Source: Algoriphagus sp. (GTDB lineage Bacteria; Bacteroidota; Bacteroidia; Cytophagales; Cyclobacteriaceae). From it: a stretch of 64,000 nt of DNA. Below, piece by piece: positions 1 to 64,000 of this stretch; positions within the stretch are counted from its first letter, which is position 1, and every line of letters starts with the position of its first letter. A program made the position numbers and the translations under genes. The stretch spans positions 1-64,000 of the forward strand of contig JAJTDZ010000001.1 in assembly GCA_021298245.1 (NCBI GenBank), given 5' to 3'. The notes below the pieces were generated by a model that worked only from the letters and a program-made list of their open reading frames with translations, had not been told where the DNA came from and ran no database searches.

Positions 1-51
1 ACAGCCGATTGCGATCAATTGGTGGCTGCGTTAAAAGACATGGCAAAATAA
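1..51 (+). CDS. C-terminal fragment of an unidentified protein (…TADCDQLVAALKDMAK*)
   Basis: Open frame from the window edge to TAA at 49-51; too short to assign. Confidence 0.5.
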   Translation, partial: TADCDQLVAALKDMAK

Positions 52-404
52 TTTATTTTATATAAAAAAATCGCCCCTTTGTCTCAGCTTTTGCATTAGA
101 AACGGATTTTTTTTCTTTTTTTTTAAGTTTTTACCCAAATAACTTGCAATTCTTTGCTGTTCATACAACATTTGCACCCTTGTATGATGGCGATTACCCT
201 AAATCCTTTTCATCTTTCTCTTTCAGCTTTGATTCTCAAAGCTTTTGGGCTAAGGTTTGCCTCAATGCTAATAATTTTTTCGAGGCAGGCCTTCAGGGCT
301 TGACCCTTCGCATGTTCTTGTTTTCCTACGGGGAAAACACCACTAGCCATTTTAATTCCTTTAACAGTTCAAAATAACATCAGAGATGTTGTCCATTAAA
401 TCCT

Positions 405-959
405 ATGAGTGAAATTTCATTTATCATTTGTGTAGCAGATGCATCCCATAAGAAGTATTCCAGCCAAATCACTGCTGAAATGGAAAACTCAGCAAAGGCA
501 AGGGGTACGGGAATTGCTAAACGAAGCCCAGCCTATGTAGAGGCCAAAATGGAAGAAGGAAAAGCGGTGATCGCTCTTACCGAAACAGGTGTTTGGGCAG
601 GTTTTTGTTATATAGAAGCCTGGGGACACGGAAAATTTGTGGCCAATTCCGGCTTAATTGTTTCTCCAGAGTTTAGACAATCTGGGCTTGCTAGAAAAAT
701 AAAGCAAGAAGTATTTAAGTTAAGTCAACAAAAGTATCCAGAATCCAAAATTTTCGGTTTGACTACTGGAGCTGCGGTGATGAAAATTAATTCAGAATTG
801 GGTTATATCCCTGTTTCTTATGCAGACCTAACCGACGATGAGGAATTTTGGAAAGGATGTCAAAGTTGTGTCAACTTTGAGATTTTAATGTCTAAAAAAC
901 GCCAAAATTGCCTTTGCACAGCCATGTTATACGATCCCAAAACAAACAAGAAAGACTAA
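405..959 (+). CDS. GNAT-family N-acyltransferase at the head of the arginine operon
   Basis: GNAT-like core (SGLIVSPEFRQSGLARKIK…), 10 nt upstream of argG, C-terminal CxxC…CxC cysteines. Confidence 0.75.
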   Translation: MSEISFIICVADASHKKYSSQITAEMENSAKARGTGIAKRSPAYVEAKMEEGKAVIALTETGVWAGFCYIEAWGHGKFVANSGLIVSPEFRQSGLARKIKQEVFKLSQQKYPESKIFGLTTGAAVMKINSELGYIPVSYADLTDDEEFWKGCQSCVNFEILMSKKRQNCLCTAMLYDPKTNKKD

Positions 960-969
960 AAATCTAGGT

Positions 970-2160
970 ATGAAAAAAGTAGTTTTAGCCTATAGTGGTG
1001 GTCTAGATACCACCTTTTGTGCCCTTCACCTTTCCAAAGACCTAGGTTATGAAGTCCACGCAGCATTGGTAGATACAGGAGGATTTTCAAAGGATGAATT
1101 ACTTGAAATCCAAGGTAGAGCAGAGGTATTGGGGATTGCCTCATTTAGAGTCTTGGAGGTCAAAGAAGTTTATTATCAACAGGTAATCAAGTACTTGATT
1201 TTTGGCAATGTTTTAAAAAACGATACCTATCCCCTATCCGTCTCAGCCGAGCGTATTGTTCAAGCTACATCTTTAGCTGAATATGCACTTTCTGTAGGAG
1301 CTGAGGCAGTAGCGCATGGATCTACGGGTGCTGGCAATGATCAAGTTCGTTTTGATATGATTTTCCACATCCTTGCCCCAGAATTACAAATTATCACCCC
1401 CATTCGAGATCTCAAGCTTTCTAGACAGGAAGAAATAGATTACCTCAAACAGCATGGAGTGGAAATGAATTTTGAGAAGGCAGCCTACTCGGTTAACAAA
1501 GGAATTTGGGGTACTTCTGTGGGAGGAAAAGAGACCTTGAGCTCCTCTGATTTTCTTCCAGAAGAGGCTTGGCCCACTCCAGTAAGTAAAAAAGATCCTT
1601 CTGAAGTTACTTTAGAATTTGTGGAAGGGGAATTGCTTGCTTGCAACGGAACTAGGTATTCTAGCCCGGTAGAAGCCATTCTTCAGCTATCGGCATTGGC
1701 CGCACCGTATGGAATAGGAAGAGATATTCATGTGGGGGATACCATTATTGGAATTAAAGGAAGAGTAGGATTTGAAGCTGCTGCTCCCCTCATCATAATC
1801 AAAGCGCACCACCTGCTAGAAAAACATACCCTAACCAAATGGCAATTGTCTTGGAAAAAGCAAGTAGCCGAATTCTATGGCAACCATTTGCACGAAGGCC
1901 ATTATTTGGATCCCGTCATGCGCAACCTAGAAGTTTTTTTAAAAGACACCCAAAAATATGTGACGGGGGAAGTACGGGTGTTGCTTCAACCCTACAGATT
2001 TACCTTACTGGGAATCAAATCGGAATTTGATTTGATGTCTTCCAAATTTGGATCTTATGGTGAGATGAATAAGGGATACACAGGGGAAGATGTGAAAGGG
2101 TTTACTAGAATTGTAGGTAACCAAACAGCCATTTTCCACAAAGTCACACGAAAGCCATGA
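970..2160 (+). CDS. argG: Argininosuccinate synthase
   Basis: N-terminal VLAYSGGLDTT P-loop motif; arg operon context. Confidence 0.95.
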   Translation: MKKVVLAYSGGLDTTFCALHLSKDLGYEVHAALVDTGGFSKDELLEIQGRAEVLGIASFRVLEVKEVYYQQVIKYLIFGNVLKNDTYPLSVSAERIVQATSLAEYALSVGAEAVAHGSTGAGNDQVRFDMIFHILAPELQIITPIRDLKLSRQEEIDYLKQHGVEMNFEKAAYSVNKGIWGTSVGGKETLSSSDFLPEEAWPTPVSKKDPSEVTLEFVEGELLACNGTRYSSPVEAILQLSALAAPYGIGRDIHVGDTIIGIKGRVGFEAAAPLIIIKAHHLLEKHTLTKWQLSWKKQVAEFYGNHLHEGHYLDPVMRNLEVFLKDTQKYVTGEVRVLLQPYRFTLLGIKSEFDLMSSKFGSYGEMNKGYTGEDVKGFTRIVGNQTAIFHKVTRKP

Positions 2161-3125
2161 AGACTATTCGAACAGCCATAGTAGGAGGAGCAGGCTACAC
2201 TGGAGGGGAGCTAATACGTCTACTAATTCATCATCCCATTTGTGAATTGGTTTGTATCCAATCTTCGAGTCAGAAAGGAAAAAAAATTACTGAGGTGCAC
2301 TCGGATTTATTGGGTGAATCAGATCTGGTATTCTCTGAAAACCTTCCTGTAGAGCACTTGGATGCTGTATTTCTTTGTTTACCTCATGGAGAAGCAGTTA
2401 CATTTTTAACTAGCTATTCCTTGGCTCCAAGCACGGTAGTGATCGATCTTTCTCACGATTTTAGAGATGAATCCCAGGGTTTTACTTACGGATTGCCCGA
2501 GGTGAATAAGAAAAAAATCAAAGCTTCTAAAAAAATTGCAAATCCTGGATGTTTTGCAACGGCTATACAACTGGCCCTTGCTCCTGCTGTACAGCAGGCT
2601 TGGATCAAGGAAAACGTTCATGTGACCGGAATTACAGGGTCAACCGGTGCAGGAAAAGGCTTATCAGAAACCACACACTTTAGTTACCGGTCTGGTAATA
2701 TTTCAGTTTACAAGGTATTCGTACACCAACACCTGAAGGAAATTAAAAGAACATTTCGTCAGTTGCAGGATAAGGTTTCACCGGAAATTCTATTTGTTCC
2801 GTATCGCGGAAATTTTACCCGTGGGATTTGGGTAACGGCCTACTTTCCCTTTGCAGGAACCTTAAGCGAAGCTCTAGCCACTTATCATAATTTCTATCAA
2901 GATGCTGCATTTACTCACATATCTGCTCAGGAGATTCATCTAAAACAGGTGATCAATACCAATAATTGCGTACTTCATCTTCAACAAGAAGCAGGACAAC
3001 TAATCATCCATGCAGTACTTGATAATTTGTTGAAGGGAGCTTCTGGTCAAGCCGTACAAAACTTTAATCTTGCCTTTGGTCTAGACGAAGGGATGGGGCT
3101 CAAGTTGAAGCCCAGTGTTTATTAG
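2157..3125 (+). CDS. argC: N-acetyl/N-succinyl-gamma-glutamyl-phosphate reductase
   Basis: AIVGGAGYTGGELIRLL, NPGCFATA motif; 4-nt overlap with argG. Confidence 0.95.
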   Translation: MKTIRTAIVGGAGYTGGELIRLLIHHPICELVCIQSSSQKGKKITEVHSDLLGESDLVFSENLPVEHLDAVFLCLPHGEAVTFLTSYSLAPSTVVIDLSHDFRDESQGFTYGLPEVNKKKIKASKKIANPGCFATAIQLALAPAVQQAWIKENVHVTGITGSTGAGKGLSETTHFSYRSGNISVYKVFVHQHLKEIKRTFRQLQDKVSPEILFVPYRGNFTRGIWVTAYFPFAGTLSEALATYHNFYQDAAFTHISAQEIHLKQVINTNNCVLHLQQEAGQLIIHAVLDNLLKGASGQAVQNFNLAFGLDEGMGLKLKPSVY

Positions 3126-3151
3126 TTCTATGTTCAGCAACCTCACAAAAG

Positions 3152-4285
3152 ATGAAACTATTTGATGTATATCCGCTTATCCCCGTCACCATTGTGCGTG
3201 CTGAAGGGAGTCGTCTATGGGATGACGAGGGTACAGAGTACCTCGATCTTTATGGAGGTCACGCGGTCATTTCCATAGGACATAGCCATCCGCATTACGT
3301 GAAAAGAATCAGCGAACAGCTTTCTTCCCTCGGTTTTTATTCCAATTCCATTCAAATCCCCATACAGCAAGCCTTAGCCAACAAATTGGCTGAGCAATCT
3401 TGTCTTCACGAATACCAATTGTTTTTAGTCAACTCAGGCGCAGAAGCCAATGAGAATGCTATAAAAATGGCTTCTTTTTCAACTCAAAAATCAGGATTTA
3501 TTTCTTTCTCAGGAGCCTTTCATGGGAGGACTTCGGCTGCCGTTGCATTAACCGATAATCCCAAATTGATCGCTCCCTGCAATGCGAGAGAAGATTTTCA
3601 TATTCTTCCTTGGGGGGATTTGGAAGCAGTAGAAAAAGTACTTGCTAAAAATTCAATCGCTGGCATCCTAATCGAAGGTATCCAAGGAGTAGGTGGCATA
3701 CAAGTTCCAAGGCCTGAATTCCTTTTGGGTTTAGCCAAACTAGCCAAGCAATGGGGAGCGAAGTTGATTTTGGATGAAGTGCAGTCTGGGTATGGAAGAA
3801 CGGGCCGTTTCTTTGCGCATCAATGGGTAGATGGTTTTCAACCTGACCTTATCACCGTTGCCAAAGGAATGGGGAATGGATTTCCCCTAGGGGGGCTTCT
3901 TTTATCTCCTGAATTCAAGCCCAGTTATGGTCTCCTTGGTACCACTTTTGGAGGAAATCATGTGGCTTGTGCTGCGGGCTTAGCCGTTTTGGAAGTAATG
4001 GAAAAGGAAAAATTACAAGAGAATGCATTACTACTTGGGGAAAAATTGATGGCGGCCTTGAAGTCCGTACCTGGAGTGAAGGAAGTGAGAGGAAAAGGAC
4101 TGATGGTCGGAATTGATTTGGATCGCGATGCAGCACCCGTTCGTAACGAATTGGTTAGTAGATTTAAGATTTTTACTGGTTCTGCCGCCACCAAGGAAAC
4201 GATCCGGATTCTTCCCCCTTTGTCTATACAATGGAATCAACTACATTCGTTTGTAGATGCCCTAAAGCAGGCGTTAAACAGTTAA
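3152..4285 (+). CDS. argD: Acetyl(succinyl)ornithine aminotransferase
   Basis: Class III aminotransferase; NSGAEANENAIK, LDEVQSGYGRTG, AKGMGNGFPLG. Confidence 0.92.
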   Translation: MKLFDVYPLIPVTIVRAEGSRLWDDEGTEYLDLYGGHAVISIGHSHPHYVKRISEQLSSLGFYSNSIQIPIQQALANKLAEQSCLHEYQLFLVNSGAEANENAIKMASFSTQKSGFISFSGAFHGRTSAAVALTDNPKLIAPCNAREDFHILPWGDLEAVEKVLAKNSIAGILIEGIQGVGGIQVPRPEFLLGLAKLAKQWGAKLILDEVQSGYGRTGRFFAHQWVDGFQPDLITVAKGMGNGFPLGGLLLSPEFKPSYGLLGTTFGGNHVACAAGLAVLEVMEKEKLQENALLLGEKLMAALKSVPGVKEVRGKGLMVGIDLDRDAAPVRNELVSRFKIFTGSAATKETIRILPPLSIQWNQLHSFVDALKQALNS

Positions 4286-4308
4286 TTGGATAATGATTTT
4301 TTAAAAAA

Positions 4309-5277
4309 ATGAGCATGAAGCACTTTATTCAATTCGAATCCAAAGACCTTGGAGAAAAGCTACTAAACTTGGCTTTGGCCTATAAGGCAAATCCTAGAAG
4401 GGATGATCACAAGGGAATAGGTAAACGTGTGGGTTGTATTTTCTTGAATCCTTCCCTTCGTACAAGAGTTTCTACGCAAATTGCTGCACAGCATCTTGGG
4501 ATGGAGGCCATGGTACTCAACATGGATAAAGAAGGTTGGGCCTTGGAAATGCAAGAAGGAGCTATTATGAATAAAGGTTCTGTGGAGCATATTAAAGATG
4601 CAGCAGCAGTTTTAGGAAATTATTTTGATATCCTGGCCATACGAGCTTTTCCTACCTTGAATAATAAGGAAGAAGATACTACAGATTACGTTTTGCACCA
4701 GTTTATGAAGTACAGTGGAGTGCCCGTTGTAAGTTTGGAATCTGCTATTCGCCATCCCCTACAGAGTTTAGCAGATCAAATTACAATAGCCGAATGTGCT
4801 CCAGTGCAAAGAAAACCCAAAGTAGTTTTGACTTGGGCTCCCCATATAAAAGCAATTCCTCACGCCGTAGCCAATAGTTTTTCAGAATGGACGGTGGGTA
4901 TGGGACACGAGCTCACCATAGTACATCCCGAAGGATACGAATTGGATCCGAAGTTTACCCAAGGAGCAACTATAAGTTATGATTTAAATAAATCATTACA
5001 AGATGCTGATTTTGTGTATATTAAAAATTGGTCAGCGTTCAATGATTATGGAAAAATCTTGTGTACAGACGAGCGCTGGATGCTAACCGAAAAGCACTTG
5101 AGCAAGTCACCTGAGGCAAAAATCATGCATTGCTTGCCTGTTAGAAGAAATGTAGAGTTGTCGGATGAACTTTTGGATGGAAACAGATCTTTGGTCCAAT
5201 TGCAAGCAAAAAATAGGATATATGCCGCCCAGGCTGTGCTCAGCACTATGGTAGATAGTTTAACAGGAATCAAGTAA
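4309..5277 (+). CDS. argF': N-acyl-ornithine carbamoyltransferase, probably N-succinylornithine type (ArgF')
   Basis: FLNPSLRTRVST carbamoyl-phosphate motif, HPLQSLAD, HCLPVRRN; resembles Bacteroides SOTCase. Confidence 0.9.
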   Translation: MSMKHFIQFESKDLGEKLLNLALAYKANPRRDDHKGIGKRVGCIFLNPSLRTRVSTQIAAQHLGMEAMVLNMDKEGWALEMQEGAIMNKGSVEHIKDAAAVLGNYFDILAIRAFPTLNNKEEDTTDYVLHQFMKYSGVPVVSLESAIRHPLQSLADQITIAECAPVQRKPKVVLTWAPHIKAIPHAVANSFSEWTVGMGHELTIVHPEGYELDPKFTQGATISYDLNKSLQDADFVYIKNWSAFNDYGKILCTDERWMLTEKHLSKSPEAKIMHCLPVRRNVELSDELLDGNRSLVQLQAKNRIYAAQAVLSTMVDSLTGIK

Positions 5278-5278
5278 A

Positions 5279-6079
5279 ATGAAACTTTCAATCGTCAAAA
5301 TTGGAGGCAATGTCATTGATTTTCCAGAAGAGCTGGAGGAATTCATCACTATTTTCGCAAAGCTACCTGGACCGAAAGTGCTGGTGCATGGAGGAGGAAT
5401 CATGGCTTCTAGGTTTGGGGAAAGTTTGGGAATCATGCCTGAGATGGTGGACGGAAGAAGAATCACGGATAAGGACACCTTGGACATCGTCACCATGGTC
5501 TATGCGGGTTTAATCAATAAAAACTTGGTAGCAAAGCTGCAGTCAAGTAAAGTAAATGCCCTTGGGCTAACTGGAGCAGATGGGAATTTGATTCAATCCG
5601 TCAAGCGCCCTGTAAAAGGAATAGATTATGGTTTTGTGGGGGATATTCAAAAAGTAAATGTGGATTTTCTTTCCATTCTACTTCAAGGGGGGATGGTCCC
5701 TGTACTCAATGCCATTACTCATGATAAGAAGGGACAGTTATTAAACACCAATGCAGATTCTGTCGCTTCTGCCGTTGCCACGAGTTTGGCAAAGGACCAT
5801 TTGGTAGATCTTTATTTCTGTTTCAACAAAGCGGGGGTATTGGTGGACGAGAAAAATGAGCAATCCATCATTCCATTGATCAATGAGGATATTTACGGGG
5901 AACTTAGAAAAGAAAATGTGATCCATTCGGGAATGATTCCAAAGTTGGACAATGCTTTTGATGCCTTAGGTAAGGGAGTTCAGCGGGTTTGGATTGGAAA
6001 AGCTGAAAATTTGGCAATGGCATTCAAGGGTAAACTGGCAGGTACCATTATCGAACGACAACGATACGACTTGTACTGA
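5279..6079 (+). CDS. argB: Acetyl(succinyl)glutamate kinase
   Basis: KIGGNVID, VHGGG, GLTGADGNLI; operon context. Confidence 0.93.
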   Translation: MKLSIVKIGGNVIDFPEELEEFITIFAKLPGPKVLVHGGGIMASRFGESLGIMPEMVDGRRITDKDTLDIVTMVYAGLINKNLVAKLQSSKVNALGLTGADGNLIQSVKRPVKGIDYGFVGDIQKVNVDFLSILLQGGMVPVLNAITHDKKGQLLNTNADSVASAVATSLAKDHLVDLYFCFNKAGVLVDEKNEQSIIPLINEDIYGELRKENVIHSGMIPKLDNAFDALGKGVQRVWIGKAENLAMAFKGKLAGTIIERQRYDLY

Positions 6080-7161
6080 TGGAAAATTCAGCCCAAGAAG
6101 CCATACAGGTATTGAAGCAATTTATTGCAATCCCCTCTTTTTCTACCCAAGAAAAAGAAGCGGCTGATCTAATTGAATCCCTGCTGCACCAAAAAGGTTT
6201 CTCTTGCCAAAGAGAAGGAAATAATGTATGGGCTTTTGTCAAGGCATTTGACCCTTCCCTACCGACCATTTGGCTTAATTCTCACCACGATACCGTCAAA
6301 CCAAATACGGGTTATACTAGGGATCCCTTTTCACCAGAAATAGAATCAGGTAAGCTGTATGGTCTTGGCGCCAACGATGCAGGAGCATCTTTAATTGCGT
6401 TACTTTTTGCGTTTATTGAGCAAAGCCAAAAGCCTCTTCCCTACAATCTCCTCTTTATTGCATCAGCAGAGGAGGAAATTTCTGGGCAAGAAGGAATGTC
6501 TAGTTTGATTCCCTTGCTCCCTCCTGCTGAACTTGTACTCGTTGGGGAGCCCACCCAAATGAAATTAGCAGTTGCCGAAAAAGGCTTGCTGGTAGTGGAT
6601 GCGGAGATTCAGGGAAAAGCTGGTCATGCAGCTAGAGAAGAAGGTATCAATGCTATTTATGTAGCTTTAGAAGATTTGGAGATCATCCGAAACTTTCAAT
6701 TCAAAAAAAGTTCGCCTTATTTAGGAAAATCTAAAGTGAGTTGTACGGTAATACAAGCCGGAGAGCAACACAATACAGTACCCGATCTTTGTAGGTATGT
6801 ATTGGATATACGAGTCACCGAGGTCTACAGTCACGAAGAAGCCCTAGAAGAATTGAGATCCGTATTAAAAGCTGATCTTAAGCCCAGATCACTTCGACTC
6901 CGTTCTTCTTATCTACCAAAAGACCATCTTATGTTTGAGGTAGCTCGGCAATTAGAACTAGATACCTTTGGTAGTCCTACCCTTTCGGATCAGGCGTTGA
7001 TACCCTATCCCTCTGTGAAAATAGGTCCTGGAGATTCCTCTCGTTCACATACTGCAGATGAATATATTTTTATTGATGAGGTAAAAGAAGGTATTCTAGG
7101 ATACTTACATATCCTAGATGAATATGCTCGGCTCAAAAGAATTAACCCCAAATCACTATGA
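6079..7161 (+). CDS. argE: M20-family deacylase (N-acetyl/succinyl-citrulline or -ornithine deacylase)
   Basis: LNSHHDTVKP, ASAEEEISGQEG M20 metallopeptidase motifs; 1-nt overlap with argB. Confidence 0.85.
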   Translation: MENSAQEAIQVLKQFIAIPSFSTQEKEAADLIESLLHQKGFSCQREGNNVWAFVKAFDPSLPTIWLNSHHDTVKPNTGYTRDPFSPEIESGKLYGLGANDAGASLIALLFAFIEQSQKPLPYNLLFIASAEEEISGQEGMSSLIPLLPPAELVLVGEPTQMKLAVAEKGLLVVDAEIQGKAGHAAREEGINAIYVALEDLEIIRNFQFKKSSPYLGKSKVSCTVIQAGEQHNTVPDLCRYVLDIRVTEVYSHEEALEELRSVLKADLKPRSLRLRSSYLPKDHLMFEVARQLELDTFGSPTLSDQALIPYPSVKIGPGDSSRSHTADEYIFIDEVKEGILGYLHILDEYARLKRINPKSL

Positions 7162-8492
7162 AACTTTGGCAAAAATCCACCTTATCTAAAAGGGAAGTAG
7201 ATCAATTTACCATTGGAAAAGATCCAGAGTTCGACCTTTTGTTAGCTCCCTTTGATGTTTTAGGATCTATGGCGCATGCCTCCATGCTAAGAAGTATTGG
7301 GTTATTGAGTCAGGCGGAAAACCAAATCCTGCAAAAGGGGTTGAAGAAAATTTACTTAGAAATACAGACCAACTCCTTTAAAATCGATCCTGGAGTAGAA
7401 GATGTACACTCTCAAATTGAGCTCTTACTTACCAAAAGGTATGGAGAAGTTGGAAAAAAGTTGCACAGTGGAAGAAGCAGAAATGATCAGGTCGCAGTAG
7501 CCCTAAAGCTTTACTATCGAAGTGCCATTCAGGAACTGGTTGCTGAAATTCAACAGCTTTCCACGCTATTACTTGAACTAGCAGAAAAGCATAAAAATGA
7601 TCTGATGCCGGGCTATACACACACCCAATTGGCCATGCCCTCCTCCTTTGGCTTATGGTTTTCAGCTTTTGCTGAGGGTCTTAGTGAAGATTTGGGCTTG
7701 ATTCAAATGGCTTTTGAGCTCTGCAATAAAAATCCTCTAGGATCTGCAGCTGGGTACGGCTCTAGTTTTCCATTGGATCGAAACTTGACCACCAGGCTTT
7801 TAGGCTTTGAAGACTTACATCACAATGTAATAAATGCCCAAGCGAGCAGAGGCAAGACCGAAAAAACTTTGTCTTTTGCCTTGGCTGGGTTAGCAGGTAC
7901 CTTGAACAAATTAGCTTCAGACACATGTCTATTTTCCAATCCTCATTTTGGATTTATTTCATTTCCTGAGGAGTTGACTACGGGCAGTAGCATCATGCCT
8001 CATAAGAAAAATTTAGATGTATTTGAACTTATACGAGCAAAGACCAACCAGATTCAAGGCGTACCCACTACGATAACCCAACTTCTTACCAATTTAATTT
8101 CAGGGTACCATAGGGATATGCAGGTTCTCAAGGAGGAAATTTTTCCAGCCCTAGAGCGCATGAAGTCTTGTTTGCAGATGAGCACCTTTATGCTTCGTGA
8201 AATTCAGGTCAAAAAGGGAATTTTAGAAGACCCGTTTTATGCTCACTTATTTTCCGTAGAAGAAGTGAATGCCTTGGTTTTGCAAGGCATTCCTTTTAGA
8301 GATGCATACCAGCAAATTGGAAAAGCTATAGAAGAACAGCGGTTTTTCCCGGATCAAAAAAAAGTAATGCACAGCCACGAAGGCAGTATAGGAAATCTGT
8401 GTTTACCAGAAATTCAAAGCAAAATTTCTAAAAAAGTGGCTGCATTTGACTTTCAAAAAATTGAAAAAGCAATTTCAAAGCTATTGGCTTAA
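7158..8492 (+). CDS. argH: Argininosuccinate lyase
   Basis: GRSRNDQVA, GSSIMPHKKN signature. Confidence 0.95.
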   Translation: MKLWQKSTLSKREVDQFTIGKDPEFDLLLAPFDVLGSMAHASMLRSIGLLSQAENQILQKGLKKIYLEIQTNSFKIDPGVEDVHSQIELLLTKRYGEVGKKLHSGRSRNDQVAVALKLYYRSAIQELVAEIQQLSTLLLELAEKHKNDLMPGYTHTQLAMPSSFGLWFSAFAEGLSEDLGLIQMAFELCNKNPLGSAAGYGSSFPLDRNLTTRLLGFEDLHHNVINAQASRGKTEKTLSFALAGLAGTLNKLASDTCLFSNPHFGFISFPEELTTGSSIMPHKKNLDVFELIRAKTNQIQGVPTTITQLLTNLISGYHRDMQVLKEEIFPALERMKSCLQMSTFMLREIQVKKGILEDPFYAHLFSVEEVNALVLQGIPFRDAYQQIGKAIEEQRFFPDQKKVMHSHEGSIGNLCLPEIQSKISKKVAAFDFQKIEKAISKLLA

Positions 8493-8572
8493 TAATTCGT
8501 TTCTACTTTTAAAATAGGGATTTTCTTCTATCTTAGCTGAAAAGTTCACCATCAAACTTTTATCAAGACGTT

Positions 8573-10114
8573 ATGTCTCCACCATTGAATGAAATTTTTA
8601 AGTACGATTTAAAATCAAGCTTTGTAGTTTTTTTAGTTGCTCTACCCCTGTGTTTGGGAATTGCAGTAGCCAGTGGAGCACCACCCATTTCAGGATTAAT
8701 TGCTGGAATTGTGGGAGGTATTGTAGTAGGCTCGCTATCAAAATCCCAGGTATCAGTGAGTGGGCCTGCTGCAGGGCTTACAGTTATTGTTTTAGACTCA
8801 ATTACTAGCATGGGTTCTTTCCCCTTATTTCTAGGGGCTTTGGTTGTGGCTGGCTTACTTCAACTCATTTTTGGCTTATTAAAAGCTGGTGTATTATCCT
8901 ACTATTTTCCACTATCTGTCATCAAAGGAATGCTTGCAGCCATTGGGTTAATTTTAATTCTAAAGCAAATTCCACATGCCTTGGGTTACGATAAAGATTT
9001 CTTAGGTGACTTTGCTTTTCTCCAACCCGATCAACATAACACCTTTACTGAAATTTTTTATGCCTTTCAATATTTTAGTCCCGGTGCCATCCCCATAATA
9101 TTAGTAGCACTTTTTTTTGTAATTACATTTGACTTACCTGCAGTAAAGAATCATAAATTATTTGGAAAAATTCCGGGAGCTCTTTTAGCGGTAATTAGCA
9201 GTGTTCTAATTAATTTCATTTATCAAGAATTAAAACCAGAATGGGCTTTAGATAATGAACATTTAGTAACAATCCCTATTTTTTCAAATTGGAGCAACTT
9301 TTCTTCATTACTAATATTCCCAGATTTCTCCACGATTTCTACATCACTTTTTTGGTCTGTTGCAGGCACGTTAGCAGTCATAGGAAGTGTTGAAACGTTA
9401 CTTTCTATAGAAGCGGGAGATAAAATGGATCCTTATAAACGCAAAACCCCAGCAAGTAGAGAACTTATTGCTCAAGGAATTGGTAATTCCATATCTGGTT
9501 TTTTAGGAGGCTTACCGCTAACAGCTGTGATCGTAAGAACTTCCGCCAATATTGAATCTGGTGCTAGATCTAATAAATCTACCATATTACATGGTATTTT
9601 ACTTTTGATTTTAGTTTTTAGTATCCCTAATTTACTCAACAAAATCCCTTTAAGTGGCTTGGCGGCTGTTTTACTTTTAGTTGGATACAAATTGGCTAAG
9701 CCTTCCTTATTTATTCAGCAATACAAGAAAGGCTGGAATCAATTTTTACCTTTTTTTGGGACCATATTGGCTATCCTGCTAACCGATCTTTTGATAGGAA
9801 TTGGTATAGGACTAATTTTTGGTTTATTCTTTGTTGTTAAATCAAATTTTCACCGGGCAGTTTCTATCACAGAAAGAAATGGAAACTATCTTGTTAAGTT
9901 TCAAAAGGATGTTTCATTTTTGAATAAGGCTATTCTTGTGGAAATGTTAAATACTATTCCCAAAGGAAGTGATGTCATCATAAATGCAACTATGGCAAGT
10001 TACATCGACCATGATATACAAGACGTAATAAATACTTTTATTGACAATGCAGAGTCTAACAAAATGAATTTAACTGTAGAAGGCTATAATCCCTACGCTT
10101 CCAAACTCATATGA
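8573..10114 (+). CDS. SulP-family anion (sulfate/bicarbonate) transporter
   Basis: SulP transmembrane core (GLIAGIVGGIVVGSLSKSQVSVSGPAAGLTV) with a C-terminal STAS-like region. Confidence 0.88.
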   Translation: MSPPLNEIFKYDLKSSFVVFLVALPLCLGIAVASGAPPISGLIAGIVGGIVVGSLSKSQVSVSGPAAGLTVIVLDSITSMGSFPLFLGALVVAGLLQLIFGLLKAGVLSYYFPLSVIKGMLAAIGLILILKQIPHALGYDKDFLGDFAFLQPDQHNTFTEIFYAFQYFSPGAIPIILVALFFVITFDLPAVKNHKLFGKIPGALLAVISSVLINFIYQELKPEWALDNEHLVTIPIFSNWSNFSSLLIFPDFSTISTSLFWSVAGTLAVIGSVETLLSIEAGDKMDPYKRKTPASRELIAQGIGNSISGFLGGLPLTAVIVRTSANIESGARSNKSTILHGILLLILVFSIPNLLNKIPLSGLAAVLLLVGYKLAKPSLFIQQYKKGWNQFLPFFGTILAILLTDLLIGIGIGLIFGLFFVVKSNFHRAVSITERNGNYLVKFQKDVSFLNKAILVEMLNTIPKGSDVIINATMASYIDHDIQDVINTFIDNAESNKMNLTVEGYNPYASKLI

Positions 10115-10752
10115 ATCCCTACGAAAAATTATTACTTCAGAATAAGGCCTGGTCAGAGGAAAAGTTGCTTATGGACAAGGACTTTTTCAATAGACTTGCA
10201 CATCAGCAGAAACCTAAATTTTTATGGATAGGATGTTCGGACAGCCGAGTTCCAGCCAATGAGATTACGGGCACTGATCCCGGTGAAGTGTTTGTTCACA
10301 GAAATATCGCAAATATGGTTGTTCATACGGATTTAAATCTTTTATCCGTTCTTCAATACGCGGTGGAGGTATTACAAGTAGATCACATCATCGTTTGTGG
10401 ACATTATGGATGTGGTGGAATTGAAGCAGCCTTAGGGAATAAAAGCTTTGGCTTAATAAATAAGTGGCTTAGAAATATCAAAGAAGTTTACAAATTATAT
10501 CAGGCTGAGATTGACAGCATAGTTGATTCCAAAGAAAGGGTAAATCGCTTGGTGGAACTTAATGTTTTGGAGCAATGTCAGGATTTAATTAAAACCTCTA
10601 TTATTCAAAAATCATGGCACGACAGGAAATCACCAGAAATTCACGGCTGGGTTTATGGATTGACTAATGGACTAGTAAAAGAATTAACCACCATAAAACC
10701 AGATCCAGAAAACATTCATCCCATCTTTAGGTATTCAGATGATCAATTTTAA
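10111..10752 (+). CDS. Beta-class carbonic anhydrase
   Basis: CSDSRVPANEI, HRNIANMV, CGHYGCGG; ATGA overlap with SulP. Confidence 0.95.
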   Translation: MNPYEKLLLQNKAWSEEKLLMDKDFFNRLAHQQKPKFLWIGCSDSRVPANEITGTDPGEVFVHRNIANMVVHTDLNLLSVLQYAVEVLQVDHIIVCGHYGCGGIEAALGNKSFGLINKWLRNIKEVYKLYQAEIDSIVDSKERVNRLVELNVLEQCQDLIKTSIIQKSWHDRKSPEIHGWVYGLTNGLVKELTTIKPDPENIHPIFRYSDDQF

Positions 10753-10779
10753 ATCTCCTAAAAGAGGTATTGAATTGAT

Positions 10780-11808
10780 ATGATAAAAGGTATTTTTAAT
10801 TCCTCTGAATTTTTAACCCTCGAATCAGGAGATATCCTACATGGGCTTGATATCGCTTACACTACTCAGGGAAAGTTAAATGCAGATAAATCCAATGTAG
10901 TCTGGGTAGTACATGCCTTGACTGGAGATGCACATCCGGAGATCTGGTGGAAAGGAATAATAGGCGATCAAGGCTTTTTCGATGCTGAAAGATATTTTAT
11001 CGTATGTGCTAACTTGCTGGGAAGCCCCTACGGATCTACCTCTCCTCTTAGTTTGAGGAAAGATTCTGGAGAACCTTTCTACAGTTCCTTTCCTCCACTC
11101 ACTACTCGAGACATGGCCAACAGCCTAGATAAATTAAGGGAGCACTTGCAATTAACTCAGCTTCAGGTACTCATTGGTGGATCTTTGGGTGGACAAGTAG
11201 CCTTAGAATGGAGTATTAGTTTAGGATCCAAATTGGGCCATGTCATAATCATAGCCGCTTCTTCCAAGTCTTCTCCCTGGCTGATAGGATTTAATCAAGC
11301 CCAACGCATGGCGATTTCTTCTGATAGTTCCTGGGGTAAAAATAACCCTGAGGCAGGGTCCAAGGGCTTGATGGCGGCAAGGGCCATGGCCATGTTGAGC
11401 TATAGAAATCCTGAAGACTTAAATGCCAAGCAAAAAGATAATTTAGAAAAATTAGATGGGTTTTTAGCCTCTTCCTACCTAAGCTACCAAGGAGAAAAAC
11501 TAGCCAAAAGATTCAATGCATTTTCGTATTGGACCTTAACCAAAACCATGGATAGTCACGATGTGGGCAGGTCCAGAGGAGGAATAGATCTTGCCCTTCA
11601 ATCTATTCAAGCAAAAGTTTTAGCTATAGGAATCAATTCTGATTTACTTTTTCTAGCAGAAGAAGTTCAACTTATCAGCCAAAAAGTAAGCCAAGGAGTC
11701 TATAAAGAAATTAAATCCACTGTGGGTCACGATGCCTTTTTGGTAGAATTTGAACAATTGAAAACTATTTTATCCTCCTATTTTTCTGAAAAAATTACAT
11801 CAACTTAA
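10780..11808 (+). CDS. metX: Homoserine O-acetyltransferase (alpha/beta hydrolase)
   Basis: HALTGDAH, NLLGSPYGSTSP, GGSLGGQVALEW, DSHDVGRSRGG. Confidence 0.88.
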   Translation: MIKGIFNSSEFLTLESGDILHGLDIAYTTQGKLNADKSNVVWVVHALTGDAHPEIWWKGIIGDQGFFDAERYFIVCANLLGSPYGSTSPLSLRKDSGEPFYSSFPPLTTRDMANSLDKLREHLQLTQLQVLIGGSLGGQVALEWSISLGSKLGHVIIIAASSKSSPWLIGFNQAQRMAISSDSSWGKNNPEAGSKGLMAARAMAMLSYRNPEDLNAKQKDNLEKLDGFLASSYLSYQGEKLAKRFNAFSYWTLTKTMDSHDVGRSRGGIDLALQSIQAKVLAIGINSDLLFLAEEVQLISQKVSQGVYKEIKSTVGHDAFLVEFEQLKTILSSYFSEKITST

Positions 11809-11850
11809 CCAAGAAAAGTACTCGCTTTGTAATAAAAATAGCTATTTCTA

Positions 11851-12291
11851 TTATTTAGCTTTTGTCCACTCTACGGTTCTCCCAATCAAGGAAAATCCAA
11901 TGTATCCTGTTACTTCTAGGATACCTGAAGATTTCAGACTGATTTGACAAGAATAGGTTTTTCCAGATTTTGGATCGTAGATTGTTCCATCATCCCAAAT
12001 GCCATCGTCAAAGCGTAATCCTTCCAATAAATTTAATCCCATTAAAGTTCTGGTTTTTAATTTTGGATCAGGATTCACTTTGTCAACAGCTGGTTTTCCT
12101 CCTGGATTTGGATCCTTTAACCAGACAATTTTTCCATAAAAAGTAGCTCCTCGTTTATAAATTTCTACTTGCGCTGTTTTCTCCGTATTAAACCAAACCC
12201 CTAGAATGGCGTTTTCTGATTGTGCTTTGGTTTCATGACTGGAAAGTAGTGTTCCAATGAAAAGAAAAAAGGTAAAAATGCTTGTTTTCAT
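11851..12291 (-). CDS. DUF2147-like secreted protein
   Basis: Signal peptide plus ILGVWFNTEKTAQVEIYKRG…YGKIVWLKDP pattern. Confidence 0.8.
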   Translation of the reverse strand: MKTSIFTFFLFIGTLLSSHETKAQSENAILGVWFNTEKTAQVEIYKRGATFYGKIVWLKDPNPGGKPAVDKVNPDPKLKTRTLMGLNLLEGLRFDDGIWDDGTIYDPKSGKTYSCQISLKSSGILEVTGYIGFSLIGRTVEWTKAK

Positions 12292-12374
12292 ACTGAATTC
12301 AATTTGCTTGGAAATTTACAAAGAGCTTTGGATTTTGTTTAATTAAAAATTGTAATACAAACTATAAAGGTAAA

Positions 12375-13043
12375 GTGGGAGGATTACAGATTAGCTTACT
12401 ACACCAAGTGCTAGAATTATTGAAGGAAAAAGCGCTTTGGATAGAAAAACTTAAAATTTTATTAATTGCTGATATCCATCTGGGAAAAGCAGCTCATTTT
12501 AGGAAGGCTGGGCTACCCATTCCAGAAGAGGTACATGCTCAAGATTTCCTAATTTTAACTCAACTTATTCGGAACCTAAATCCAGAAAAAATTTATTTTT
12601 TGGGTGATCTTTTTCATAGTTCTTGGAATCAACAGTGGTCGGTATTCGAATCATTTCTAAGTAAAAATTCTTCCATCAGTTTCCATCTTATCAGGGGAAA
12701 TCACGATATCATGAGCGAAAAAATATACTTGAATACTTTTTTGAATTTCCACGATTCACCCATAAAAATTGAGAACCTCTTATTAAGTCACGAACCACTG
12801 GATGTAATCCCAGAAGGATGTCTCAATATCTGTGGGCATATCCACCCAGGAATAGCGTTGAGGACACCTACCAAACAAAAGCTAAGGCTTCCCGTATTTT
12901 ATTTCTCGAAGAATATATTGATCCTACCCAGCTTTGGCAATTTTACGGGGAAGTTTATGATTCAGCCCAAACCTGAGGATTTGATTTGGGGTATCAGTGA
13001 AAATTTAGTGTTTCCCATCCTTTCTCCTCCAGTCATTGGGTAA
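12375..13043 (+). CDS. Calcineurin-like metallophosphoesterase, PdeM-like (ligase-associated family)
   Basis: LLIADIHLGKAAHFRKAGLPIP, FLGDLFHS, IRGNHD, GHIHPG. Confidence 0.75.
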   Translation: MGGLQISLLHQVLELLKEKALWIEKLKILLIADIHLGKAAHFRKAGLPIPEEVHAQDFLILTQLIRNLNPEKIYFLGDLFHSSWNQQWSVFESFLSKNSSISFHLIRGNHDIMSEKIYLNTFLNFHDSPIKIENLLLSHEPLDVIPEGCLNICGHIHPGIALRTPTKQKLRLPVFYFSKNILILPSFGNFTGKFMIQPKPEDLIWGISENLVFPILSPPVIG

Positions 13044-13085
13044 ATCCGCTTGGCTTTCTTATTTTTGATAAGAATTTTAGTTTTC

Positions 13086-13976
13086 ATGGCAGTTCCTTCA
13101 CGCACTAAAAAACAATTAGGTCATTTTAAATTCGGAAGTGTATTGTTTAGCACTACCCTTTCCTTATTTATTGTAGGACTTTTTGGGATCATTTTGATTC
13201 AAGCCAATTCTCTCACCAAGATTATTAGAGAAAATATTGAAATTCAGGTGTTTTTGGATAAAAACCTACCTGAAAGTAGACTAACTGAACTTAAAAGTGA
13301 GCTTTCCTCAAGACCCTTTGTATTGGCTAACGAGGATAGTATTCGTTTTAGATTTATCTCAAGCGACGAAGCTGCCAAAACTTTTATAGAAGATACTGGA
13401 GAGGATTTTACTCAGTTTTTGGAGGATAATCCCCTTCGTGACAGTTACGTATTTTCGGTGGCCGAAGAATTTCAAAGTGCAGAGCAATTGGATTTGATCG
13501 CAAAAGAATTGCAAGACATTCCTGGAGTATTTGAAGTCTCCTACATGACTGACTTGGTAGACTCTATCAATGCCAACCTTTTTAAAGTAAGCTTAATTAT
13601 GGGTGGCTTTATATTGATTTTGATTGTAACCGTAATCATGTTGATCAATAATACCATACGATTGGCTTTATTTTCTCAGAGATTTTTGATTCGATCCATG
13701 CAATTGGTAGGTGCTACCAGGGGGTTTATCCGTAAGCCATTTTTAATCCGAGCTACCATTTTTGGTGTTATTGCGGGAATAGTAGCCTCTGCTGCTTTAT
13801 TTTTACTTCTGGAATATACCAAAGGAAGTATTGAGGGGTTTGCATCACTACAAAATACGCCACAAGTGCTAGGTTTATTTTTTGGTCTTTTAATTCTCGG
13901 TGGGACCCTTTCTTTGGTAAGTACCTTAGGTGCTGTAAATAAATATTTAAACATGTCCTTGGACGAACTTTATTGA
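13086..13976 (+). CDS. ftsX: Cell division protein FtsX (permease)
   Basis: FtsX topology (N-terminal TM, extracellular domain, 3 TMs). ATG at 13086 preferred over the TTG at 13050. Confidence 0.88.
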   Translation: MAVPSRTKKQLGHFKFGSVLFSTTLSLFIVGLFGIILIQANSLTKIIRENIEIQVFLDKNLPESRLTELKSELSSRPFVLANEDSIRFRFISSDEAAKTFIEDTGEDFTQFLEDNPLRDSYVFSVAEEFQSAEQLDLIAKELQDIPGVFEVSYMTDLVDSINANLFKVSLIMGGFILILIVTVIMLINNTIRLALFSQRFLIRSMQLVGATRGFIRKPFLIRATIFGVIAGIVASAALFLLLEYTKGSIEGFASLQNTPQVLGLFFGLLILGGTLSLVSTLGAVNKYLNMSLDELY

Positions 13977-13979
13977 TTC

Positions 13980-14189
13980 ATGAGCAAATCATCATTTCCT
14001 TTCTCTAAAAAAAATTTCCAGCTCATGTTTGTGGGATTGGCGCTTATTGTTTTAGGATTTATAGTAATGGGATTAGATACTGAGCCAAACGGAAATGGGA
14101 TTTTAGGTCTCACTGTAGGTCCGATTCTTACCCTATCAGGATTCATATTTGAATTCTATGCCATTTTCGCCAAGTCATCCAAATCGTAA
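13980..14189 (+). CDS. DUF3098-like small membrane protein
   Basis: Two TM segments; sits between ftsX and truB as in other Bacteroidota. Confidence 0.75.
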   Translation: MSKSSFPFSKKNFQLMFVGLALIVLGFIVMGLDTEPNGNGILGLTVGPILTLSGFIFEFYAIFAKSSKS

Positions 14190-14225
14190 GCGAAAGAATT
14201 TTTTTACTTAGGAATCTCCAATTCC

Positions 14226-14921
14226 ATGCAGCAAGAACCCTACGGTGAAGTTTTTCTTTTGGATAAACCCCTACAATGGACTTCGTTCGATGTGGTCAAA
14301 AAAATTAGAAATACCTTAAAGATTAAAAAAGTAGGTCATGCAGGTACCTTAGATCCTTTGGCCACGGGACTTTTGATCGTGTGTGCTGGTAAAATGACCA
14401 AACAAATAGAATCTTTCATGGGTCAAGAAAAAGAGTATGTAGGAACCTTTGTATTGGGATCTACTACAGAATCTTTTGATTTAGAAAAACCCATAAGTCC
14501 AGTAGCTGATCCTAGTCACCTGAAACTGCATCATATCCAAGGTGCAGTTGCTCAACTTACTGGCTCTATCCTACAAGTTCCTCCTATGCACTCCGCCATC
14601 AAGATTGGAGGTAAGCGGGCCTACAGTGCTGCTAGAAAAGGAGAAGAATTAGAACTTCAATCGCGTGCCGTTGAGGTTAGGGAATTTGAAATTACGCGAT
14701 TTGAACAAGGAGAGGTTGATTTCCGGATTTCTTGTTCCAAAGGAACGTATATTCGTAGCCTGGCTCGAGACTTAGGCCAACTTTTAGGGGTAGGTGCCTA
14801 TCTTAAGTCGCTGCGCAGGACTCGAATTGGAAGTTTTACGCTAGAACAAGCTAAGAAAATTGAAGAAGTTGTAGAACAAGTAACTGCCAGAGAAAATGAA
14901 AATTTACGAAGGCTTAGCTGA
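14226..14921 (+). CDS. truB: tRNA pseudouridine(55) synthase
   Basis: LLDKPLQWTSFDVV…VGHAGTLDPLATGLL. Confidence 0.95.
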   Translation: MQQEPYGEVFLLDKPLQWTSFDVVKKIRNTLKIKKVGHAGTLDPLATGLLIVCAGKMTKQIESFMGQEKEYVGTFVLGSTTESFDLEKPISPVADPSHLKLHHIQGAVAQLTGSILQVPPMHSAIKIGGKRAYSAARKGEELELQSRAVEVREFEITRFEQGEVDFRISCSKGTYIRSLARDLGQLLGVGAYLKSLRRTRIGSFTLEQAKKIEEVVEQVTARENENLRRLS

Positions 14922-15819
14922 TTTTCCTCCGCTTCGGTATGCCGTAGTTACCTCAGGTACCTTTGACGGTGGACATCTAGGGCATCAAAAAATCCTTTTG
15001 CGATTAAAAGATATCGCTTTAAAGAAGAATGGGGAAACGGTATTGATCACGTTTTGGCCTCACCCGAGAATGGTGGTGAATTCAGAAAAAAAGACCCTCC
15101 GCTTGCTAAGTACCTTTGAAGAAAAAGTAAGTCTATTGGAGAAATTTGGGGTAGATCATTTGGTGATTATTCCGTTCACTGAAGCATTTTCTCAATTGAG
15201 TTCTCAAGAGTTTATCCAAACTGTATTAGTAGACCAAATTCACACCCAATGCCTCGTCATAGGATACGATCATAAATTTGGGAAAAATCGAGAAGGGAGT
15301 TTTGAATACCTAAAAACACATGCCGCGGACTTTGGTTTTGAGGTTGAAGAAATCTCCCGTGAAGATGTGGATGATAGTGGAGTATCTAGTACAAAAATCA
15401 GGAAGGCACTGGAGCAGGGAGATGTAAAGACAGCTGCGCGATATTTGGGTAGACCTTATGAGCTTGATGGCAAGGTGGTAAAAGGGCAGCAACTTGGAAG
15501 GTCTATCGGATTCCCTACAGCCAATATCCAGGTAGAAAGTGAATTTAAATTATTGCCTAAAGACGGGGTATATGCCGTTATGGTGGTATTGGAACAAGAT
15601 CAATACCGAGCTATGTTGAACATTGGAAATAGGCCGACGGTACAAGGCAATGAAAAAACCGTAGAAGCACATTTGCTTGGATTTGAAGGAGATTTGTATG
15701 GAAAACAGCTTCAGGTTCTTTTTATTGATTTTATCCGAGAGCAACAAGATTTCGGTTCCTTGGAGGCACTTAGGCAACAGTTGATCTTGGACAAAAATAA
15801 CGTTAACTTACTACTATAA
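14896..15819 (+). CDS. ribF: Bifunctional riboflavin kinase/FAD synthetase
   Basis: [41 protein letters not shown]. Confidence 0.94.
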
Positions 15820-15830
15820 GCCCAAATAAC

Positions 15831-16532
15831 ATGATCCTAAAAACAGTAAAAGATGCCAAGGAGGCTGTAGCGGATATACCCAGTGGGGCCTTCCTGATGA
15901 TGGGAGGTTTTGGTCTATGCGGTATCCCAGAAAACTGCATAGAAGCCTTGCTTGAAAAAGGAATTACTGATCTCACTATCGTTTCCAATAATGCAGGCGT
16001 TGATGATTTTGGTATTGGCCTATTTCTTAAAAAAAGAATGGTCAAAAAAATGATTTCTAGCTATGTGGGAGAAAATGAAGAATTTGAGAGGCAGATGCTT
16101 TCTGGAGAATTAGAAGTAGAATTACTCCCTCAGGGTACTCTTGCTGAGAAAATTCGTGCCGGAGGTGCTGGAATACCTGCATTTTTCACTCCTGCTGGGG
16201 TAGGTACAGAAGTGGCAAAGGGAAAAGAAACTAGAGAGTTTGATGGGAAACCCTATTTGATGGAAAGATCCTTCATTTCTGATTTTTCACTTGTAAAGGC
16301 ATGGAAAGGAGATACAGCGGGGAACCTGATTTATAAAGGTACAGCACGCAATTTCAATCCCATGATGGCAGCTGCAGGTAAAATAACCATTGCGGAAGTG
16401 GAGGAATTAGTCCCGGTGGGGACCTTAGACCCCAATCAAATACATACGCCTGGGATTTATGTGCAACGTATTTTTCAAGGAAAAAAATATGAAAAGCGTA
16501 TCGAGCAACGTACCGTAAGCACCTATAAATGA
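15831..16532 (+). CDS. scoA: 3-oxoacid CoA-transferase subunit A
   Basis: [30 protein letters not shown]. Confidence 0.92.
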
Positions 16533-16578
16533 AATCTTTTTTAAAGTTTGAAGTTGTTATATAAACCCAAATGTTCTC

Positions 16579-17238
16579 ATGCTAACTAAAGAGCAAATCG
16601 CCCAACGCATAGCCCAGGAAGTGAAACATGGGCAATACATCAATTTAGGAATAGGAATTCCTACTTTAGTGGCTAACTATATCCCTTCTGAGTTGGATGT
16701 AGTACTTCAATCTGAAAACGGCTTGTTGGGGATTGGCCCTTTTCCCACTGAATCCGAAGTAGATGCAGATGTGATTAATGCAGGAAAGCAAACTATCACT
16801 ATGCTTCCAGGATCGGCTATTTTTGATTCAGCAGAATCGTTTGCTATGATACGGGGAGGGCATGTTCATCTCACCATACTTGGAGCGATGGAAGTTTCCG
16901 AACATGGTGACATTGCCAATTGGAAAGTACCCGGAAAAATGGTGAAAGGGATGGGTGGAGCTATGGATTTGGTGGCATCAGCCAAAATGATCATCGTGGC
17001 AATGCAACATTGCTCTAAGGATGGACATTCCAAGCTACTTCCTTCTTGTACCCTTCCCATTACTGGGGTGCGTTGCGTTAAAAAAATTGTGAGCGATTTG
17101 GCTGTACTTGAGATTGATCCAGAAGGTGGCTTTATATTAAAAGAGCGTGCTCCTGGAGTAAGCGTAGAAGAAATTAAATCAAAAACAGCTGGCAAACTCA
17201 AAATTTTAGGTGAGATACCTGAAATGCAATTCAACTAA
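16579..17238 (+). CDS. scoB: 3-oxoacid CoA-transferase subunit B
   Basis: NLGIGIPTLVANYIP, SENGLLGIGPFP. Confidence 0.92.
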   Translation: MLTKEQIAQRIAQEVKHGQYINLGIGIPTLVANYIPSELDVVLQSENGLLGIGPFPTESEVDADVINAGKQTITMLPGSAIFDSAESFAMIRGGHVHLTILGAMEVSEHGDIANWKVPGKMVKGMGGAMDLVASAKMIIVAMQHCSKDGHSKLLPSCTLPITGVRCVKKIVSDLAVLEIDPEGGFILKERAPGVSVEEIKSKTAGKLKILGEIPEMQFN

Positions 17239-17269
17239 AAAAATATAATTCTATCCTCTTACCTGTAAA

Positions 17270-17608
17270 ATGAAAAAATCTGAAATCCAGTTTCACATCG
17301 AATTAGACACAGAAAATCTTCCCAAGGCCATTAGATGGGATGCCTCTGACAAAGAAATGCCTGGTTTAGAAGAAACAAAAAGTATAAGTGTGAATGTTTG
17401 GGACAATTTGAATCATGCCACCTTACGGATTGATTTGTGGACTGAAAGCATGTCGGTTGTTGAAATGAAGAGATTTTATATCGACATTCTTGGTGGAATG
17501 GCTCAGACTATATTGAATAGTACAGGAGATGAATTTATGGCAGAAGAAATGAAAGACCTCTGCGATAGACTAGTTAATCACGTGAATGAAGAGAATAAAA
17601 AAAATTAA
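17270..17608 (+). CDS. gldC: Gliding-motility associated protein GldC
   Basis: Full-length match in character to GldC (IRWDASDKEMPGLEETKSISVNVWDNLNHATLRIDLWT). Confidence 0.85.
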   Translation: MKKSEIQFHIELDTENLPKAIRWDASDKEMPGLEETKSISVNVWDNLNHATLRIDLWTESMSVVEMKRFYIDILGGMAQTILNSTGDEFMAEEMKDLCDRLVNHVNEENKKN

Positions 17609-17919
17609 TGAGATAGACCTCAAAAAATTTAAATCGAGATCTAAAAGAAAATTTTAAGCTAAAAATAGAATAATTCTAATTTTATAAAATTCTTAAAAAT
17701 TATGCTTAAATTTTAAATAATTAAAAATAGTTAGTAATTTATTTAAAATTAATAAAATAAAATCGTGTTTTTTAATAAAAAACAAAATTGATGATAATTT
17801 AACTTCTATTTTTTTTTCACCAAAATCAATAGAAAATTCCCTTTTTAACATAAATTTCGAAGAATTGAATCGTAAAAAGCTCATTTCAATAAAAACCAAA
17901 CTATTTTACAAATTAGCCT

Positions 17920-17988
17920 ATGAAAAATTTTACCAGAAAAATCTGGGGCTCATTTTACCTTGGTTTTCTCCATGGTTGGATATTCTAG
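17920..17988 (+). pseudogene. Orphan signal-peptide start (MKNFTRKIWGSFYLGFLHGWIF*) of the downstream TonB receptor, out of frame
   Basis: ATG at 17920 gives a Sec-like n/h-region, then hits TAG 17986-17988; the receptor frame opens nearby in another phase. Confidence 0.6.
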
Positions 17989-20758
17989 CAAGGAAGTTGA
18001 GATTGCAGGAGGTATTTCCAACCTATCTGTTGAGCTCGCGGAATCTACCATTTTGGGTCAAGAGGTTGTGGTTTCCGCCTCAAGAGTGGAAGAAAGCATT
18101 TTGAAGTCTCCAGTTTCCGTAGAAAAAATGGACATTATTGCCATCAGAGACGTGCCTCAAGCTACTTTCTATGATGCATTAAACAACATGAAAGGTGTGG
18201 AAATGAGTACCCAATCCTTAACCTTCAAGTCTTTTAACACCAGAGGTTTTAATGCCAACGGTAACGTAAGAACGGTACAATTGATTGACGGTATGGATAA
18301 CCAAGCTCCCGGGCTAAACTTCTCCGTGGGTAACATTGTGGGTATTTCTGAATTGGATCTTGAAAGCGTAGAATTGCTTCCTGGTTCGGCTTCCGCACTA
18401 TATGGACCTAATGCCATCAACGGTATCCTCTTGATGAATTCTAAAAACCCATTCCAATACCAAGGTCTTTCTGCCAATGTTAGAACAGGGTTAATGCATC
18501 AATCGGAAAGAACCACACCTGGTACTGGATTCTATGATTTTAGTGCTCGTTATGCTAAAGCATTCAACGATAAGTTTGCCTTCAAGATGAATGTTTCTTA
18601 CTTACAAGCAGACGATTGGCAAGCCAATGATTTCCGAGATCAGTCTTTATTAAATGCTTCTCGAATCAATAAGGGAGACAGAATTTCTAACCCTGCTTAC
18701 AATGGAGTTAACGTCTATGGAGACGAAACCAATGTCAACATGGTATCTGTGGCTCAAAGCATGATTGCTGCCGGTGCATTGCCAGCTGCTGTGCTACCCT
18801 TGATTCCGCAGACCTTTGTTTCTAGAACAGGTTATAAAGAATCTGATATCGCTGATTACGGAACTAAATCCTTGAAATTGAATGCAGCCTTGCATTACAG
18901 AATTAATGACCGTATCGAGGCCATTATTCAAGGAAACTACGGTTTTGGAACTACTGTGTATACTGGAGCGGATCGTTATTCTATTGCTAATTTCAAACTG
19001 GGTCAATACAAAGCAGAACTTAAAGGAGCCAACTGGTTCTTGAGAGGATTTACTACCCAGGAGCGTTCTGGTGATGCTTTTGCTGCCGGTATTGCTGCAC
19101 AAGGAATCAACGAAGCATGGAAACCAAGCAGTACCTGGTTTCCTCAGTATGTAGGAGCTTTTGCACAAGCTAGAGCAAGAGGTCTTGACAATGCTATGGC
19201 TCACGATGCCGCTAGAGCCTTTGCCGATCAAGGTAGATTACTTCCAGGTACAGCAGCGTTTGAAGCAGCTAAAAGTGCAGTAACAAGCCGACCTATTCCT
19301 GGTAATGCCTCTGGTGTAGGAGCAAGATTTGTGGATAAAACAAACTTGTACCACGTAGAAGGTTCTTACCAATTCACTAATATTACTTGGGCTGATTTTG
19401 TTGTAGGTGCTAACTTCAGAACTTATCAATTAAATTCTGAAAAGACCCTTTTTGCTACAGATGAAAATGGTGACGAATTCACAATCAAGGAGCATGGAGC
19501 TTATGTACAAGGAGCAAAGTCTATGTTTAATGATAAATTTAGACTGACAGCTTCAGCGCGTTACGATAAAAACGAGAACTTCAAGGGTCAGTTATCTCCT
19601 CGTGTATCAGGCGTATATACTGCAGGAACACACAATTTCAGAGCTTCTTACCAAACTGGATTCCGTATGCCAACGACCCAAGATCAATACATTGATCTGG
19701 TTACTCCTCAGGCAAGGTTGATAGGTGGTTTGCCTTTGTTTAGAACGCGTTACAACTTCACTGCAAACCCAGTGTATTCTCTAGCCACTGTAACTGCTTT
19801 TGGTGGAGCAGTTTTGGCTGATACCCAACCTTCTTCACCGGTGTATCAAGCTTCTATTGCACAAGCTACCCAGTTGGCGATCACTCAAGCGACCAATATT
19901 GTAACTCAACAAGTGCTGGCCGGTCAAATACCAGCTGCTCAAGCACCTGCTGCTATTGCTGCTTTGGTTCCTACCATCGTGCCGCAAATTGCTGCTCAGT
20001 TGGTACCTGCTAACGCTGCTTCAGCCAATAGAAGTAAGCTAGTTCCTTTCAAGCCTTCAGATTTCAAACCTGAAATCGTAAGATCTTATGAAGTGGGATA
20101 CAAAGGTTTGTTTGCCAACAAATTATTGATTGACGCGTATGCGTATTTCAACCGATTTGAAAACTTCATTGGTGGCCAAGTGTTGGTTCAGGATAAGAAC
20201 TTCAATCCTGCTAGCCCTGCTTCTGCCCTTGGTCTTAACCTACTAAGCGCCAATACAAGAAACATCTATTCTATGCCAGTTAATAGAACTGAGACGATTA
20301 ATTCTTGGGGTTGGGCTTTTGGTGCAGATTATAAATTGCCAAAGAATTATACCTTAGGTGGTAACGTGTCTTACAATACCTTACAAAACCTTCAGGAATT
20401 GACAAAAACTGGCTTCCAGCCTTCTTTCAATACTCCTGAATACCGTTATGTAGTTAACTTCGCTAACCGTGAAGTAGCTAAAAATGTAGGATTCTCTGTT
20501 TCTTACAGATGGCAAGGAGAATTTGTATGGCAGTCTTCTTTTGTAGCACCTACGGTTTCTTCACAGCAATTATCAGTGATGCCAGCGTTTGGCACCTTTG
20601 ATGCTCAAATGAGCTTCAAAATGAAAGCTTTGAAGTCAATTCTTAAAGTAGGTGGAACCAATTTGTTTAATAGCACTGGCTATAGACAAGCATGGGGTAA
20701 TCCTACCGTAGGTTCTATGTACTACGTAAGCTTGACCTTTGATGAGTTCTTGAACTAA
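17960..20758 (+). CDS. TonB-dependent outer-membrane receptor, apparently N-terminally truncated
   Basis: VFSMVGYSSKEVEI is the typical end of a carboxypeptidase-like regulatory domain, followed by plug (EVVVSASRVEE…LPGSASALYGPNAINGILLM) and barrel ending in F-x-N. Confidence 0.88.
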   Translation: MVFSMVGYSSKEVEIAGGISNLSVELAESTILGQEVVVSASRVEESILKSPVSVEKMDIIAIRDVPQATFYDALNNMKGVEMSTQSLTFKSFNTRGFNANGNVRTVQLIDGMDNQAPGLNFSVGNIVGISELDLESVELLPGSASALYGPNAINGILLMNSKNPFQYQGLSANVRTGLMHQSERTTPGTGFYDFSARYAKAFNDKFAFKMNVSYLQADDWQANDFRDQSLLNASRINKGDRISNPAYNGVNVYGDETNVNMVSVAQSMIAAGALPAAVLPLIPQTFVSRTGYKESDIADYGTKSLKLNAALHYRINDRIEAIIQGNYGFGTTVYTGADRYSIANFKLGQYKAELKGANWFLRGFTTQERSGDAFAAGIAAQGINEAWKPSSTWFPQYVGAFAQARARGLDNAMAHDAARAFADQGRLLPGTAAFEAAKSAVTSRPIPGNASGVGARFVDKTNLYHVEGSYQFTNITWADFVVGANFRTYQLNSEKTLFATDENGDEFTIKEHGAYVQGAKSMFNDKFRLTASARYDKNENFKGQLSPRVSGVYTAGTHNFRASYQTGFRMPTTQDQYIDLVTPQARLIGGLPLFRTRYNFTANPVYSLATVTAFGGAVLADTQPSSPVYQASIAQATQLAITQATNIVTQQVLAGQIPAAQAPAAIAALVPTIVPQIAAQLVPANAASANRSKLVPFKPSDFKPEIVRSYEVGYKGLFANKLLIDAYAYFNRFENFIGGQVLVQDKNFNPASPASALGLNLLSANTRNIYSMPVNRTETINSWGWAFGADYKLPKNYTLGGNVSYNTLQNLQELTKTGFQPSFNTPEYRYVVNFANREVAKNVGFSVSYRWQGEFVWQSSFVAPTVSSQQLSVMPAFGTFDAQMSFKMKALKSILKVGGTNLFNSTGYRQAWGNPTVGSMYYVSLTFDEFLN

Positions 20759-20771
20759 TCCAATTCAATTT

Positions 20772-20808
20772 AAAAAAAAAGGCTGTTCGAAAGGACAGCC
20801 TTTTTTTT
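20772..20808 (+). terminator. Rho-independent terminator after the TonB receptor
   Basis: GGCTGTTC-GAAA-GGACAGCC stem-loop followed by T8, with an A-tract before it. Confidence 0.85.
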
Positions 20809-20931
20809 GTACCAAGTACAAAGTACCAAGTACAAAGTACCCTACCTGCTCAGGAAGGCAAGATCCTTCCGAAGCACCATTTACGTCATAACACTAACCC
20901 ATACTTTGTACATCGTACTTGGTACAAAAAA
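20805..20931. repeat. Repeat-palindrome element (14-nt tandem repeat GTACCAAGTACAAA x2 plus inverted copy)
   Basis: GTACCAAGTACAAA at 20809-20822 and 20823-20836, then GTACC; reverse-complement arm at about 20902-20931 (TACTTTGTACATCGTACTTGGTACAAAAAA). Confidence 0.75.
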
Positions 20932-20957
20932 GGCCATCCCACAGGATGGCCTTTTTA
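20926..20957 (-). terminator. Rho-independent terminator after the POT transporter
   Basis: GGCCATCC-CACA-GGATGGCC stem flanked by A and T tracts. Confidence 0.85.
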
Positions 20958-20977
20958 AAAGAAAAATTTATTGAAGT

Positions 20978-22540
20978 TTAATGTACCTCCCCCATCATTT
21001 TACGAAGAATGGGTTTGAGAATAAATAAGAGTACTGCAGAACAAATGACGGTGTACACAATCATCATAAATTGATTTGGCATGGTAGCTAATCCTTCTTT
21101 GGATCCCCCACTCGCCTCACCAGCAATTAAACCTGCAAAAAGGTTACCCAAGGCTACGGAGAGGAACCAAATGCCCATCATTTGTCCACCATAGTTTTTA
21201 GGAGCCAATTTAGTAACTAATGAAAGGCCTACAGGAGATAAACTTAATTCTCCAAACGTATGCAGCAAATAAGTTACGATCAACCAAGTTGGGGCTGCCA
21301 ATTCACCAGAGGCAGCGATCTTGGTGGCGAAATACATCACAAAAAATCCTATACCCAGCAAAGCCAAACCAAAGGTGAATTTTAAAGGAGAACTGGGTTC
21401 TAAATTTTTTCGTCCTAGCCAAACCCACAAGGCAGCAAAGAACGGTGCAAAAATGATAATAAATAAAGAGTTAATAGACTGAAAATATCCCGTAGGAATT
21501 TCCCATCCCAATACTTTTCGATCGGTAAATCGTTCTGCAAATAAGTTCAAGGTAGAGCCAGCCTGCTCAAATCCGGACCAGAACATGGCTGAGAAAAAGA
21601 ATAAGATGGCAATGACACTCACTTTGTTTTTATCGGCATTAGAGAGACCGCCAAAAGCAATTACATACACCAAATACCCAGTTGCTACAATTGCAATCAC
21701 AGTTCCAGAAGACTTAGCGATAGCTTCAACATCAATCGGTACTACGCCTGCAAACAACAAGCCTATCACTACGATACCTACCAATCCAATAATAGAGGTT
21801 AAGGATTTCAATTTGGTTTGAGCAGCTTTTTCTTCTTTTGTTACCACTACTGGCACTTCCCCATAGCCGTCAAGAGCCTTACCTGTAAGCTTGTACTGAA
21901 TCAAACCGAAGATCATTCCTAATCCGGCCAATCCAAACCCGAGGTGCATATCGTATTCTGCTACCGTAGCACAAGCCAATGGTGCGATAAACCCGCCAAT
22001 ATTGATACCCATATAAAAAATAGAGAAGCCCGCATCTCTTTTGGAACTTCCAGCGGGATACAATTGACCAACAATGGAGCTAATGTTGGGTTTGAGTAAG
22101 CCCGTTCCTAGAACGATCAAAAGCAATCCTAAGAAAAATGAAGTGGTATCCAAGGCACTCAAGCTTAATTTTGAGGATGAATCGCCTGATATCCATCCTT
22201 CAATTCCCGGCAGAGCCATCATAAAATGGCCCATAGCAATAATAATGCCTCCATACCAAACTGATTTTTTTAACCCAAAAAGTCGGTCTGCTAGCCATCC
22301 CCCTGGGAGTGCCATGAGATAAACCCCCATGGTGTAAAGTCCGTAAATGGCGCCTGAGGTCTTATCATCAAATCCCAAGCCTCCATCGGCAATGGTTTTG
22401 GTCATAAATAAGATCAGTAGGGCCCTCATGCCATAATAGCTGAATCTCTCCCACATTTCTGTAAAGAATAGCGTCATCAGTCCTTTTGGATGACCAAATG
22501 CGGTGGGGCCTGTAAAATCTGAGTTAAGTGCTTTTTCCAA
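20978..22540 (-). CDS. POT/PTR-family peptide MFS transporter
   Basis: HPKGLMTLFFTEMWERFSYYGMRALLILFM, GYFQSINSLFIIIFAP. Confidence 0.93.
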   Translation of the reverse strand: MEKALNSDFTGPTAFGHPKGLMTLFFTEMWERFSYYGMRALLILFMTKTIADGGLGFDDKTSGAIYGLYTMGVYLMALPGGWLADRLFGLKKSVWYGGIIIAMGHFMMALPGIEGWISGDSSSKLSLSALDTTSFFLGLLLIVLGTGLLKPNISSIVGQLYPAGSSKRDAGFSIFYMGINIGGFIAPLACATVAEYDMHLGFGLAGLGMIFGLIQYKLTGKALDGYGEVPVVVTKEEKAAQTKLKSLTSIIGLVGIVVIGLLFAGVVPIDVEAIAKSSGTVIAIVATGYLVYVIAFGGLSNADKNKVSVIAILFFFSAMFWSGFEQAGSTLNLFAERFTDRKVLGWEIPTGYFQSINSLFIIIFAPFFAALWVWLGRKNLEPSSPLKFTFGLALLGIGFFVMYFATKIAASGELAAPTWLIVTYLLHTFGELSLSPVGLSLVTKLAPKNYGGQMMGIWFLSVALGNLFAGLIAGEASGGSKEGLATMPNQFMMIVYTVICSAVLLFILKPILRKMMGEVH

Positions 22541-22738
22541 GGGAATTTGGGTTTAGTTGAGGTAATGCTTCTACAATGATAAACTTTTTTGAGAGTTCAA
22601 TCCAAAAATCTTATATAAACTACATCCCTATTAATTTCAAATTAGTTGAAATCTTTTAGATGGAGATGAATTTAAATGCCCCATCATATTTTATTTTTGC
22701 AATGCAAAACTAACCAAGACCCTCATCAACACTTACCT

Positions 22739-23176
22739 ATGAAAACAGCAGAATTGATTACAGAAAAGGGAACCATGCACATTGAATTTTATGAAAAAGA
22801 TGCGCCTGGAACCGTTCAAAATTTTATAGACTTGGCTAAAAAAGGATTTTATGATGGATTGACCTTTCATCGCGTAATCCCCAATTTTGTGATTCAAGGG
22901 GGTTGTCCTTTGGGTACTGGTACAGGTGGCCCTGGGTACAAAATCCCTTGTGAATTGGATGGGGGTAATCAATACCATGACCGTGGCGTATTATCCATGG
23001 CCCATGCAGGAAGAAATACAGGAGGATCTCAATTTTTTATTTGCCACAGCAGAAGCAACACCGCTCATCTGGATAGAAATCATACCTGCTTTGGAAAAGT
23101 TGTAGAAGGTCTGGAAGTCATAGATGCTATCCGAGCTGGGGATAAAATTGAAAAAATTCTAATCCACGAATCTTGA
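22739..23176 (+). CDS. Cyclophilin-type peptidyl-prolyl cis-trans isomerase
   Basis: [23 protein letters not shown] 22739 preferred over the ORF-track start at 22676. Confidence 0.93.
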
Positions 23177-23186
23177 TTTATTTTTT

Positions 23187-23223
23187 CCGTGATGAGAAGT
23201 GTGGAAAACGCTTTTCATCACGG
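23187..23223. other. 13-bp hairpin between convergent genes, no 3' U-tract in either direction
   Basis: CCGTGATGAGAAG-(TGTGGAAAACG)-CTTTTCATCACGG, one G.U pair. Confidence 0.7.
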
Positions 23224-23234
23224 ATTGTAATGCT

Positions 23235-24803
23235 TCATTTGACGCGATGAGGCAGCTCTTCCAGGATACGTAAGATTTCTTGATGGATCTTAGGAGCCGT
23301 TTCTGGTCCTAAAGAATTAATTTCCCCATAAGGTCTTTCATGGTATTCATAGGTATAAGGAGGTTCTACGTCCCATTGGCTCTTGGGTACGATATATCCT
23401 ATCATGTCATTGGACATTCCAGAAAAGAAGGCGTATTGACCAGGTATACGAGTACCAATAGCAGGAACCTCCATGGGTGAAATTTGAAAGTCACCTCCTT
23501 GGGGAGATTCAATACCCCCATGTAAAATTTCTGGGTAAAGCTCTCCTGGTACATGCACAAATGTGGCTGGACCTAAAAACCAAGCCGAAACTTCTGATCG
23601 GATTTTCTTCCAACCCACAAATCCTCGGTCAAAAATACCTAGAAAGGCAGCTAGTTGGAAAAGAGAATTGTCCATGGCTAATTCAATAGTTTTGGCCCTA
23701 ATTCCTAAATCCAAGGAAGAATGGAGCGTTAAACTACTGTCTTGAAGCGTTTCCAAAGTAATCTTTGCTAAGGCCTTACCTTGCGCTTGAATCTTCTCAG
23801 ACGATTGCTTGGTGACTTCTATTCCGGTGAATGGGTCTTTGACGGCCATGTCAGGATGTGTAGTCATCAATCCACCCACCGCTCCATTGAGAAAAATGGC
23901 TACTCCACCTAGACCAGGTGCTACCAAAGAATCTGATATAGGGATTCCATTTTCAACGTAGTTTCTCCAAGGATCTGCAAAATCTGAACTCAATTGAATA
24001 TTTTGAGACCAAAGCGTCTCGGGATGATTGCCCCAATTCATGATCGTGCCTAGCGTTTGTCCAGTTTGGGCGTCAATCACCTGCATGAGTTTCAATCCTG
24101 CATCGGCTACCATGGGCATCCGAGTATCTCCTACCAAGGGTTCTAATCGATTGGGTTCTACCGCAAACTTTACCAGAGCTTTTTTCTTTGCTGCATACGC
24201 TTTTTCAACCGCCTCTTTGATGCCTTCTTGAACTTTAGTCAAATAAGCAGGATTGACTCCCCTTTCGTATTCGGATGGCCCCCACATACCCATCACATCC
24301 GGAGATGAGTGCACATGGGTACTGGCAATTACTACATAATCTACATCTGGAAGTGCTTCTTCGATCATTTTTCGCGTTGCAATGACCTCATCGTTACCAA
24401 AGCCAATCATGTCAATCACACAGAGCGCCAAGGTAATATCTCCAGAATTCAGTACCATGGCCCTAGCCCACAACTTGTCTAAGACACCTTGAGCAGGTCT
24501 AGAATTATGAAAACCTGCTAACCAAATGGCATCAAACTTTCCATTTCCATTGCTATCCTCAAACCTGTCCCCTTTTTCAGGATCATATTTGGAGTCGCCG
24601 TCTACATCTTCCCAAGTTTCAAAATCGGTAGGAGTGATATCTATTTTGGCAAACCCAGCTTCAAGTGGACCCGAACTTGAAAATAAAGTTAGGTCCACAC
24701 GGTAATCTGGATGCCGGTCTCGGAATTGATACCAGGCATATATGGCAATCCCAGTAAGGATAAAAACTATTCCTATCAAAACAATTCCTAAAACCTTTTT
24801 CAT
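23235..24803 (-). CDS. Membrane-anchored neutral/alkaline ceramidase-like protein
   Basis: N-terminal TM; LEAGFAKIDITP, STHVHSSPDVMG, MNWGNHPETL; two EF-hand-like loops. Confidence 0.75.
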   Translation of the reverse strand: MKKVLGIVLIGIVFILTGIAIYAWYQFRDRHPDYRVDLTLFSSSGPLEAGFAKIDITPTDFETWEDVDGDSKYDPEKGDRFEDSNGNGKFDAIWLAGFHNSRPAQGVLDKLWARAMVLNSGDITLALCVIDMIGFGNDEVIATRKMIEEALPDVDYVVIASTHVHSSPDVMGMWGPSEYERGVNPAYLTKVQEGIKEAVEKAYAAKKKALVKFAVEPNRLEPLVGDTRMPMVADAGLKLMQVIDAQTGQTLGTIMNWGNHPETLWSQNIQLSSDFADPWRNYVENGIPISDSLVAPGLGGVAIFLNGAVGGLMTTHPDMAVKDPFTGIEVTKQSSEKIQAQGKALAKITLETLQDSSLTLHSSLDLGIRAKTIELAMDNSLFQLAAFLGIFDRGFVGWKKIRSEVSAWFLGPATFVHVPGELYPEILHGGIESPQGGDFQISPMEVPAIGTRIPGQYAFFSGMSNDMIGYIVPKSQWDVEPPYTYEYHERPYGEINSLGPETAPKIHQEILRILEELPHRVK

Positions 24804-24867
24804 TGTATTAAAATGGATGATAACCTCCTAAGCTACAAAAAATAGCCTTACAATTAAAGTACATGAA

Positions 24868-25578
24868 TTAGGCTAAGCTTCGTTTTCGAAATTCCTTTTC
24901 ATGGATTTCAGAATGGGGTACAATTTGTCTGTACCACTTCAGACGAAGTTCATGTTTCTCCTCTTCCGTAAGAAACATGTTCCCCGCGGGGTCTTGGCTC
25001 GCCTGTTTGGTAAGCTCATATAAAAAAATAGAAGCAGCTACCGATACATTAAAGCTTTCTGTAAATCCATGCATGGGTATATGCAGTAAGCCGTCTACCT
25101 GCTGTGCTACATGAGTGCTAATGCCCTCGTGCTCGTTTCCAAATACTAAGGCAATTTTTTGATCTGGAGTAATCGGAAAATCATAAATCGAAGTGGAAAA
25201 CGGCGCAGGGCTAGTAGCAAAGATTCCATATCCCTGTCTTCTAAGTTGGGAAAAACATTGTTGGACCCCCTTACCGTCTTCTCCCACAAACTTGTGAAGA
25301 TCAACCCATTGGGAAGCACCTCTGGTAACAAAAGGATTGATCTTATATTGATCTGTTTTTTCGATGAGATGGATGTCTTGAATGCCAAAACAATCACAAG
25401 TTCGAAGAACAGCACTCGCATTATGCGGCTTAAAAATATCTTCCAAAACAAGGGTAAAAAAACGTGTCCTCTTAGCTAGAACACGTTCTATAGATCGCTT
25501 TTTAGCTTCGGTAATGTATTGACCCAAGTAATCTACCAAGGCTTGATCTGAAAATTCAGGAGCGATTTGGTCAAGCAT
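24868..25578 (-). CDS. TrmH/SpoU-family RNA 2'-O-methyltransferase
   Basis: FKPHNASAVLRTCDCFGI, ALVFGNEHEGIS, IPMHGFTESFNVSVAASI. Confidence 0.9.
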   Translation of the reverse strand: MLDQIAPEFSDQALVDYLGQYITEAKKRSIERVLAKRTRFFTLVLEDIFKPHNASAVLRTCDCFGIQDIHLIEKTDQYKINPFVTRGASQWVDLHKFVGEDGKGVQQCFSQLRRQGYGIFATSPAPFSTSIYDFPITPDQKIALVFGNEHEGISTHVAQQVDGLLHIPMHGFTESFNVSVAASIFLYELTKQASQDPAGNMFLTEEEKHELRLKWYRQIVPHSEIHEKEFRKRSLA

Positions 25579-25594
25579 GGTTCTTCAATCTATC

Positions 25595-28222
25595 CTAAAA
25601 TAAGCCCAATTGCTCTTCATCTCCCTTTTTAGGGGTTAAGGAAATGGTACTTCCAACTTCTATGGAATCGTTGGGTAGGTCTTCCGATTGTTCCTCCTCA
25701 GGTTCTTCTTGTTTAAGCTCATTTTCTAGTGGCTCAGAAGATATCAAGTGTACCTCCTTTACCTCATGTGAACTCAGCTTATTTCCAATCGCTTTCCAAC
25801 CTTTGACATCGATCAACATGTCCATATCAAATTCCATCTGCTCTTCTTGTTTCCCTTTTAGTAGCGTCACCGACAATTGGGCTTGGGTATCTGTAGTGAC
25901 TACCTTCAAGTAAGATTGCTTATGGTCAGTTATGAAACTAAATCGTTTGTTTAAGGTAGTCGTTTCGATCAAAAATCGCTTGACCATAAAGGTCTTAGAA
26001 GCTCCGTCATAATACACGGCAGCTATGATTTTTTGTGGGTCAAATTTCTGTAAGAGCAGCACTTCATTGGGCTCGTAACGATTCGTCAATTCGAAATTGG
26101 TAAGTTCATAGTCTCCATTGCGGTAGCAAACCAATATTTTATCATCTCCTAAAAAGTTACCTACTATTTTTCCTCTAGCATCCGTATTTAATCGTCCTAC
26201 AGAGGAATCATAATAAACATTCAATCCTCCTAAAGTAGACTTACCTTCCATTTTAAACTGTACTTTTCGTACAGGGTACTTGGTAAGAATATTTCCACCT
26301 GCAGCTCTGCCTTTGATTTCGATCTCGGAAAAATCAAAATCAAATACCTTAATTCTCGCCTTAGCTCCTTGAGTGAGGTAAACCGTAACTACCTCGGCTT
26401 CACCGTTTGGATTTGCTGTAAGGTACAAGGCCTTGGATCCTTTAGTTCCCTTAGTAAGCTCATATTCTTTATCTCGAGTGACTCCACCTACCTGAAATCT
26501 TTTCACCATGGCCCTACCCGAGGTTCCATCAAGGTAGATGAGGTTGTAGGTCATCCTTTCGTCATTTTTCTTAAAAACTCCTGCATACAGGATATCTTTA
26601 CCCATAAACAACTTTTCTTGGATTTTGGAAACGACCAATTTCCCATCTCTGCGAATAACCAATATTTCATCCAAGTCTGAGCAATCGCAGATGTATTCGT
26701 CCTTTTTTAATCCGAATCCTACAAAGCCGTCTGCCCTATTTACGTACAACTTGGCATTGTTGGCAGCTACAACCGAGGCTTGGATGGTATCAAAAGCCCT
26801 AATTTCCGTCTTCCTTTCTCTTCCTTTTCCATACTTATCGAGCAAGTTTTCAAAGTAAGCGATGGCAAAATCAGTCAAATGCTTGAGGTTGTAATTGACT
26901 TCTTTCAATTCTTCCTGCAAGCGCTTCATGAGTTCGTCTGCCTTAAAAGCATCAAATTTTGAGATCCGCTTGATTTTAATTTCGGTCAACCGTACCAGGT
27001 CTTCTTGTACGATTTCTCGATAAAAATCAGGCTTATAAGGATCCAATCCCTTGTCTATGGCTTCCAACACCGCTTCCCAGGTGGTACATTCTTCTATATC
27101 TCGATAAATACGATTTTCAATAAAAATTTTCTCGAGTGAAGAGAAAAGCAGTTTTTCTAATAACTCCCCCTTTCGGATTTCCAACTCTCTTTTTAGAAGT
27201 TCCTTGGTCTGCTTGGTATTGTAAGATAAAATTTCATTGACCGAGAGAAATACCGGCTTCTCTTCGATAATTACGCATGCATTGGGAGAAATAGAAACTT
27301 CACAATCGGTAAAGGCATATAAAGCATCTATGGTCACGTCCGGTGACACCCCGGGCGCCAACTGTATCTGGATTTCTACATCTTTGGCAGTATTGTCCAC
27401 TACCTTTTTGATTTTAATCTTCCCTTTTTCGTTGGCCTTCAAAATTGAATCTATCAAAGAATCTGTAGTTACTCCAAAGGGTATTTCTTTGATAATTAAT
27501 GTTTTATTTGCATCTTCTTCAATTCTTGCTCGAACCTTAACTCTTCCTCCCCTCTGCCCTCCTTGATATTCCGAAAAATCAGCCAATCCACCGGTTTGAA
27601 AATCTGGTAACAACTGAGGGGTAGTGCCTTTCAACACCTGTATGGATGCTTCAATCAATTCTCTAAAGTTGTGAGGAAGAATTTTTGTTGATAGTCCAAC
27701 GGCAATTCCTTCTACTCCCTGAGCCAAAAGCAAGGGAAATTTTACGGGGAGGGTTATGGGCTCACGTTTTCGACCGTCGTATGAAAGCTGCCATTCGGTG
27801 GTTTGGGGGTTGAAAACTACTTCTAAGGCAAATTTAGATAGCCTGGCTTCAATATATCTCGGTGCAGCTGCACCATCTCCAGTTCGTACATCTCCCCAAT
27901 TACCCTGTGTTTCGATCAACAAATCCTTTTGACCTAAATTCACAATAGCATCGCCAATAGAAGCATCTCCATGGGGATGGTATTGCATGGATTGCCCAAT
28001 GATGTTGGCAACTTTATTGAATCTTCCGTCATCCATCTCCTTCATAGCATGAAGGATTCTCCGTTGCACAGGTTTTAAGCCGTCCTCAATCGCTGGAACA
28101 GCTCTCTCCAAAATCACATAAGATGCATAGTCCAAAAACCAATCCTTGTACATTCCTGTGACAGGAACCGAATCATGAAGATTGGCATCAAATTGATCTG
28201 AGGATAGGGTTTCGTCACTCAT
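25595..28222 (-). CDS. parC: DNA topoisomerase IV subunit A (gyrase/topo IV A family)
   Basis: DGLKPVQRRILHAM, YHPHGDASIGDAIV, AAPRYIEARL active-site Tyr; followed by beta-propeller CTD and acidic tail ending QLGLF. Confidence 0.9.
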   Translation of the reverse strand: MSDETLSSDQFDANLHDSVPVTGMYKDWFLDYASYVILERAVPAIEDGLKPVQRRILHAMKEMDDGRFNKVANIIGQSMQYHPHGDASIGDAIVNLGQKDLLIETQGNWGDVRTGDGAAAPRYIEARLSKFALEVVFNPQTTEWQLSYDGRKREPITLPVKFPLLLAQGVEGIAVGLSTKILPHNFRELIEASIQVLKGTTPQLLPDFQTGGLADFSEYQGGQRGGRVKVRARIEEDANKTLIIKEIPFGVTTDSLIDSILKANEKGKIKIKKVVDNTAKDVEIQIQLAPGVSPDVTIDALYAFTDCEVSISPNACVIIEEKPVFLSVNEILSYNTKQTKELLKRELEIRKGELLEKLLFSSLEKIFIENRIYRDIEECTTWEAVLEAIDKGLDPYKPDFYREIVQEDLVRLTEIKIKRISKFDAFKADELMKRLQEELKEVNYNLKHLTDFAIAYFENLLDKYGKGRERKTEIRAFDTIQASVVAANNAKLYVNRADGFVGFGLKKDEYICDCSDLDEILVIRRDGKLVVSKIQEKLFMGKDILYAGVFKKNDERMTYNLIYLDGTSGRAMVKRFQVGGVTRDKEYELTKGTKGSKALYLTANPNGEAEVVTVYLTQGAKARIKVFDFDFSEIEIKGRAAGGNILTKYPVRKVQFKMEGKSTLGGLNVYYDSSVGRLNTDARGKIVGNFLGDDKILVCYRNGDYELTNFELTNRYEPNEVLLLQKFDPQKIIAAVYYDGASKTFMVKRFLIETTTLNKRFSFITDHKQSYLKVVTTDTQAQLSVTLLKGKQEEQMEFDMDMLIDVKGWKAIGNKLSSHEVKEVHLISSEPLENELKQEEPEEEQSEDLPNDSIEVGSTISLTPKKGDEEQLGLF

Positions 28223-28296
28223 TTGGTGTAGTTAATTCAAATTCTTCTTGATACGTACTAGGAACTTCCTCCCCTTAGGGATTTATTCCTGATGCG

Positions 28297-30204
28297 CTAA
28301 TTTATTTCTGCTTCGTCTAAGGCTTCTTCTTCTTTCTTAGGATCGTCCAATGCCAAATCCTTTTCTATCCTCAAATTGTCAATAATAAAGCTTTGTCTAT
28401 CGGGAGTATTTTTTCCCATATAAAAAGAAAGTAAATCAGATACCTTGGTGTCTTTATTAAGTATAATGGGGTCTAGACGAATATCTTCGCCAATAAAACC
28501 ACCAAATTCCTCTGGGGAAATCTCTCCTAATCCTTTAAAACGCGTTATTTCCGGCTTTCCACCTAATTTATGGATCGCTCTTTGTCTTTCTTCATCGCTG
28601 TAGCAGTAGATCGTTTCCTTTTTATTTCTGACCCTAAACAAAGGAGTATCAAGAATAAAAAGGTGTCCATTTTTAACCAAATCAGGGAAAAATTGAAGGA
28701 AATAGGTCATGATCAGCAAACGAATATGCATTCCGTCCACATCCGCATCCGTGGCAATAACTATCTTCCGATAACGGAGATTTTCAATCCCATCTTCAAT
28801 ATTGAGTGCATGCTGCAACAGGTTAAACTCCTCATTTTCATACACCACCTTTTTTGTCATGCCATAACAATTCAGAGGTTTACCCCGCAGGGAAAATACA
28901 GCCTGCGTTTGCACATCTCTACTCTTGGTAATTGAGCCCGAGGCCGAATCCCCTTCTGTGATAAACAACATGGATTTATTTTTCACATCTTCTTCGGCCT
29001 TGGGATCATCGTAGTGCACCCTACAATCACGTAGTTTTTTATTGTGAAGATTTGCTTTTTTAGCCCGTTCATTGGCTAATTTTTTGATCCCGGAGATTTC
29101 CTTTCTTTCCCTCTCCGATTGTAAAATACGCTTCAATAGCGCATCAGCTGTAGAAGGATTTTTATGGAGGTAATTGTCCAGCTCAGTCTTTATAAAATCA
29201 TTGATAAAAGTTCTCAAGGTAGGCCCATCGGGTCCCATGTTTTGAGAACCTAACTTTGTTTTGGTTTGAGATTCGAAAACAGGTTCTTGCACCCTTACGG
29301 CTATTGCGGCTACCACCGATTGACGGATATCAGCTGCGTCAAAGTCTTTCTTGAAGAATTCACGAATCGTTTTTACTAGGGCTTCACGAAAAGCCGCCAA
29401 GTGTGTACCTCCTTGCGTGGTATATTGCCCATTGACAAATGAATAGTATTCTTCTCCATAGCTTCCCGAATGGGTCATGGCCAATTCAATATCGTTTCCT
29501 TTTAAATGGATAATGGGGTACCGTAAACTCTCTTCGTCGACTTTGTTGGACAGGAGGTCAAAGAGACCTTTATCGGAAAAAAACTTTTTTCCATTGAAGT
29601 TGATGGTCAAACCTGCATTCAGGTACGCATAATTCCAGATCTGATTTTCTAAATATTCTGGAATAAAATGGTAATTTTTAAAAATAGAGGCATCAGGAGA
29701 AAATATCACTTTGGTGCCATTCCGTTCTGACGTTTTCTCCAAAGGAGCGTCTTGGATCAATATCCCCTTTTCAAATTCAGCAATCTTGGTTTCCCCTTCG
29801 CGTATGGATTGGACTCTAAAAAAGTCAGAAAGAGCATTGACTGCTTTGGTACCCACCCCATTTAGGCCAACAGATTTTTGAAAAGCACCAGAGTCATATT
29901 TTCCTCCCGTATTGATTTTTGAAACGCAGTCGATGACTTTTCCAAGTGGAATTCCACGACCATAATCCCGCACTTCCACTTTATGCTCTGTAATCTTGAC
30001 ATCAATGATGCGGCCATGCCCCATCATGTGCTCGTCAATAGAATTGTCTATTACCTCTTTGACCAGGACATAGATCCCATCGTCTTGAGCGCTTCCATCG
30101 CCTAATTTACCAATATACATCCCCGGGCGTAATCGGATGTGTTCTCGCCAATCTAAGGATTTAATGCTGTCTTCTGTATAGTTTGCTTCTTGCGACATGG
30201 CCAA
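28297..30204 (-). CDS. parE: DNA topoisomerase IV subunit B
   Basis: GHKL ATPase ([21 protein letters not shown]) plus TOPRIM ([20 protein letters not shown]). Confidence 0.9.
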
Positions 30205-30699
30205 TTATCCTTTTTGCCTAGCTAAATTAATTTTTCTCAAAAGCAGTACAAGTAAACCTATGACCCAAATCACTAAAAGGCTTGGAGCCAAATAAAACCA
30301 AAGACTGTAGGCATCTACACCTAGTCCAACAGGGTCATTGAGGGTTTGTACCACAAAGCCGGCCAATCCCAAATTTACATTGATCCAAGCGCCAAAGGTG
30401 TAAAACCAGGTGAGAATATAGTCTCGGTAAGGATCTCCAATGGGAAAAATACGATGTAGTCTAGAACTCGTTTTTGTTTCTAGCGCCTTTGGAAGAATCA
30501 AGGTAAGCAAGTTGCTCCCTAAAAATGCAATCAACAAGGTATAGAAGAAAGTATCCTTCGACCATTCCTGAATAATTATCCCCTGATCGTCGGCAGTAAA
30601 ACCAAATTTATCAGGCAAGGCAGCATAGAAATACATCAAAGAAACAATAAAGACTGTAAGGCTTAGGTAGTAGAAAACTTTCCCGAATCTGTAATACAT
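30205..30699 (-). CDS. Multi-TM membrane protein of unknown function, upstream of parE
   Basis: 164 aa with about 4 hydrophobic segments; abuts parE directly. Confidence 0.7.
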   Translation of the reverse strand: MYYRFGKVFYYLSLTVFIVSLMYFYAALPDKFGFTADDQGIIIQEWSKDTFFYTLLIAFLGSNLLTLILPKALETKTSSRLHRIFPIGDPYRDYILTWFYTFGAWINVNLGLAGFVVQTLNDPVGLGVDAYSLWFYLAPSLLVIWVIGLLVLLLRKINLARQKG

Positions 30700-30861
30700 G
30701 AATAAATGGATTGATTTTGCGAATATAACCGATTTGCTTGAACCTTCTCCCTAAAAAAGAAGTTCAAAATAGACAGGTGGTGTCAAAATGGAGAATAAGC
30801 TTCAAGGCTTAAGAAGGATTTCAAAAAACACCCCATCTTTGAAGAATATTTTATACGATTC

Positions 30862-31251
30862 ATGAAGTATTTTCCCTTTTCACTTGCCTCTCTTCTCTTC
30901 CTATTCTTCTCTTGGTCATGCAGTAGTGCAGTAGATGCGGGAAAGATTGATTTAGAAAATTGGAAAGCAGATCGCTATGGATGTAAGGGATTACGAGTCA
31001 AAGACCTAGAAGAGCTCCGAACAATTAAAAATCAGTTTTTGGGAATAGACAACCAAGCCTTAATTAAAACTTTTGGAAGACCAGATCGGGTAGAATTGGT
31101 CGATAAAAGCCAAAGTTTTTTCTTTTATTTTCTAGAACCCAGTGGGGACTGTCAAGGTGTGGAAGCAAAAAAAGAACCCTTAAAGGTTCTTTTTAGAATG
31201 AACGCACTCAGTAAAGTCTCCGAAGTGACCATTACAAACCTGAATCCATAA
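30862..31251 (+). CDS. Putative lipoprotein
   Basis: Signal peptide with lipobox-like LFFSWSCSS. Confidence 0.7.
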   Translation: MKYFPFSLASLLFLFFSWSCSSAVDAGKIDLENWKADRYGCKGLRVKDLEELRTIKNQFLGIDNQALIKTFGRPDRVELVDKSQSFFFYFLEPSGDCQGVEAKKEPLKVLFRMNALSKVSEVTITNLNP

Positions 31252-32164
31252 AGCAGAGTGCTGCCGCCCCCAGGGTACCCGCATTATTTTCTAATGTGGC
31301 CTTTTTCAAGCGTAAATCTTTCAAATAATAGGAAGTGAGGTATTTTCTGGTATTGTAATCTATGGTAGGCATCATAAATTCAAGTCCTGCAGAAATTCCT
31401 CCTCCAAAATACACATCCGTCACATCGAGCACCCGAATGGTAGAAACGATGGCCTCGCTGAGGATTTCTCCCACTTCTCTAAAAACCATCAGGGACACTT
31501 CGTTTCCTTCCCGAGCGGTATCTACCAATAAATGGGTACCCAGTTCCTTTCCTACCAAGTTGCCTGCTTTTTCAGGATAAGCAGCAATTAGATTTCCCAT
31601 TATTTTTAAAATCCCTTTCCTTCCCACCAGGCTCTCTAATCCTGCATTTCCTCTAGAGAGCATGTGTCCCATTTCTAGGGCATTACCTCTGGATCCTTTA
31701 AATACTTTTCCGTCCAAAACCAGGGCACTCCCTATACCTGTTCCCATGGTGATAAAAAGAAAATTATCAGATACCTCTCCTTTTCCAAAGTAAAACTCGC
31801 CTATAGCTGCTGCAGCGGCATCATTTTCCAAAAAGAATTCGTGCTCAGGAAATGATTTACTCAAGGTGGTCTGAAGCGGAAAATTATTTAAATCAGGTAT
31901 GGCTGGGATTTCTAATGGGGTAGTTCTGTCCTTACTGATCATTCCAGGAAGGCCAATTCCTACTTTTCCTACCTGGGGATAAAGTTTTAGGTATTTTTCC
32001 AAAATGGACACAAAGTTTGCTCCAAATCCAGAGCTGTGCTCTCGGTAGGAGGTGGTATCTTCTTTGTGAAATTCAAGAAGATCCCCGGATCTGTCTACCA
32101 ATCCAATTTTAACATGGGTTCCCCCCACATCTACTCCTAAAAACTGACTCTCATTAAACTTCAT
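31232..32164 (-). CDS. ROK-family glucokinase-like protein
   Basis: LGVDVGGTHVKIGLVD, NDAAAAAIGE, TMGTGIGSALVLDG, EMGHM. Confidence 0.9.
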   Translation of the reverse strand: MKFNESQFLGVDVGGTHVKIGLVDRSGDLLEFHKEDTTSYREHSSGFGANFVSILEKYLKLYPQVGKVGIGLPGMISKDRTTPLEIPAIPDLNNFPLQTTLSKSFPEHEFFLENDAAAAAIGEFYFGKGEVSDNFLFITMGTGIGSALVLDGKVFKGSRGNALEMGHMLSRGNAGLESLVGRKGILKIMGNLIAAYPEKAGNLVGKELGTHLLVDTAREGNEVSLMVFREVGEILSEAIVSTIRVLDVTDVYFGGGISAGLEFMMPTIDYNTRKYLTSYYLKDLRLKKATLENNAGTLGAAALCFMDSGL

Positions 32165-32209
32165 GGTTATTTCCCTAGGTTTGATTGCTAAAAAAGCAAA
32201 ACTATTCCA

Positions 32210-32704
32210 TTACTTCTTATATTCTTTGCCGATCTCATAAAAAATTTTGTGTACAGCCGGACATACCAAGGTGTTTTTTAAAGTCAAGTCCAGAATACCA
32301 AGCATGTTTTTCCTGTTGGTATGAGGATATTCTCGGCATGCTTTGGGGCGACTTTCGTAGACCAAACATGCATTATCTGAGCCTAAAAAGGGACAGGGAG
32401 CACTTTTAAATACAAAATCCCCATCTTCGTCTCGGTAGAGGTAGGTATTTACAAATTCACTGGATTTCATTCTAAAAATTTTTGCCAAGCGATCGATATC
32501 GGTCTGAAGAAGGATAGGACTGGTCGTTTTACAACAATTGCCACAGTCCAAACAATCCAAGCTAGCAAAAACAGCCTCGTGCTCCCGATGAAACTTCTCA
32601 TCTAAATTTTTAGGACGGGTCGCTTTTATCTTGTCCTTTATTTTTTTGTTGGAAGGATAGTCGGAGCTACTTTCTTTTGAAAATTTTTCTAAATCTATGG
32701 CCAC
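32210..32704 (-). CDS. YkgJ-family cysteine cluster protein
   Basis: CLDCGNCCK…APCPFLGSDNACLVYESRPKACREYP. Confidence 0.88.
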   Translation of the reverse strand: MAIDLEKFSKESSSDYPSNKKIKDKIKATRPKNLDEKFHREHEAVFASLDCLDCGNCCKTTSPILLQTDIDRLAKIFRMKSSEFVNTYLYRDEDGDFVFKSAPCPFLGSDNACLVYESRPKACREYPHTNRKNMLGILDLTLKNTLVCPAVHKIFYEIGKEYKK

Positions 32705-32748
32705 TTCGTTGTGGGATTTCTTTGGAAAAAGTGAATATAAACCAATGC

Positions 32749-33582
32749 CTAGTCTCGAGACAAGGAAATGCCATCTTCATGAATAACTATTTCTCGAGCT
32801 TTGTAAAGCTGACCTATGCACTGCTTGAATTGCTTCTTGCTCATGCCTAATTGCGCCTTGATCGCTTCTGGGTCAGAGCGATCATGTAGGGGTAAAAATC
32901 CTTTTTCCTGAAGCATTTTTAGAATCTTCTCTGCACCCTCTTCGTACTTAACCCTACCAAAGGGATTCCATTGCAAGTCTAATTTACCGTCCTCTCTACG
33001 CTTTTTAACCCAAAGCTTTCGTACCTCTCCCAGGTTTACCTCTTCAAACACCTCATTGGCATAAAGCAGACCCTCGTACCTATCCTCCAATAAAACCTTA
33101 TACCCTAACTCCGTTTTTTCGAATATCAATCCCTTACACTCCCCTCCCGGCACATAATCTTTGGGTGCGGGATAAATAAATTCCCTGTATTTGCTCACAC
33201 CAATAAGACGATTGGATCGATAATCCACGCAAACTTTTACCAAATACTGTTGACCTGCTACCATAGGTTTAGCCATTTCTGCGTTGGGAACAAACAAATC
33301 TTTCAATAATCCCCAATCCATAAATGCTCCGAAAGAGGTGACTTCTTTGCAAGTCAACATCCCAAACTCATCCAATTGAAGCAAAGGGGTATCTTTTACA
33401 GCCACTGGACGATCTTCACTATCGGTATATACAAAAACTTCCACTTCGTCTCCCGCTCGTTCCTCCCCAGTCAAATAACCTTGTGGAAGGAGTACCTCTG
33501 CTCCATCGCTTAATGCCAAGTAGGCCCCAAAATCTGTAAACCTATTGATGTATAGTCGATTGACTCGTCCTAATTCTTTCAT
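32749..33582 (-). CDS. S1-like RNA-binding protein, CvfB family
   Basis: Tandem S1-like segments (FGAYLALSDGAEVLLP; FGAFMDWGLLKDLFVP) and C-terminal winged helix. Confidence 0.88.
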   Translation of the reverse strand: MKELGRVNRLYINRFTDFGAYLALSDGAEVLLPQGYLTGEERAGDEVEVFVYTDSEDRPVAVKDTPLLQLDEFGMLTCKEVTSFGAFMDWGLLKDLFVPNAEMAKPMVAGQQYLVKVCVDYRSNRLIGVSKYREFIYPAPKDYVPGGECKGLIFEKTELGYKVLLEDRYEGLLYANEVFEEVNLGEVRKLWVKKRREDGKLDLQWNPFGRVKYEEGAEKILKMLQEKGFLPLHDRSDPEAIKAQLGMSKKQFKQCIGQLYKAREIVIHEDGISLSRD

Positions 33583-33637
33583 GTCCTAAAGGTAAAAATT
33601 TATCCTATGGAATAGAGAAAAGAAATATAGACATCCC

Positions 33638-33692
33638 CTGTCAGGAAAGACAGCAAGCATGTTGGAATTGCCTTGTCTTAGCCGTAGTTTTG
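33638..33692 (+). promoter_or_regulatory. Bacteroidota-type promoter with adjacent hairpin, upstream of the 3-hydroxyacyl-CoA dehydrogenase
   Basis: TTGG at 33662-33665, 19-nt gap, TAGTTTTG at 33685-33692 (consensus TAnnTTTG); CTGTC-AGGAAA-GACAG at 33638-33653. Confidence 0.45.
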
Positions 33693-33744
33693 ATAGCTTT
33701 AATTCAGCAGATTATCCAACTTAATTTTTATAAAATCAATTGAA

Positions 33745-34632
33745 ATGAAAACTATTTCGGTCATTGGTTCAGGTACCATGGGCAATGGAATCGCCCACCT
33801 ATTTGCGCAGTTTGGCTTTGAAGTAGCCTTGGTAGACCTTTCTCAAGAGCAACTCCAAAAAGCCTTGCTAACCATTTCCAAGAACATGGACCGGCAGGTT
33901 GGAAAAGGTGTTTTGCAAGAATCAGAAAAATTGGCTTCATTGAAACGCATTCATCTTTTTACCGACTTGGCTACTGGCGTAAAAGAAGCTGACTTGGTGA
34001 TTGAAGCCGCCACTGAAAATTTACTCACAAAATTGGAGCTTTTCAGACAACTAGACGAGGTTGCACCAAAGCATGCCCTATTGGCGTCCAATACCTCGTC
34101 TATTTCGATTACAAAAATAGCTGCTAGTACCCAAAGACCCTCTCAAGTCATTGGGATGCACTTTATGAACCCAGTACCCTTAATGAAGTTGGTAGAGGTG
34201 ATACGAGGCTATGCTACTTCAGCAGAAACTACTCAGATAATCATGGACCTTTCTAAGCAAGTAGAAAAGGTTCCTGTTGAAGTAAACGATTATCCAGGTT
34301 TTGTGGCCAACAGGATACTGATTCCTATGATTAACGAAGCCATGTATGCCTTGCACGAAGGAGTAGCAGGAGTGGAAGAAATTGATACGGTCATGAAACT
34401 GGGTATGGCCCATCCCATGGGCCCATTGCAATTGGCTGATTTTATTGGTTTGGACGTATGTTTATCCATTCTAAGAGTCCTGCAGGAAGGTTTTGGGAAT
34501 CCCAAATATGCCCCATGTCCCTTGTTGGTCAATATGGTAGAGGCGGGATTTACAGGAGTAAAATCAGGGGAAGGTTTTTACATCTACCACCCCGAAAGTA
34601 AAGAGAAGTCCGTTTCCAATAGATTTAAATAA
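33745..34632 (+). CDS. 3-hydroxybutyryl/3-hydroxyacyl-CoA dehydrogenase
   Basis: SVIGSGTMGNGIAHLFAQFG, IGMHFMNPVPLMKLVE. Confidence 0.94.
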   Translation: MKTISVIGSGTMGNGIAHLFAQFGFEVALVDLSQEQLQKALLTISKNMDRQVGKGVLQESEKLASLKRIHLFTDLATGVKEADLVIEAATENLLTKLELFRQLDEVAPKHALLASNTSSISITKIAASTQRPSQVIGMHFMNPVPLMKLVEVIRGYATSAETTQIIMDLSKQVEKVPVEVNDYPGFVANRILIPMINEAMYALHEGVAGVEEIDTVMKLGMAHPMGPLQLADFIGLDVCLSILRVLQEGFGNPKYAPCPLLVNMVEAGFTGVKSGEGFYIYHPESKEKSVSNRFK

Positions 34633-34646
34633 TAATTCCCCAAAAG

Positions 34647-35264
34647 ATGCATTTAGCAGTTTCAGGAAATATTGGCAGCGGTAAAACTACCCTTACCGAA
34701 AAATTGGCCAAACATTACGGATGGAAAGCCGAATTTGAGGCCGTGGATGACAATCCCTACCTACCAGATTTCTACGAAGACATGAAGCGTTGGGCCTTCC
34801 ATCTGCAAGTGTACTTTTTAAACTCAAGATTTAACCAATTAAAGAAAATTCAAGCTAGCGCAACCCCTACCATTCAGGACCGTACCATTTACGAGGATGC
34901 TTATATTTTCGCAGCAAACCTGTATAAGAGTAAGTTACTCAATGAACGAGATTATGCGAATTATACCAACCTTTTCCATTCCATGATTTCCCATGTGCAT
35001 GCCCCTGATTTACTCATTTACCTCAAGGCAGATATTCCTAAATTGGTAGGTCAAATCGAAAAAAGAGGAAGAACCTACGAGACCGCCATGCGAATCGATT
35101 ACTTGAAAAACCTCAATGCACATTACGAGGAATGGATTTCCAATTACAAGGAAGGAAAACTCCTCATTATTGATGTCAATGAATTGGATTTTGTAGAGCG
35201 AGCAGGAGATTTTTCCTTTATCGTGGAAAAAATAGAGCGGGAAATGTTTGGCTTATTCGCCTAA
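34647..35264 (+). CDS. Deoxynucleoside kinase
   Basis: SGNIGSGKTTLTEKLA, DRTIYEDAYIFA. Confidence 0.92.
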   Translation: MHLAVSGNIGSGKTTLTEKLAKHYGWKAEFEAVDDNPYLPDFYEDMKRWAFHLQVYFLNSRFNQLKKIQASATPTIQDRTIYEDAYIFAANLYKSKLLNERDYANYTNLFHSMISHVHAPDLLIYLKADIPKLVGQIEKRGRTYETAMRIDYLKNLNAHYEEWISNYKEGKLLIIDVNELDFVERAGDFSFIVEKIEREMFGLFA

Positions 35265-35915
35265 TCATCCTTTTCCAAGTTTTCTCATCAGCCATTGGTA
35301 GATGATGCTCCGTTGTTCTTCTTTGGGGTTAATCAGAAGTTGATCCAATCTTTTCAGGGAGCCTCCTGTCATTAGGGTTTCATAAGGAGATAGTCGAATC
35401 AAGGAATAGCCATAAGCTATGGAAAGTAAATCTATCTGGAAGCTGGTATATGCTTTAAGCTTCCAGCCTGTGGCCCCATTTCCAAAAAAATCTCCCGAAG
35501 GAGAAGCACTACCAAAAATACGCTCTGCCAAGGGCGGTCCAGCCCAAACCCTAGGGAGTAAACCTACCTTGAGTGCTTCTTTTTCAAAGGTTCTGCACAG
35601 TCTTTTGTGTCCTTCCACAAAGGAAAAAGGGTGATCTAGATAGAATTCAGACTTCAAGGTGATCCCACGATACCTTTGGAACTCCAATTCATCGTCCCAG
35701 ATTAGTACATGCTTCTCTAATTGGAAATCAAAATTAATCTTTTCCAAAAGAGGAGAATCGCCTAATCCTCCCAGATTGCGAAGGATTTCATTTAAAATGG
35801 AAGAGGTTTTTGTGTCTAATTTTTTCCTAGACACCGGCAAGGTCACTTGCCCATCGTAACTCGCCCCTCCTTCCCTAAGAATAAGGTCAAGTTGACGCGT
35901 CATCAAATGCTCCAT
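35265..35915 (-). CDS. Protein of unknown function
   Basis: 216-aa ORF, tight operon with a DUF2452-like gene; no recognised motif. Confidence 0.7.
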   Translation of the reverse strand: MEHLMTRQLDLILREGGASYDGQVTLPVSRKKLDTKTSSILNEILRNLGGLGDSPLLEKINFDFQLEKHVLIWDDELEFQRYRGITLKSEFYLDHPFSFVEGHKRLCRTFEKEALKVGLLPRVWAGPPLAERIFGSASPSGDFFGNGATGWKLKAYTSFQIDLLSIAYGYSLIRLSPYETLMTGGSLKRLDQLLINPKEEQRSIIYQWLMRKLGKG

Positions 35916-35919
35916 GGAG

Positions 35920-36378
35920 TTAAGTGTTGTCCCGTAGAATTTCCCAGGTATGGTCAGCCAATAATTTTATTTCAGCAATAAAATGGGCCCAATCTTTTTT
36001 TCTTCCCCATTCTTCCGGTGCAATCATGCTTAAAAAATCCGTTCCATCTGCTTTTTGATACAAAAAATACCTGTGATTAATTAAGGGCTCAAAGGATATA
36101 GATGCCTGGTAAATACGTTCGGATACCTCTACCCTAGCCTTAATTTTTTTGGCTTGCTCCGCTAAAAGCTGCATCTGATCATAGATTTGGGCCATTTGCA
36201 TGTCGGTTTGGCTATGCATGGCGGCCACTGCCCTACCTGTAATTTTCCCTTTGTCTTCGGGCTTGATCAAGGCACTTCCAGAATGATGCGCATAGGGCAA
36301 TATCCCAGGATTTTCTGTAGTTTTTTCTTTCATCAACTCCAGATCCAACTTCTCTACATCAATCTTTTTTCCAATCAT
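35920..36378 (-). CDS. DUF2452-like protein
   Basis: LPYAHHSGSALIKPEDKGKITGRAVAAMHSQTDMQMAQIYDQMQLLAEQAKKI. Confidence 0.8.
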   Translation of the reverse strand: MIGKKIDVEKLDLELMKEKTTENPGILPYAHHSGSALIKPEDKGKITGRAVAAMHSQTDMQMAQIYDQMQLLAEQAKKIKARVEVSERIYQASISFEPLINHRYFLYQKADGTDFLSMIAPEEWGRKKDWAHFIAEIKLLADHTWEILRDNT

Positions 36379-36545
36379 TTTCTTTCCTGTTCAACTTCTT
36401 TAGAAATACGCTCTTTCAAATTTCCTTTGGATCCTGGAAAAGTAGTTCTCCTAGATATATCAAAACTCAAATAGAGAATTGCCAACATAAACAAGACAAA
36501 AAGGAACAAGAAGATTTTCTTATTTTTCTGCATGGACTTTGTCAT
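36375..36545 (-). CDS. Small single-TM protein (56 aa), absent from the ORF track
   Basis: MTKSMQKNKKIFLFLFVLFMLAILYLSFDISRRTTFPGSKGNLKERISKEVEQERK*; ATGA overlap with the DUF2452-like gene. Confidence 0.6.
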   Translation of the reverse strand: MTKSMQKNKKIFLFLFVLFMLAILYLSFDISRRTTFPGSKGNLKERISKEVEQERK

Positions 36546-36813
36546 TGATCATTCAAAATTACATAGAAAGACCTTATTTCTAGGTAAGAAGGATACAAAT
36601 CCTAGCTGAAGACATCCTTTCCTGACAATTTTATCTTGGTTTTGGCAAAGAAAATCTCCTTTACTAAGCATTCTAACTCCCAGAAGTCCAAAAGAGTTTT
36701 GACAGGAAGCCCATCCCACATAACTTAAACCAGAGATGAAGTAAATTCCAGCATCTTCCTCCTTCCAGGAATTCTCCTTACTTTAGTCCTAATCTACAAA
36801 CCGACCTTTCCTC

Positions 36814-38514
36814 ATGAAAAGTGCTTTCAAGTACCTCCTTCTTCTCTTTGCCTGTTATTGTTCAAATTCATTCGCCTTTGCCCAAGGTCCTGCTACCCAG
36901 CAAGGCTTAGTTACTGATCGGGCCATGGTCGTATCAGCAAGAGAAGAAGCCTCAAAAATTGGAATTCAAATTCTCCAAATGGGGGGAAATGCTTTTGATG
37001 CCATGATGGCTACAGAAATGGCATTGGCCGTCACTTTTCCTGTGGCAGGCAATTTGGGGGGAGGTGGTTTTTTGGTCTATAGAATGGCAGACGGCAAAAT
37101 TGGGAGTTTGGATTACCGAGAAAAGGCCCCCCTCGCTGCTAACAAGGACATGTATTTGGATGAAAACGGGAATTTCATGTCCCAATGGAGTACCCAAGGT
37201 GCTTTGGCTTCTGGTGTACCTGGTACCATCGCTGGAATTTTTGAAGCCCAAGCAAAATTTGGCAAACTAAGTCCAAAACAAATCCTTCAACCCGTCATTG
37301 ACTTGGCCAACCAAGGATTTGTGGTCACCAAAGGACAAGCGCAAAGTTTGAAATCCCAAAGAGAGGCATTTATCAAAATAAATGGCCCCCAAACCTTTTT
37401 TGCGCAAGAAATCCAGGCTGGAGACACCCTAAAAATTCCCGTTTTAGCCAAAACCCTCCAACGGATTGCAGAGAAGGGCAAGGAAGAATTTTATACCGGT
37501 ACGACGGGAAAACAATTGGTAAGTCACCTCAAAAAAATGGGAGGCATAATTACCAAAAAAGATTTGGCTCAGTATCGAGCTGTTTGGAGAGATCCCATTG
37601 TGTTTAACTACAAAGATCTTCGGATCATTTCCATGGCTCCACCCAGTTCGGGAGGCATTACCCTAGCACAAATTCTCAAGATGCTCGAACCTTATCCGCT
37701 TCAGGATTTGGGACATCATACTCCAGAATACATCCAAGTAGTAGTAGAAGCTGAGCGAAGGGCCTATGCAGACAGAAACTATTATTTAGGAGATCCTGAT
37801 TTTGTAAAAATACCTGTAAATCAACTTCTAGATTCAACTTATTTAAAATCAAGAATGAACAATTTTTCTTTTGAATTGGCAAACAAATCTTCTGAAATAA
37901 GCCAAGGAGAAATTTTGTTTTCTGAGAGCATGGAAACCACGCATTATTCCATTGTAGACGCCGAAGGAAATGCCGTATCCGTGACCACAACCTTGAATGG
38001 AGGGTATGGATCCAAGGTGTATTTGGATGAACTTGGCTTCTTTATGAACAATGAGATGGACGATTTTAGTGCCAAACCTGGAGCACCCAATATGTTCGGT
38101 TTGATTGGTGCAGAAGCCAATAGCATTGCTCCAGGTAAACGAATGTTGAGTTCCATGACACCTACAATTGTAGAAAAAGATGGAAAACTCTCCATGGTGG
38201 TAGGTACTCCTGGAGGATCCACCATCATCACCTCGGTGTTGCAGGCCATATTGAATGTGTATGAATTTCATATGGGCATGCAAGAAGCGGTAAGTGCACC
38301 TAGGTTTCATCACCAATGGCTGCCCGACTTTGTCAACTTTGAACCCAAAGGCTTTGATACTACCCTATTTCAAATCCTAAAGTCCAGAGGCTACTTGATT
38401 AATGAAGGAAATAGTCCCATCATTGGAAAAGTGGATGCCATTTTGGTATTGCCCAACGGCAAACTTGAAGGAGGGGCTGATCCTAGAGGGGATGACAAAG
38501 CTGCAGGGTATTGA
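36814..38514 (+). CDS. ggt: Gamma-glutamyltranspeptidase
   Basis: Signal peptide; METTHYSIVDAEGNAVSVTTTLNGGYGSKV with catalytic Thr; MLSSMTPTIV. Confidence 0.93.
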   Translation: MKSAFKYLLLLFACYCSNSFAFAQGPATQQGLVTDRAMVVSAREEASKIGIQILQMGGNAFDAMMATEMALAVTFPVAGNLGGGGFLVYRMADGKIGSLDYREKAPLAANKDMYLDENGNFMSQWSTQGALASGVPGTIAGIFEAQAKFGKLSPKQILQPVIDLANQGFVVTKGQAQSLKSQREAFIKINGPQTFFAQEIQAGDTLKIPVLAKTLQRIAEKGKEEFYTGTTGKQLVSHLKKMGGIITKKDLAQYRAVWRDPIVFNYKDLRIISMAPPSSGGITLAQILKMLEPYPLQDLGHHTPEYIQVVVEAERRAYADRNYYLGDPDFVKIPVNQLLDSTYLKSRMNNFSFELANKSSEISQGEILFSESMETTHYSIVDAEGNAVSVTTTLNGGYGSKVYLDELGFFMNNEMDDFSAKPGAPNMFGLIGAEANSIAPGKRMLSSMTPTIVEKDGKLSMVVGTPGGSTIITSVLQAILNVYEFHMGMQEAVSAPRFHHQWLPDFVNFEPKGFDTTLFQILKSRGYLINEGNSPIIGKVDAILVLPNGKLEGGADPRGDDKAAGY

Positions 38515-38555
38515 ACAGAAGCGTCAGCTAAATATTGTGGGCTACTAACCAAACC

Positions 38556-38609
38556 TTTTGCATTTGCGAAAGTGGGTTAGATTTGACCGCTGGTCCTATT
38601 TTTATAGGA
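38556..38609 (+). promoter_or_regulatory. Promoter-like TTTTG-N17-TAGATTTG plus leader hairpin
   Basis: TTTTG 38556-38560; TAGATTTG 38578-38585; hairpin TCCTAT-TTTT-ATAGGA 38594-38609. Confidence 0.4.
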
Positions 38610-38665
38610 TTTGGGAATCTTTACCAGTATATTTTCTAAGATTACTCCATCTAATTCCCAAACCC

Positions 38666-39694
38666 ATGACAAAACGTAGAGAATTCCTTCAAAAATCTGC
38701 CTTAGGCATTGTTGGTGCGCTCACTGCACCGACTTGGCTACAAGGAGCCCCTGCCTTGATTAAATCCCTTGGTAAGCCCAACTCCATCATCAATGGAGTT
38801 CAGATCGGTTGTATCACCTACTCCTATCGCTCTATGGCCGACCAAAGTGCTGAGGCAACCCTCCAATACGTACTGGATTCGGGGATATCATCCATTGAAT
38901 TGATGGGAGATCCTGCGGAGAGTTTTGCCGGAATGCCTACACCCACCTTCAATCGCTCTCGAATTTTCCAATTGGGAGGAAAGCAACGTCGTGGGGAAAC
39001 ACTTAGCGAAGATGAAAAAAAGGAACTCGCAGACCTCCAATCCCAAAGTGCGGCCTTCAACAAAACAGTGGCTGAATGGCGTAATACTGCGGACATGAAG
39101 AAATTTGAACAGTTGGGTAAAATGTACAAGGATGCTGGGGTTTCGATTTATGCCTTCAAGCCCAATGCCTTTGGAGCCAACAATACCGAAGCAGAGGTAG
39201 TCTATGGCATGAGAGCAGCCAAAGCACTTGGAGCAAGCCATGTGACCTTAGAACACCCTTCCAATGACGATCAAACCTTACGCTTAGGAAAAATGGGGGA
39301 ACAAGAAGGCATGGCAGTAGGCTATCATGGGCACGAACAAGAAACCTTTACTTTCTGGGACACTGCTTTGGCACAAAGCCCTAAAAATGGTCTGAATCTA
39401 GATGCAGGTCATTACATCGCTGCAGGACATTCGGATTTGATCTCTTTGATTGAAAAGCAGCATGCTCGCATTTTAAGCATGCACACCAAAGACAGGCAAA
39501 CCCCTGGCAATGGAAAAGGAAACCTGGCTTGGGGAACTGGAGATACCCCCATTGTAGAATTGTTGCAATTGATGAAAAAGAATAAATACAAATTCCCAGC
39601 AACGATAGAACTTGAATATCAAGTTCCTCAAGGATCCGATCCCGTAAAAGAGGTGCAAAAGTGCTTGGAATATTGTAGAGAGGCGCTTTCCTAA
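38666..39694 (+). CDS. Tat-exported sugar phosphate isomerase/epimerase-like TIM barrel
   Basis: MTKRREFLQKSALGIVGALTAP Tat-like signal; xylose-isomerase-like barrel (NLDAGHYIAAGHSD). ATG 38666 preferred over 38558. Confidence 0.85.
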   Translation: MTKRREFLQKSALGIVGALTAPTWLQGAPALIKSLGKPNSIINGVQIGCITYSYRSMADQSAEATLQYVLDSGISSIELMGDPAESFAGMPTPTFNRSRIFQLGGKQRRGETLSEDEKKELADLQSQSAAFNKTVAEWRNTADMKKFEQLGKMYKDAGVSIYAFKPNAFGANNTEAEVVYGMRAAKALGASHVTLEHPSNDDQTLRLGKMGEQEGMAVGYHGHEQETFTFWDTALAQSPKNGLNLDAGHYIAAGHSDLISLIEKQHARILSMHTKDRQTPGNGKGNLAWGTGDTPIVELLQLMKKNKYKFPATIELEYQVPQGSDPVKEVQKCLEYCREALS

Positions 39695-39712
39695 GCGCCT
39701 TTATTTCTTTCT
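39681..39712 (+). terminator. Terminator hairpin overlapping the stop codon
   Basis: AGGCGCTT-TCCT-AAGCGCCT followed by TTATTTCTTTCTTTTA; TAA stop lies inside the hairpin. Confidence 0.8.
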
Positions 39713-40618
39713 TTTATTTTTTGCGAGGGCGGGAACCTTCTCTCCTGCATTTATGAGAAAATCCAGTCTATTTTCTTTAGGGGGTATGGGACAAGTCGCA
39801 TAGGCCGTGTAGGCACAAGGAGGATTGTAAGCAAAATTGAAATCTAGGATAGTTTCTCCCTTTGCATTGGGGTAATTGACATAAAGGTATCTTCCTGTAG
39901 GGTAAGTGGTCTGTCCACTACTTTGGTCGGAGAAGATAATAAAAAGCTTCCCTGCTTCTTCTAAAGCAATCAATCGCTGGGATTTTCCATGAAATACAAA
40001 TTGAAGTTCTCCCATCACCTTCCAGGGGATTACCTGTCCCAGCACATTGGGTATAGAGATGACTTGGTTGAATTTAGGAAGGAAAAAAGCCGAAACCCTA
40101 TAATTTGAATTGTAGTCAAATACTGGGGTAGCTTCGAAATTTTCTAAATCTGGATGATTTAATTTTCTTAATCTCAAGAAATATACTTCCCCCCTTTTTA
40201 TGACGGACCACTTCCAATCTTTATAATAGAGTCCCGCAGCTGATCCATATGCAGTGGGAAATACCAAAACAGAATCTTGGGATAGTATTTCTCTGTTTTT
40301 CCATGTAAACCATACGGAATCATTTGCAAATAGAAATTTTCCTAGAGTAGATTCATTAAATTCTGATTTCAGGACAAGGCTATCCTTATCCATTGAATTG
40401 AGATAGGTAGTGCTGGTATCCATTGGTATCAATCCCACTAGATTGAGCCAGCCCTCTTCTCCTGTCAATTCCTGAATCCTTGATTTTTTCCAAGACTCAA
40501 ATTCCTCATTTCGGTTTTGTGCCCAACTGCTAGAGCAACTACCAAAAAAAGTAATAAGGATAAGTAGGCAAAAGAAATAAATCGGACGGAAAATTGCGCT
40601 GAGGGTATCCATGATCAA
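39701..40618 (-). CDS. DUF1684-family protein
   Basis: GWLNLVGLIPM…, GRYLYVNYPNAKGETILDFNFAYNPPCAYTAYATCPIPPKENRL. Confidence 0.88.
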   Translation of the reverse strand: MIMDTLSAIFRPIYFFCLLILITFFGSCSSSWAQNRNEEFESWKKSRIQELTGEEGWLNLVGLIPMDTSTTYLNSMDKDSLVLKSEFNESTLGKFLFANDSVWFTWKNREILSQDSVLVFPTAYGSAAGLYYKDWKWSVIKRGEVYFLRLRKLNHPDLENFEATPVFDYNSNYRVSAFFLPKFNQVISIPNVLGQVIPWKVMGELQFVFHGKSQRLIALEEAGKLFIIFSDQSSGQTTYPTGRYLYVNYPNAKGETILDFNFAYNPPCAYTAYATCPIPPKENRLDFLINAGEKVPALAKNKRKK

Positions 40619-40639
40619 GTTTTCAAAGGAAAATTTACC

Positions 40640-41797
40640 TTAAACTAGGATTTCATGTATCCTACATAACCTATCTACGGCAAGATCTAATTCTTGTTTT
40701 TCCTTCGCAAAGCAAAACCTCAAGCGCTTCAAATCACGCTGATCGGAGTAAAACACGGAAAAAGGGATACAGGCCACTTTCAGTTCCTTGGTCATTCGAG
40801 TAGCCAAAACAAAATCTGATATGTCACTCAAGTGCGCATAAGATACCCATTGAAAAAAACTACCGGAGGCTGGTTGAAATTTAAAAGGGGTTTTCTCTAA
40901 TCCCTGAACAAAATCATCTCTTTTCTTCTGATAAAAGCTGGGTAGACTCATGTATTTTTCCTTATCCTCCAAATATGCTGCTAAGGCATATTGCATGGGA
41001 GATACGGTGCTAAAAGTAAGGTATTGGTGAATTTTACGAAATTCTACCATCAATGAAGCAGGAGCAATGCAATATCCAATTTTCCATCCTGTCACGTGAA
41101 AGGTTTTACCAAAAGAGCCGCATACAAAAGTATGGGATCTCAATCCAGGATGCGAACCCAAAGAAATATGAGTTCTATTGTCGAAAGTAATGTGTTCGTA
41201 CACCTCGTCACTGATCACATAAATCCCTGTTCTTTCCACAAGTTCTGCAAGCTGCTTCACGTCCTCTGTTGTCCAAACGTACCCACTTGGATTATGTGGA
41301 GTGTTGACGACAATGGCTCGAGTAGCTGGCGAAACTTTGGATAAAATCTCATCCCAGTCCACTGCAAAGTCTTCAGCACGGAGTGCAGCATACACGGCCA
41401 CTCCCCCATTTAAAATCACTGCAGGAGCATAACTATCGTAGGCAGGATCCAGTAGGATAACCTCGTCTCCCAAGCTCACCACTGCTGCAATGGCAGCAAA
41501 CAAGGCCTCTGTCGCTCCGGAAACTACAGTGACTTCGGTATCTAGATGGGGTGCATAGCCTTGAGTAAGTAAGGTTTTTTCAGATATTTTCTGCCTCAAT
41601 TCTGGGATACCCATCATGGGCGCATATTGGTTGTACCCTGCCTTGGTATAGGCTGTTACTAAATCCAAAAGTTCTGGATCGGATGAAAAACCAGGAAAAC
41701 CTTGTGCAAGATTGATGGCTCCTGCTTCTTTTGCCATGCTGGACATGGTGGTAAAAATAGTGGTACCTACCTGAGGAAGCTTGGAAAACAGAGACAT
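40640..41797 (-). CDS. PLP-dependent aminotransferase (methionine/kynurenine aminotransferase-like)
   Basis: INLAQGFPGF, NTPHNPSGYVW, SFGKTFHVTGWKIGY. Confidence 0.92.
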   Translation of the reverse strand: MSLFSKLPQVGTTIFTTMSSMAKEAGAINLAQGFPGFSSDPELLDLVTAYTKAGYNQYAPMMGIPELRQKISEKTLLTQGYAPHLDTEVTVVSGATEALFAAIAAVVSLGDEVILLDPAYDSYAPAVILNGGVAVYAALRAEDFAVDWDEILSKVSPATRAIVVNTPHNPSGYVWTTEDVKQLAELVERTGIYVISDEVYEHITFDNRTHISLGSHPGLRSHTFVCGSFGKTFHVTGWKIGYCIAPASLMVEFRKIHQYLTFSTVSPMQYALAAYLEDKEKYMSLPSFYQKKRDDFVQGLEKTPFKFQPASGSFFQWVSYAHLSDISDFVLATRMTKELKVACIPFSVFYSDQRDLKRLRFCFAKEKQELDLAVDRLCRIHEILV

Positions 41798-41889
41798 CTT
41801 GAATTAAAGATTTACATTCGCCTTGTCAAGTAAAGAATTTTTTTTCAAATTAGAATGTCCAGATGATAGCTCTTAATTATACATAACTC

Positions 41890-42165
41890 ATGAAATACAG
41901 CCTTTTTTTCACCTTGTTTTTAGCTACACTTTTGCTGGCTTGTACAGTGGAGTCCCAGGAGGATCCTTTGGATATATATAGAAATGTGGCCTACAGCGCC
42001 TTAAATACCACCCAAAAATCTTCCCTCCTTGGTGATTGGAAAAAGGCCGAAGTGGGAGCTTGGACAGACGGGAACTACGTGGTTACCTTTCCTCTGAAAG
42101 ACGGTTCAGTGATCCGGGTGATTGTAGATCCAGATACAGGAAGAGTTATAGAAATTCTGACCTAA
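41890..42165 (+). CDS. Small putative lipoprotein
   Basis: MKYSLFFTLFLATLLLAC lipobox; 91 aa; upstream of pxpA. Confidence 0.7.
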   Translation: MKYSLFFTLFLATLLLACTVESQEDPLDIYRNVAYSALNTTQKSSLLGDWKKAEVGAWTDGNYVVTFPLKDGSVIRVIVDPDTGRVIEILT

Positions 42166-42178
42166 CTATTTTCTTCCT

Positions 42179-42913
42179 GTGGCACCACCTAAGCGAATAA
42201 AATTACCTGAGATCAATTGTGATCTAGGAGAAGGTTGTGCCAACGATTCAGAAGTGTTTTCGCTCATTGATGTGGCAAGTTTGGCTTGTGGAGGGCATAC
42301 AGGCTCTGCTGAAAGCATAGATTCTTCGCTGCAGCTGGCCGCAAGGTTCGGTGTGAAAGTTGGGGCACATCCTTCTTATGCGGATAAGGAAAATTTTGGG
42401 AGACTTTCTCACTCACTTTCCAAGGAGGAATTGGAATATCAATTGGATGAGCAATTGAGTTTATTTCTTCATGTATGTCGTAAAAATGGAGTATCTATGG
42501 ATCATATCAAATTCCATGGGGCTTTGTATAACGATGCTGCTGCCTCTGCATCTTTGGCAGACACACTTACCTCCTACTTGAAAAAAAACTATCCCGCTAC
42601 CCCTGTTTTAGTTCCACCCCACTCCATGATGCACCTAGAGGTAAGCAAGAAAAAATTACCTTTTAGGCTAGAGGTATTTGCTGATCGTGGTTATTTGAAA
42701 TCCTATCAGTTAGCTCCTAGATCTCAACAGGGTGCCTTATTGACTAGCCTTTCGGAAGTGGCCACCCAAGTAACCCAGATCCTTGAAGAAGGGATTTTGA
42801 CCAGTCTTACTGGAGAAAAGCTTCCCATCCAAGCAGACACCCTTTGTTTTCACGGTGACAACCCTGGAATTATGGAGTTCTTACCTCAACTCCGAAAACG
42901 CTTTTGGAAATGA
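42179..42913 (+). CDS. pxpA: 5-oxoprolinase subunit A (LamB/YcsF)
   Basis: INCDLGEGCAND, SLACGGHTGSAES; GTG start. Confidence 0.92.
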   Translation: MAPPKRIKLPEINCDLGEGCANDSEVFSLIDVASLACGGHTGSAESIDSSLQLAARFGVKVGAHPSYADKENFGRLSHSLSKEELEYQLDEQLSLFLHVCRKNGVSMDHIKFHGALYNDAAASASLADTLTSYLKKNYPATPVLVPPHSMMHLEVSKKKLPFRLEVFADRGYLKSYQLAPRSQQGALLTSLSEVATQVTQILEEGILTSLTGEKLPIQADTLCFHGDNPGIMEFLPQLRKRFWK

Positions 42914-43599
42914 AGCCAAGCTATATACAAATCACTCCAAACTTGGGGGAACTGCTTTGGAATCTCCCGCCTTCCGATGAGTTGTTGGCTTTGCAATTGG
43001 CTTACATGGATTTTTTGCAAAGCGATTGGGCAGATGAACTTATGTCCCTTCGAATGGGGTTTACTCGCATCAGTCTTCAGTGGAAATCCCCCACTTCTCA
43101 AGAAAAATTTAATCGAATAGTGCCCAACCATCAAGTAAGTCCCAAACCCTTGTCCAAAAAGGTATGGGAGATACCTGTTTGCTACTCTCCTGAGCTGGGT
43201 GAAGATTTAAATGAACTAGCCAAGGAAAAGCAAATTTTAGTGGAAGAGTTAATTGCCCTTCATGCTACTCCTACCTACAGAATTCATTTTTTTGGTTTTT
43301 TACCTGGGTTCTTCTACTTAAATGGATTACATCCCCTACTTCATGCCCCTAGAAAACCTATACCTCGCCTCTCCGTACCCTCGGGAACCGTGGCCATAGG
43401 AGGAAGTCAAACGGGAATTTATCCTAGAGAAAGTCCTGGGGGATGGCATTTGATTGGACAAAGCCCTATAGTTCTTTTTGATCCCCTGCGAAGCCCACCC
43501 GTTTGGGCAAAATATGGAGATCAAGTGAAATTTATACCCATTGACCTTGCCAAATTTCAGTCCTGGTCCCACGATATACCTACCTTTTATCTGTCATGA
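42904..43599 (+). CDS. pxpB: 5-oxoprolinase subunit B
   Basis: KxI family: FFGFLPGFFYLNGL, VPSGTVAIGGSQTGIYPRESPGGWHLIG. Confidence 0.92.
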   Translation: MEMKPSYIQITPNLGELLWNLPPSDELLALQLAYMDFLQSDWADELMSLRMGFTRISLQWKSPTSQEKFNRIVPNHQVSPKPLSKKVWEIPVCYSPELGEDLNELAKEKQILVEELIALHATPTYRIHFFGFLPGFFYLNGLHPLLHAPRKPIPRLSVPSGTVAIGGSQTGIYPRESPGGWHLIGQSPIVLFDPLRSPPVWAKYGDQVKFIPIDLAKFQSWSHDIPTFYLS

Positions 43600-44456
43600 A
43601 TCTCAGCTTAGGTAAGGCAAGAATTGTATTTACGGCTCCTGGTACCTCTATTCAAGATGCAGGGCGTCATCATGTAGCCTCCATCGGCATCCCCACTGCA
43701 GGAGTGATGGATCAAAAAAGTTATGCCTGGGCCAACCATGTGCTTCAAAATGAGGAAAATGCTGCTGTATTGGAAATTTCCCAACCTGGGTTAACCCTAG
43801 TGTTTGATCATCCTACAGAACTTTCATTTGCAGGAGCGAAGGTGCAGATTTTTTTAAATGGAGAGGCTTATAATTCGGGAAATACCCTCCTCATCCGCGC
43901 CGGAGATGAGGTAAAGCTTGGTAAATTTTATTCAGGCAGATGGCTCTATTTGGGTATAAAATCAGGATTTGTAACAGAAAAATTTTATGATTCGCGAAGC
44001 GATTTTCCATTTATTTCTAGAAAATTTTTTAGAGAAACTGGGGATATCCTCCCCTATTTGCCCATTGATTATTCTCCCCAGAGAAATGCTAGCCCCAAGT
44101 GGAATACTTCTTGGTTTGAGGATGAAGAAGTAGTGGCCTATAGAGGACCGGATTGGTCGCTTCTTAGTGGAGAATTACAGCAGCAATTGCTGAAAGGTTC
44201 TTTTCGTATTTCTACTCATAGCAATCGGATGGGAATACAATTGGAAGATTTACTCCCAAACACCCTTCCAGAACTTCCCACCAACCCCGTGTTTCCAGGT
44301 ACTGTTCAACTCAGTTCTGGGGGAAAATTGATGGTTTTGATGCGTGATGCAGGGCTTACTGGAGGCTATCCTCGAATTCTTCAACTCAGCGAAGATTCCA
44401 TTTCCAAAATAGCCCAAAAAAGACCTGGAGAAGTCGTTCGATTTCATTTGGAATAA
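43596..44456 (+). CDS. pxpC: 5-oxoprolinase subunit C
   Basis: GTSIQDAGRHHVASIGIPTAGVMD, DAGLTGGYPRI. Confidence 0.92.
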   Translation: MNLSLGKARIVFTAPGTSIQDAGRHHVASIGIPTAGVMDQKSYAWANHVLQNEENAAVLEISQPGLTLVFDHPTELSFAGAKVQIFLNGEAYNSGNTLLIRAGDEVKLGKFYSGRWLYLGIKSGFVTEKFYDSRSDFPFISRKFFRETGDILPYLPIDYSPQRNASPKWNTSWFEDEEVVAYRGPDWSLLSGELQQQLLKGSFRISTHSNRMGIQLEDLLPNTLPELPTNPVFPGTVQLSSGGKLMVLMRDAGLTGGYPRILQLSEDSISKIAQKRPGEVVRFHLE

Positions 44457-44522
44457 GGAAAATAGATCCAATCGGTTAGGGATAAAATGAAAATGAATTA
44501 ACTTCAGCATATTGAGCAAGGG

Positions 44523-46046
44523 ATGCAAGGCATGGATCAAACCTTAAAAGAAAAAATCAAGAGCCAAGGAATGCCAATTGATGCGGTCATGCAGCAATTG
44601 GAGCAGTTTAAAACTGGCTTTCCTTATTTGAAAATTATAGCCCCAGCTACAGCAAATCAGGGCGTACAGGTATGGAATGAACAAGAAACAAATCGATACC
44701 AAAATTTTTTTTCTTCTCTAGCTTCCAAAAAAAAGATTGTAAAATTTGTTCCTGCCTCAGGCGCTGCCAGTCGCATGTTTAAGGATTTATTTGCTTTTTT
44801 GGAGGGTAGTACTTCCTTCGAGAATAGTCCTTTTGTAAAAAAATTTATTCAGGAAATTCACAAGTTTGCATTTTTTGAAGATCTAGATAGGGTAATGACC
44901 GCACAGGGGTTCAATTTAACTCAAGCCTTGGCTACAAAAGACTACACTTCCATCGTATCTTCTTTAGTAAGGAATGAGGGCTTAGGGTATGGAAATCTAC
45001 CCAAAGGACTTTTAAAATTCCATGCCTACTCCGAGGAGCGTCGCACACCCGCCCACGAGCATTTGATCGAAGGGCTTCGTTATGGTCTAGGAAAAAATAA
45101 TGAAGTTCACATTCATTTTACAGTATCTCCTGAGCATGAATCTGGCTTCCGCTCTGAAATATCATCCTTGCTCCCAACATTGCAACAAGAAACGGGAATT
45201 CAATTTCATGTCAATTATTCACATCAAAAAAAGACTACCGATACCCTAGCGGTGGATTTAGAAAATCAGCCCTTTTTTGAAGAAGATGGCAGTCTGCTCT
45301 TTCGCCCCGCAGGCCATGGGGCTTTGTTAGAAAACTTGAATGAAATCCATGCAGACTTGATTTTTATAAAAAATATAGACAATGTTGTCCCAGATAGACT
45401 GAAAGAAATCACAACCAAATACAAATTGGCTCTGGGAGGATTTCTTCTAGAAATTCAAGAAAAAGTATTTGCTGCCTTGGCTGGGTTGGATGCCTCGGTG
45501 ACTGAATCAAATCTCAAGGCAGCGATTCGGGTCTATACTGAGGATTTAGGAGGGATTTTGCCAGAATCTGTTGCATCTGCCGATCTTGCTACTCAAACGA
45601 CCTTTATTAGAAAAAAACTTCATAGACCAATTCGGGTTTGTGGGATGGTAAAAAACACCGGTGAACCTGGAGGAGGACCTTTTTGGATACAGGAAGAAGA
45701 TGGTTCTCGCTCCCTACAAATATTGGAAACTGCTCAAATTAATCTGGAAGACCCTATTTCAAAGCAGCATATGAATTCTTCAACCCATTTCAATCCCGTA
45801 GACTTGGTCTGTGGAATCAAAGATTACAAAGGAAATTCGTTTGACCTACTTCAATTTAGAGACATGTCAACAGGATTTATCACTGAAAAATCAAAAAATG
45901 GAAAAGTAGTAAAGGCCTTAGAATTACCAGGCCTTTGGAACGGTGCAATGGCCCATTGGAATACCCTATTTGTAGAAGTACCACTTCTTACTTTTAATCC
46001 TGTCAAAACCATCAACGACTTACTCCGAGAAGAACATCAAGCGTAA
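44523..46046 (+). CDS. DUF4301-like protein
   Basis: KFVPASGAASRMFKDLF, VCGMVKNTGEPGGGPFW; true start may be ATG 44535. Confidence 0.8.
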   Translation: MQGMDQTLKEKIKSQGMPIDAVMQQLEQFKTGFPYLKIIAPATANQGVQVWNEQETNRYQNFFSSLASKKKIVKFVPASGAASRMFKDLFAFLEGSTSFENSPFVKKFIQEIHKFAFFEDLDRVMTAQGFNLTQALATKDYTSIVSSLVRNEGLGYGNLPKGLLKFHAYSEERRTPAHEHLIEGLRYGLGKNNEVHIHFTVSPEHESGFRSEISSLLPTLQQETGIQFHVNYSHQKKTTDTLAVDLENQPFFEEDGSLLFRPAGHGALLENLNEIHADLIFIKNIDNVVPDRLKEITTKYKLALGGFLLEIQEKVFAALAGLDASVTESNLKAAIRVYTEDLGGILPESVASADLATQTTFIRKKLHRPIRVCGMVKNTGEPGGGPFWIQEEDGSRSLQILETAQINLEDPISKQHMNSSTHFNPVDLVCGIKDYKGNSFDLLQFRDMSTGFITEKSKNGKVVKALELPGLWNGAMAHWNTLFVEVPLLTFNPVKTINDLLREEHQA

Positions 46047-46060
46047 ACCGAACCTATGGT

Positions 46061-46969
46061 TTAAAAATTTGCTTTATCCAACTGTTCTTTCAAATATGCC
46101 TGGAGTTCCTCCCCTTCTTCTACCTTTATCTCTCCCGGTAAACCCAAAATAAAGCGGGCTAATCCTGGCAAATGAGCCACCTTTCCCTCAAAAAAATATT
46201 GATTCCGATTTTTAATAGTGATAAAAGGTCTGGCATTGGGATGCTCTTCTACCATCAGTTGGTAAGCTTTTTTACTCAATTTAAGTTTTACAGCAAACTG
46301 TCCTTTTCCCGTAAAACCAAAAAGTGCTTGTTCGGGCAATTCATGAGATTCTTCTGATTTCCATCCTTCTGAGCTAAGTACAACTTCTCCAATACGCTCA
46401 ATTTTGAACATTTTCATGGAATTACTTTCTAGTTCGAAAGCATGAATATGTTCGTAATCAGAGGTAAAGCCAACAGGTTCCACCAAGCGATCAGACACGG
46501 TGTCGCTTTTCATAGAATAGTAATCCTTGAGCCAAAGCTGTTTTTTTTGTGCAATTCCGTGAGCTATCACATCCACCACCCTACCCCAATTGGCCTTAAA
46601 AAGTTGGTCACTACCTAATTTTACCTCTGAGCTAAGTTGCAATTTTTGTAAGAGAGAATCCCGAAGGAGGTTTCCTTTCCCTTGACTCTCTATCATGGAT
46701 TTTAACCATTGGTTTTCTTCAACCGAAAAGGTTGTTGAAGCTGCAGTGAGGTATTCGGGACGTTCTTGAAGTTTGTATTTGCTAAATTCTTTAACTACCA
46801 CAAAACCCAACGCTTCCAATAATTTAAAATACCTGTAAATGGTTCGCTCATCCGTTTCCAAAAGTTCTGCCAATCGATGAACTGGCTTCCCAATGGTGCC
46901 TTGAAGTAAATTGATGAGTTTGAATACGCGAAGAATTTTTTGTTGTTCTACCTTGCCAGACGTTGCCAT
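46061..46969 (-). CDS. HTH/WYL-domain transcriptional regulator
   Basis: LAELLETDERTIYRYFKLLEALGF HTH; WYL-like middle domain. Confidence 0.8.
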   Translation of the reverse strand: MATSGKVEQQKILRVFKLINLLQGTIGKPVHRLAELLETDERTIYRYFKLLEALGFVVVKEFSKYKLQERPEYLTAASTTFSVEENQWLKSMIESQGKGNLLRDSLLQKLQLSSEVKLGSDQLFKANWGRVVDVIAHGIAQKKQLWLKDYYSMKSDTVSDRLVEPVGFTSDYEHIHAFELESNSMKMFKIERIGEVVLSSEGWKSEESHELPEQALFGFTGKGQFAVKLKLSKKAYQLMVEEHPNARPFITIKNRNQYFFEGKVAHLPGLARFILGLPGEIKVEEGEELQAYLKEQLDKANF

Positions 46970-47023
46970 AGAAGAATTAGAAAATCCAAAATTAGGAGAA
47001 ATGGATTTACTAATTTAAAAAAA

Positions 47024-47038
47024 TGACACTAATTGTCA
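47024..47038. promoter_or_regulatory. Operator-like inverted repeat upstream of the WYL gene
   Basis: TGACA-CTAAT-TGTCA, 54 nt upstream of the minus-strand ATG. Confidence 0.35.
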
Positions 47039-47074
47039 AAATAGAAACGGCTTTCTCCATAAAAGGACGATATG

Positions 47075-47626
47075 CTACTTGGATATGGTCAAAGTAGTTC
47101 CAGATACAGAAGTAGTATACACTTGCAAGGCAGTACTAGCTGGACCTTGTACGACTTTTCCAGCAGTATCGAAAATAGAATTATGACAATTGCATATAAA
47201 TCGATTGTTGGAAAAAGACCAACTATCAAAACAACCGGAATGGGTACACACGGAGGTCATGGCCACATAGGTACCGCTGATATTGGCCACAAGGGTTTTT
47301 GCAGGTTCTATGAGTAGCCATCCTCCAGAACTTGCCAATCGGGTTTGAATGGTCAAATTGATGGCAATGGTAGACCCCGAAATAGTGATGCCATTCGAAG
47401 TAGATCCACCCCCAGGGGTACTTCCAGTTGGATCAGAGTCCTCAGAACTTACACAAGAAGTAAAAAATGCTACTCCAAAGCTGCTTAATACCGTGGCAAG
47501 CCCTGCTTTTTCTATAAAATTTCTTCTAGATACCGAAAGGTTTCCAGAACGTAAACATTCTTGAATTTTCTCTTGATTAGCCATAGTTTCAAATAGATCT
47601 TTCATTTTATAATCTATCTGAATCAA
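47075..47626 (-). CDS. Rieske 2Fe-2S protein with Tat-type signal
   Basis: SRRNFIEKAGL; SVCTHSGCFDSWSFSNNRFICNCHNSIFDTAG. Confidence 0.9.
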   Translation of the reverse strand: MIQIDYKMKDLFETMANQEKIQECLRSGNLSVSRRNFIEKAGLATVLSSFGVAFFTSCVSSEDSDPTGSTPGGGSTSNGITISGSTIAINLTIQTRLASSGGWLLIEPAKTLVANISGTYVAMTSVCTHSGCFDSWSFSNNRFICNCHNSIFDTAGKVVQGPASTALQVYTTSVSGTTLTISK

Positions 47627-47643
47627 AAAAGTTTTGCAATGTC

Positions 47644-48171
47644 CTAAAAATGTTTTCGTTTTAGAAGTTCACTCACCACTACAGCATCTTTCAATGATTT
47701 GGGATTTTTCAAAAGCTCGGCATAAGGATTTACCTTTTCGGGTAAATTATCATAAGCAGTCCATTTTTTTCTTGCTTCTTCAGGCACAGAGGTAGCGAAT
47801 GCAGGATACGTTTGGACGATTTCTGCTTCTCTCGAAGATTCATACCGCTTGGACCACTCTTGTTCTTGATTAACCACCTCAATCAAGACAGGCTCCATTA
47901 TTTTTTTCTCTGTACTTACTTCAGGAACTGTCGGAAACACCGGAACTATTGGTTTTGGCTCAGGAAGGGGAGATTTTGGAAGTTCTGGAAGGCTTGGCAA
48001 CTGCGCTTCTCTAATTTCTTTTAAAAGTTCTTCAAAACTTGGCCCCTTTTTGGGCGGAATAGAATCTGACTCTTCCTCAGAAGTAACTTCTTCTCCCTTC
48101 TTTTTGGCTACTGCCCTATAGATGAAGTAGAGAACAATGACGATGACGTAGATAACTTGACCGAAGTCCAT
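47644..48171 (-). CDS. Single-TM protein with charged/Pro-rich cytoplasmic region, unknown function
   Basis: MDFGQVIYVIVIVLYFIYRAVAKKKGEE…; internal ATG 48171 preferred over 48234. Confidence 0.65.
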   Translation of the reverse strand: MDFGQVIYVIVIVLYFIYRAVAKKKGEEVTSEEESDSIPPKKGPSFEELLKEIREAQLPSLPELPKSPLPEPKPIVPVFPTVPEVSTEKKIMEPVLIEVVNQEQEWSKRYESSREAEIVQTYPAFATSVPEEARKKWTAYDNLPEKVNPYAELLKNPKSLKDAVVVSELLKRKHF

Positions 48172-48395
48172 GCACCAAGATAAGAGAATATCTGATGACC
48201 TAAAAATTGTCAAGACATAAAAGCAGGTGAACAACCTTTATTACCTTCGCTAAATAGCAGCCGTAAGTGAATAAAAAGAACTCTTTAATTTTTACTCAAA
48301 ATTTGTCCAAGATTGTATGCTCTTAATTAAGTTTATTATTGCCAAATCCAACCTTTAGCCCTATTTTGAAGGCTTATTTGCAAGGAAATTAGTGT

Positions 48396-51300
48396 ATGCT
48401 GCTTAGCAAACTGGAAATCAAGGGGTTTAAGAGTTTTGGTGACAAAATGGTCATCCATTTTGACAAAGGAATCACTGGAGTGGTGGGCCCCAATGGATGC
48501 GGAAAATCTAACGTGGTAGATGCCATTCGCTGGGTATTGGGGGAACAGAAATCGCGTCTACTCCGGTCTGAAAAGATGGAAAATATCATCTTTAACGGAA
48601 CAAAAAATAGAAAGCCTACCAACTTAGCTGAAGTTTCTCTCACGTTTGAAAACACTAAAAACCTACTTCCTACTGAATATACTCACGTTACTATAACTCG
48701 CAGGTTTTACAGAAGCGGGGAAAGCGAATACCAAATAAATGGGGTGACATGTAGACTCAAAGACATCACCAATCTCTTCTTAGATACCGGAATCAACTCC
48801 AATTCCTATGCCATCATCGAACTTAAAATGATTGATGAGCTACTCAACGATAAAAATAATTCTAGAAGAGAGCTTTTTGAAGAGGCTGCGGGTATTTCAA
48901 AATTTAAAAATAGAAAGAGAGAAACCCTTCGCAAGCTTGAGGATACCGATGCGGATTTATCTAGAGTAGAAGACCTACTTTTTGAAATTGATAAAAATTT
49001 AAAATCGCTTGAAAAGCAAGCCAAACAAGCTGCTTCCTATTTTGAAATAAAATCAGAGTATAGGATAGCCAGCATCAACTTGGCAAAAAAATCCATACAA
49101 CAACAGCTACATTCCTTAACTGAGGCTCAAAGTACCGTTCAGAAGGAAGGGGATGCCAAGATTCAACTTCAATCTAAAATTTCAGCTTTAGAAGCTCAAT
49201 TGAGCGCAGGTAAAGCGGACTTACTAGTGAAGGAAAAATTGCTAGCCTCTAGGCAAAAGACATTAAACGAACATGTAAATACGATTAGAGGATTCGAGTC
49301 TGAAAAGAAAATCAAAAACGAAAGGCTTCGATTTTTAGAAGACAGAAGTTCTTCCCTCAAAGAACAATTGGATGGAGATAGAAAATCGGCCGAGCGCTCC
49401 AGTTTTTCGATAAAATCTTTACAGCAAGAAAAAGAGGCTGCTGAAAAGTTGTATGCTGAAAAAGAGCATGTAGTCACCCAACTAAGAGAGGAATTCGATG
49501 CTCAAAAAAGAATTACGCAAGAAAAGCAAACAGAGCATAAGGATATAACGCATCGCTTTGAACAAGTAAAAGAGCAAGTATATCAAGTTGGCAAGGAAGT
49601 AGAAATCAAACAAATTCAACTGGCAACGCTCAAACAGGAACTGGATCGTACATCTTCAGATACAGGCTCCCAAGAAGCTAATTTGGCAGATTTTGACCTA
49701 AAACTAGAAGAAATACAGCCACAATTGGAACTGGCTCAAGCCCGGTATAGCAAGATCCAAAATTTACAGGAAGAGCAGGATAAAAAGGTAGAAGAAACCA
49801 ACCGAGTCGTGGATTTGATCCGGGAAGAATTGGTAAATATTTCCAGGAAATTGGATTCAAAAACCAACGAGTACCATCTAACCAAGTCTTTGGTGGAGAA
49901 CTTAGAAGGCTTCCCTGAAGCTATCAAATTCCTGAAAAAAAATCCATCCTGGGGAAAAGACGTACCCCTACTCTCTGACCTACTGACTACAGAAGAAAAA
50001 TACAGGGTAACCATCGAGAACTATTTAGAAAATTACCTGAACTACTACGTGGTGGATACCGAATCCGAAGCTATTTCTGCCATCCAATTGCTAAGTGATG
50101 CTTCCAGAGGCAAGGCCAATTTTTTTATTTTAGAACATTTTAATCGATTTAAACCAAGCCAAACCAAGCTGTTTCCCAATGCCATTGCCGCTTCCGAAAT
50201 CATTGAGTTTGATGTCAAGTACAGCAGGCTTGTACATTTTATTTTAGACAATGTCTATATCGTTCCGGGTGAATACGGCGAATTTCCAAAAGACAATGAC
50301 TGCATTTTCTTGGCCGAAACTGGAAAATACATTCGAAAAAAATTCTCTTTATCTGGAGGCTCTGTAGGCCTATTTGAAGGGAAAAGAATTGGTAGAGCAA
50401 AAAATCTTGAAAAACTCGATAAGGAAATCAAAGAGCTAAATAAAAAAGTAAGTGCTACCCGATCCAATTTGGATCAAAAACTTAGCGAATTGAGTTCTTT
50501 AAAAGAGGTTAGTTTCAAAAAGGAACTTGAAGAAGCACAGGTAAGCATCAATGCATTAAATGCTACCTATGTGTCAGTGCGTACCAAAAAAGAACAACTA
50601 GCCGAGCTTTTGTCTTCCAATGCTACCAAGCGAGAAGATATCCTTGAACGGATCCATAGCATAGAGACCCATCTGCTTCAACTTCTTCCGCAGCAAGAAC
50701 AAGATCGTAGCCAATTTGAAGAATTAACTGCACTACTGGATAAAACCAAAATTGAACTAGAGTCAGAAAATAAACTTTTGGCAGAAAAATCTCAGCAATT
50801 TAATCAGGAGAATATCTCGTTTATCCAACAGCTCAATCGGGTATCAAGCATAGATCAAGAAATTGAGTTCAAGAACAATGGATTAGAAAGTACAAAGGAG
50901 CGCATGCAAAAAGCCCAAGCAGAGCTCTCCCAATTGGATGCAGAAATAAAGTCCATTTTTAATAAAAATGAACTTCAGGACGATGAGTTGGTGGAACTGT
51001 ACTCAGAAAAAGAGAGCCTAGAACAAGGAGTTAATGAAGCAGAGAAGGATTATTATGGAATTAGAGGAGAAATAGATGAGACCGATGCCTCCATTAGAAC
51101 TCTTCAAAAGCAACGAGAGCAAATAGATGAATTGGTAGTAGAAATTCAATCCCACATCAACGAAATACGACTCAAAATAAGTGGAGTAAAAGAAAGATTG
51201 ATGGTGGAATTCGAAGTGGATTTGGATGAATTGATTCAAGAAAATCCACACATGGATCCAGAATTTTCTGATTTTCAGGAAGAACACTTGCGGGAATTGG

Positions 51301-51935
51301 TTCGCAAACAAAAAGAGCGCCTAGACCGCATAGGACCCATCAATCCCATGGCCATGGAAGCGTTTGATGAAATCAAAATAAGATATGATTTTATCAGTGC
51401 ACAAAAGGAGGACCTGGTGAAAGCTAAAATTTCCCTTTTGACAACCATTGAGGAAATTGATCAAGTAGCAAAAGATACCTTTTTGGATGCCTTTTCGAAA
51501 ATTAAAGAAAACTTCGTCAAGGTGTTTAGATCCTTGTTTACGGAGCAAGACGATTGTGACTTGACTCTAGTGGATCCTAACAATCCTCTGGAATCACCTA
51601 TAGAAATCATGGCAAAACCCAAGGGAAAACGACCTCTGACAATCAACCAATTGAGCGGAGGAGAAAAAACCCTAACTGCCACTTCCCTATTATTTTCTAT
51701 ATACCTGTTGAAGCCTGCACCCTTTTGTATTTTTGATGAAGTGGATGCCCCGCTTGACGATGCCAATATTGATAAGTTTAATCACATCATTCAAAAATTT
51801 AGCTCTGAAAGCCAGTTTATCATAGTCACGCACAACAAGAGAACCATGGCCAGTACAGACGTGATTTATGGCATTACCATGATTGAGGCAGGTGTATCTA
51901 GGGTAGTTCCCGTAGATTTAAGGGAATTGGCTTAA
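48396..51935 (+). CDS. smc: Chromosome segregation protein SMC
   Basis: GVVGPNGCGKSNVVDAIRWVLGEQ; coiled coils, hinge; LSGGEKTLTATSLLF, FCIFDEVDAPLDDAN. Confidence 0.96.
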   Translation: MLLSKLEIKGFKSFGDKMVIHFDKGITGVVGPNGCGKSNVVDAIRWVLGEQKSRLLRSEKMENIIFNGTKNRKPTNLAEVSLTFENTKNLLPTEYTHVTITRRFYRSGESEYQINGVTCRLKDITNLFLDTGINSNSYAIIELKMIDELLNDKNNSRRELFEEAAGISKFKNRKRETLRKLEDTDADLSRVEDLLFEIDKNLKSLEKQAKQAASYFEIKSEYRIASINLAKKSIQQQLHSLTEAQSTVQKEGDAKIQLQSKISALEAQLSAGKADLLVKEKLLASRQKTLNEHVNTIRGFESEKKIKNERLRFLEDRSSSLKEQLDGDRKSAERSSFSIKSLQQEKEAAEKLYAEKEHVVTQLREEFDAQKRITQEKQTEHKDITHRFEQVKEQVYQVGKEVEIKQIQLATLKQELDRTSSDTGSQEANLADFDLKLEEIQPQLELAQARYSKIQNLQEEQDKKVEETNRVVDLIREELVNISRKLDSKTNEYHLTKSLVENLEGFPEAIKFLKKNPSWGKDVPLLSDLLTTEEKYRVTIENYLENYLNYYVVDTESEAISAIQLLSDASRGKANFFILEHFNRFKPSQTKLFPNAIAASEIIEFDVKYSRLVHFILDNVYIVPGEYGEFPKDNDCIFLAETGKYIRKKFSLSGGSVGLFEGKRIGRAKNLEKLDKEIKELNKKVSATRSNLDQKLSELSSLKEVSFKKELEEAQVSINALNATYVSVRTKKEQLAELLSSNATKREDILERIHSIETHLLQLLPQQEQDRSQFEELTALLDKTKIELESENKLLAEKSQQFNQENISFIQQLNRVSSIDQEIEFKNNGLESTKERMQKAQAELSQLDAEIKSIFNKNELQDDELVELYSEKESLEQGVNEAEKDYYGIRGEIDETDASIRTLQKQREQIDELVVEIQSHINEIRLKISGVKERLMVEFEVDLDELIQENPHMDPEFSDFQEEHLRELVRKQKERLDRIGPINPMAMEAFDEIKIRYDFISAQKEDLVKAKISLLTTIEEIDQVAKDTFLDAFSKIKENFVKVFRSLFTEQDDCDLTLVDPNNPLESPIEIMAKPKGKRPLTINQLSGGEKTLTATSLLFSIYLLKPAPFCIFDEVDAPLDDANIDKFNHIIQKFSSESQFIIVTHNKRTMASTDVIYGITMIEAGVSRVVPVDLRELA

Positions 51936-51968
51936 CTCTACTATTCTAAATCATCACCCCACCATAAA

Positions 51969-52637
51969 ATGCCCTTATCTTCAAAAAATTGGTTCTTTGT
52001 CTTATTACTTACTGTAATCACTGGCAATCCATTGGTTTCTTTTAGCCAAACACCGATTCCTCCTATCCCCATGGAATTCATGTTTGGACAGGATCGTATG
52101 GATTACCAATTGGTGATGAAGAGAAATTTTACCCCTCAGAGCAAGTTTAGTGTGTTGGCTATAGCTGTTTTCTCAGAGAATTACGGAAAAGAAAGGCAAG
52201 TAGGTGATGCTGTCGTTATTCCCCTGCAGGTAAATTATGCCTTAGGCAACTCGGGTCTTTCCCTAGCTGCAGGCGCGGAAGCCAATTCCGTTGCTGGATT
52301 TTCTAATTTTTTAGGGCTGGCTCATAGTAAGGCTACTAAAAAGTTGCTTGCTATTACTGTCTTATCTTATCAATTAAAGGAATCTCAAGACCTGAAGCTA
52401 TTTGGACTTTACGAGTACAAACCGCCATTATCTGAAAATTGGTCCCTATACACAAGATTACAATTTACTTATAATCAAGGACTTAGGTCTTCTGTTAATA
52501 ACCGAAGCTTTATATACTTACGAGCAGGCTTAAAGAAAGGTCCTTTTGGGTTTGGGTTAGGAGCCAACCTAGACGCGTATGGTGCTTCAAAAATTCCCCG
52601 TGAGAATTACGGTCTATTTACCCGTTGGGAGTTTTAA
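51969..52637 (+). CDS. Outer-membrane beta-barrel-like protein, unknown function
   Basis: Signal peptide, alternating hydrophobic strands, C-terminal Phe. Confidence 0.65.
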   Translation: MPLSSKNWFFVLLLTVITGNPLVSFSQTPIPPIPMEFMFGQDRMDYQLVMKRNFTPQSKFSVLAIAVFSENYGKERQVGDAVVIPLQVNYALGNSGLSLAAGAEANSVAGFSNFLGLAHSKATKKLLAITVLSYQLKESQDLKLFGLYEYKPPLSENWSLYTRLQFTYNQGLRSSVNNRSFIYLRAGLKKGPFGFGLGANLDAYGASKIPRENYGLFTRWEF

Positions 52638-52662
52638 AACCAGGAAAACCTGAGATAAAAAG

Positions 52663-52708
52663 TACAATCGCCGTACAATTTTTTACAATTTCCGTTCACA
52701 AACGGACA
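52663..52708. promoter_or_regulatory. Cluster of three phased TACAAT boxes plus palindrome upstream of the GIN-domain gene
   Basis: TACAAT at 52663, 52674 and 52684; TCCGTT-CACA-AACGGA at 52691-52706. Confidence 0.4.
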
Positions 52709-52798
52709 GATTACTACCCCTAATATTCATAAGGATTGAAATTTGGAGGTTTAAATTTTTTGGTCCATTTTTTGGCATAGAAAGGAAAAAATAATACG

Positions 52799-53515
52799 AT
52801 GCATACCTTCTCAAGCATTCTCGTTCTTGCGACCCTCCTCGCCACCCTCAATTGTTCCCATCGATCTAGCGATCAGACTGATGCTCAAACGAAAGAAACC
52901 AAACCTTTGGTAGGAGTTTCTGCTCTTAAAATTGATGGAGTATTCAATTTACATCTGATCCAATCGGATCAAGAACAAATAACTGTGGAGGGAAGCCAAG
53001 AGCTCGTTGATGAACTTTTGATTCATCAGGAAGGTAATGTCCTTGTTTTAGAAATAAGAAATGATCAGAGTTTTATTTTTGAAGATGAGGAACTTACCAT
53101 AACCGTTTCATTAGCCAAGCTTCATTCATTAGAATATAATGGGGTAGGAAATGCTAGAACAGAGGGAACTTTCAAAATAGATACCCTAGATCTTAGTGGG
53201 AATGGAGTAGGAAATCTAAATCTATCCTTAGAGGCCAATTCAATTACAGCAGATTTTGATATGGTGGGCAACATCACATTGGATGGAAGAAGCCAAAGTG
53301 CCAGCTTCATCAACAAAGGCATTGGTAATTTAGATGCCTCACAACTAGTAGTACAAGATTTAACGCTGACAAGTTCTGGTATCGGTAAGGTAGAGGTGAA
53401 CTGCACGGGTGATTTATTCTTGGAGGCAGACGGTATCGGTAAAGTAAGTGTTAGTGGCGACCCAAGGTTTACAAATAAAAGTGTCAGGGGATTAGGTAAA
53501 GTAGAGATAAACTAA
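52799..53515 (+). CDS. DUF2807 / GIN-domain lipoprotein-like protein
   Basis: Repeating beta-helix pattern GVGNA…GNGVGN…DMVGN…GIGN…GIGKVE. Confidence 0.82.
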   Translation: MHTFSSILVLATLLATLNCSHRSSDQTDAQTKETKPLVGVSALKIDGVFNLHLIQSDQEQITVEGSQELVDELLIHQEGNVLVLEIRNDQSFIFEDEELTITVSLAKLHSLEYNGVGNARTEGTFKIDTLDLSGNGVGNLNLSLEANSITADFDMVGNITLDGRSQSASFINKGIGNLDASQLVVQDLTLTSSGIGKVEVNCTGDLFLEADGIGKVSVSGDPRFTNKSVRGLGKVEIN

Positions 53516-53597
53516 GCACGATAGAAAAAATACAGCCATCACTTAGGCCATTCCTCTTAAATTTTGAATTCCGCATAATTTCCCTGATTTTAGGGAA

Positions 53598-54500
53598 ATG
53601 GGATCTCCATCTGCCCTAGAAAGTGTTCAACTAAATTTTTCTTCCTCAGACCTCCTTGGATTGCACCTAGCTTTGGGCGTGATCATGTATGGAGTAGCCC
53701 TGGAAGTAAGATGGGAGGATTTTTCTTACCTTAGAAAAAACCCTAGAGGATTTTTTCTTGGAATTTTTTCCCAATGTATACTTCTCCCCTTTCTAACCTG
53801 GGTATTTGTCAGCCTACTCCAGCCTCCTCCCAGCATCGCTTTAGGTCTATTTTTGGTAGCCGCTTGTCCCGGAGGAAATGTGTCTAATTTTTTAACTCAC
53901 TTTGCAAAAGGTAACACGGCCTTATCCATCAGTTTAACTGCTTTTTCTAGCGTAGCAGCGGTGGTTCTCACCCCATTTAACTTTACTTTTTGGGCAAGTA
54001 CATATCCTCCTACCTCTATTCTTTTGAAAGAAATACAACTAGATCCATACGAAATCTTTTTTTCTGTAGGGGTCCTCTTAGGTGTACCCTTGGTATTAGG
54101 GATGCTGACATCTTCCCAAGTTCCAAAACTTTCACAAAAAATTAGCAAAGTAATCAAGCCCATGAGTTTGGTGTTTTTTGCTGGTTTTATATTGATGGCT
54201 TTTGCTAATAATTTTTCCCTTTTTATCAATTATATAGGAACCATATTTTTGTGGGTATTTCTCCACAATGGACTTGCTCTGACAGCAGGTTTTGCTACTG
54301 GGAAAATTGGGAAATTACCTTATGCCGATATTAAAACACTCAGCATTGAGACAGGTATTCAAAATTCAGGTTTAGGATTGGTTCTTATTTTTTCCTTTTT
54401 CGATGGATTAGGGGGAATGGCTATTATTGCAGCATGGTGGGGAATTTGGCACTTAATTTCTGGTATTATTTTAGCTAGTTATTGGAAATATTCCTCATGA
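53598..54500 (+). CDS. Bile acid:sodium symporter (BASS) family transporter
   Basis: ACPGGNVSNFLTHFAKGNTALSISLTAFSS; multi-TM. Confidence 0.9.
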   Translation: MGSPSALESVQLNFSSSDLLGLHLALGVIMYGVALEVRWEDFSYLRKNPRGFFLGIFSQCILLPFLTWVFVSLLQPPPSIALGLFLVAACPGGNVSNFLTHFAKGNTALSISLTAFSSVAAVVLTPFNFTFWASTYPPTSILLKEIQLDPYEIFFSVGVLLGVPLVLGMLTSSQVPKLSQKISKVIKPMSLVFFAGFILMAFANNFSLFINYIGTIFLWVFLHNGLALTAGFATGKIGKLPYADIKTLSIETGIQNSGLGLVLIFSFFDGLGGMAIIAAWWGIWHLISGIILASYWKYSS

Positions 54501-55504
54501 AAACACTTTTCAATACAGTACTGCGGTGGGTAGTGAAAGCTGCCTTGCATCTTTACTTCCATAAAATAAGGGTGGAGGGAAAAGAAAATATTCCACGCCA
54601 TAGCTCAGTGATTATTGTGGCTAACCATCAAAATGCCCTCTTGGATCCCCTATTGATCGCTACGCATGTACCCCTATCGCCGCACTTTATGACTAGGGCA
54701 GCTGCTTTCAAAAATCCCATTGCTGCTAAGCTTTTGAATTTTATCAGGATGCTTCCCGTCTATAGAATTAGAGATGGATTTTCTACCATCCCTCAAAATC
54801 AAGGGACCTTTGAACAAACCTTCCAGGTATTACGAAAAAAAGGAAGTGTCCTAATTTTTGCCGAAGGCAATCATAGTTTTGTACGAGGATTGCGACCCTT
54901 GAGTAAGGGGTTTACTCGAATGGCCTACGGGGCAATGGAAAGATTTCCAGAAGTAAAGCCCATCATCTTGCCCGTAGGACTTGATTTCAGTGCTCATAAA
55001 AAATCTGGCAGTACTGTAAGAATTACAATTGGTAAATCTATCCCCGTAGATGTTCCCTCTTCTGAATCCGTGAAATTGACCAAAAGAGTGGAAGAAGCCT
55101 TGAGATCCTTGATCGTTTCAATTCCTGAAGAAGGATACGATCAAACTTTGAAAAAAATTCTCGAAGCGCAAGTTGACCTTACCTCAAAAAAAGAGGTGGA
55201 TCATTTTTTATCTGGGAAAGATCTTCCAATGAAAAAAACAGACTCAAGACCTTATTTGGTCAATAAAATGATGAAAATCTTCCATTTTCCTTTGTATTGG
55301 GTTTGGCTGGGTATCCTGGCGCCCCAAATTGAAGACGAGGTATTTACTTCAACTTGGAAGTTTTTGATTGGATTTATCCTGGTTATTCCTTTTTACTTGA
55401 TGCTGATGTGGCTAAGTTTTTTTCCTCTTCTGGGTCTATGGGCATGGAGCTGGTTAATCCTTTCCTTGCTTACTGTTTTATGGAATAAAAATCCACAAGA
55501 ATAA
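54497..55504 (+). CDS. PlsC-like 1-acyl-glycerol-3-phosphate acyltransferase
   Basis: VANHQNALLDPLL, FAEGNHSF; ATGA overlap with BASS (ATG 54497). Confidence 0.88.
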   Translation: MKTLFNTVLRWVVKAALHLYFHKIRVEGKENIPRHSSVIIVANHQNALLDPLLIATHVPLSPHFMTRAAAFKNPIAAKLLNFIRMLPVYRIRDGFSTIPQNQGTFEQTFQVLRKKGSVLIFAEGNHSFVRGLRPLSKGFTRMAYGAMERFPEVKPIILPVGLDFSAHKKSGSTVRITIGKSIPVDVPSSESVKLTKRVEEALRSLIVSIPEEGYDQTLKKILEAQVDLTSKKEVDHFLSGKDLPMKKTDSRPYLVNKMMKIFHFPLYWVWLGILAPQIEDEVFTSTWKFLIGFILVIPFYLMLMWLSFFPLLGLWAWSWLILSLLTVLWNKNPQE

Positions 55505-55573
55505 AAAAGGAATAAAATTAAAAGTGCTTGTTCTTTTTTACCTTTGTTGGAAGAATAAACCCAAATTTCACCC

Positions 55574-56668
55574 ATGAATCAAGACTTTCTACCAATCAAC
55601 GGAACGGACTATGTGGAGTTGTACGTAGGCAATGCCAAACAAAGTGCATTATATTATCAATATGCATTTGGCTACGAATTGATTGCTTATGCTGGTCCTG
55701 AAACTGGCATCAAAGACCGAGCCTCCTACGTATTGAAACAAGGTAAAATTCGTCTTGTACTTACCAGCCCTCTACATTCCAATCATCCCATCTCTAAACA
55801 CCTCATGCAGCACGGAGATGGTGTCAAGGTCATTGCCCTTTGGGTGGATGACGCTGAAAAGTCCTGGGAAGAAACTACGCGTAGAGGGGCGGTTTCTGTA
55901 GAGGCTCCTCACGAATTGAAAGATGCTCATGGAGAAGTAAAGATTGCTTCCATACAAACCTATGGAGACACTATACATACCTTTGTTGAAAGGAAAAATT
56001 ATCAGGGTGTCTTCTTACCAGGTTATGTTTCTAAAAAGAGTAGCTATCAAGCAAGTCCTATTGGTCTTTTGCATATCGATCACTGCGTAGGAAATGTAGG
56101 ATTGGGGGAAATGAACACCTGGGTTAGCTTCTATGAAAAGGTAATGGGCTTTTCTTTGCTGGTCACTTTTGATGATAAAGACATCTCCACGGAATACTCG
56201 GCACTGATGTCCAAGGTAGTTTCCAATGGAAATGGATTTATAAAGTTTCCCATCAACGAGCCTGCCGAAGGAAAAAAGAAGTCTCAAATTGAAGAATACC
56301 TTGATTTTTATGGAGGCCCGGGAGTACAGCATTTGGCTATTGCTACCAACGATATCATCTACACCGTAGGAGAACTTAGAAAAAGAGGAGTAGAATTCCT
56401 TGAAGTTCCTAGTTCCTACTACGATACGCTTCTAGATCGTGTAGGAAGCATAGAAGAAGACTTACAGCCCTTGAGAGAGTTAAATATCCTAGTCGATAGA
56501 GATGAAGAAGGCTATTTATTGCAGATATTCACAAAGCCCGTACAGGATAGGCCTACCCTCTTTTTTGAAATCATCCAAAGAAAAGGAGCAATTTCATTCG
56601 GAAAAGGAAATTTCAAAGCCTTGTTTGAAGCCATTGAAAGAGAACAAGAATTAAGAGGAAATCTTTGA
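55574..56668 (+). CDS. hppD: 4-hydroxyphenylpyruvate dioxygenase
   Basis: LLHIDHCVGNV, GGPGVQHLAIATNDI, LLQIFTKPVQDRPTLFFEIIQRKG. Confidence 0.95.
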   Translation: MNQDFLPINGTDYVELYVGNAKQSALYYQYAFGYELIAYAGPETGIKDRASYVLKQGKIRLVLTSPLHSNHPISKHLMQHGDGVKVIALWVDDAEKSWEETTRRGAVSVEAPHELKDAHGEVKIASIQTYGDTIHTFVERKNYQGVFLPGYVSKKSSYQASPIGLLHIDHCVGNVGLGEMNTWVSFYEKVMGFSLLVTFDDKDISTEYSALMSKVVSNGNGFIKFPINEPAEGKKKSQIEEYLDFYGGPGVQHLAIATNDIIYTVGELRKRGVEFLEVPSSYYDTLLDRVGSIEEDLQPLRELNILVDRDEEGYLLQIFTKPVQDRPTLFFEIIQRKGAISFGKGNFKALFEAIEREQELRGNL

Positions 56669-56700
56669 TAATTTTTTCTAGATTTCTTTATGATTTTCCT

Positions 56701-56747
56701 TTAGAATGACCTTAGAATGAAAGCAATTATTGTTTTTTCTAATTTTG
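56701..56747 (+). promoter_or_regulatory. 11-bp-period direct repeat followed by TAATTTTG promoter-like element
   Basis: TTAGAATGA at 56701-56709 and 56712-56720; TAATTTTG at 56740-56747. Confidence 0.45.
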
Positions 56748-56772
56748 TACATAAATAAAATTTTTAATTGTC

Positions 56773-58503
56773 ATGAGTAGTATGGATCCCCAAATTTTAG
56801 CGAAAGCGCAACGATGGCTTGACAGCTCTATTGATGAAACAACTAAGGCAAGTATTCGCACCTTGATTGAAGAAAATCCAACTGAATTAATAGATTCATT
56901 TTATCAAGACCTCGAATTTGGTACAGGAGGTCTTCGTGGAATTATGGGTGTAGGCACCAACAGAATGAATGTCTACACGGTAGCCATGGCCACCCAAGGA
57001 TTAGCTAATTATTTAAATGCTTGTTTTCCTGGACAAGAAATCCGAGTAGCCATCACGCACGACAGCAGAATAAATAACACCCTGTTTGCGAGAACTACTG
57101 CCGAAATTTTAACGGCCAATGGAATCATGGTGATGTACTTCAGAGACATGCGCCCTACCCCCATGCTTTCTTTTGCCGTGAGGCATTTTGCGTGCAAATC
57201 TGGTGTCATGATTACTGCTTCTCATAACCCCAAAGAATACAACGGGTACAAGGCCTATTGGGAAGATGGGGCGCAAGTAGTAGCTCCCCACGATACCAAT
57301 ATCATTCGTGAGGTTCAGAAAATCACTTCTTTTGATCAAGTTAATTGGAATAAACAAGAACATTTGATTCATTATGTCGGAGAAGAATTTGATCAGATTT
57401 ACTTGGACAACATCGTTAAATTAAGTTGGGCCAAAGAGGAAATAAAAAGTCAGAAATCAATGCCCATTGTCTTTTCGCCCATACACGGGGCGAGTGGAAA
57501 AATGGTACCAGCAGCTTTTAAAGCCTTTGGTTTTGACAACATCCATTTGGTCACAGAGCAACTTGAGCCGGATGGAAATTTTCCCACGGTCATTTACCCT
57601 AATCCTGAGGAGCCAGAAGCTTTAACCCTTGCCATTGCTCTAGGCAAGGAAGTTCAGGCGGAACTAGTGACGGCCTGTGACCCCGATGGAGATAGGTATG
57701 CCGCAGTAGTTCCTAACGAAAAAGGAGAGTTTGAATTGCTGAATGGCAACCAAACGGCTACTCTAATTACCTATTACCTCCTTTCTCGCATGAAAGAAGA
57801 AGGAAAATTGGGTTTAGAAAAATACCTAGTAAATACCATAGTCACTACAGAACTCATCAATGCCATAGCATCGGGATTTGGTGTGCCCTGCATCAACGTA
57901 CTGACAGGGTTTAAAAATATTGCCGCCATCATTCGTGAGAAAGAAGGAAAAGAGTCTTTCATTGCGGGTGGAGAAGAATCCTTTGGATACCTGGTGGGTG
58001 ATTTTGTCAGAGATAAAGATGGAGTCAGCGCCTGCGCCATGGTAGCTGAGGTCATCGCTTACTACAAAACCAAAGGAAAAACAGTGTTTCATGTCTTGGC
58101 CGAAATTTACGAGCGATTTGGATTTTATAAGGAATCTCTCCTGTCTGTGACTAAGAAAGGAAAAGATGGGGCAGAACAAATTCAACAGTTAATGGCTCAA
58201 TACAGAACCCATCCCCCGCTTGAAATGAATAATTCTAAGGTGGTGAAGATAGTGGATGTAAAAAATTCAACGATTACTTTTCCAGAATCAGGTAAAGTTA
58301 TGCCCTTGGCATTGGATAAGTCCAATGTGATGCAATTCTACCTGGAAGACGGAAGTAAAATTTCGGCAAGGCCTTCGGGAACAGAACCCAAAATTAAGTA
58401 TTATTTTTCGGTACAAGCCCCTCTACCCACGGCGGAAGAATACCGAAAAGTAGAGCAACAGCTTAACGAAAAATTGGCAGCCTTGAAGACCTATTTCAGC
58501 TAA
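56773..58503 (+). CDS. Phosphoglucomutase/phosphomannomutase family
   Basis: MITASHNPKEYNGYK, DPDGDRYAAV, RPSGTEPKIKYYF. Confidence 0.94.
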   Translation: MSSMDPQILAKAQRWLDSSIDETTKASIRTLIEENPTELIDSFYQDLEFGTGGLRGIMGVGTNRMNVYTVAMATQGLANYLNACFPGQEIRVAITHDSRINNTLFARTTAEILTANGIMVMYFRDMRPTPMLSFAVRHFACKSGVMITASHNPKEYNGYKAYWEDGAQVVAPHDTNIIREVQKITSFDQVNWNKQEHLIHYVGEEFDQIYLDNIVKLSWAKEEIKSQKSMPIVFSPIHGASGKMVPAAFKAFGFDNIHLVTEQLEPDGNFPTVIYPNPEEPEALTLAIALGKEVQAELVTACDPDGDRYAAVVPNEKGEFELLNGNQTATLITYYLLSRMKEEGKLGLEKYLVNTIVTTELINAIASGFGVPCINVLTGFKNIAAIIREKEGKESFIAGGEESFGYLVGDFVRDKDGVSACAMVAEVIAYYKTKGKTVFHVLAEIYERFGFYKESLLSVTKKGKDGAEQIQQLMAQYRTHPPLEMNNSKVVKIVDVKNSTITFPESGKVMPLALDKSNVMQFYLEDGSKISARPSGTEPKIKYYFSVQAPLPTAEEYRKVEQQLNEKLAALKTYFS

Positions 58504-58559
58504 TATCTATATTCTAAACCATCCTGTCTTTGTCAAAAGCGTAGATCTCAGCCAATCCC

Positions 58560-59573
58560 ATGAATATTCAAGAAAATGTTTCTTTGAAACTCTACACTAC
58601 GTTTGGAATTGATCACAAAGCAGAGTTTTTTACAATTGCCCGCAGTGTAGATGAAGTAATAGAAGCCCTTAGAAAGGCAGAAGAAAATCATTGGAAGGTA
58701 TTTATTCTTGGAGGGGGGAGCAATGTTTTACTGACTAAGGATATCCAAGGATTGGTCATAAAGCTAGAGATCAAAGGGATTACCTTAATTAAGGAAGAAA
58801 AAGACCTGGTATTCTTAGAGGTAGGAGCTGGAGAAGTTTGGCATGATTTCGTGCGTTTTTGCATTAAAAACAATTGGGCTGGAGTAGAAAATTTATCCTT
58901 GATTCCTGGCACAGTAGGGGCTTCCCCCATGCAAAATATCGGAGCCTATGGAGTAGAATTGAAAGAGGTATTTCACAGTTTGAACGCCATTCATAGAACA
59001 GGATTTACTTCCACTCGTTTTGAGGCCCAGGACTGTAAGTTTGGGTATCGGGAAAGTGTTTTCAAAAATGAGTGCAAGGATCAATACGTGATTACTTCAG
59101 TTACTTTTAAATTGAGAAAAACACCTCACTATCACTTGGAATACGGAGCAATTCAGGAGGTACTGCAGCAGCATGGGGTAGTACACCCCACTTTGGAAGC
59201 CGTGAGTAAGGCAGTCATCGAAATTAGGGAATCCAAGTTGCCTAACCCTAAAATTCTTGGGAATGCAGGTTCATTTTTTAAAAACCCTACCCTATCTACT
59301 TCAGAATTTGAAAAATTAAAGTTGCAATTTCCCCAAGTTCCTGGATATCCTACCGAAGAGGGAGTTAAAGTAGCTGCAGGATGGCTTATCGAACAAGCGG
59401 GTTGGAAAGGAAGACGCAAAGGCAAAGTCGGCGTACATGAAAAACAGGCCCTCGTCCTAGTTAATTATGGCGGTGGTAAAGGATCAGAAATCAAACAACT
59501 ATCTGTAGATATTCAAAATTCCATTTTCGAAAAATTTGGAATTACTTTAACGCCGGAAGTAAATTATTTTTAG
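58560..59573 (+). CDS. murB: UDP-N-acetylmuramate dehydrogenase
   Basis: VFILGGGSNVLL, IPGTVGASPMQNIGAYG, GSFFKNP. Confidence 0.95.
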   Translation: MNIQENVSLKLYTTFGIDHKAEFFTIARSVDEVIEALRKAEENHWKVFILGGGSNVLLTKDIQGLVIKLEIKGITLIKEEKDLVFLEVGAGEVWHDFVRFCIKNNWAGVENLSLIPGTVGASPMQNIGAYGVELKEVFHSLNAIHRTGFTSTRFEAQDCKFGYRESVFKNECKDQYVITSVTFKLRKTPHYHLEYGAIQEVLQQHGVVHPTLEAVSKAVIEIRESKLPNPKILGNAGSFFKNPTLSTSEFEKLKLQFPQVPGYPTEEGVKVAAGWLIEQAGWKGRRKGKVGVHEKQALVLVNYGGGKGSEIKQLSVDIQNSIFEKFGITLTPEVNYF

Positions 59574-60052
59574 GCCAAGGGATCATCCACTGAAAGTGGT
59601 TTGGTGTATCGCTGGATATTCACACCAAATTTTTTCAAAAAGTCTATCCCTTCATCGGAACCAATACCTTTAAATTCTGCATAAGAGAATAGATAAACCA
59701 CCTTGGATATTCCCATGGAATATATAATTCGGGCACAGGCTAAGCATGGAGATAAGGTCACATACAGGGTAGACCCCTCTACCGAGGTGTTATTTTTGAC
59801 CGCATACAAAATGGCATTTTGCTCTGCATGCAAGGCCAGTGAGCAACTTCCTTTCGAATCTCGAGCACAACCGGTTTCAGGAAACTCCACATCACAATTA
59901 TGCGTTCCAGCTGGAGGGCCATTGTACCCAATGGAAATGATTCGGGTATCTTTGGTCAACACCGCTCCTACGTGCTTTTTGATGCAATGTGATCTTTTGG
60001 CAAGGTTTAAGGCCAATTCCATGTAAATGTCATCGAAATCAGGTCGGCTCAT
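59570..60052 (-). CDS. dCMP deaminase family protein
   Basis: LHAEQNAI, SPCLACARIIYSMGI. Confidence 0.92.
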   Translation of the reverse strand: MSRPDFDDIYMELALNLAKRSHCIKKHVGAVLTKDTRIISIGYNGPPAGTHNCDVEFPETGCARDSKGSCSLALHAEQNAILYAVKNNTSVEGSTLYVTLSPCLACARIIYSMGISKVVYLFSYAEFKGIGSDEGIDFLKKFGVNIQRYTKPLSVDDPLA

Positions 60053-60183
60053 AACTAAAATTTGTCAAAAGTAACATTACTTAACATAGGCCAAAAATAA
60101 TATAACGATTCCTCTTACTTTTTTCCTTGTAAAAGAAAAATTAACTTGGCCAAAAGCTATGTGAAAGCCAACATTCCTTTTCT

Positions 60184-60756
60184 ATGAGATTACCTATCCT
60201 TGCCATTGGACTTGCCTTAGCTTTCTGGAGTATGAGCTCTTGTAGTAGTGTGGAAGTGTTTACAGAAAAAAAGGAAGTTACTATTCTAAAACCTTACCAA
60301 CGTTTTGCATTAGTAAATAAAGAATTGGGTATACAAGGATTTTCGGATCAAAATCTTGATGTCATGGTACAGAATGAGCTAATACAGATATTGACTTCAA
60401 CAGGCATGCAATACGATGCTGTAAATCCAGAAGTGCTCATAAAGTACTACTCCAATGAAGACATAAGACAAAGAGAACAAGTAGTTCCCCTTTCACCTAA
60501 TCCGTACTGGGGAATGCGAATGTATGATCCTTGGCTTTTTAATCCCATGATGAGAAACTATTCGTCTACCGTTCGAACTTCTAATTACGAGTTACTTCAA
60601 GTAATTTTAGATATTATTGATCCCAAAGCAGACAAATATGTGATGATGATTACTGCAGTTACCGAAGTATCACAACCAAAAAATAAGCCTAAATTAACCA
60701 TTCAAGCACTTCATAAAGCAACTACCACTTTTGTAATTGCTAATGCCCCAAATTAA
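60184..60756 (+). CDS. DUF4136-like lipoprotein
   Basis: SMSSCSS lipobox; DUF4136-type VQNELIQILTSTGMQ…PEVLIKYYSNED. Confidence 0.78.
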   Translation: MRLPILAIGLALAFWSMSSCSSVEVFTEKKEVTILKPYQRFALVNKELGIQGFSDQNLDVMVQNELIQILTSTGMQYDAVNPEVLIKYYSNEDIRQREQVVPLSPNPYWGMRMYDPWLFNPMMRNYSSTVRTSNYELLQVILDIIDPKADKYVMMITAVTEVSQPKNKPKLTIQALHKATTTFVIANAPN

Positions 60757-60762
60757 GTTCCT

Positions 60763-61071
60763 ATGGAAAAAAAATACACTTCTTTAAAAGAATTCTACCC
60801 TTATTATTTGTCAGAACACCAGCATCCAACTTCCAGAATCCTACATTTTGTAGGTACTGGACTTGTAATTTTGGTTCTGATTGGAAGTTTGGTATTTGGA
60901 TTGTATTATGCTTTGCTTGGGATTCCACTTATTGGCTATGGCTTTGCTTGGATCGGGCATTTCTTTTTTGAAAAAAATAAGCCAGCCACCTTTACCTACC
61001 CTTTTTATAGTTTAGCTTCCGATTTCATTTTATTCTTCGATTTGATTCGCGGGAAGCAGAAATTTTCCTAA
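60763..61071 (+). CDS. Mpo1-like / DUF962 membrane protein
   Basis: FYPYYLSEHQHPTSRILHFVGTG, GYGFAWIGHFFFEKNKPATFTYPFYSLASDF. Confidence 0.88.
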   Translation: MEKKYTSLKEFYPYYLSEHQHPTSRILHFVGTGLVILVLIGSLVFGLYYALLGIPLIGYGFAWIGHFFFEKNKPATFTYPFYSLASDFILFFDLIRGKQKFS

Positions 61072-61177
61072 GACAGCAACAGTTGCGCAGGAAATTTTTG
61101 AAAAGAAAACTTAAATTAGCAAAGTCCAAAAGAATCGGAAAACATTCCTTTTTCTTAGATGTTGGAAAGAAAAAATC

Positions 61178-61663
61178 ATGGCAAGACCTAATCCAGAATT
61201 AATTGCAGGTATTGAACGAACCGCTTCGAAGCTTCTCCAAGGAGCAGTATACCAGTGGGGACATATGGGGGCCTGCAATTGTGGAAATTTAGCACAAGAA
61301 TTAACTCCATTTTCTAAAGCAGAGATACATCAATATGCCATGCAGCGTCATGGAGATTGGAATGAACAACTCATTGATTATTGCCCAACTAGCGGCTATC
61401 CCATAGACTTGGTGGTGAGCAAAATGCTTTCCTTCGGATTAACTCTTGAGGATTTAGCACATCTGGAACGCTTGTCTGACCCTGAGATCCTTTCAAGAAT
61501 GGACAAGGAAAGACGCGAAAGCTTGAATAAAAACTCCAGAGAAGATGTGGTTTTTTACCTGCAAGTCTGGGCTAACTACTTGAGAGAAAAGTGGATTGTT
61601 GAAAATTCAATTTTAGGAGAATTAGAAAGTGAAAAAAAATTAGAGCTAGCGTTATTGCTCTAA
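61178..61663 (+). CDS. Protein of unknown function
   Basis: 161 aa with MGACNCGNLAQELTPFSKAEIHQYA; good coding character. Confidence 0.7.
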   Translation: MARPNPELIAGIERTASKLLQGAVYQWGHMGACNCGNLAQELTPFSKAEIHQYAMQRHGDWNEQLIDYCPTSGYPIDLVVSKMLSFGLTLEDLAHLERLSDPEILSRMDKERRESLNKNSREDVVFYLQVWANYLREKWIVENSILGELESEKKLELALLL

Positions 61664-61719
61664 TTGTTTTTTTGTTTATTTCGTACCATTGAATCATAAA
61701 AACCCTTTTAAAGAAACCT

Positions 61720-61923
61720 ATGGAGGATTTTGAAGAAGATTTCGAAGAAATTGACGATTTTGAAGAAGAGGATGAATTTGAAGATGACTTCGAAGACGAA
61801 TACGATCTTGACGAAGACAGCGAGTTTGTAGACGACAATATTGTCGACTTCGATGAGGAGGATGACGATTTTGACGATTTCGAAGAGGAAGATGAGGAAG
61901 AATTTGATGATGACTTGGAATAG
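61720..61923 (+). CDS. Ultra-acidic small protein (47/67 Asp+Glu)
   Basis: MEDFEEDFEEIDDFEEEDEFEDD…; no Lys, Arg or His. Confidence 0.6.
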   Translation: MEDFEEDFEEIDDFEEEDEFEDDFEDEYDLDEDSEFVDDNIVDFDEEDDDFDDFEEEDEEEFDDDLE

Positions 61924-62005
61924 TTGCTCGTCAGATCTGATCACCTTGCTTGGTAATCCCAGCAGGTAGTTCTATCTTTATTGCAGTTTTGTAGAAACAA
62001 CCTTT

Positions 62006-62155
62006 ATGATACTATCAGCCATCTTTAGTTCGCCGCTCATGTCAGGGGCCCAATTATTTTTACTTATCGTGTGTATTTTGATAGGGTTAGGTGCAGGTCT
62101 ATCGCTCATGGACGCCAGAAAAACCTTTGCCAATAAAAAAAGTAATGATCATTAA
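62006..62155 (+). CDS. Small single-TM protein (49 aa), absent from the ORF track
   Basis: MILSAIFSSPLMSGAQLFLLIVCILIGLGAGLSLMDARKTFANKKSNDH*; followed directly by a terminator. Confidence 0.55.
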   Translation: MILSAIFSSPLMSGAQLFLLIVCILIGLGAGLSLMDARKTFANKKSNDH

Positions 62156-62163
62156 TCAACTAT

Positions 62164-62190
62164 AAAGGAGGTTTTCGCCTCCTTTTTTTA
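62164..62190 (+). terminator. Rho-independent terminator
   Basis: AAAGGAGG-TTTTCG-CCTCCTTT followed by T-run. Confidence 0.85.
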
Positions 62191-62194
62191 TGCC

Positions 62195-62632
62195 ATGAAA
62201 GACCAAAATTTTAAAAATCACGCAAGGTATTCGAAGTTTCACCATTTTTTGATTGCTCCCTTGTCCGCTCTTTATTTCGGTTGGACCTTAGCAAAAATGG
62301 ATTTTGCCACGAAAGATTCCTCTTTGCAAAGCATCTATCTTTTTTTAGGTGCCTTCCTTATTTTATTGCTCCCCAACTTAGCTCGGGTCTATGCCTTAAA
62401 ACTTCAAAACCGCATCATTTTAAATGAAATGAGGAGTCGTTATTTCCACCTGACAGGAAGTACCTTTGAAGAAAAGGAAAAGAATCTCAAATTAGGTCAA
62501 ATTATAGCTTTACGATTTGCTTCTGACGAGGAAATTCTTCCTTTGATGGACAAGGCTATTGCGGAAAAATTACCTGCTAAGGAAATAAAAATGCAAATCA
62601 AAAATTGGAGGGGAGATTACATCCGCGTTTAA
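62195..62632 (+). CDS. DUF6526-like membrane protein
   Basis: Two TMs; HARYSKFHHFLIAPLSALYFGW… and LKLGQIIALRFASDEEILPL. Confidence 0.65.
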   Translation: MKDQNFKNHARYSKFHHFLIAPLSALYFGWTLAKMDFATKDSSLQSIYLFLGAFLILLLPNLARVYALKLQNRIILNEMRSRYFHLTGSTFEEKEKNLKLGQIIALRFASDEEILPLMDKAIAEKLPAKEIKMQIKNWRGDYIRV

Positions 62633-62634
62633 TT

Positions 62635-63744
62635 CTATTTACCGAAAACTCCAAATTTTATCCCTTGCTCAAGTAGTTTTTTAAGATTCTTTGCGGCTAT
62701 TGCTTTCTTTTGGGGATCAGAAAGGCTTATCTCAGGAAGCTGTAAGTAAACATCAAAATCTTCCCTACCCTCTTCACCAGAAGAGATAAGTCCTATTTTT
62801 TTTCCCTCCTGTCTGGCAAATTGTAAAAGGATATGAGAAGCTTTTCCTTGCTTACTCTGTCTGTCGTATTTACCTTCACCCGTCAAGATAAAGTCTGCAT
62901 TTTTAATTTTTTCCAACATTCCCACCTTTTCAAAAAAATAAGAGGCACCTACTTCTAGTTGGAGGGGAAAAAAATAAGACAATCCATACGCTATACCCCC
63001 TGCGGCCCCAAAACCTGGTCGATCATTTACTTTTTTCTTTGATTTTGAAGAAAGAAGATCAATAAAGGATTGTGCCTCTTGGGTAAATACATCCATTTCT
63101 GAATATTTCAGGCCCTTTTGAGGTCCAAAAACAGGGATTGCTCCATCTTGACCAAAAAAACAAGAAGTAACATCAGCTAAACACAGAAAACGTAGACGAG
63201 GGACCCGTATTGGGCCTTGGATATGTTTGCATCTTTTTAGTATATCTGCGGAAAAACTGGAAAGCTCACGGCCCTGAGCATCTAAAAATTGATAACCCAA
63301 AGCTTGTAGAATACCTACTCCAAGGTCAATACTCGCACTTCCCCCTAAGCCTAGTACTATCTTTTCAGCTCCCTTGGAAATAGCTGCTTGCACCAAGATT
63401 CCTGTACCGTAAGTTGAGGCTATTCTTGGATTTCTCTCTTCAACAGCTAAGGTGGACAATCCAGAACAAGTGGACACATCCAGATAGGCTGTTTTGGTAT
63501 GTTCCTCCCATCCAAAAAATCCTGCTGCAGGTTTGCCTAGGGCATTGAGCGAAAGGCAGGATACTTTTTCAATTCCCAGCGCATCAATCAACAGCGAACA
63601 GGTACCGTCTCCCCCATCGGCAATGTCTTGTGTCTCCACTTGGACAGATGGCAGTTCTTGGGTAAATAGCTCGTGGATAATAGTAGAAGCTTCTGATGCA
63701 GTCAGCGTGCCTTTGAATGCATTGAGAGCTAGCAATAGCTTCAT
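62635..63744 (-). CDS. Glycerate kinase
   Basis: NAFKGTLTASEASTII, DGGDGT, LGLGGSASIDLGVG, GEGKYDRQSKQGKA. Confidence 0.93.
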   Translation of the reverse strand: MKLLLALNAFKGTLTASEASTIIHELFTQELPSVQVETQDIADGGDGTCSLLIDALGIEKVSCLSLNALGKPAAGFFGWEEHTKTAYLDVSTCSGLSTLAVEERNPRIASTYGTGILVQAAISKGAEKIVLGLGGSASIDLGVGILQALGYQFLDAQGRELSSFSADILKRCKHIQGPIRVPRLRFLCLADVTSCFFGQDGAIPVFGPQKGLKYSEMDVFTQEAQSFIDLLSSKSKKKVNDRPGFGAAGGIAYGLSYFFPLQLEVGASYFFEKVGMLEKIKNADFILTGEGKYDRQSKQGKASHILLQFARQEGKKIGLISSGEEGREDFDVYLQLPEISLSDPQKKAIAAKNLKKLLEQGIKFGVFGK

Positions 63745-64000
63745 TTTTGTTTCATTCGTGCAAAATAATCCTTGGAAGCTGCCTTTACCTTAGGTGCTAG
63801 ATATAATGCAGCAATCATATTGGGAAAGGCCATCACGGCATACATGCCATCTACCAAACTTACCACCAAATCCAAGGAAGCAACAGATCCAACTACAATG
63901 GTAACCAAGTAAAAATAGTTGTAGTACCTTGAACTCTTTGCTCCAAAGAGGTAACTGGCACATTTTTGACCGTAATAGGAATAGGTAAACATGGTAGAAA
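63741..64000 (-). CDS. AGCS-family sodium:alanine symporter, partial
   Basis: C-terminal STMFTYSYYGQKCASYLFG…; frame continues off the window end. Confidence 0.8.
   Translation of the reverse strand, partial: STMFTYSYYGQKCASYLFGAKSSRYYNYFYLVTIVVGSVASLDLVVSLVDGMYAVMAFPNMIAALYLAPKVKAASKDYFARMKQK

Follow-up and report, generated by a model that had tools for sequence, protein, structure and literature searches.

Does the TonB-dependent receptor gene at 17920-20758 of the window (the whole stretch of 64,000 nucleotides of Algoriphagus DNA that was analysed) lack its export signal and N-terminal domain in the organism itself, or was a piece of an ordinary gene lost on the way to the assembled sequence? 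An earlier note, made from the letters of the DNA, left three outcomes for this locus: a decapitated receptor, a phase or recombination variant, and an assembly deletion. The anomaly is real in the sequence, and most likely the feature is not real in the organism. With a probability of roughly 0.87, the gene of the organism encodes an intact, ordinary TonB-dependent receptor for nutrient uptake, of about 1010 amino acids, and the gap of 194 bases is a drop-out of the assembly. In the following, the window's own genome assembly is designated G000, the sister genome G002, and the receptor locus of the sister (G002:C19) L003.

The receptor gene and its missing block

As described in the earlier note, ATG at 17920 opens MKNFTRKIWGSFYLGFLHGWIF and this frame is ended by TAG at 17986-17988, giving a peptide of 22 residues. 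ORF analysis also confirmed that the receptor lies in a different phase (+1), open from 17924, in which TTG at 17960 is the first possible start, with 932 codons and a stop that ends at 20758. Upon comparison with the closest relative, G002 (97% amino acid identity), exactly 194 bases were found to be absent between 17952 and 17953, where the window reads ...GGGGCTCA up to the junction and TTTTACC... after it; the sister and all covered orthologs carry these bases. The absent block corresponds to codons 12-75 plus two bases of codon 76 (sister numbering), and because whole codons and two additional bases are missing, the receptor frame is shifted. The residues lost, from VCTVALFLSLGTSLALAQ... 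to ...NVNQAPP, comprise two parts of the signal peptide, its hydrophobic core and its cleavage site, together with all of the CarboxypepD_reg-like domain except the last strand, in agreement with the 60-80 codons of these two elements that were predicted to be missing.

Two parts of the gene survive on the plus strand: the first 11 codons of the native signal peptide (MKNFTRKIWGS; 17920..17952), identical in L003, and the rest of the receptor gene (17953..20758), which consists of the last strand of the N-terminal domain, the TonB-box region, the plug and the barrel, free of stops and indels. The Sec-like signal peptide previously read from ATG 17920 is therefore genuine as far as MKNFTRKIWGS, but its continuation from base 17953 (read as 'YLGFL') arises by reading the DNA for ...TLVFSMVGY... 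of the receptor itself in a wrong frame. The deletion had been placed tentatively at GGTTTTCT, which was mistaken: this string (17962..17969, plus strand, in LVFSM) is native conserved coding sequence, present in the intact orthologs L003, L009 and L012, and the junction lies about 10 bases upstream of it, at a position with no usable repeat. The flanks of the breakpoint are alike only in CTCA/CTCC.

The surroundings of the gene are in order. Its leader or promoter region (17836..17919, plus strand), conserved in orthologs as judged from alignment of the upstream DNA, is intact, and the segment 17836-17952 shows 97% identity with the sister. The upstream gene (17270..17608, plus strand), which we take to be GldC-like, is intact in the ORF list and is full-length and gap-free against G002. 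On the downstream side, the intergenic stretch at 20906-20974 is 130 bp shorter than in G002; this stretch adjoins GTACTTGGTAC-like repeats, and the difference is likely to be natural repeat variation.

In intact orthologs, a single frame encodes the whole TonB-dependent receptor: the signal peptide, the CarboxypepD_reg-like domain (PF13715), the plug and the barrel. Among about 100 orthologs from Algoriphagus, other Cytophagales and Chitinophaga (including 80 named loci), the N-terminal domain is present in every one that covers the N-terminus, and none of these shares the short form; two loci, L032 and L085, are cut by contig ends and their N-termini are not covered. Because all the orthologs covering the N-terminus carry the domain, its absence from the window copy is not a matter of chance. 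By Pfam search, PF13715 was detected at residues 32-116 of L003 (E=3.9e-20), where Plug was also found, while the 932-aa window product contains Plug (PF07715; residues 48-156, E=3e-13) without PF13715. In the covered orthologs of the same genus the signal peptide stands in the receptor frame; in the window its 11 remaining residues are in another frame. Among named matches, the closest come from Algoriphagus genomes and from Algoriphagus-like metagenome-assembled genomes. The sister receptor itself ends in ...SLTLMSS, where ...SLTFDEFLN is conserved; its frame slips in the last codons, possibly through a small sequence error in the G002 assembly.

With respect to the family, intact orthologs such as L003 have the same order, signal peptide-PF13715-plug-barrel, as the TonB-dependent receptors of Bacteroidota with NTE (for instance, SusC-like Bt1763), and compared with such receptors (PF13715 and PF07715) the window copy is without most of the signal peptide and without PF13715. 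Unlike Bt1763, however, the receptor described here is not confirmed as SusC/RagA, since even the intact sister scored 102.2 bits against the NCBIfam cut-off of 368.25 for TIGR04056, and the window protein was not listed. The score for the heme/hemoglobin receptor (TIGR01785) was 79.6 bits against the NCBIfam cut-off of 316.85, and no SusD-like gene was seen next to the receptor gene. The receptor is an ordinary representative of a type already known.

Clean block losses across the draft genome

G000 is a draft of 2.48 Mb in 96 contigs and is 83% complete. The comparison covered 850 kb of G000 and 844 kb of G002, and about 324 kb of this sequence could be aligned. Within this aligned portion, 16 clean blocks of 63-217 bp (63, 75, 85, 90, 99, 108, 109, 117, 119, 123, 125, 135, 145, 159, 194 and 217 bp) are missing from G000 and none from G002 (one-sided sign test, 1.5e-5); the losses thus recur over unrelated genes of G000 and do not occur in the reverse direction. 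Inside the aligned pieces, no gaps of at least 50 were found in either direction, and no N was present in the 850 kb of G000 compared. Fourteen of the 16 blocks are located in sister ORFs of at least 135 aa, at least 13 being placed safely within coding sequence that is conserved (one ORF is short). Seven blocks shift the frame. Of the coding losses, seven have a length divisible by three, where chance alone would give about five, so that a small number of the 16 may be real or represent natural variation in length. At the block junctions, 0-4 bases are usually shared; in two cases the BLAST overlap is 7.

The losses are clustered, as contig C12 carries six of the 16 on 7.5% of the aligned bases (P=7e-4). 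These six (63-217 bp) are found within about 13 kb, at C12:2145-15329 (L206), where a gene that we take from its sequence to be MnmE and a metal ABC permease gene are broken, and four others are shortened in frame. Of the eight relatives searched, seven have the MnmE gene in full length, whereas G000 has it in two pieces; the permease gene, likewise in two pieces in G000, is full-length in five relatives. Others among the affected genes presumably encode a sugar kinase, a TolC-like protein and a penicillin-acylase-like protein. Polarisation with further relatives covered three cases: the window receptor, MnmE and the permease. A second TonB receptor of G000, on contig C85 (L132:1168-3469), is split in two frames by a clean loss of 125 bp and is undecayed; its counterpart in G002:C68 is an intact open frame of 813 aa. 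In addition, a CarboxypepD_reg-like protein is apparently split between the end of C22 and the start of C45 of G000, with the shared end sequence PTSYRIVGAARFELL.

The simplest view of the receptor junction is that it belongs to this drop-out class. Of the three outcomes listed at the outset, an assembly deletion has much the strongest support, clean block losses being recurrent across G000. It counts against this explanation that sequences with no k-mer in common are not joined in a standard de Bruijn contig, so that such an artefact would require a further step, be it scaffolding, gap closing, consensus building or chimera formation. On this explanation, clean blocks of 63-217 bases would have dropped out at many sites of the draft and their flanks would have been fused with no N between them, presumably in assembly or scaffold processing, for example, where short gaps bridged by read pairs were falsely closed or stripped of N. 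We infer gaps of this type because the losses are one-directional, repeat-less, present at about one per 20 kb, clustered by contig, and found in core genes without decay. Assembly-made pseudogenes are a common and documented problem, with assembler, platform and coverage as the likely causes (PMC11017572), and the present case resembles them in that conserved genes are frame-broken but undecayed, many per assembly, and not so in close relatives. It is different with respect to the type of lesion, since that study deals with frameshifts and internal stops generally, whereas the losses described here are clean and of 63-217 bp.

Other origins of the short form

The remainder of the receptor, when compared with the sister, contains no gaps and no stops, with dN of 0.017, dS of 0.374 and dN/dS of 0.046, and these selection tests gave no sign of lasting relaxed constraint. 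The polarised changes (13 nonsynonymous and 29 synonymous on the window branch, 12 and 22 on the sister branch) do not differ significantly; seven of the 12 nonsynonymous changes of the sister are in the frame-slipped last codons, and after subtraction of these (5 and 22) the contrast is still one of small numbers. A simple count model leaves room for relaxed constraint over roughly the final 2-19% of the branch, an estimate resting on few clustered changes. No frame break was found in the other 34 genes compared in the window region. As the remaining frame is undecayed, the loss must be either very recent or not real; this absence of decay was first taken to argue for a very recent event and then, after the genome-wide comparison, for an artefact.

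A real and very recent deletion of 194 bp would make the gene a pseudogene in this strain, with the signal peptide and N-terminal domain gone, the frame shifted and no receptor at the outer membrane. Consistent with this possibility, the junction is clean and lies inside a contig of 142 kb in which the other genes compared are well formed, and the loss could be tolerated, the genome showing 19 other plug-domain matches. Such a deletion would be strongly loss-of-function: removal of the homologous domain from a Bacteroides SusC left no detectable growth on levan after 24 h, with 25-50% of the protein still made (PMC7782687), and in the present case the product would not be exported, because most of the signal peptide is lost besides the domain, leaving a plain loss of function. 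Nevertheless, a real deletion is unlikely in view of the 15 further clean losses in G000, several of them in core genes and none in reverse, and of the undecayed 932 codons, which confine a relaxed period to the short final part of the branch given above. The decapitated receptor of the earlier note is thus conceivable as biology on condition that it is very recent. That the deletion is real and segregates in a natural population as a recent loss-of-function allele of a conserved receptor, selected for instance by a phage or bacteriocin using the receptor, is more improbable still.

It is highly improbable that a short receptor is still made, whether translation begins internally at TTG 17960 or ATG 17972 or shifts frame out of the 22-residue leader. 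The downstream frame is indeed open and conserved, but neither route provides an export signal, since the signal peptide has its hydrophobic core and its cleavage site within the missing block, and no ortholog starts at these sites. If expressed as written, the locus would yield the 22-residue peptide and, in the most favourable case, a receptor lacking the signal peptide and unable to reach the outer membrane.

Outer-membrane genes of Bacteroidota are known to undergo cassette shuffling, and the earlier note had proposed that the N-terminal cassette might be switched on and off by phase variation or recombination. A silent cassette was rejected after protein and DNA searches of the own genome, which gave distant domain relatives only: the missing segment has no DNA match elsewhere in G000, where BLAST of the sister segment finds the two flanks only, and its best protein matches outside the locus (39-44% identity) are other proteins with this domain. 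Repeat searches around the junction in both the window and the sister gave no pair bridging the breakpoint, which disfavours slipped-strand or recombinase deletion, and a literature search on TonB-receptor pseudogenes formed by microhomology deletion gave nothing relevant. The exact junction pattern is confined to G000 among 76 genomes of the genus, being absent from the 75 others (G071 has one match with 2 mismatches). With neither an alternative cassette nor flanking repeats found, and the exact junction missing from the other genomes of the genus, switching is scarcely credible.

Consequences for reading this genome

Under the preferred explanation, a drop-out of the assembly, the receptor is one case among others. 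G000 carries about one clean drop-out (63-217 bp) per 20 kb compared, enough to give rise to false pseudogenes, truncated proteins and 'decapitated' receptors, and other anomalies of this assembly, such as missing domains, split genes and unusual starts, warrant a check against the sister genome before they are believed.
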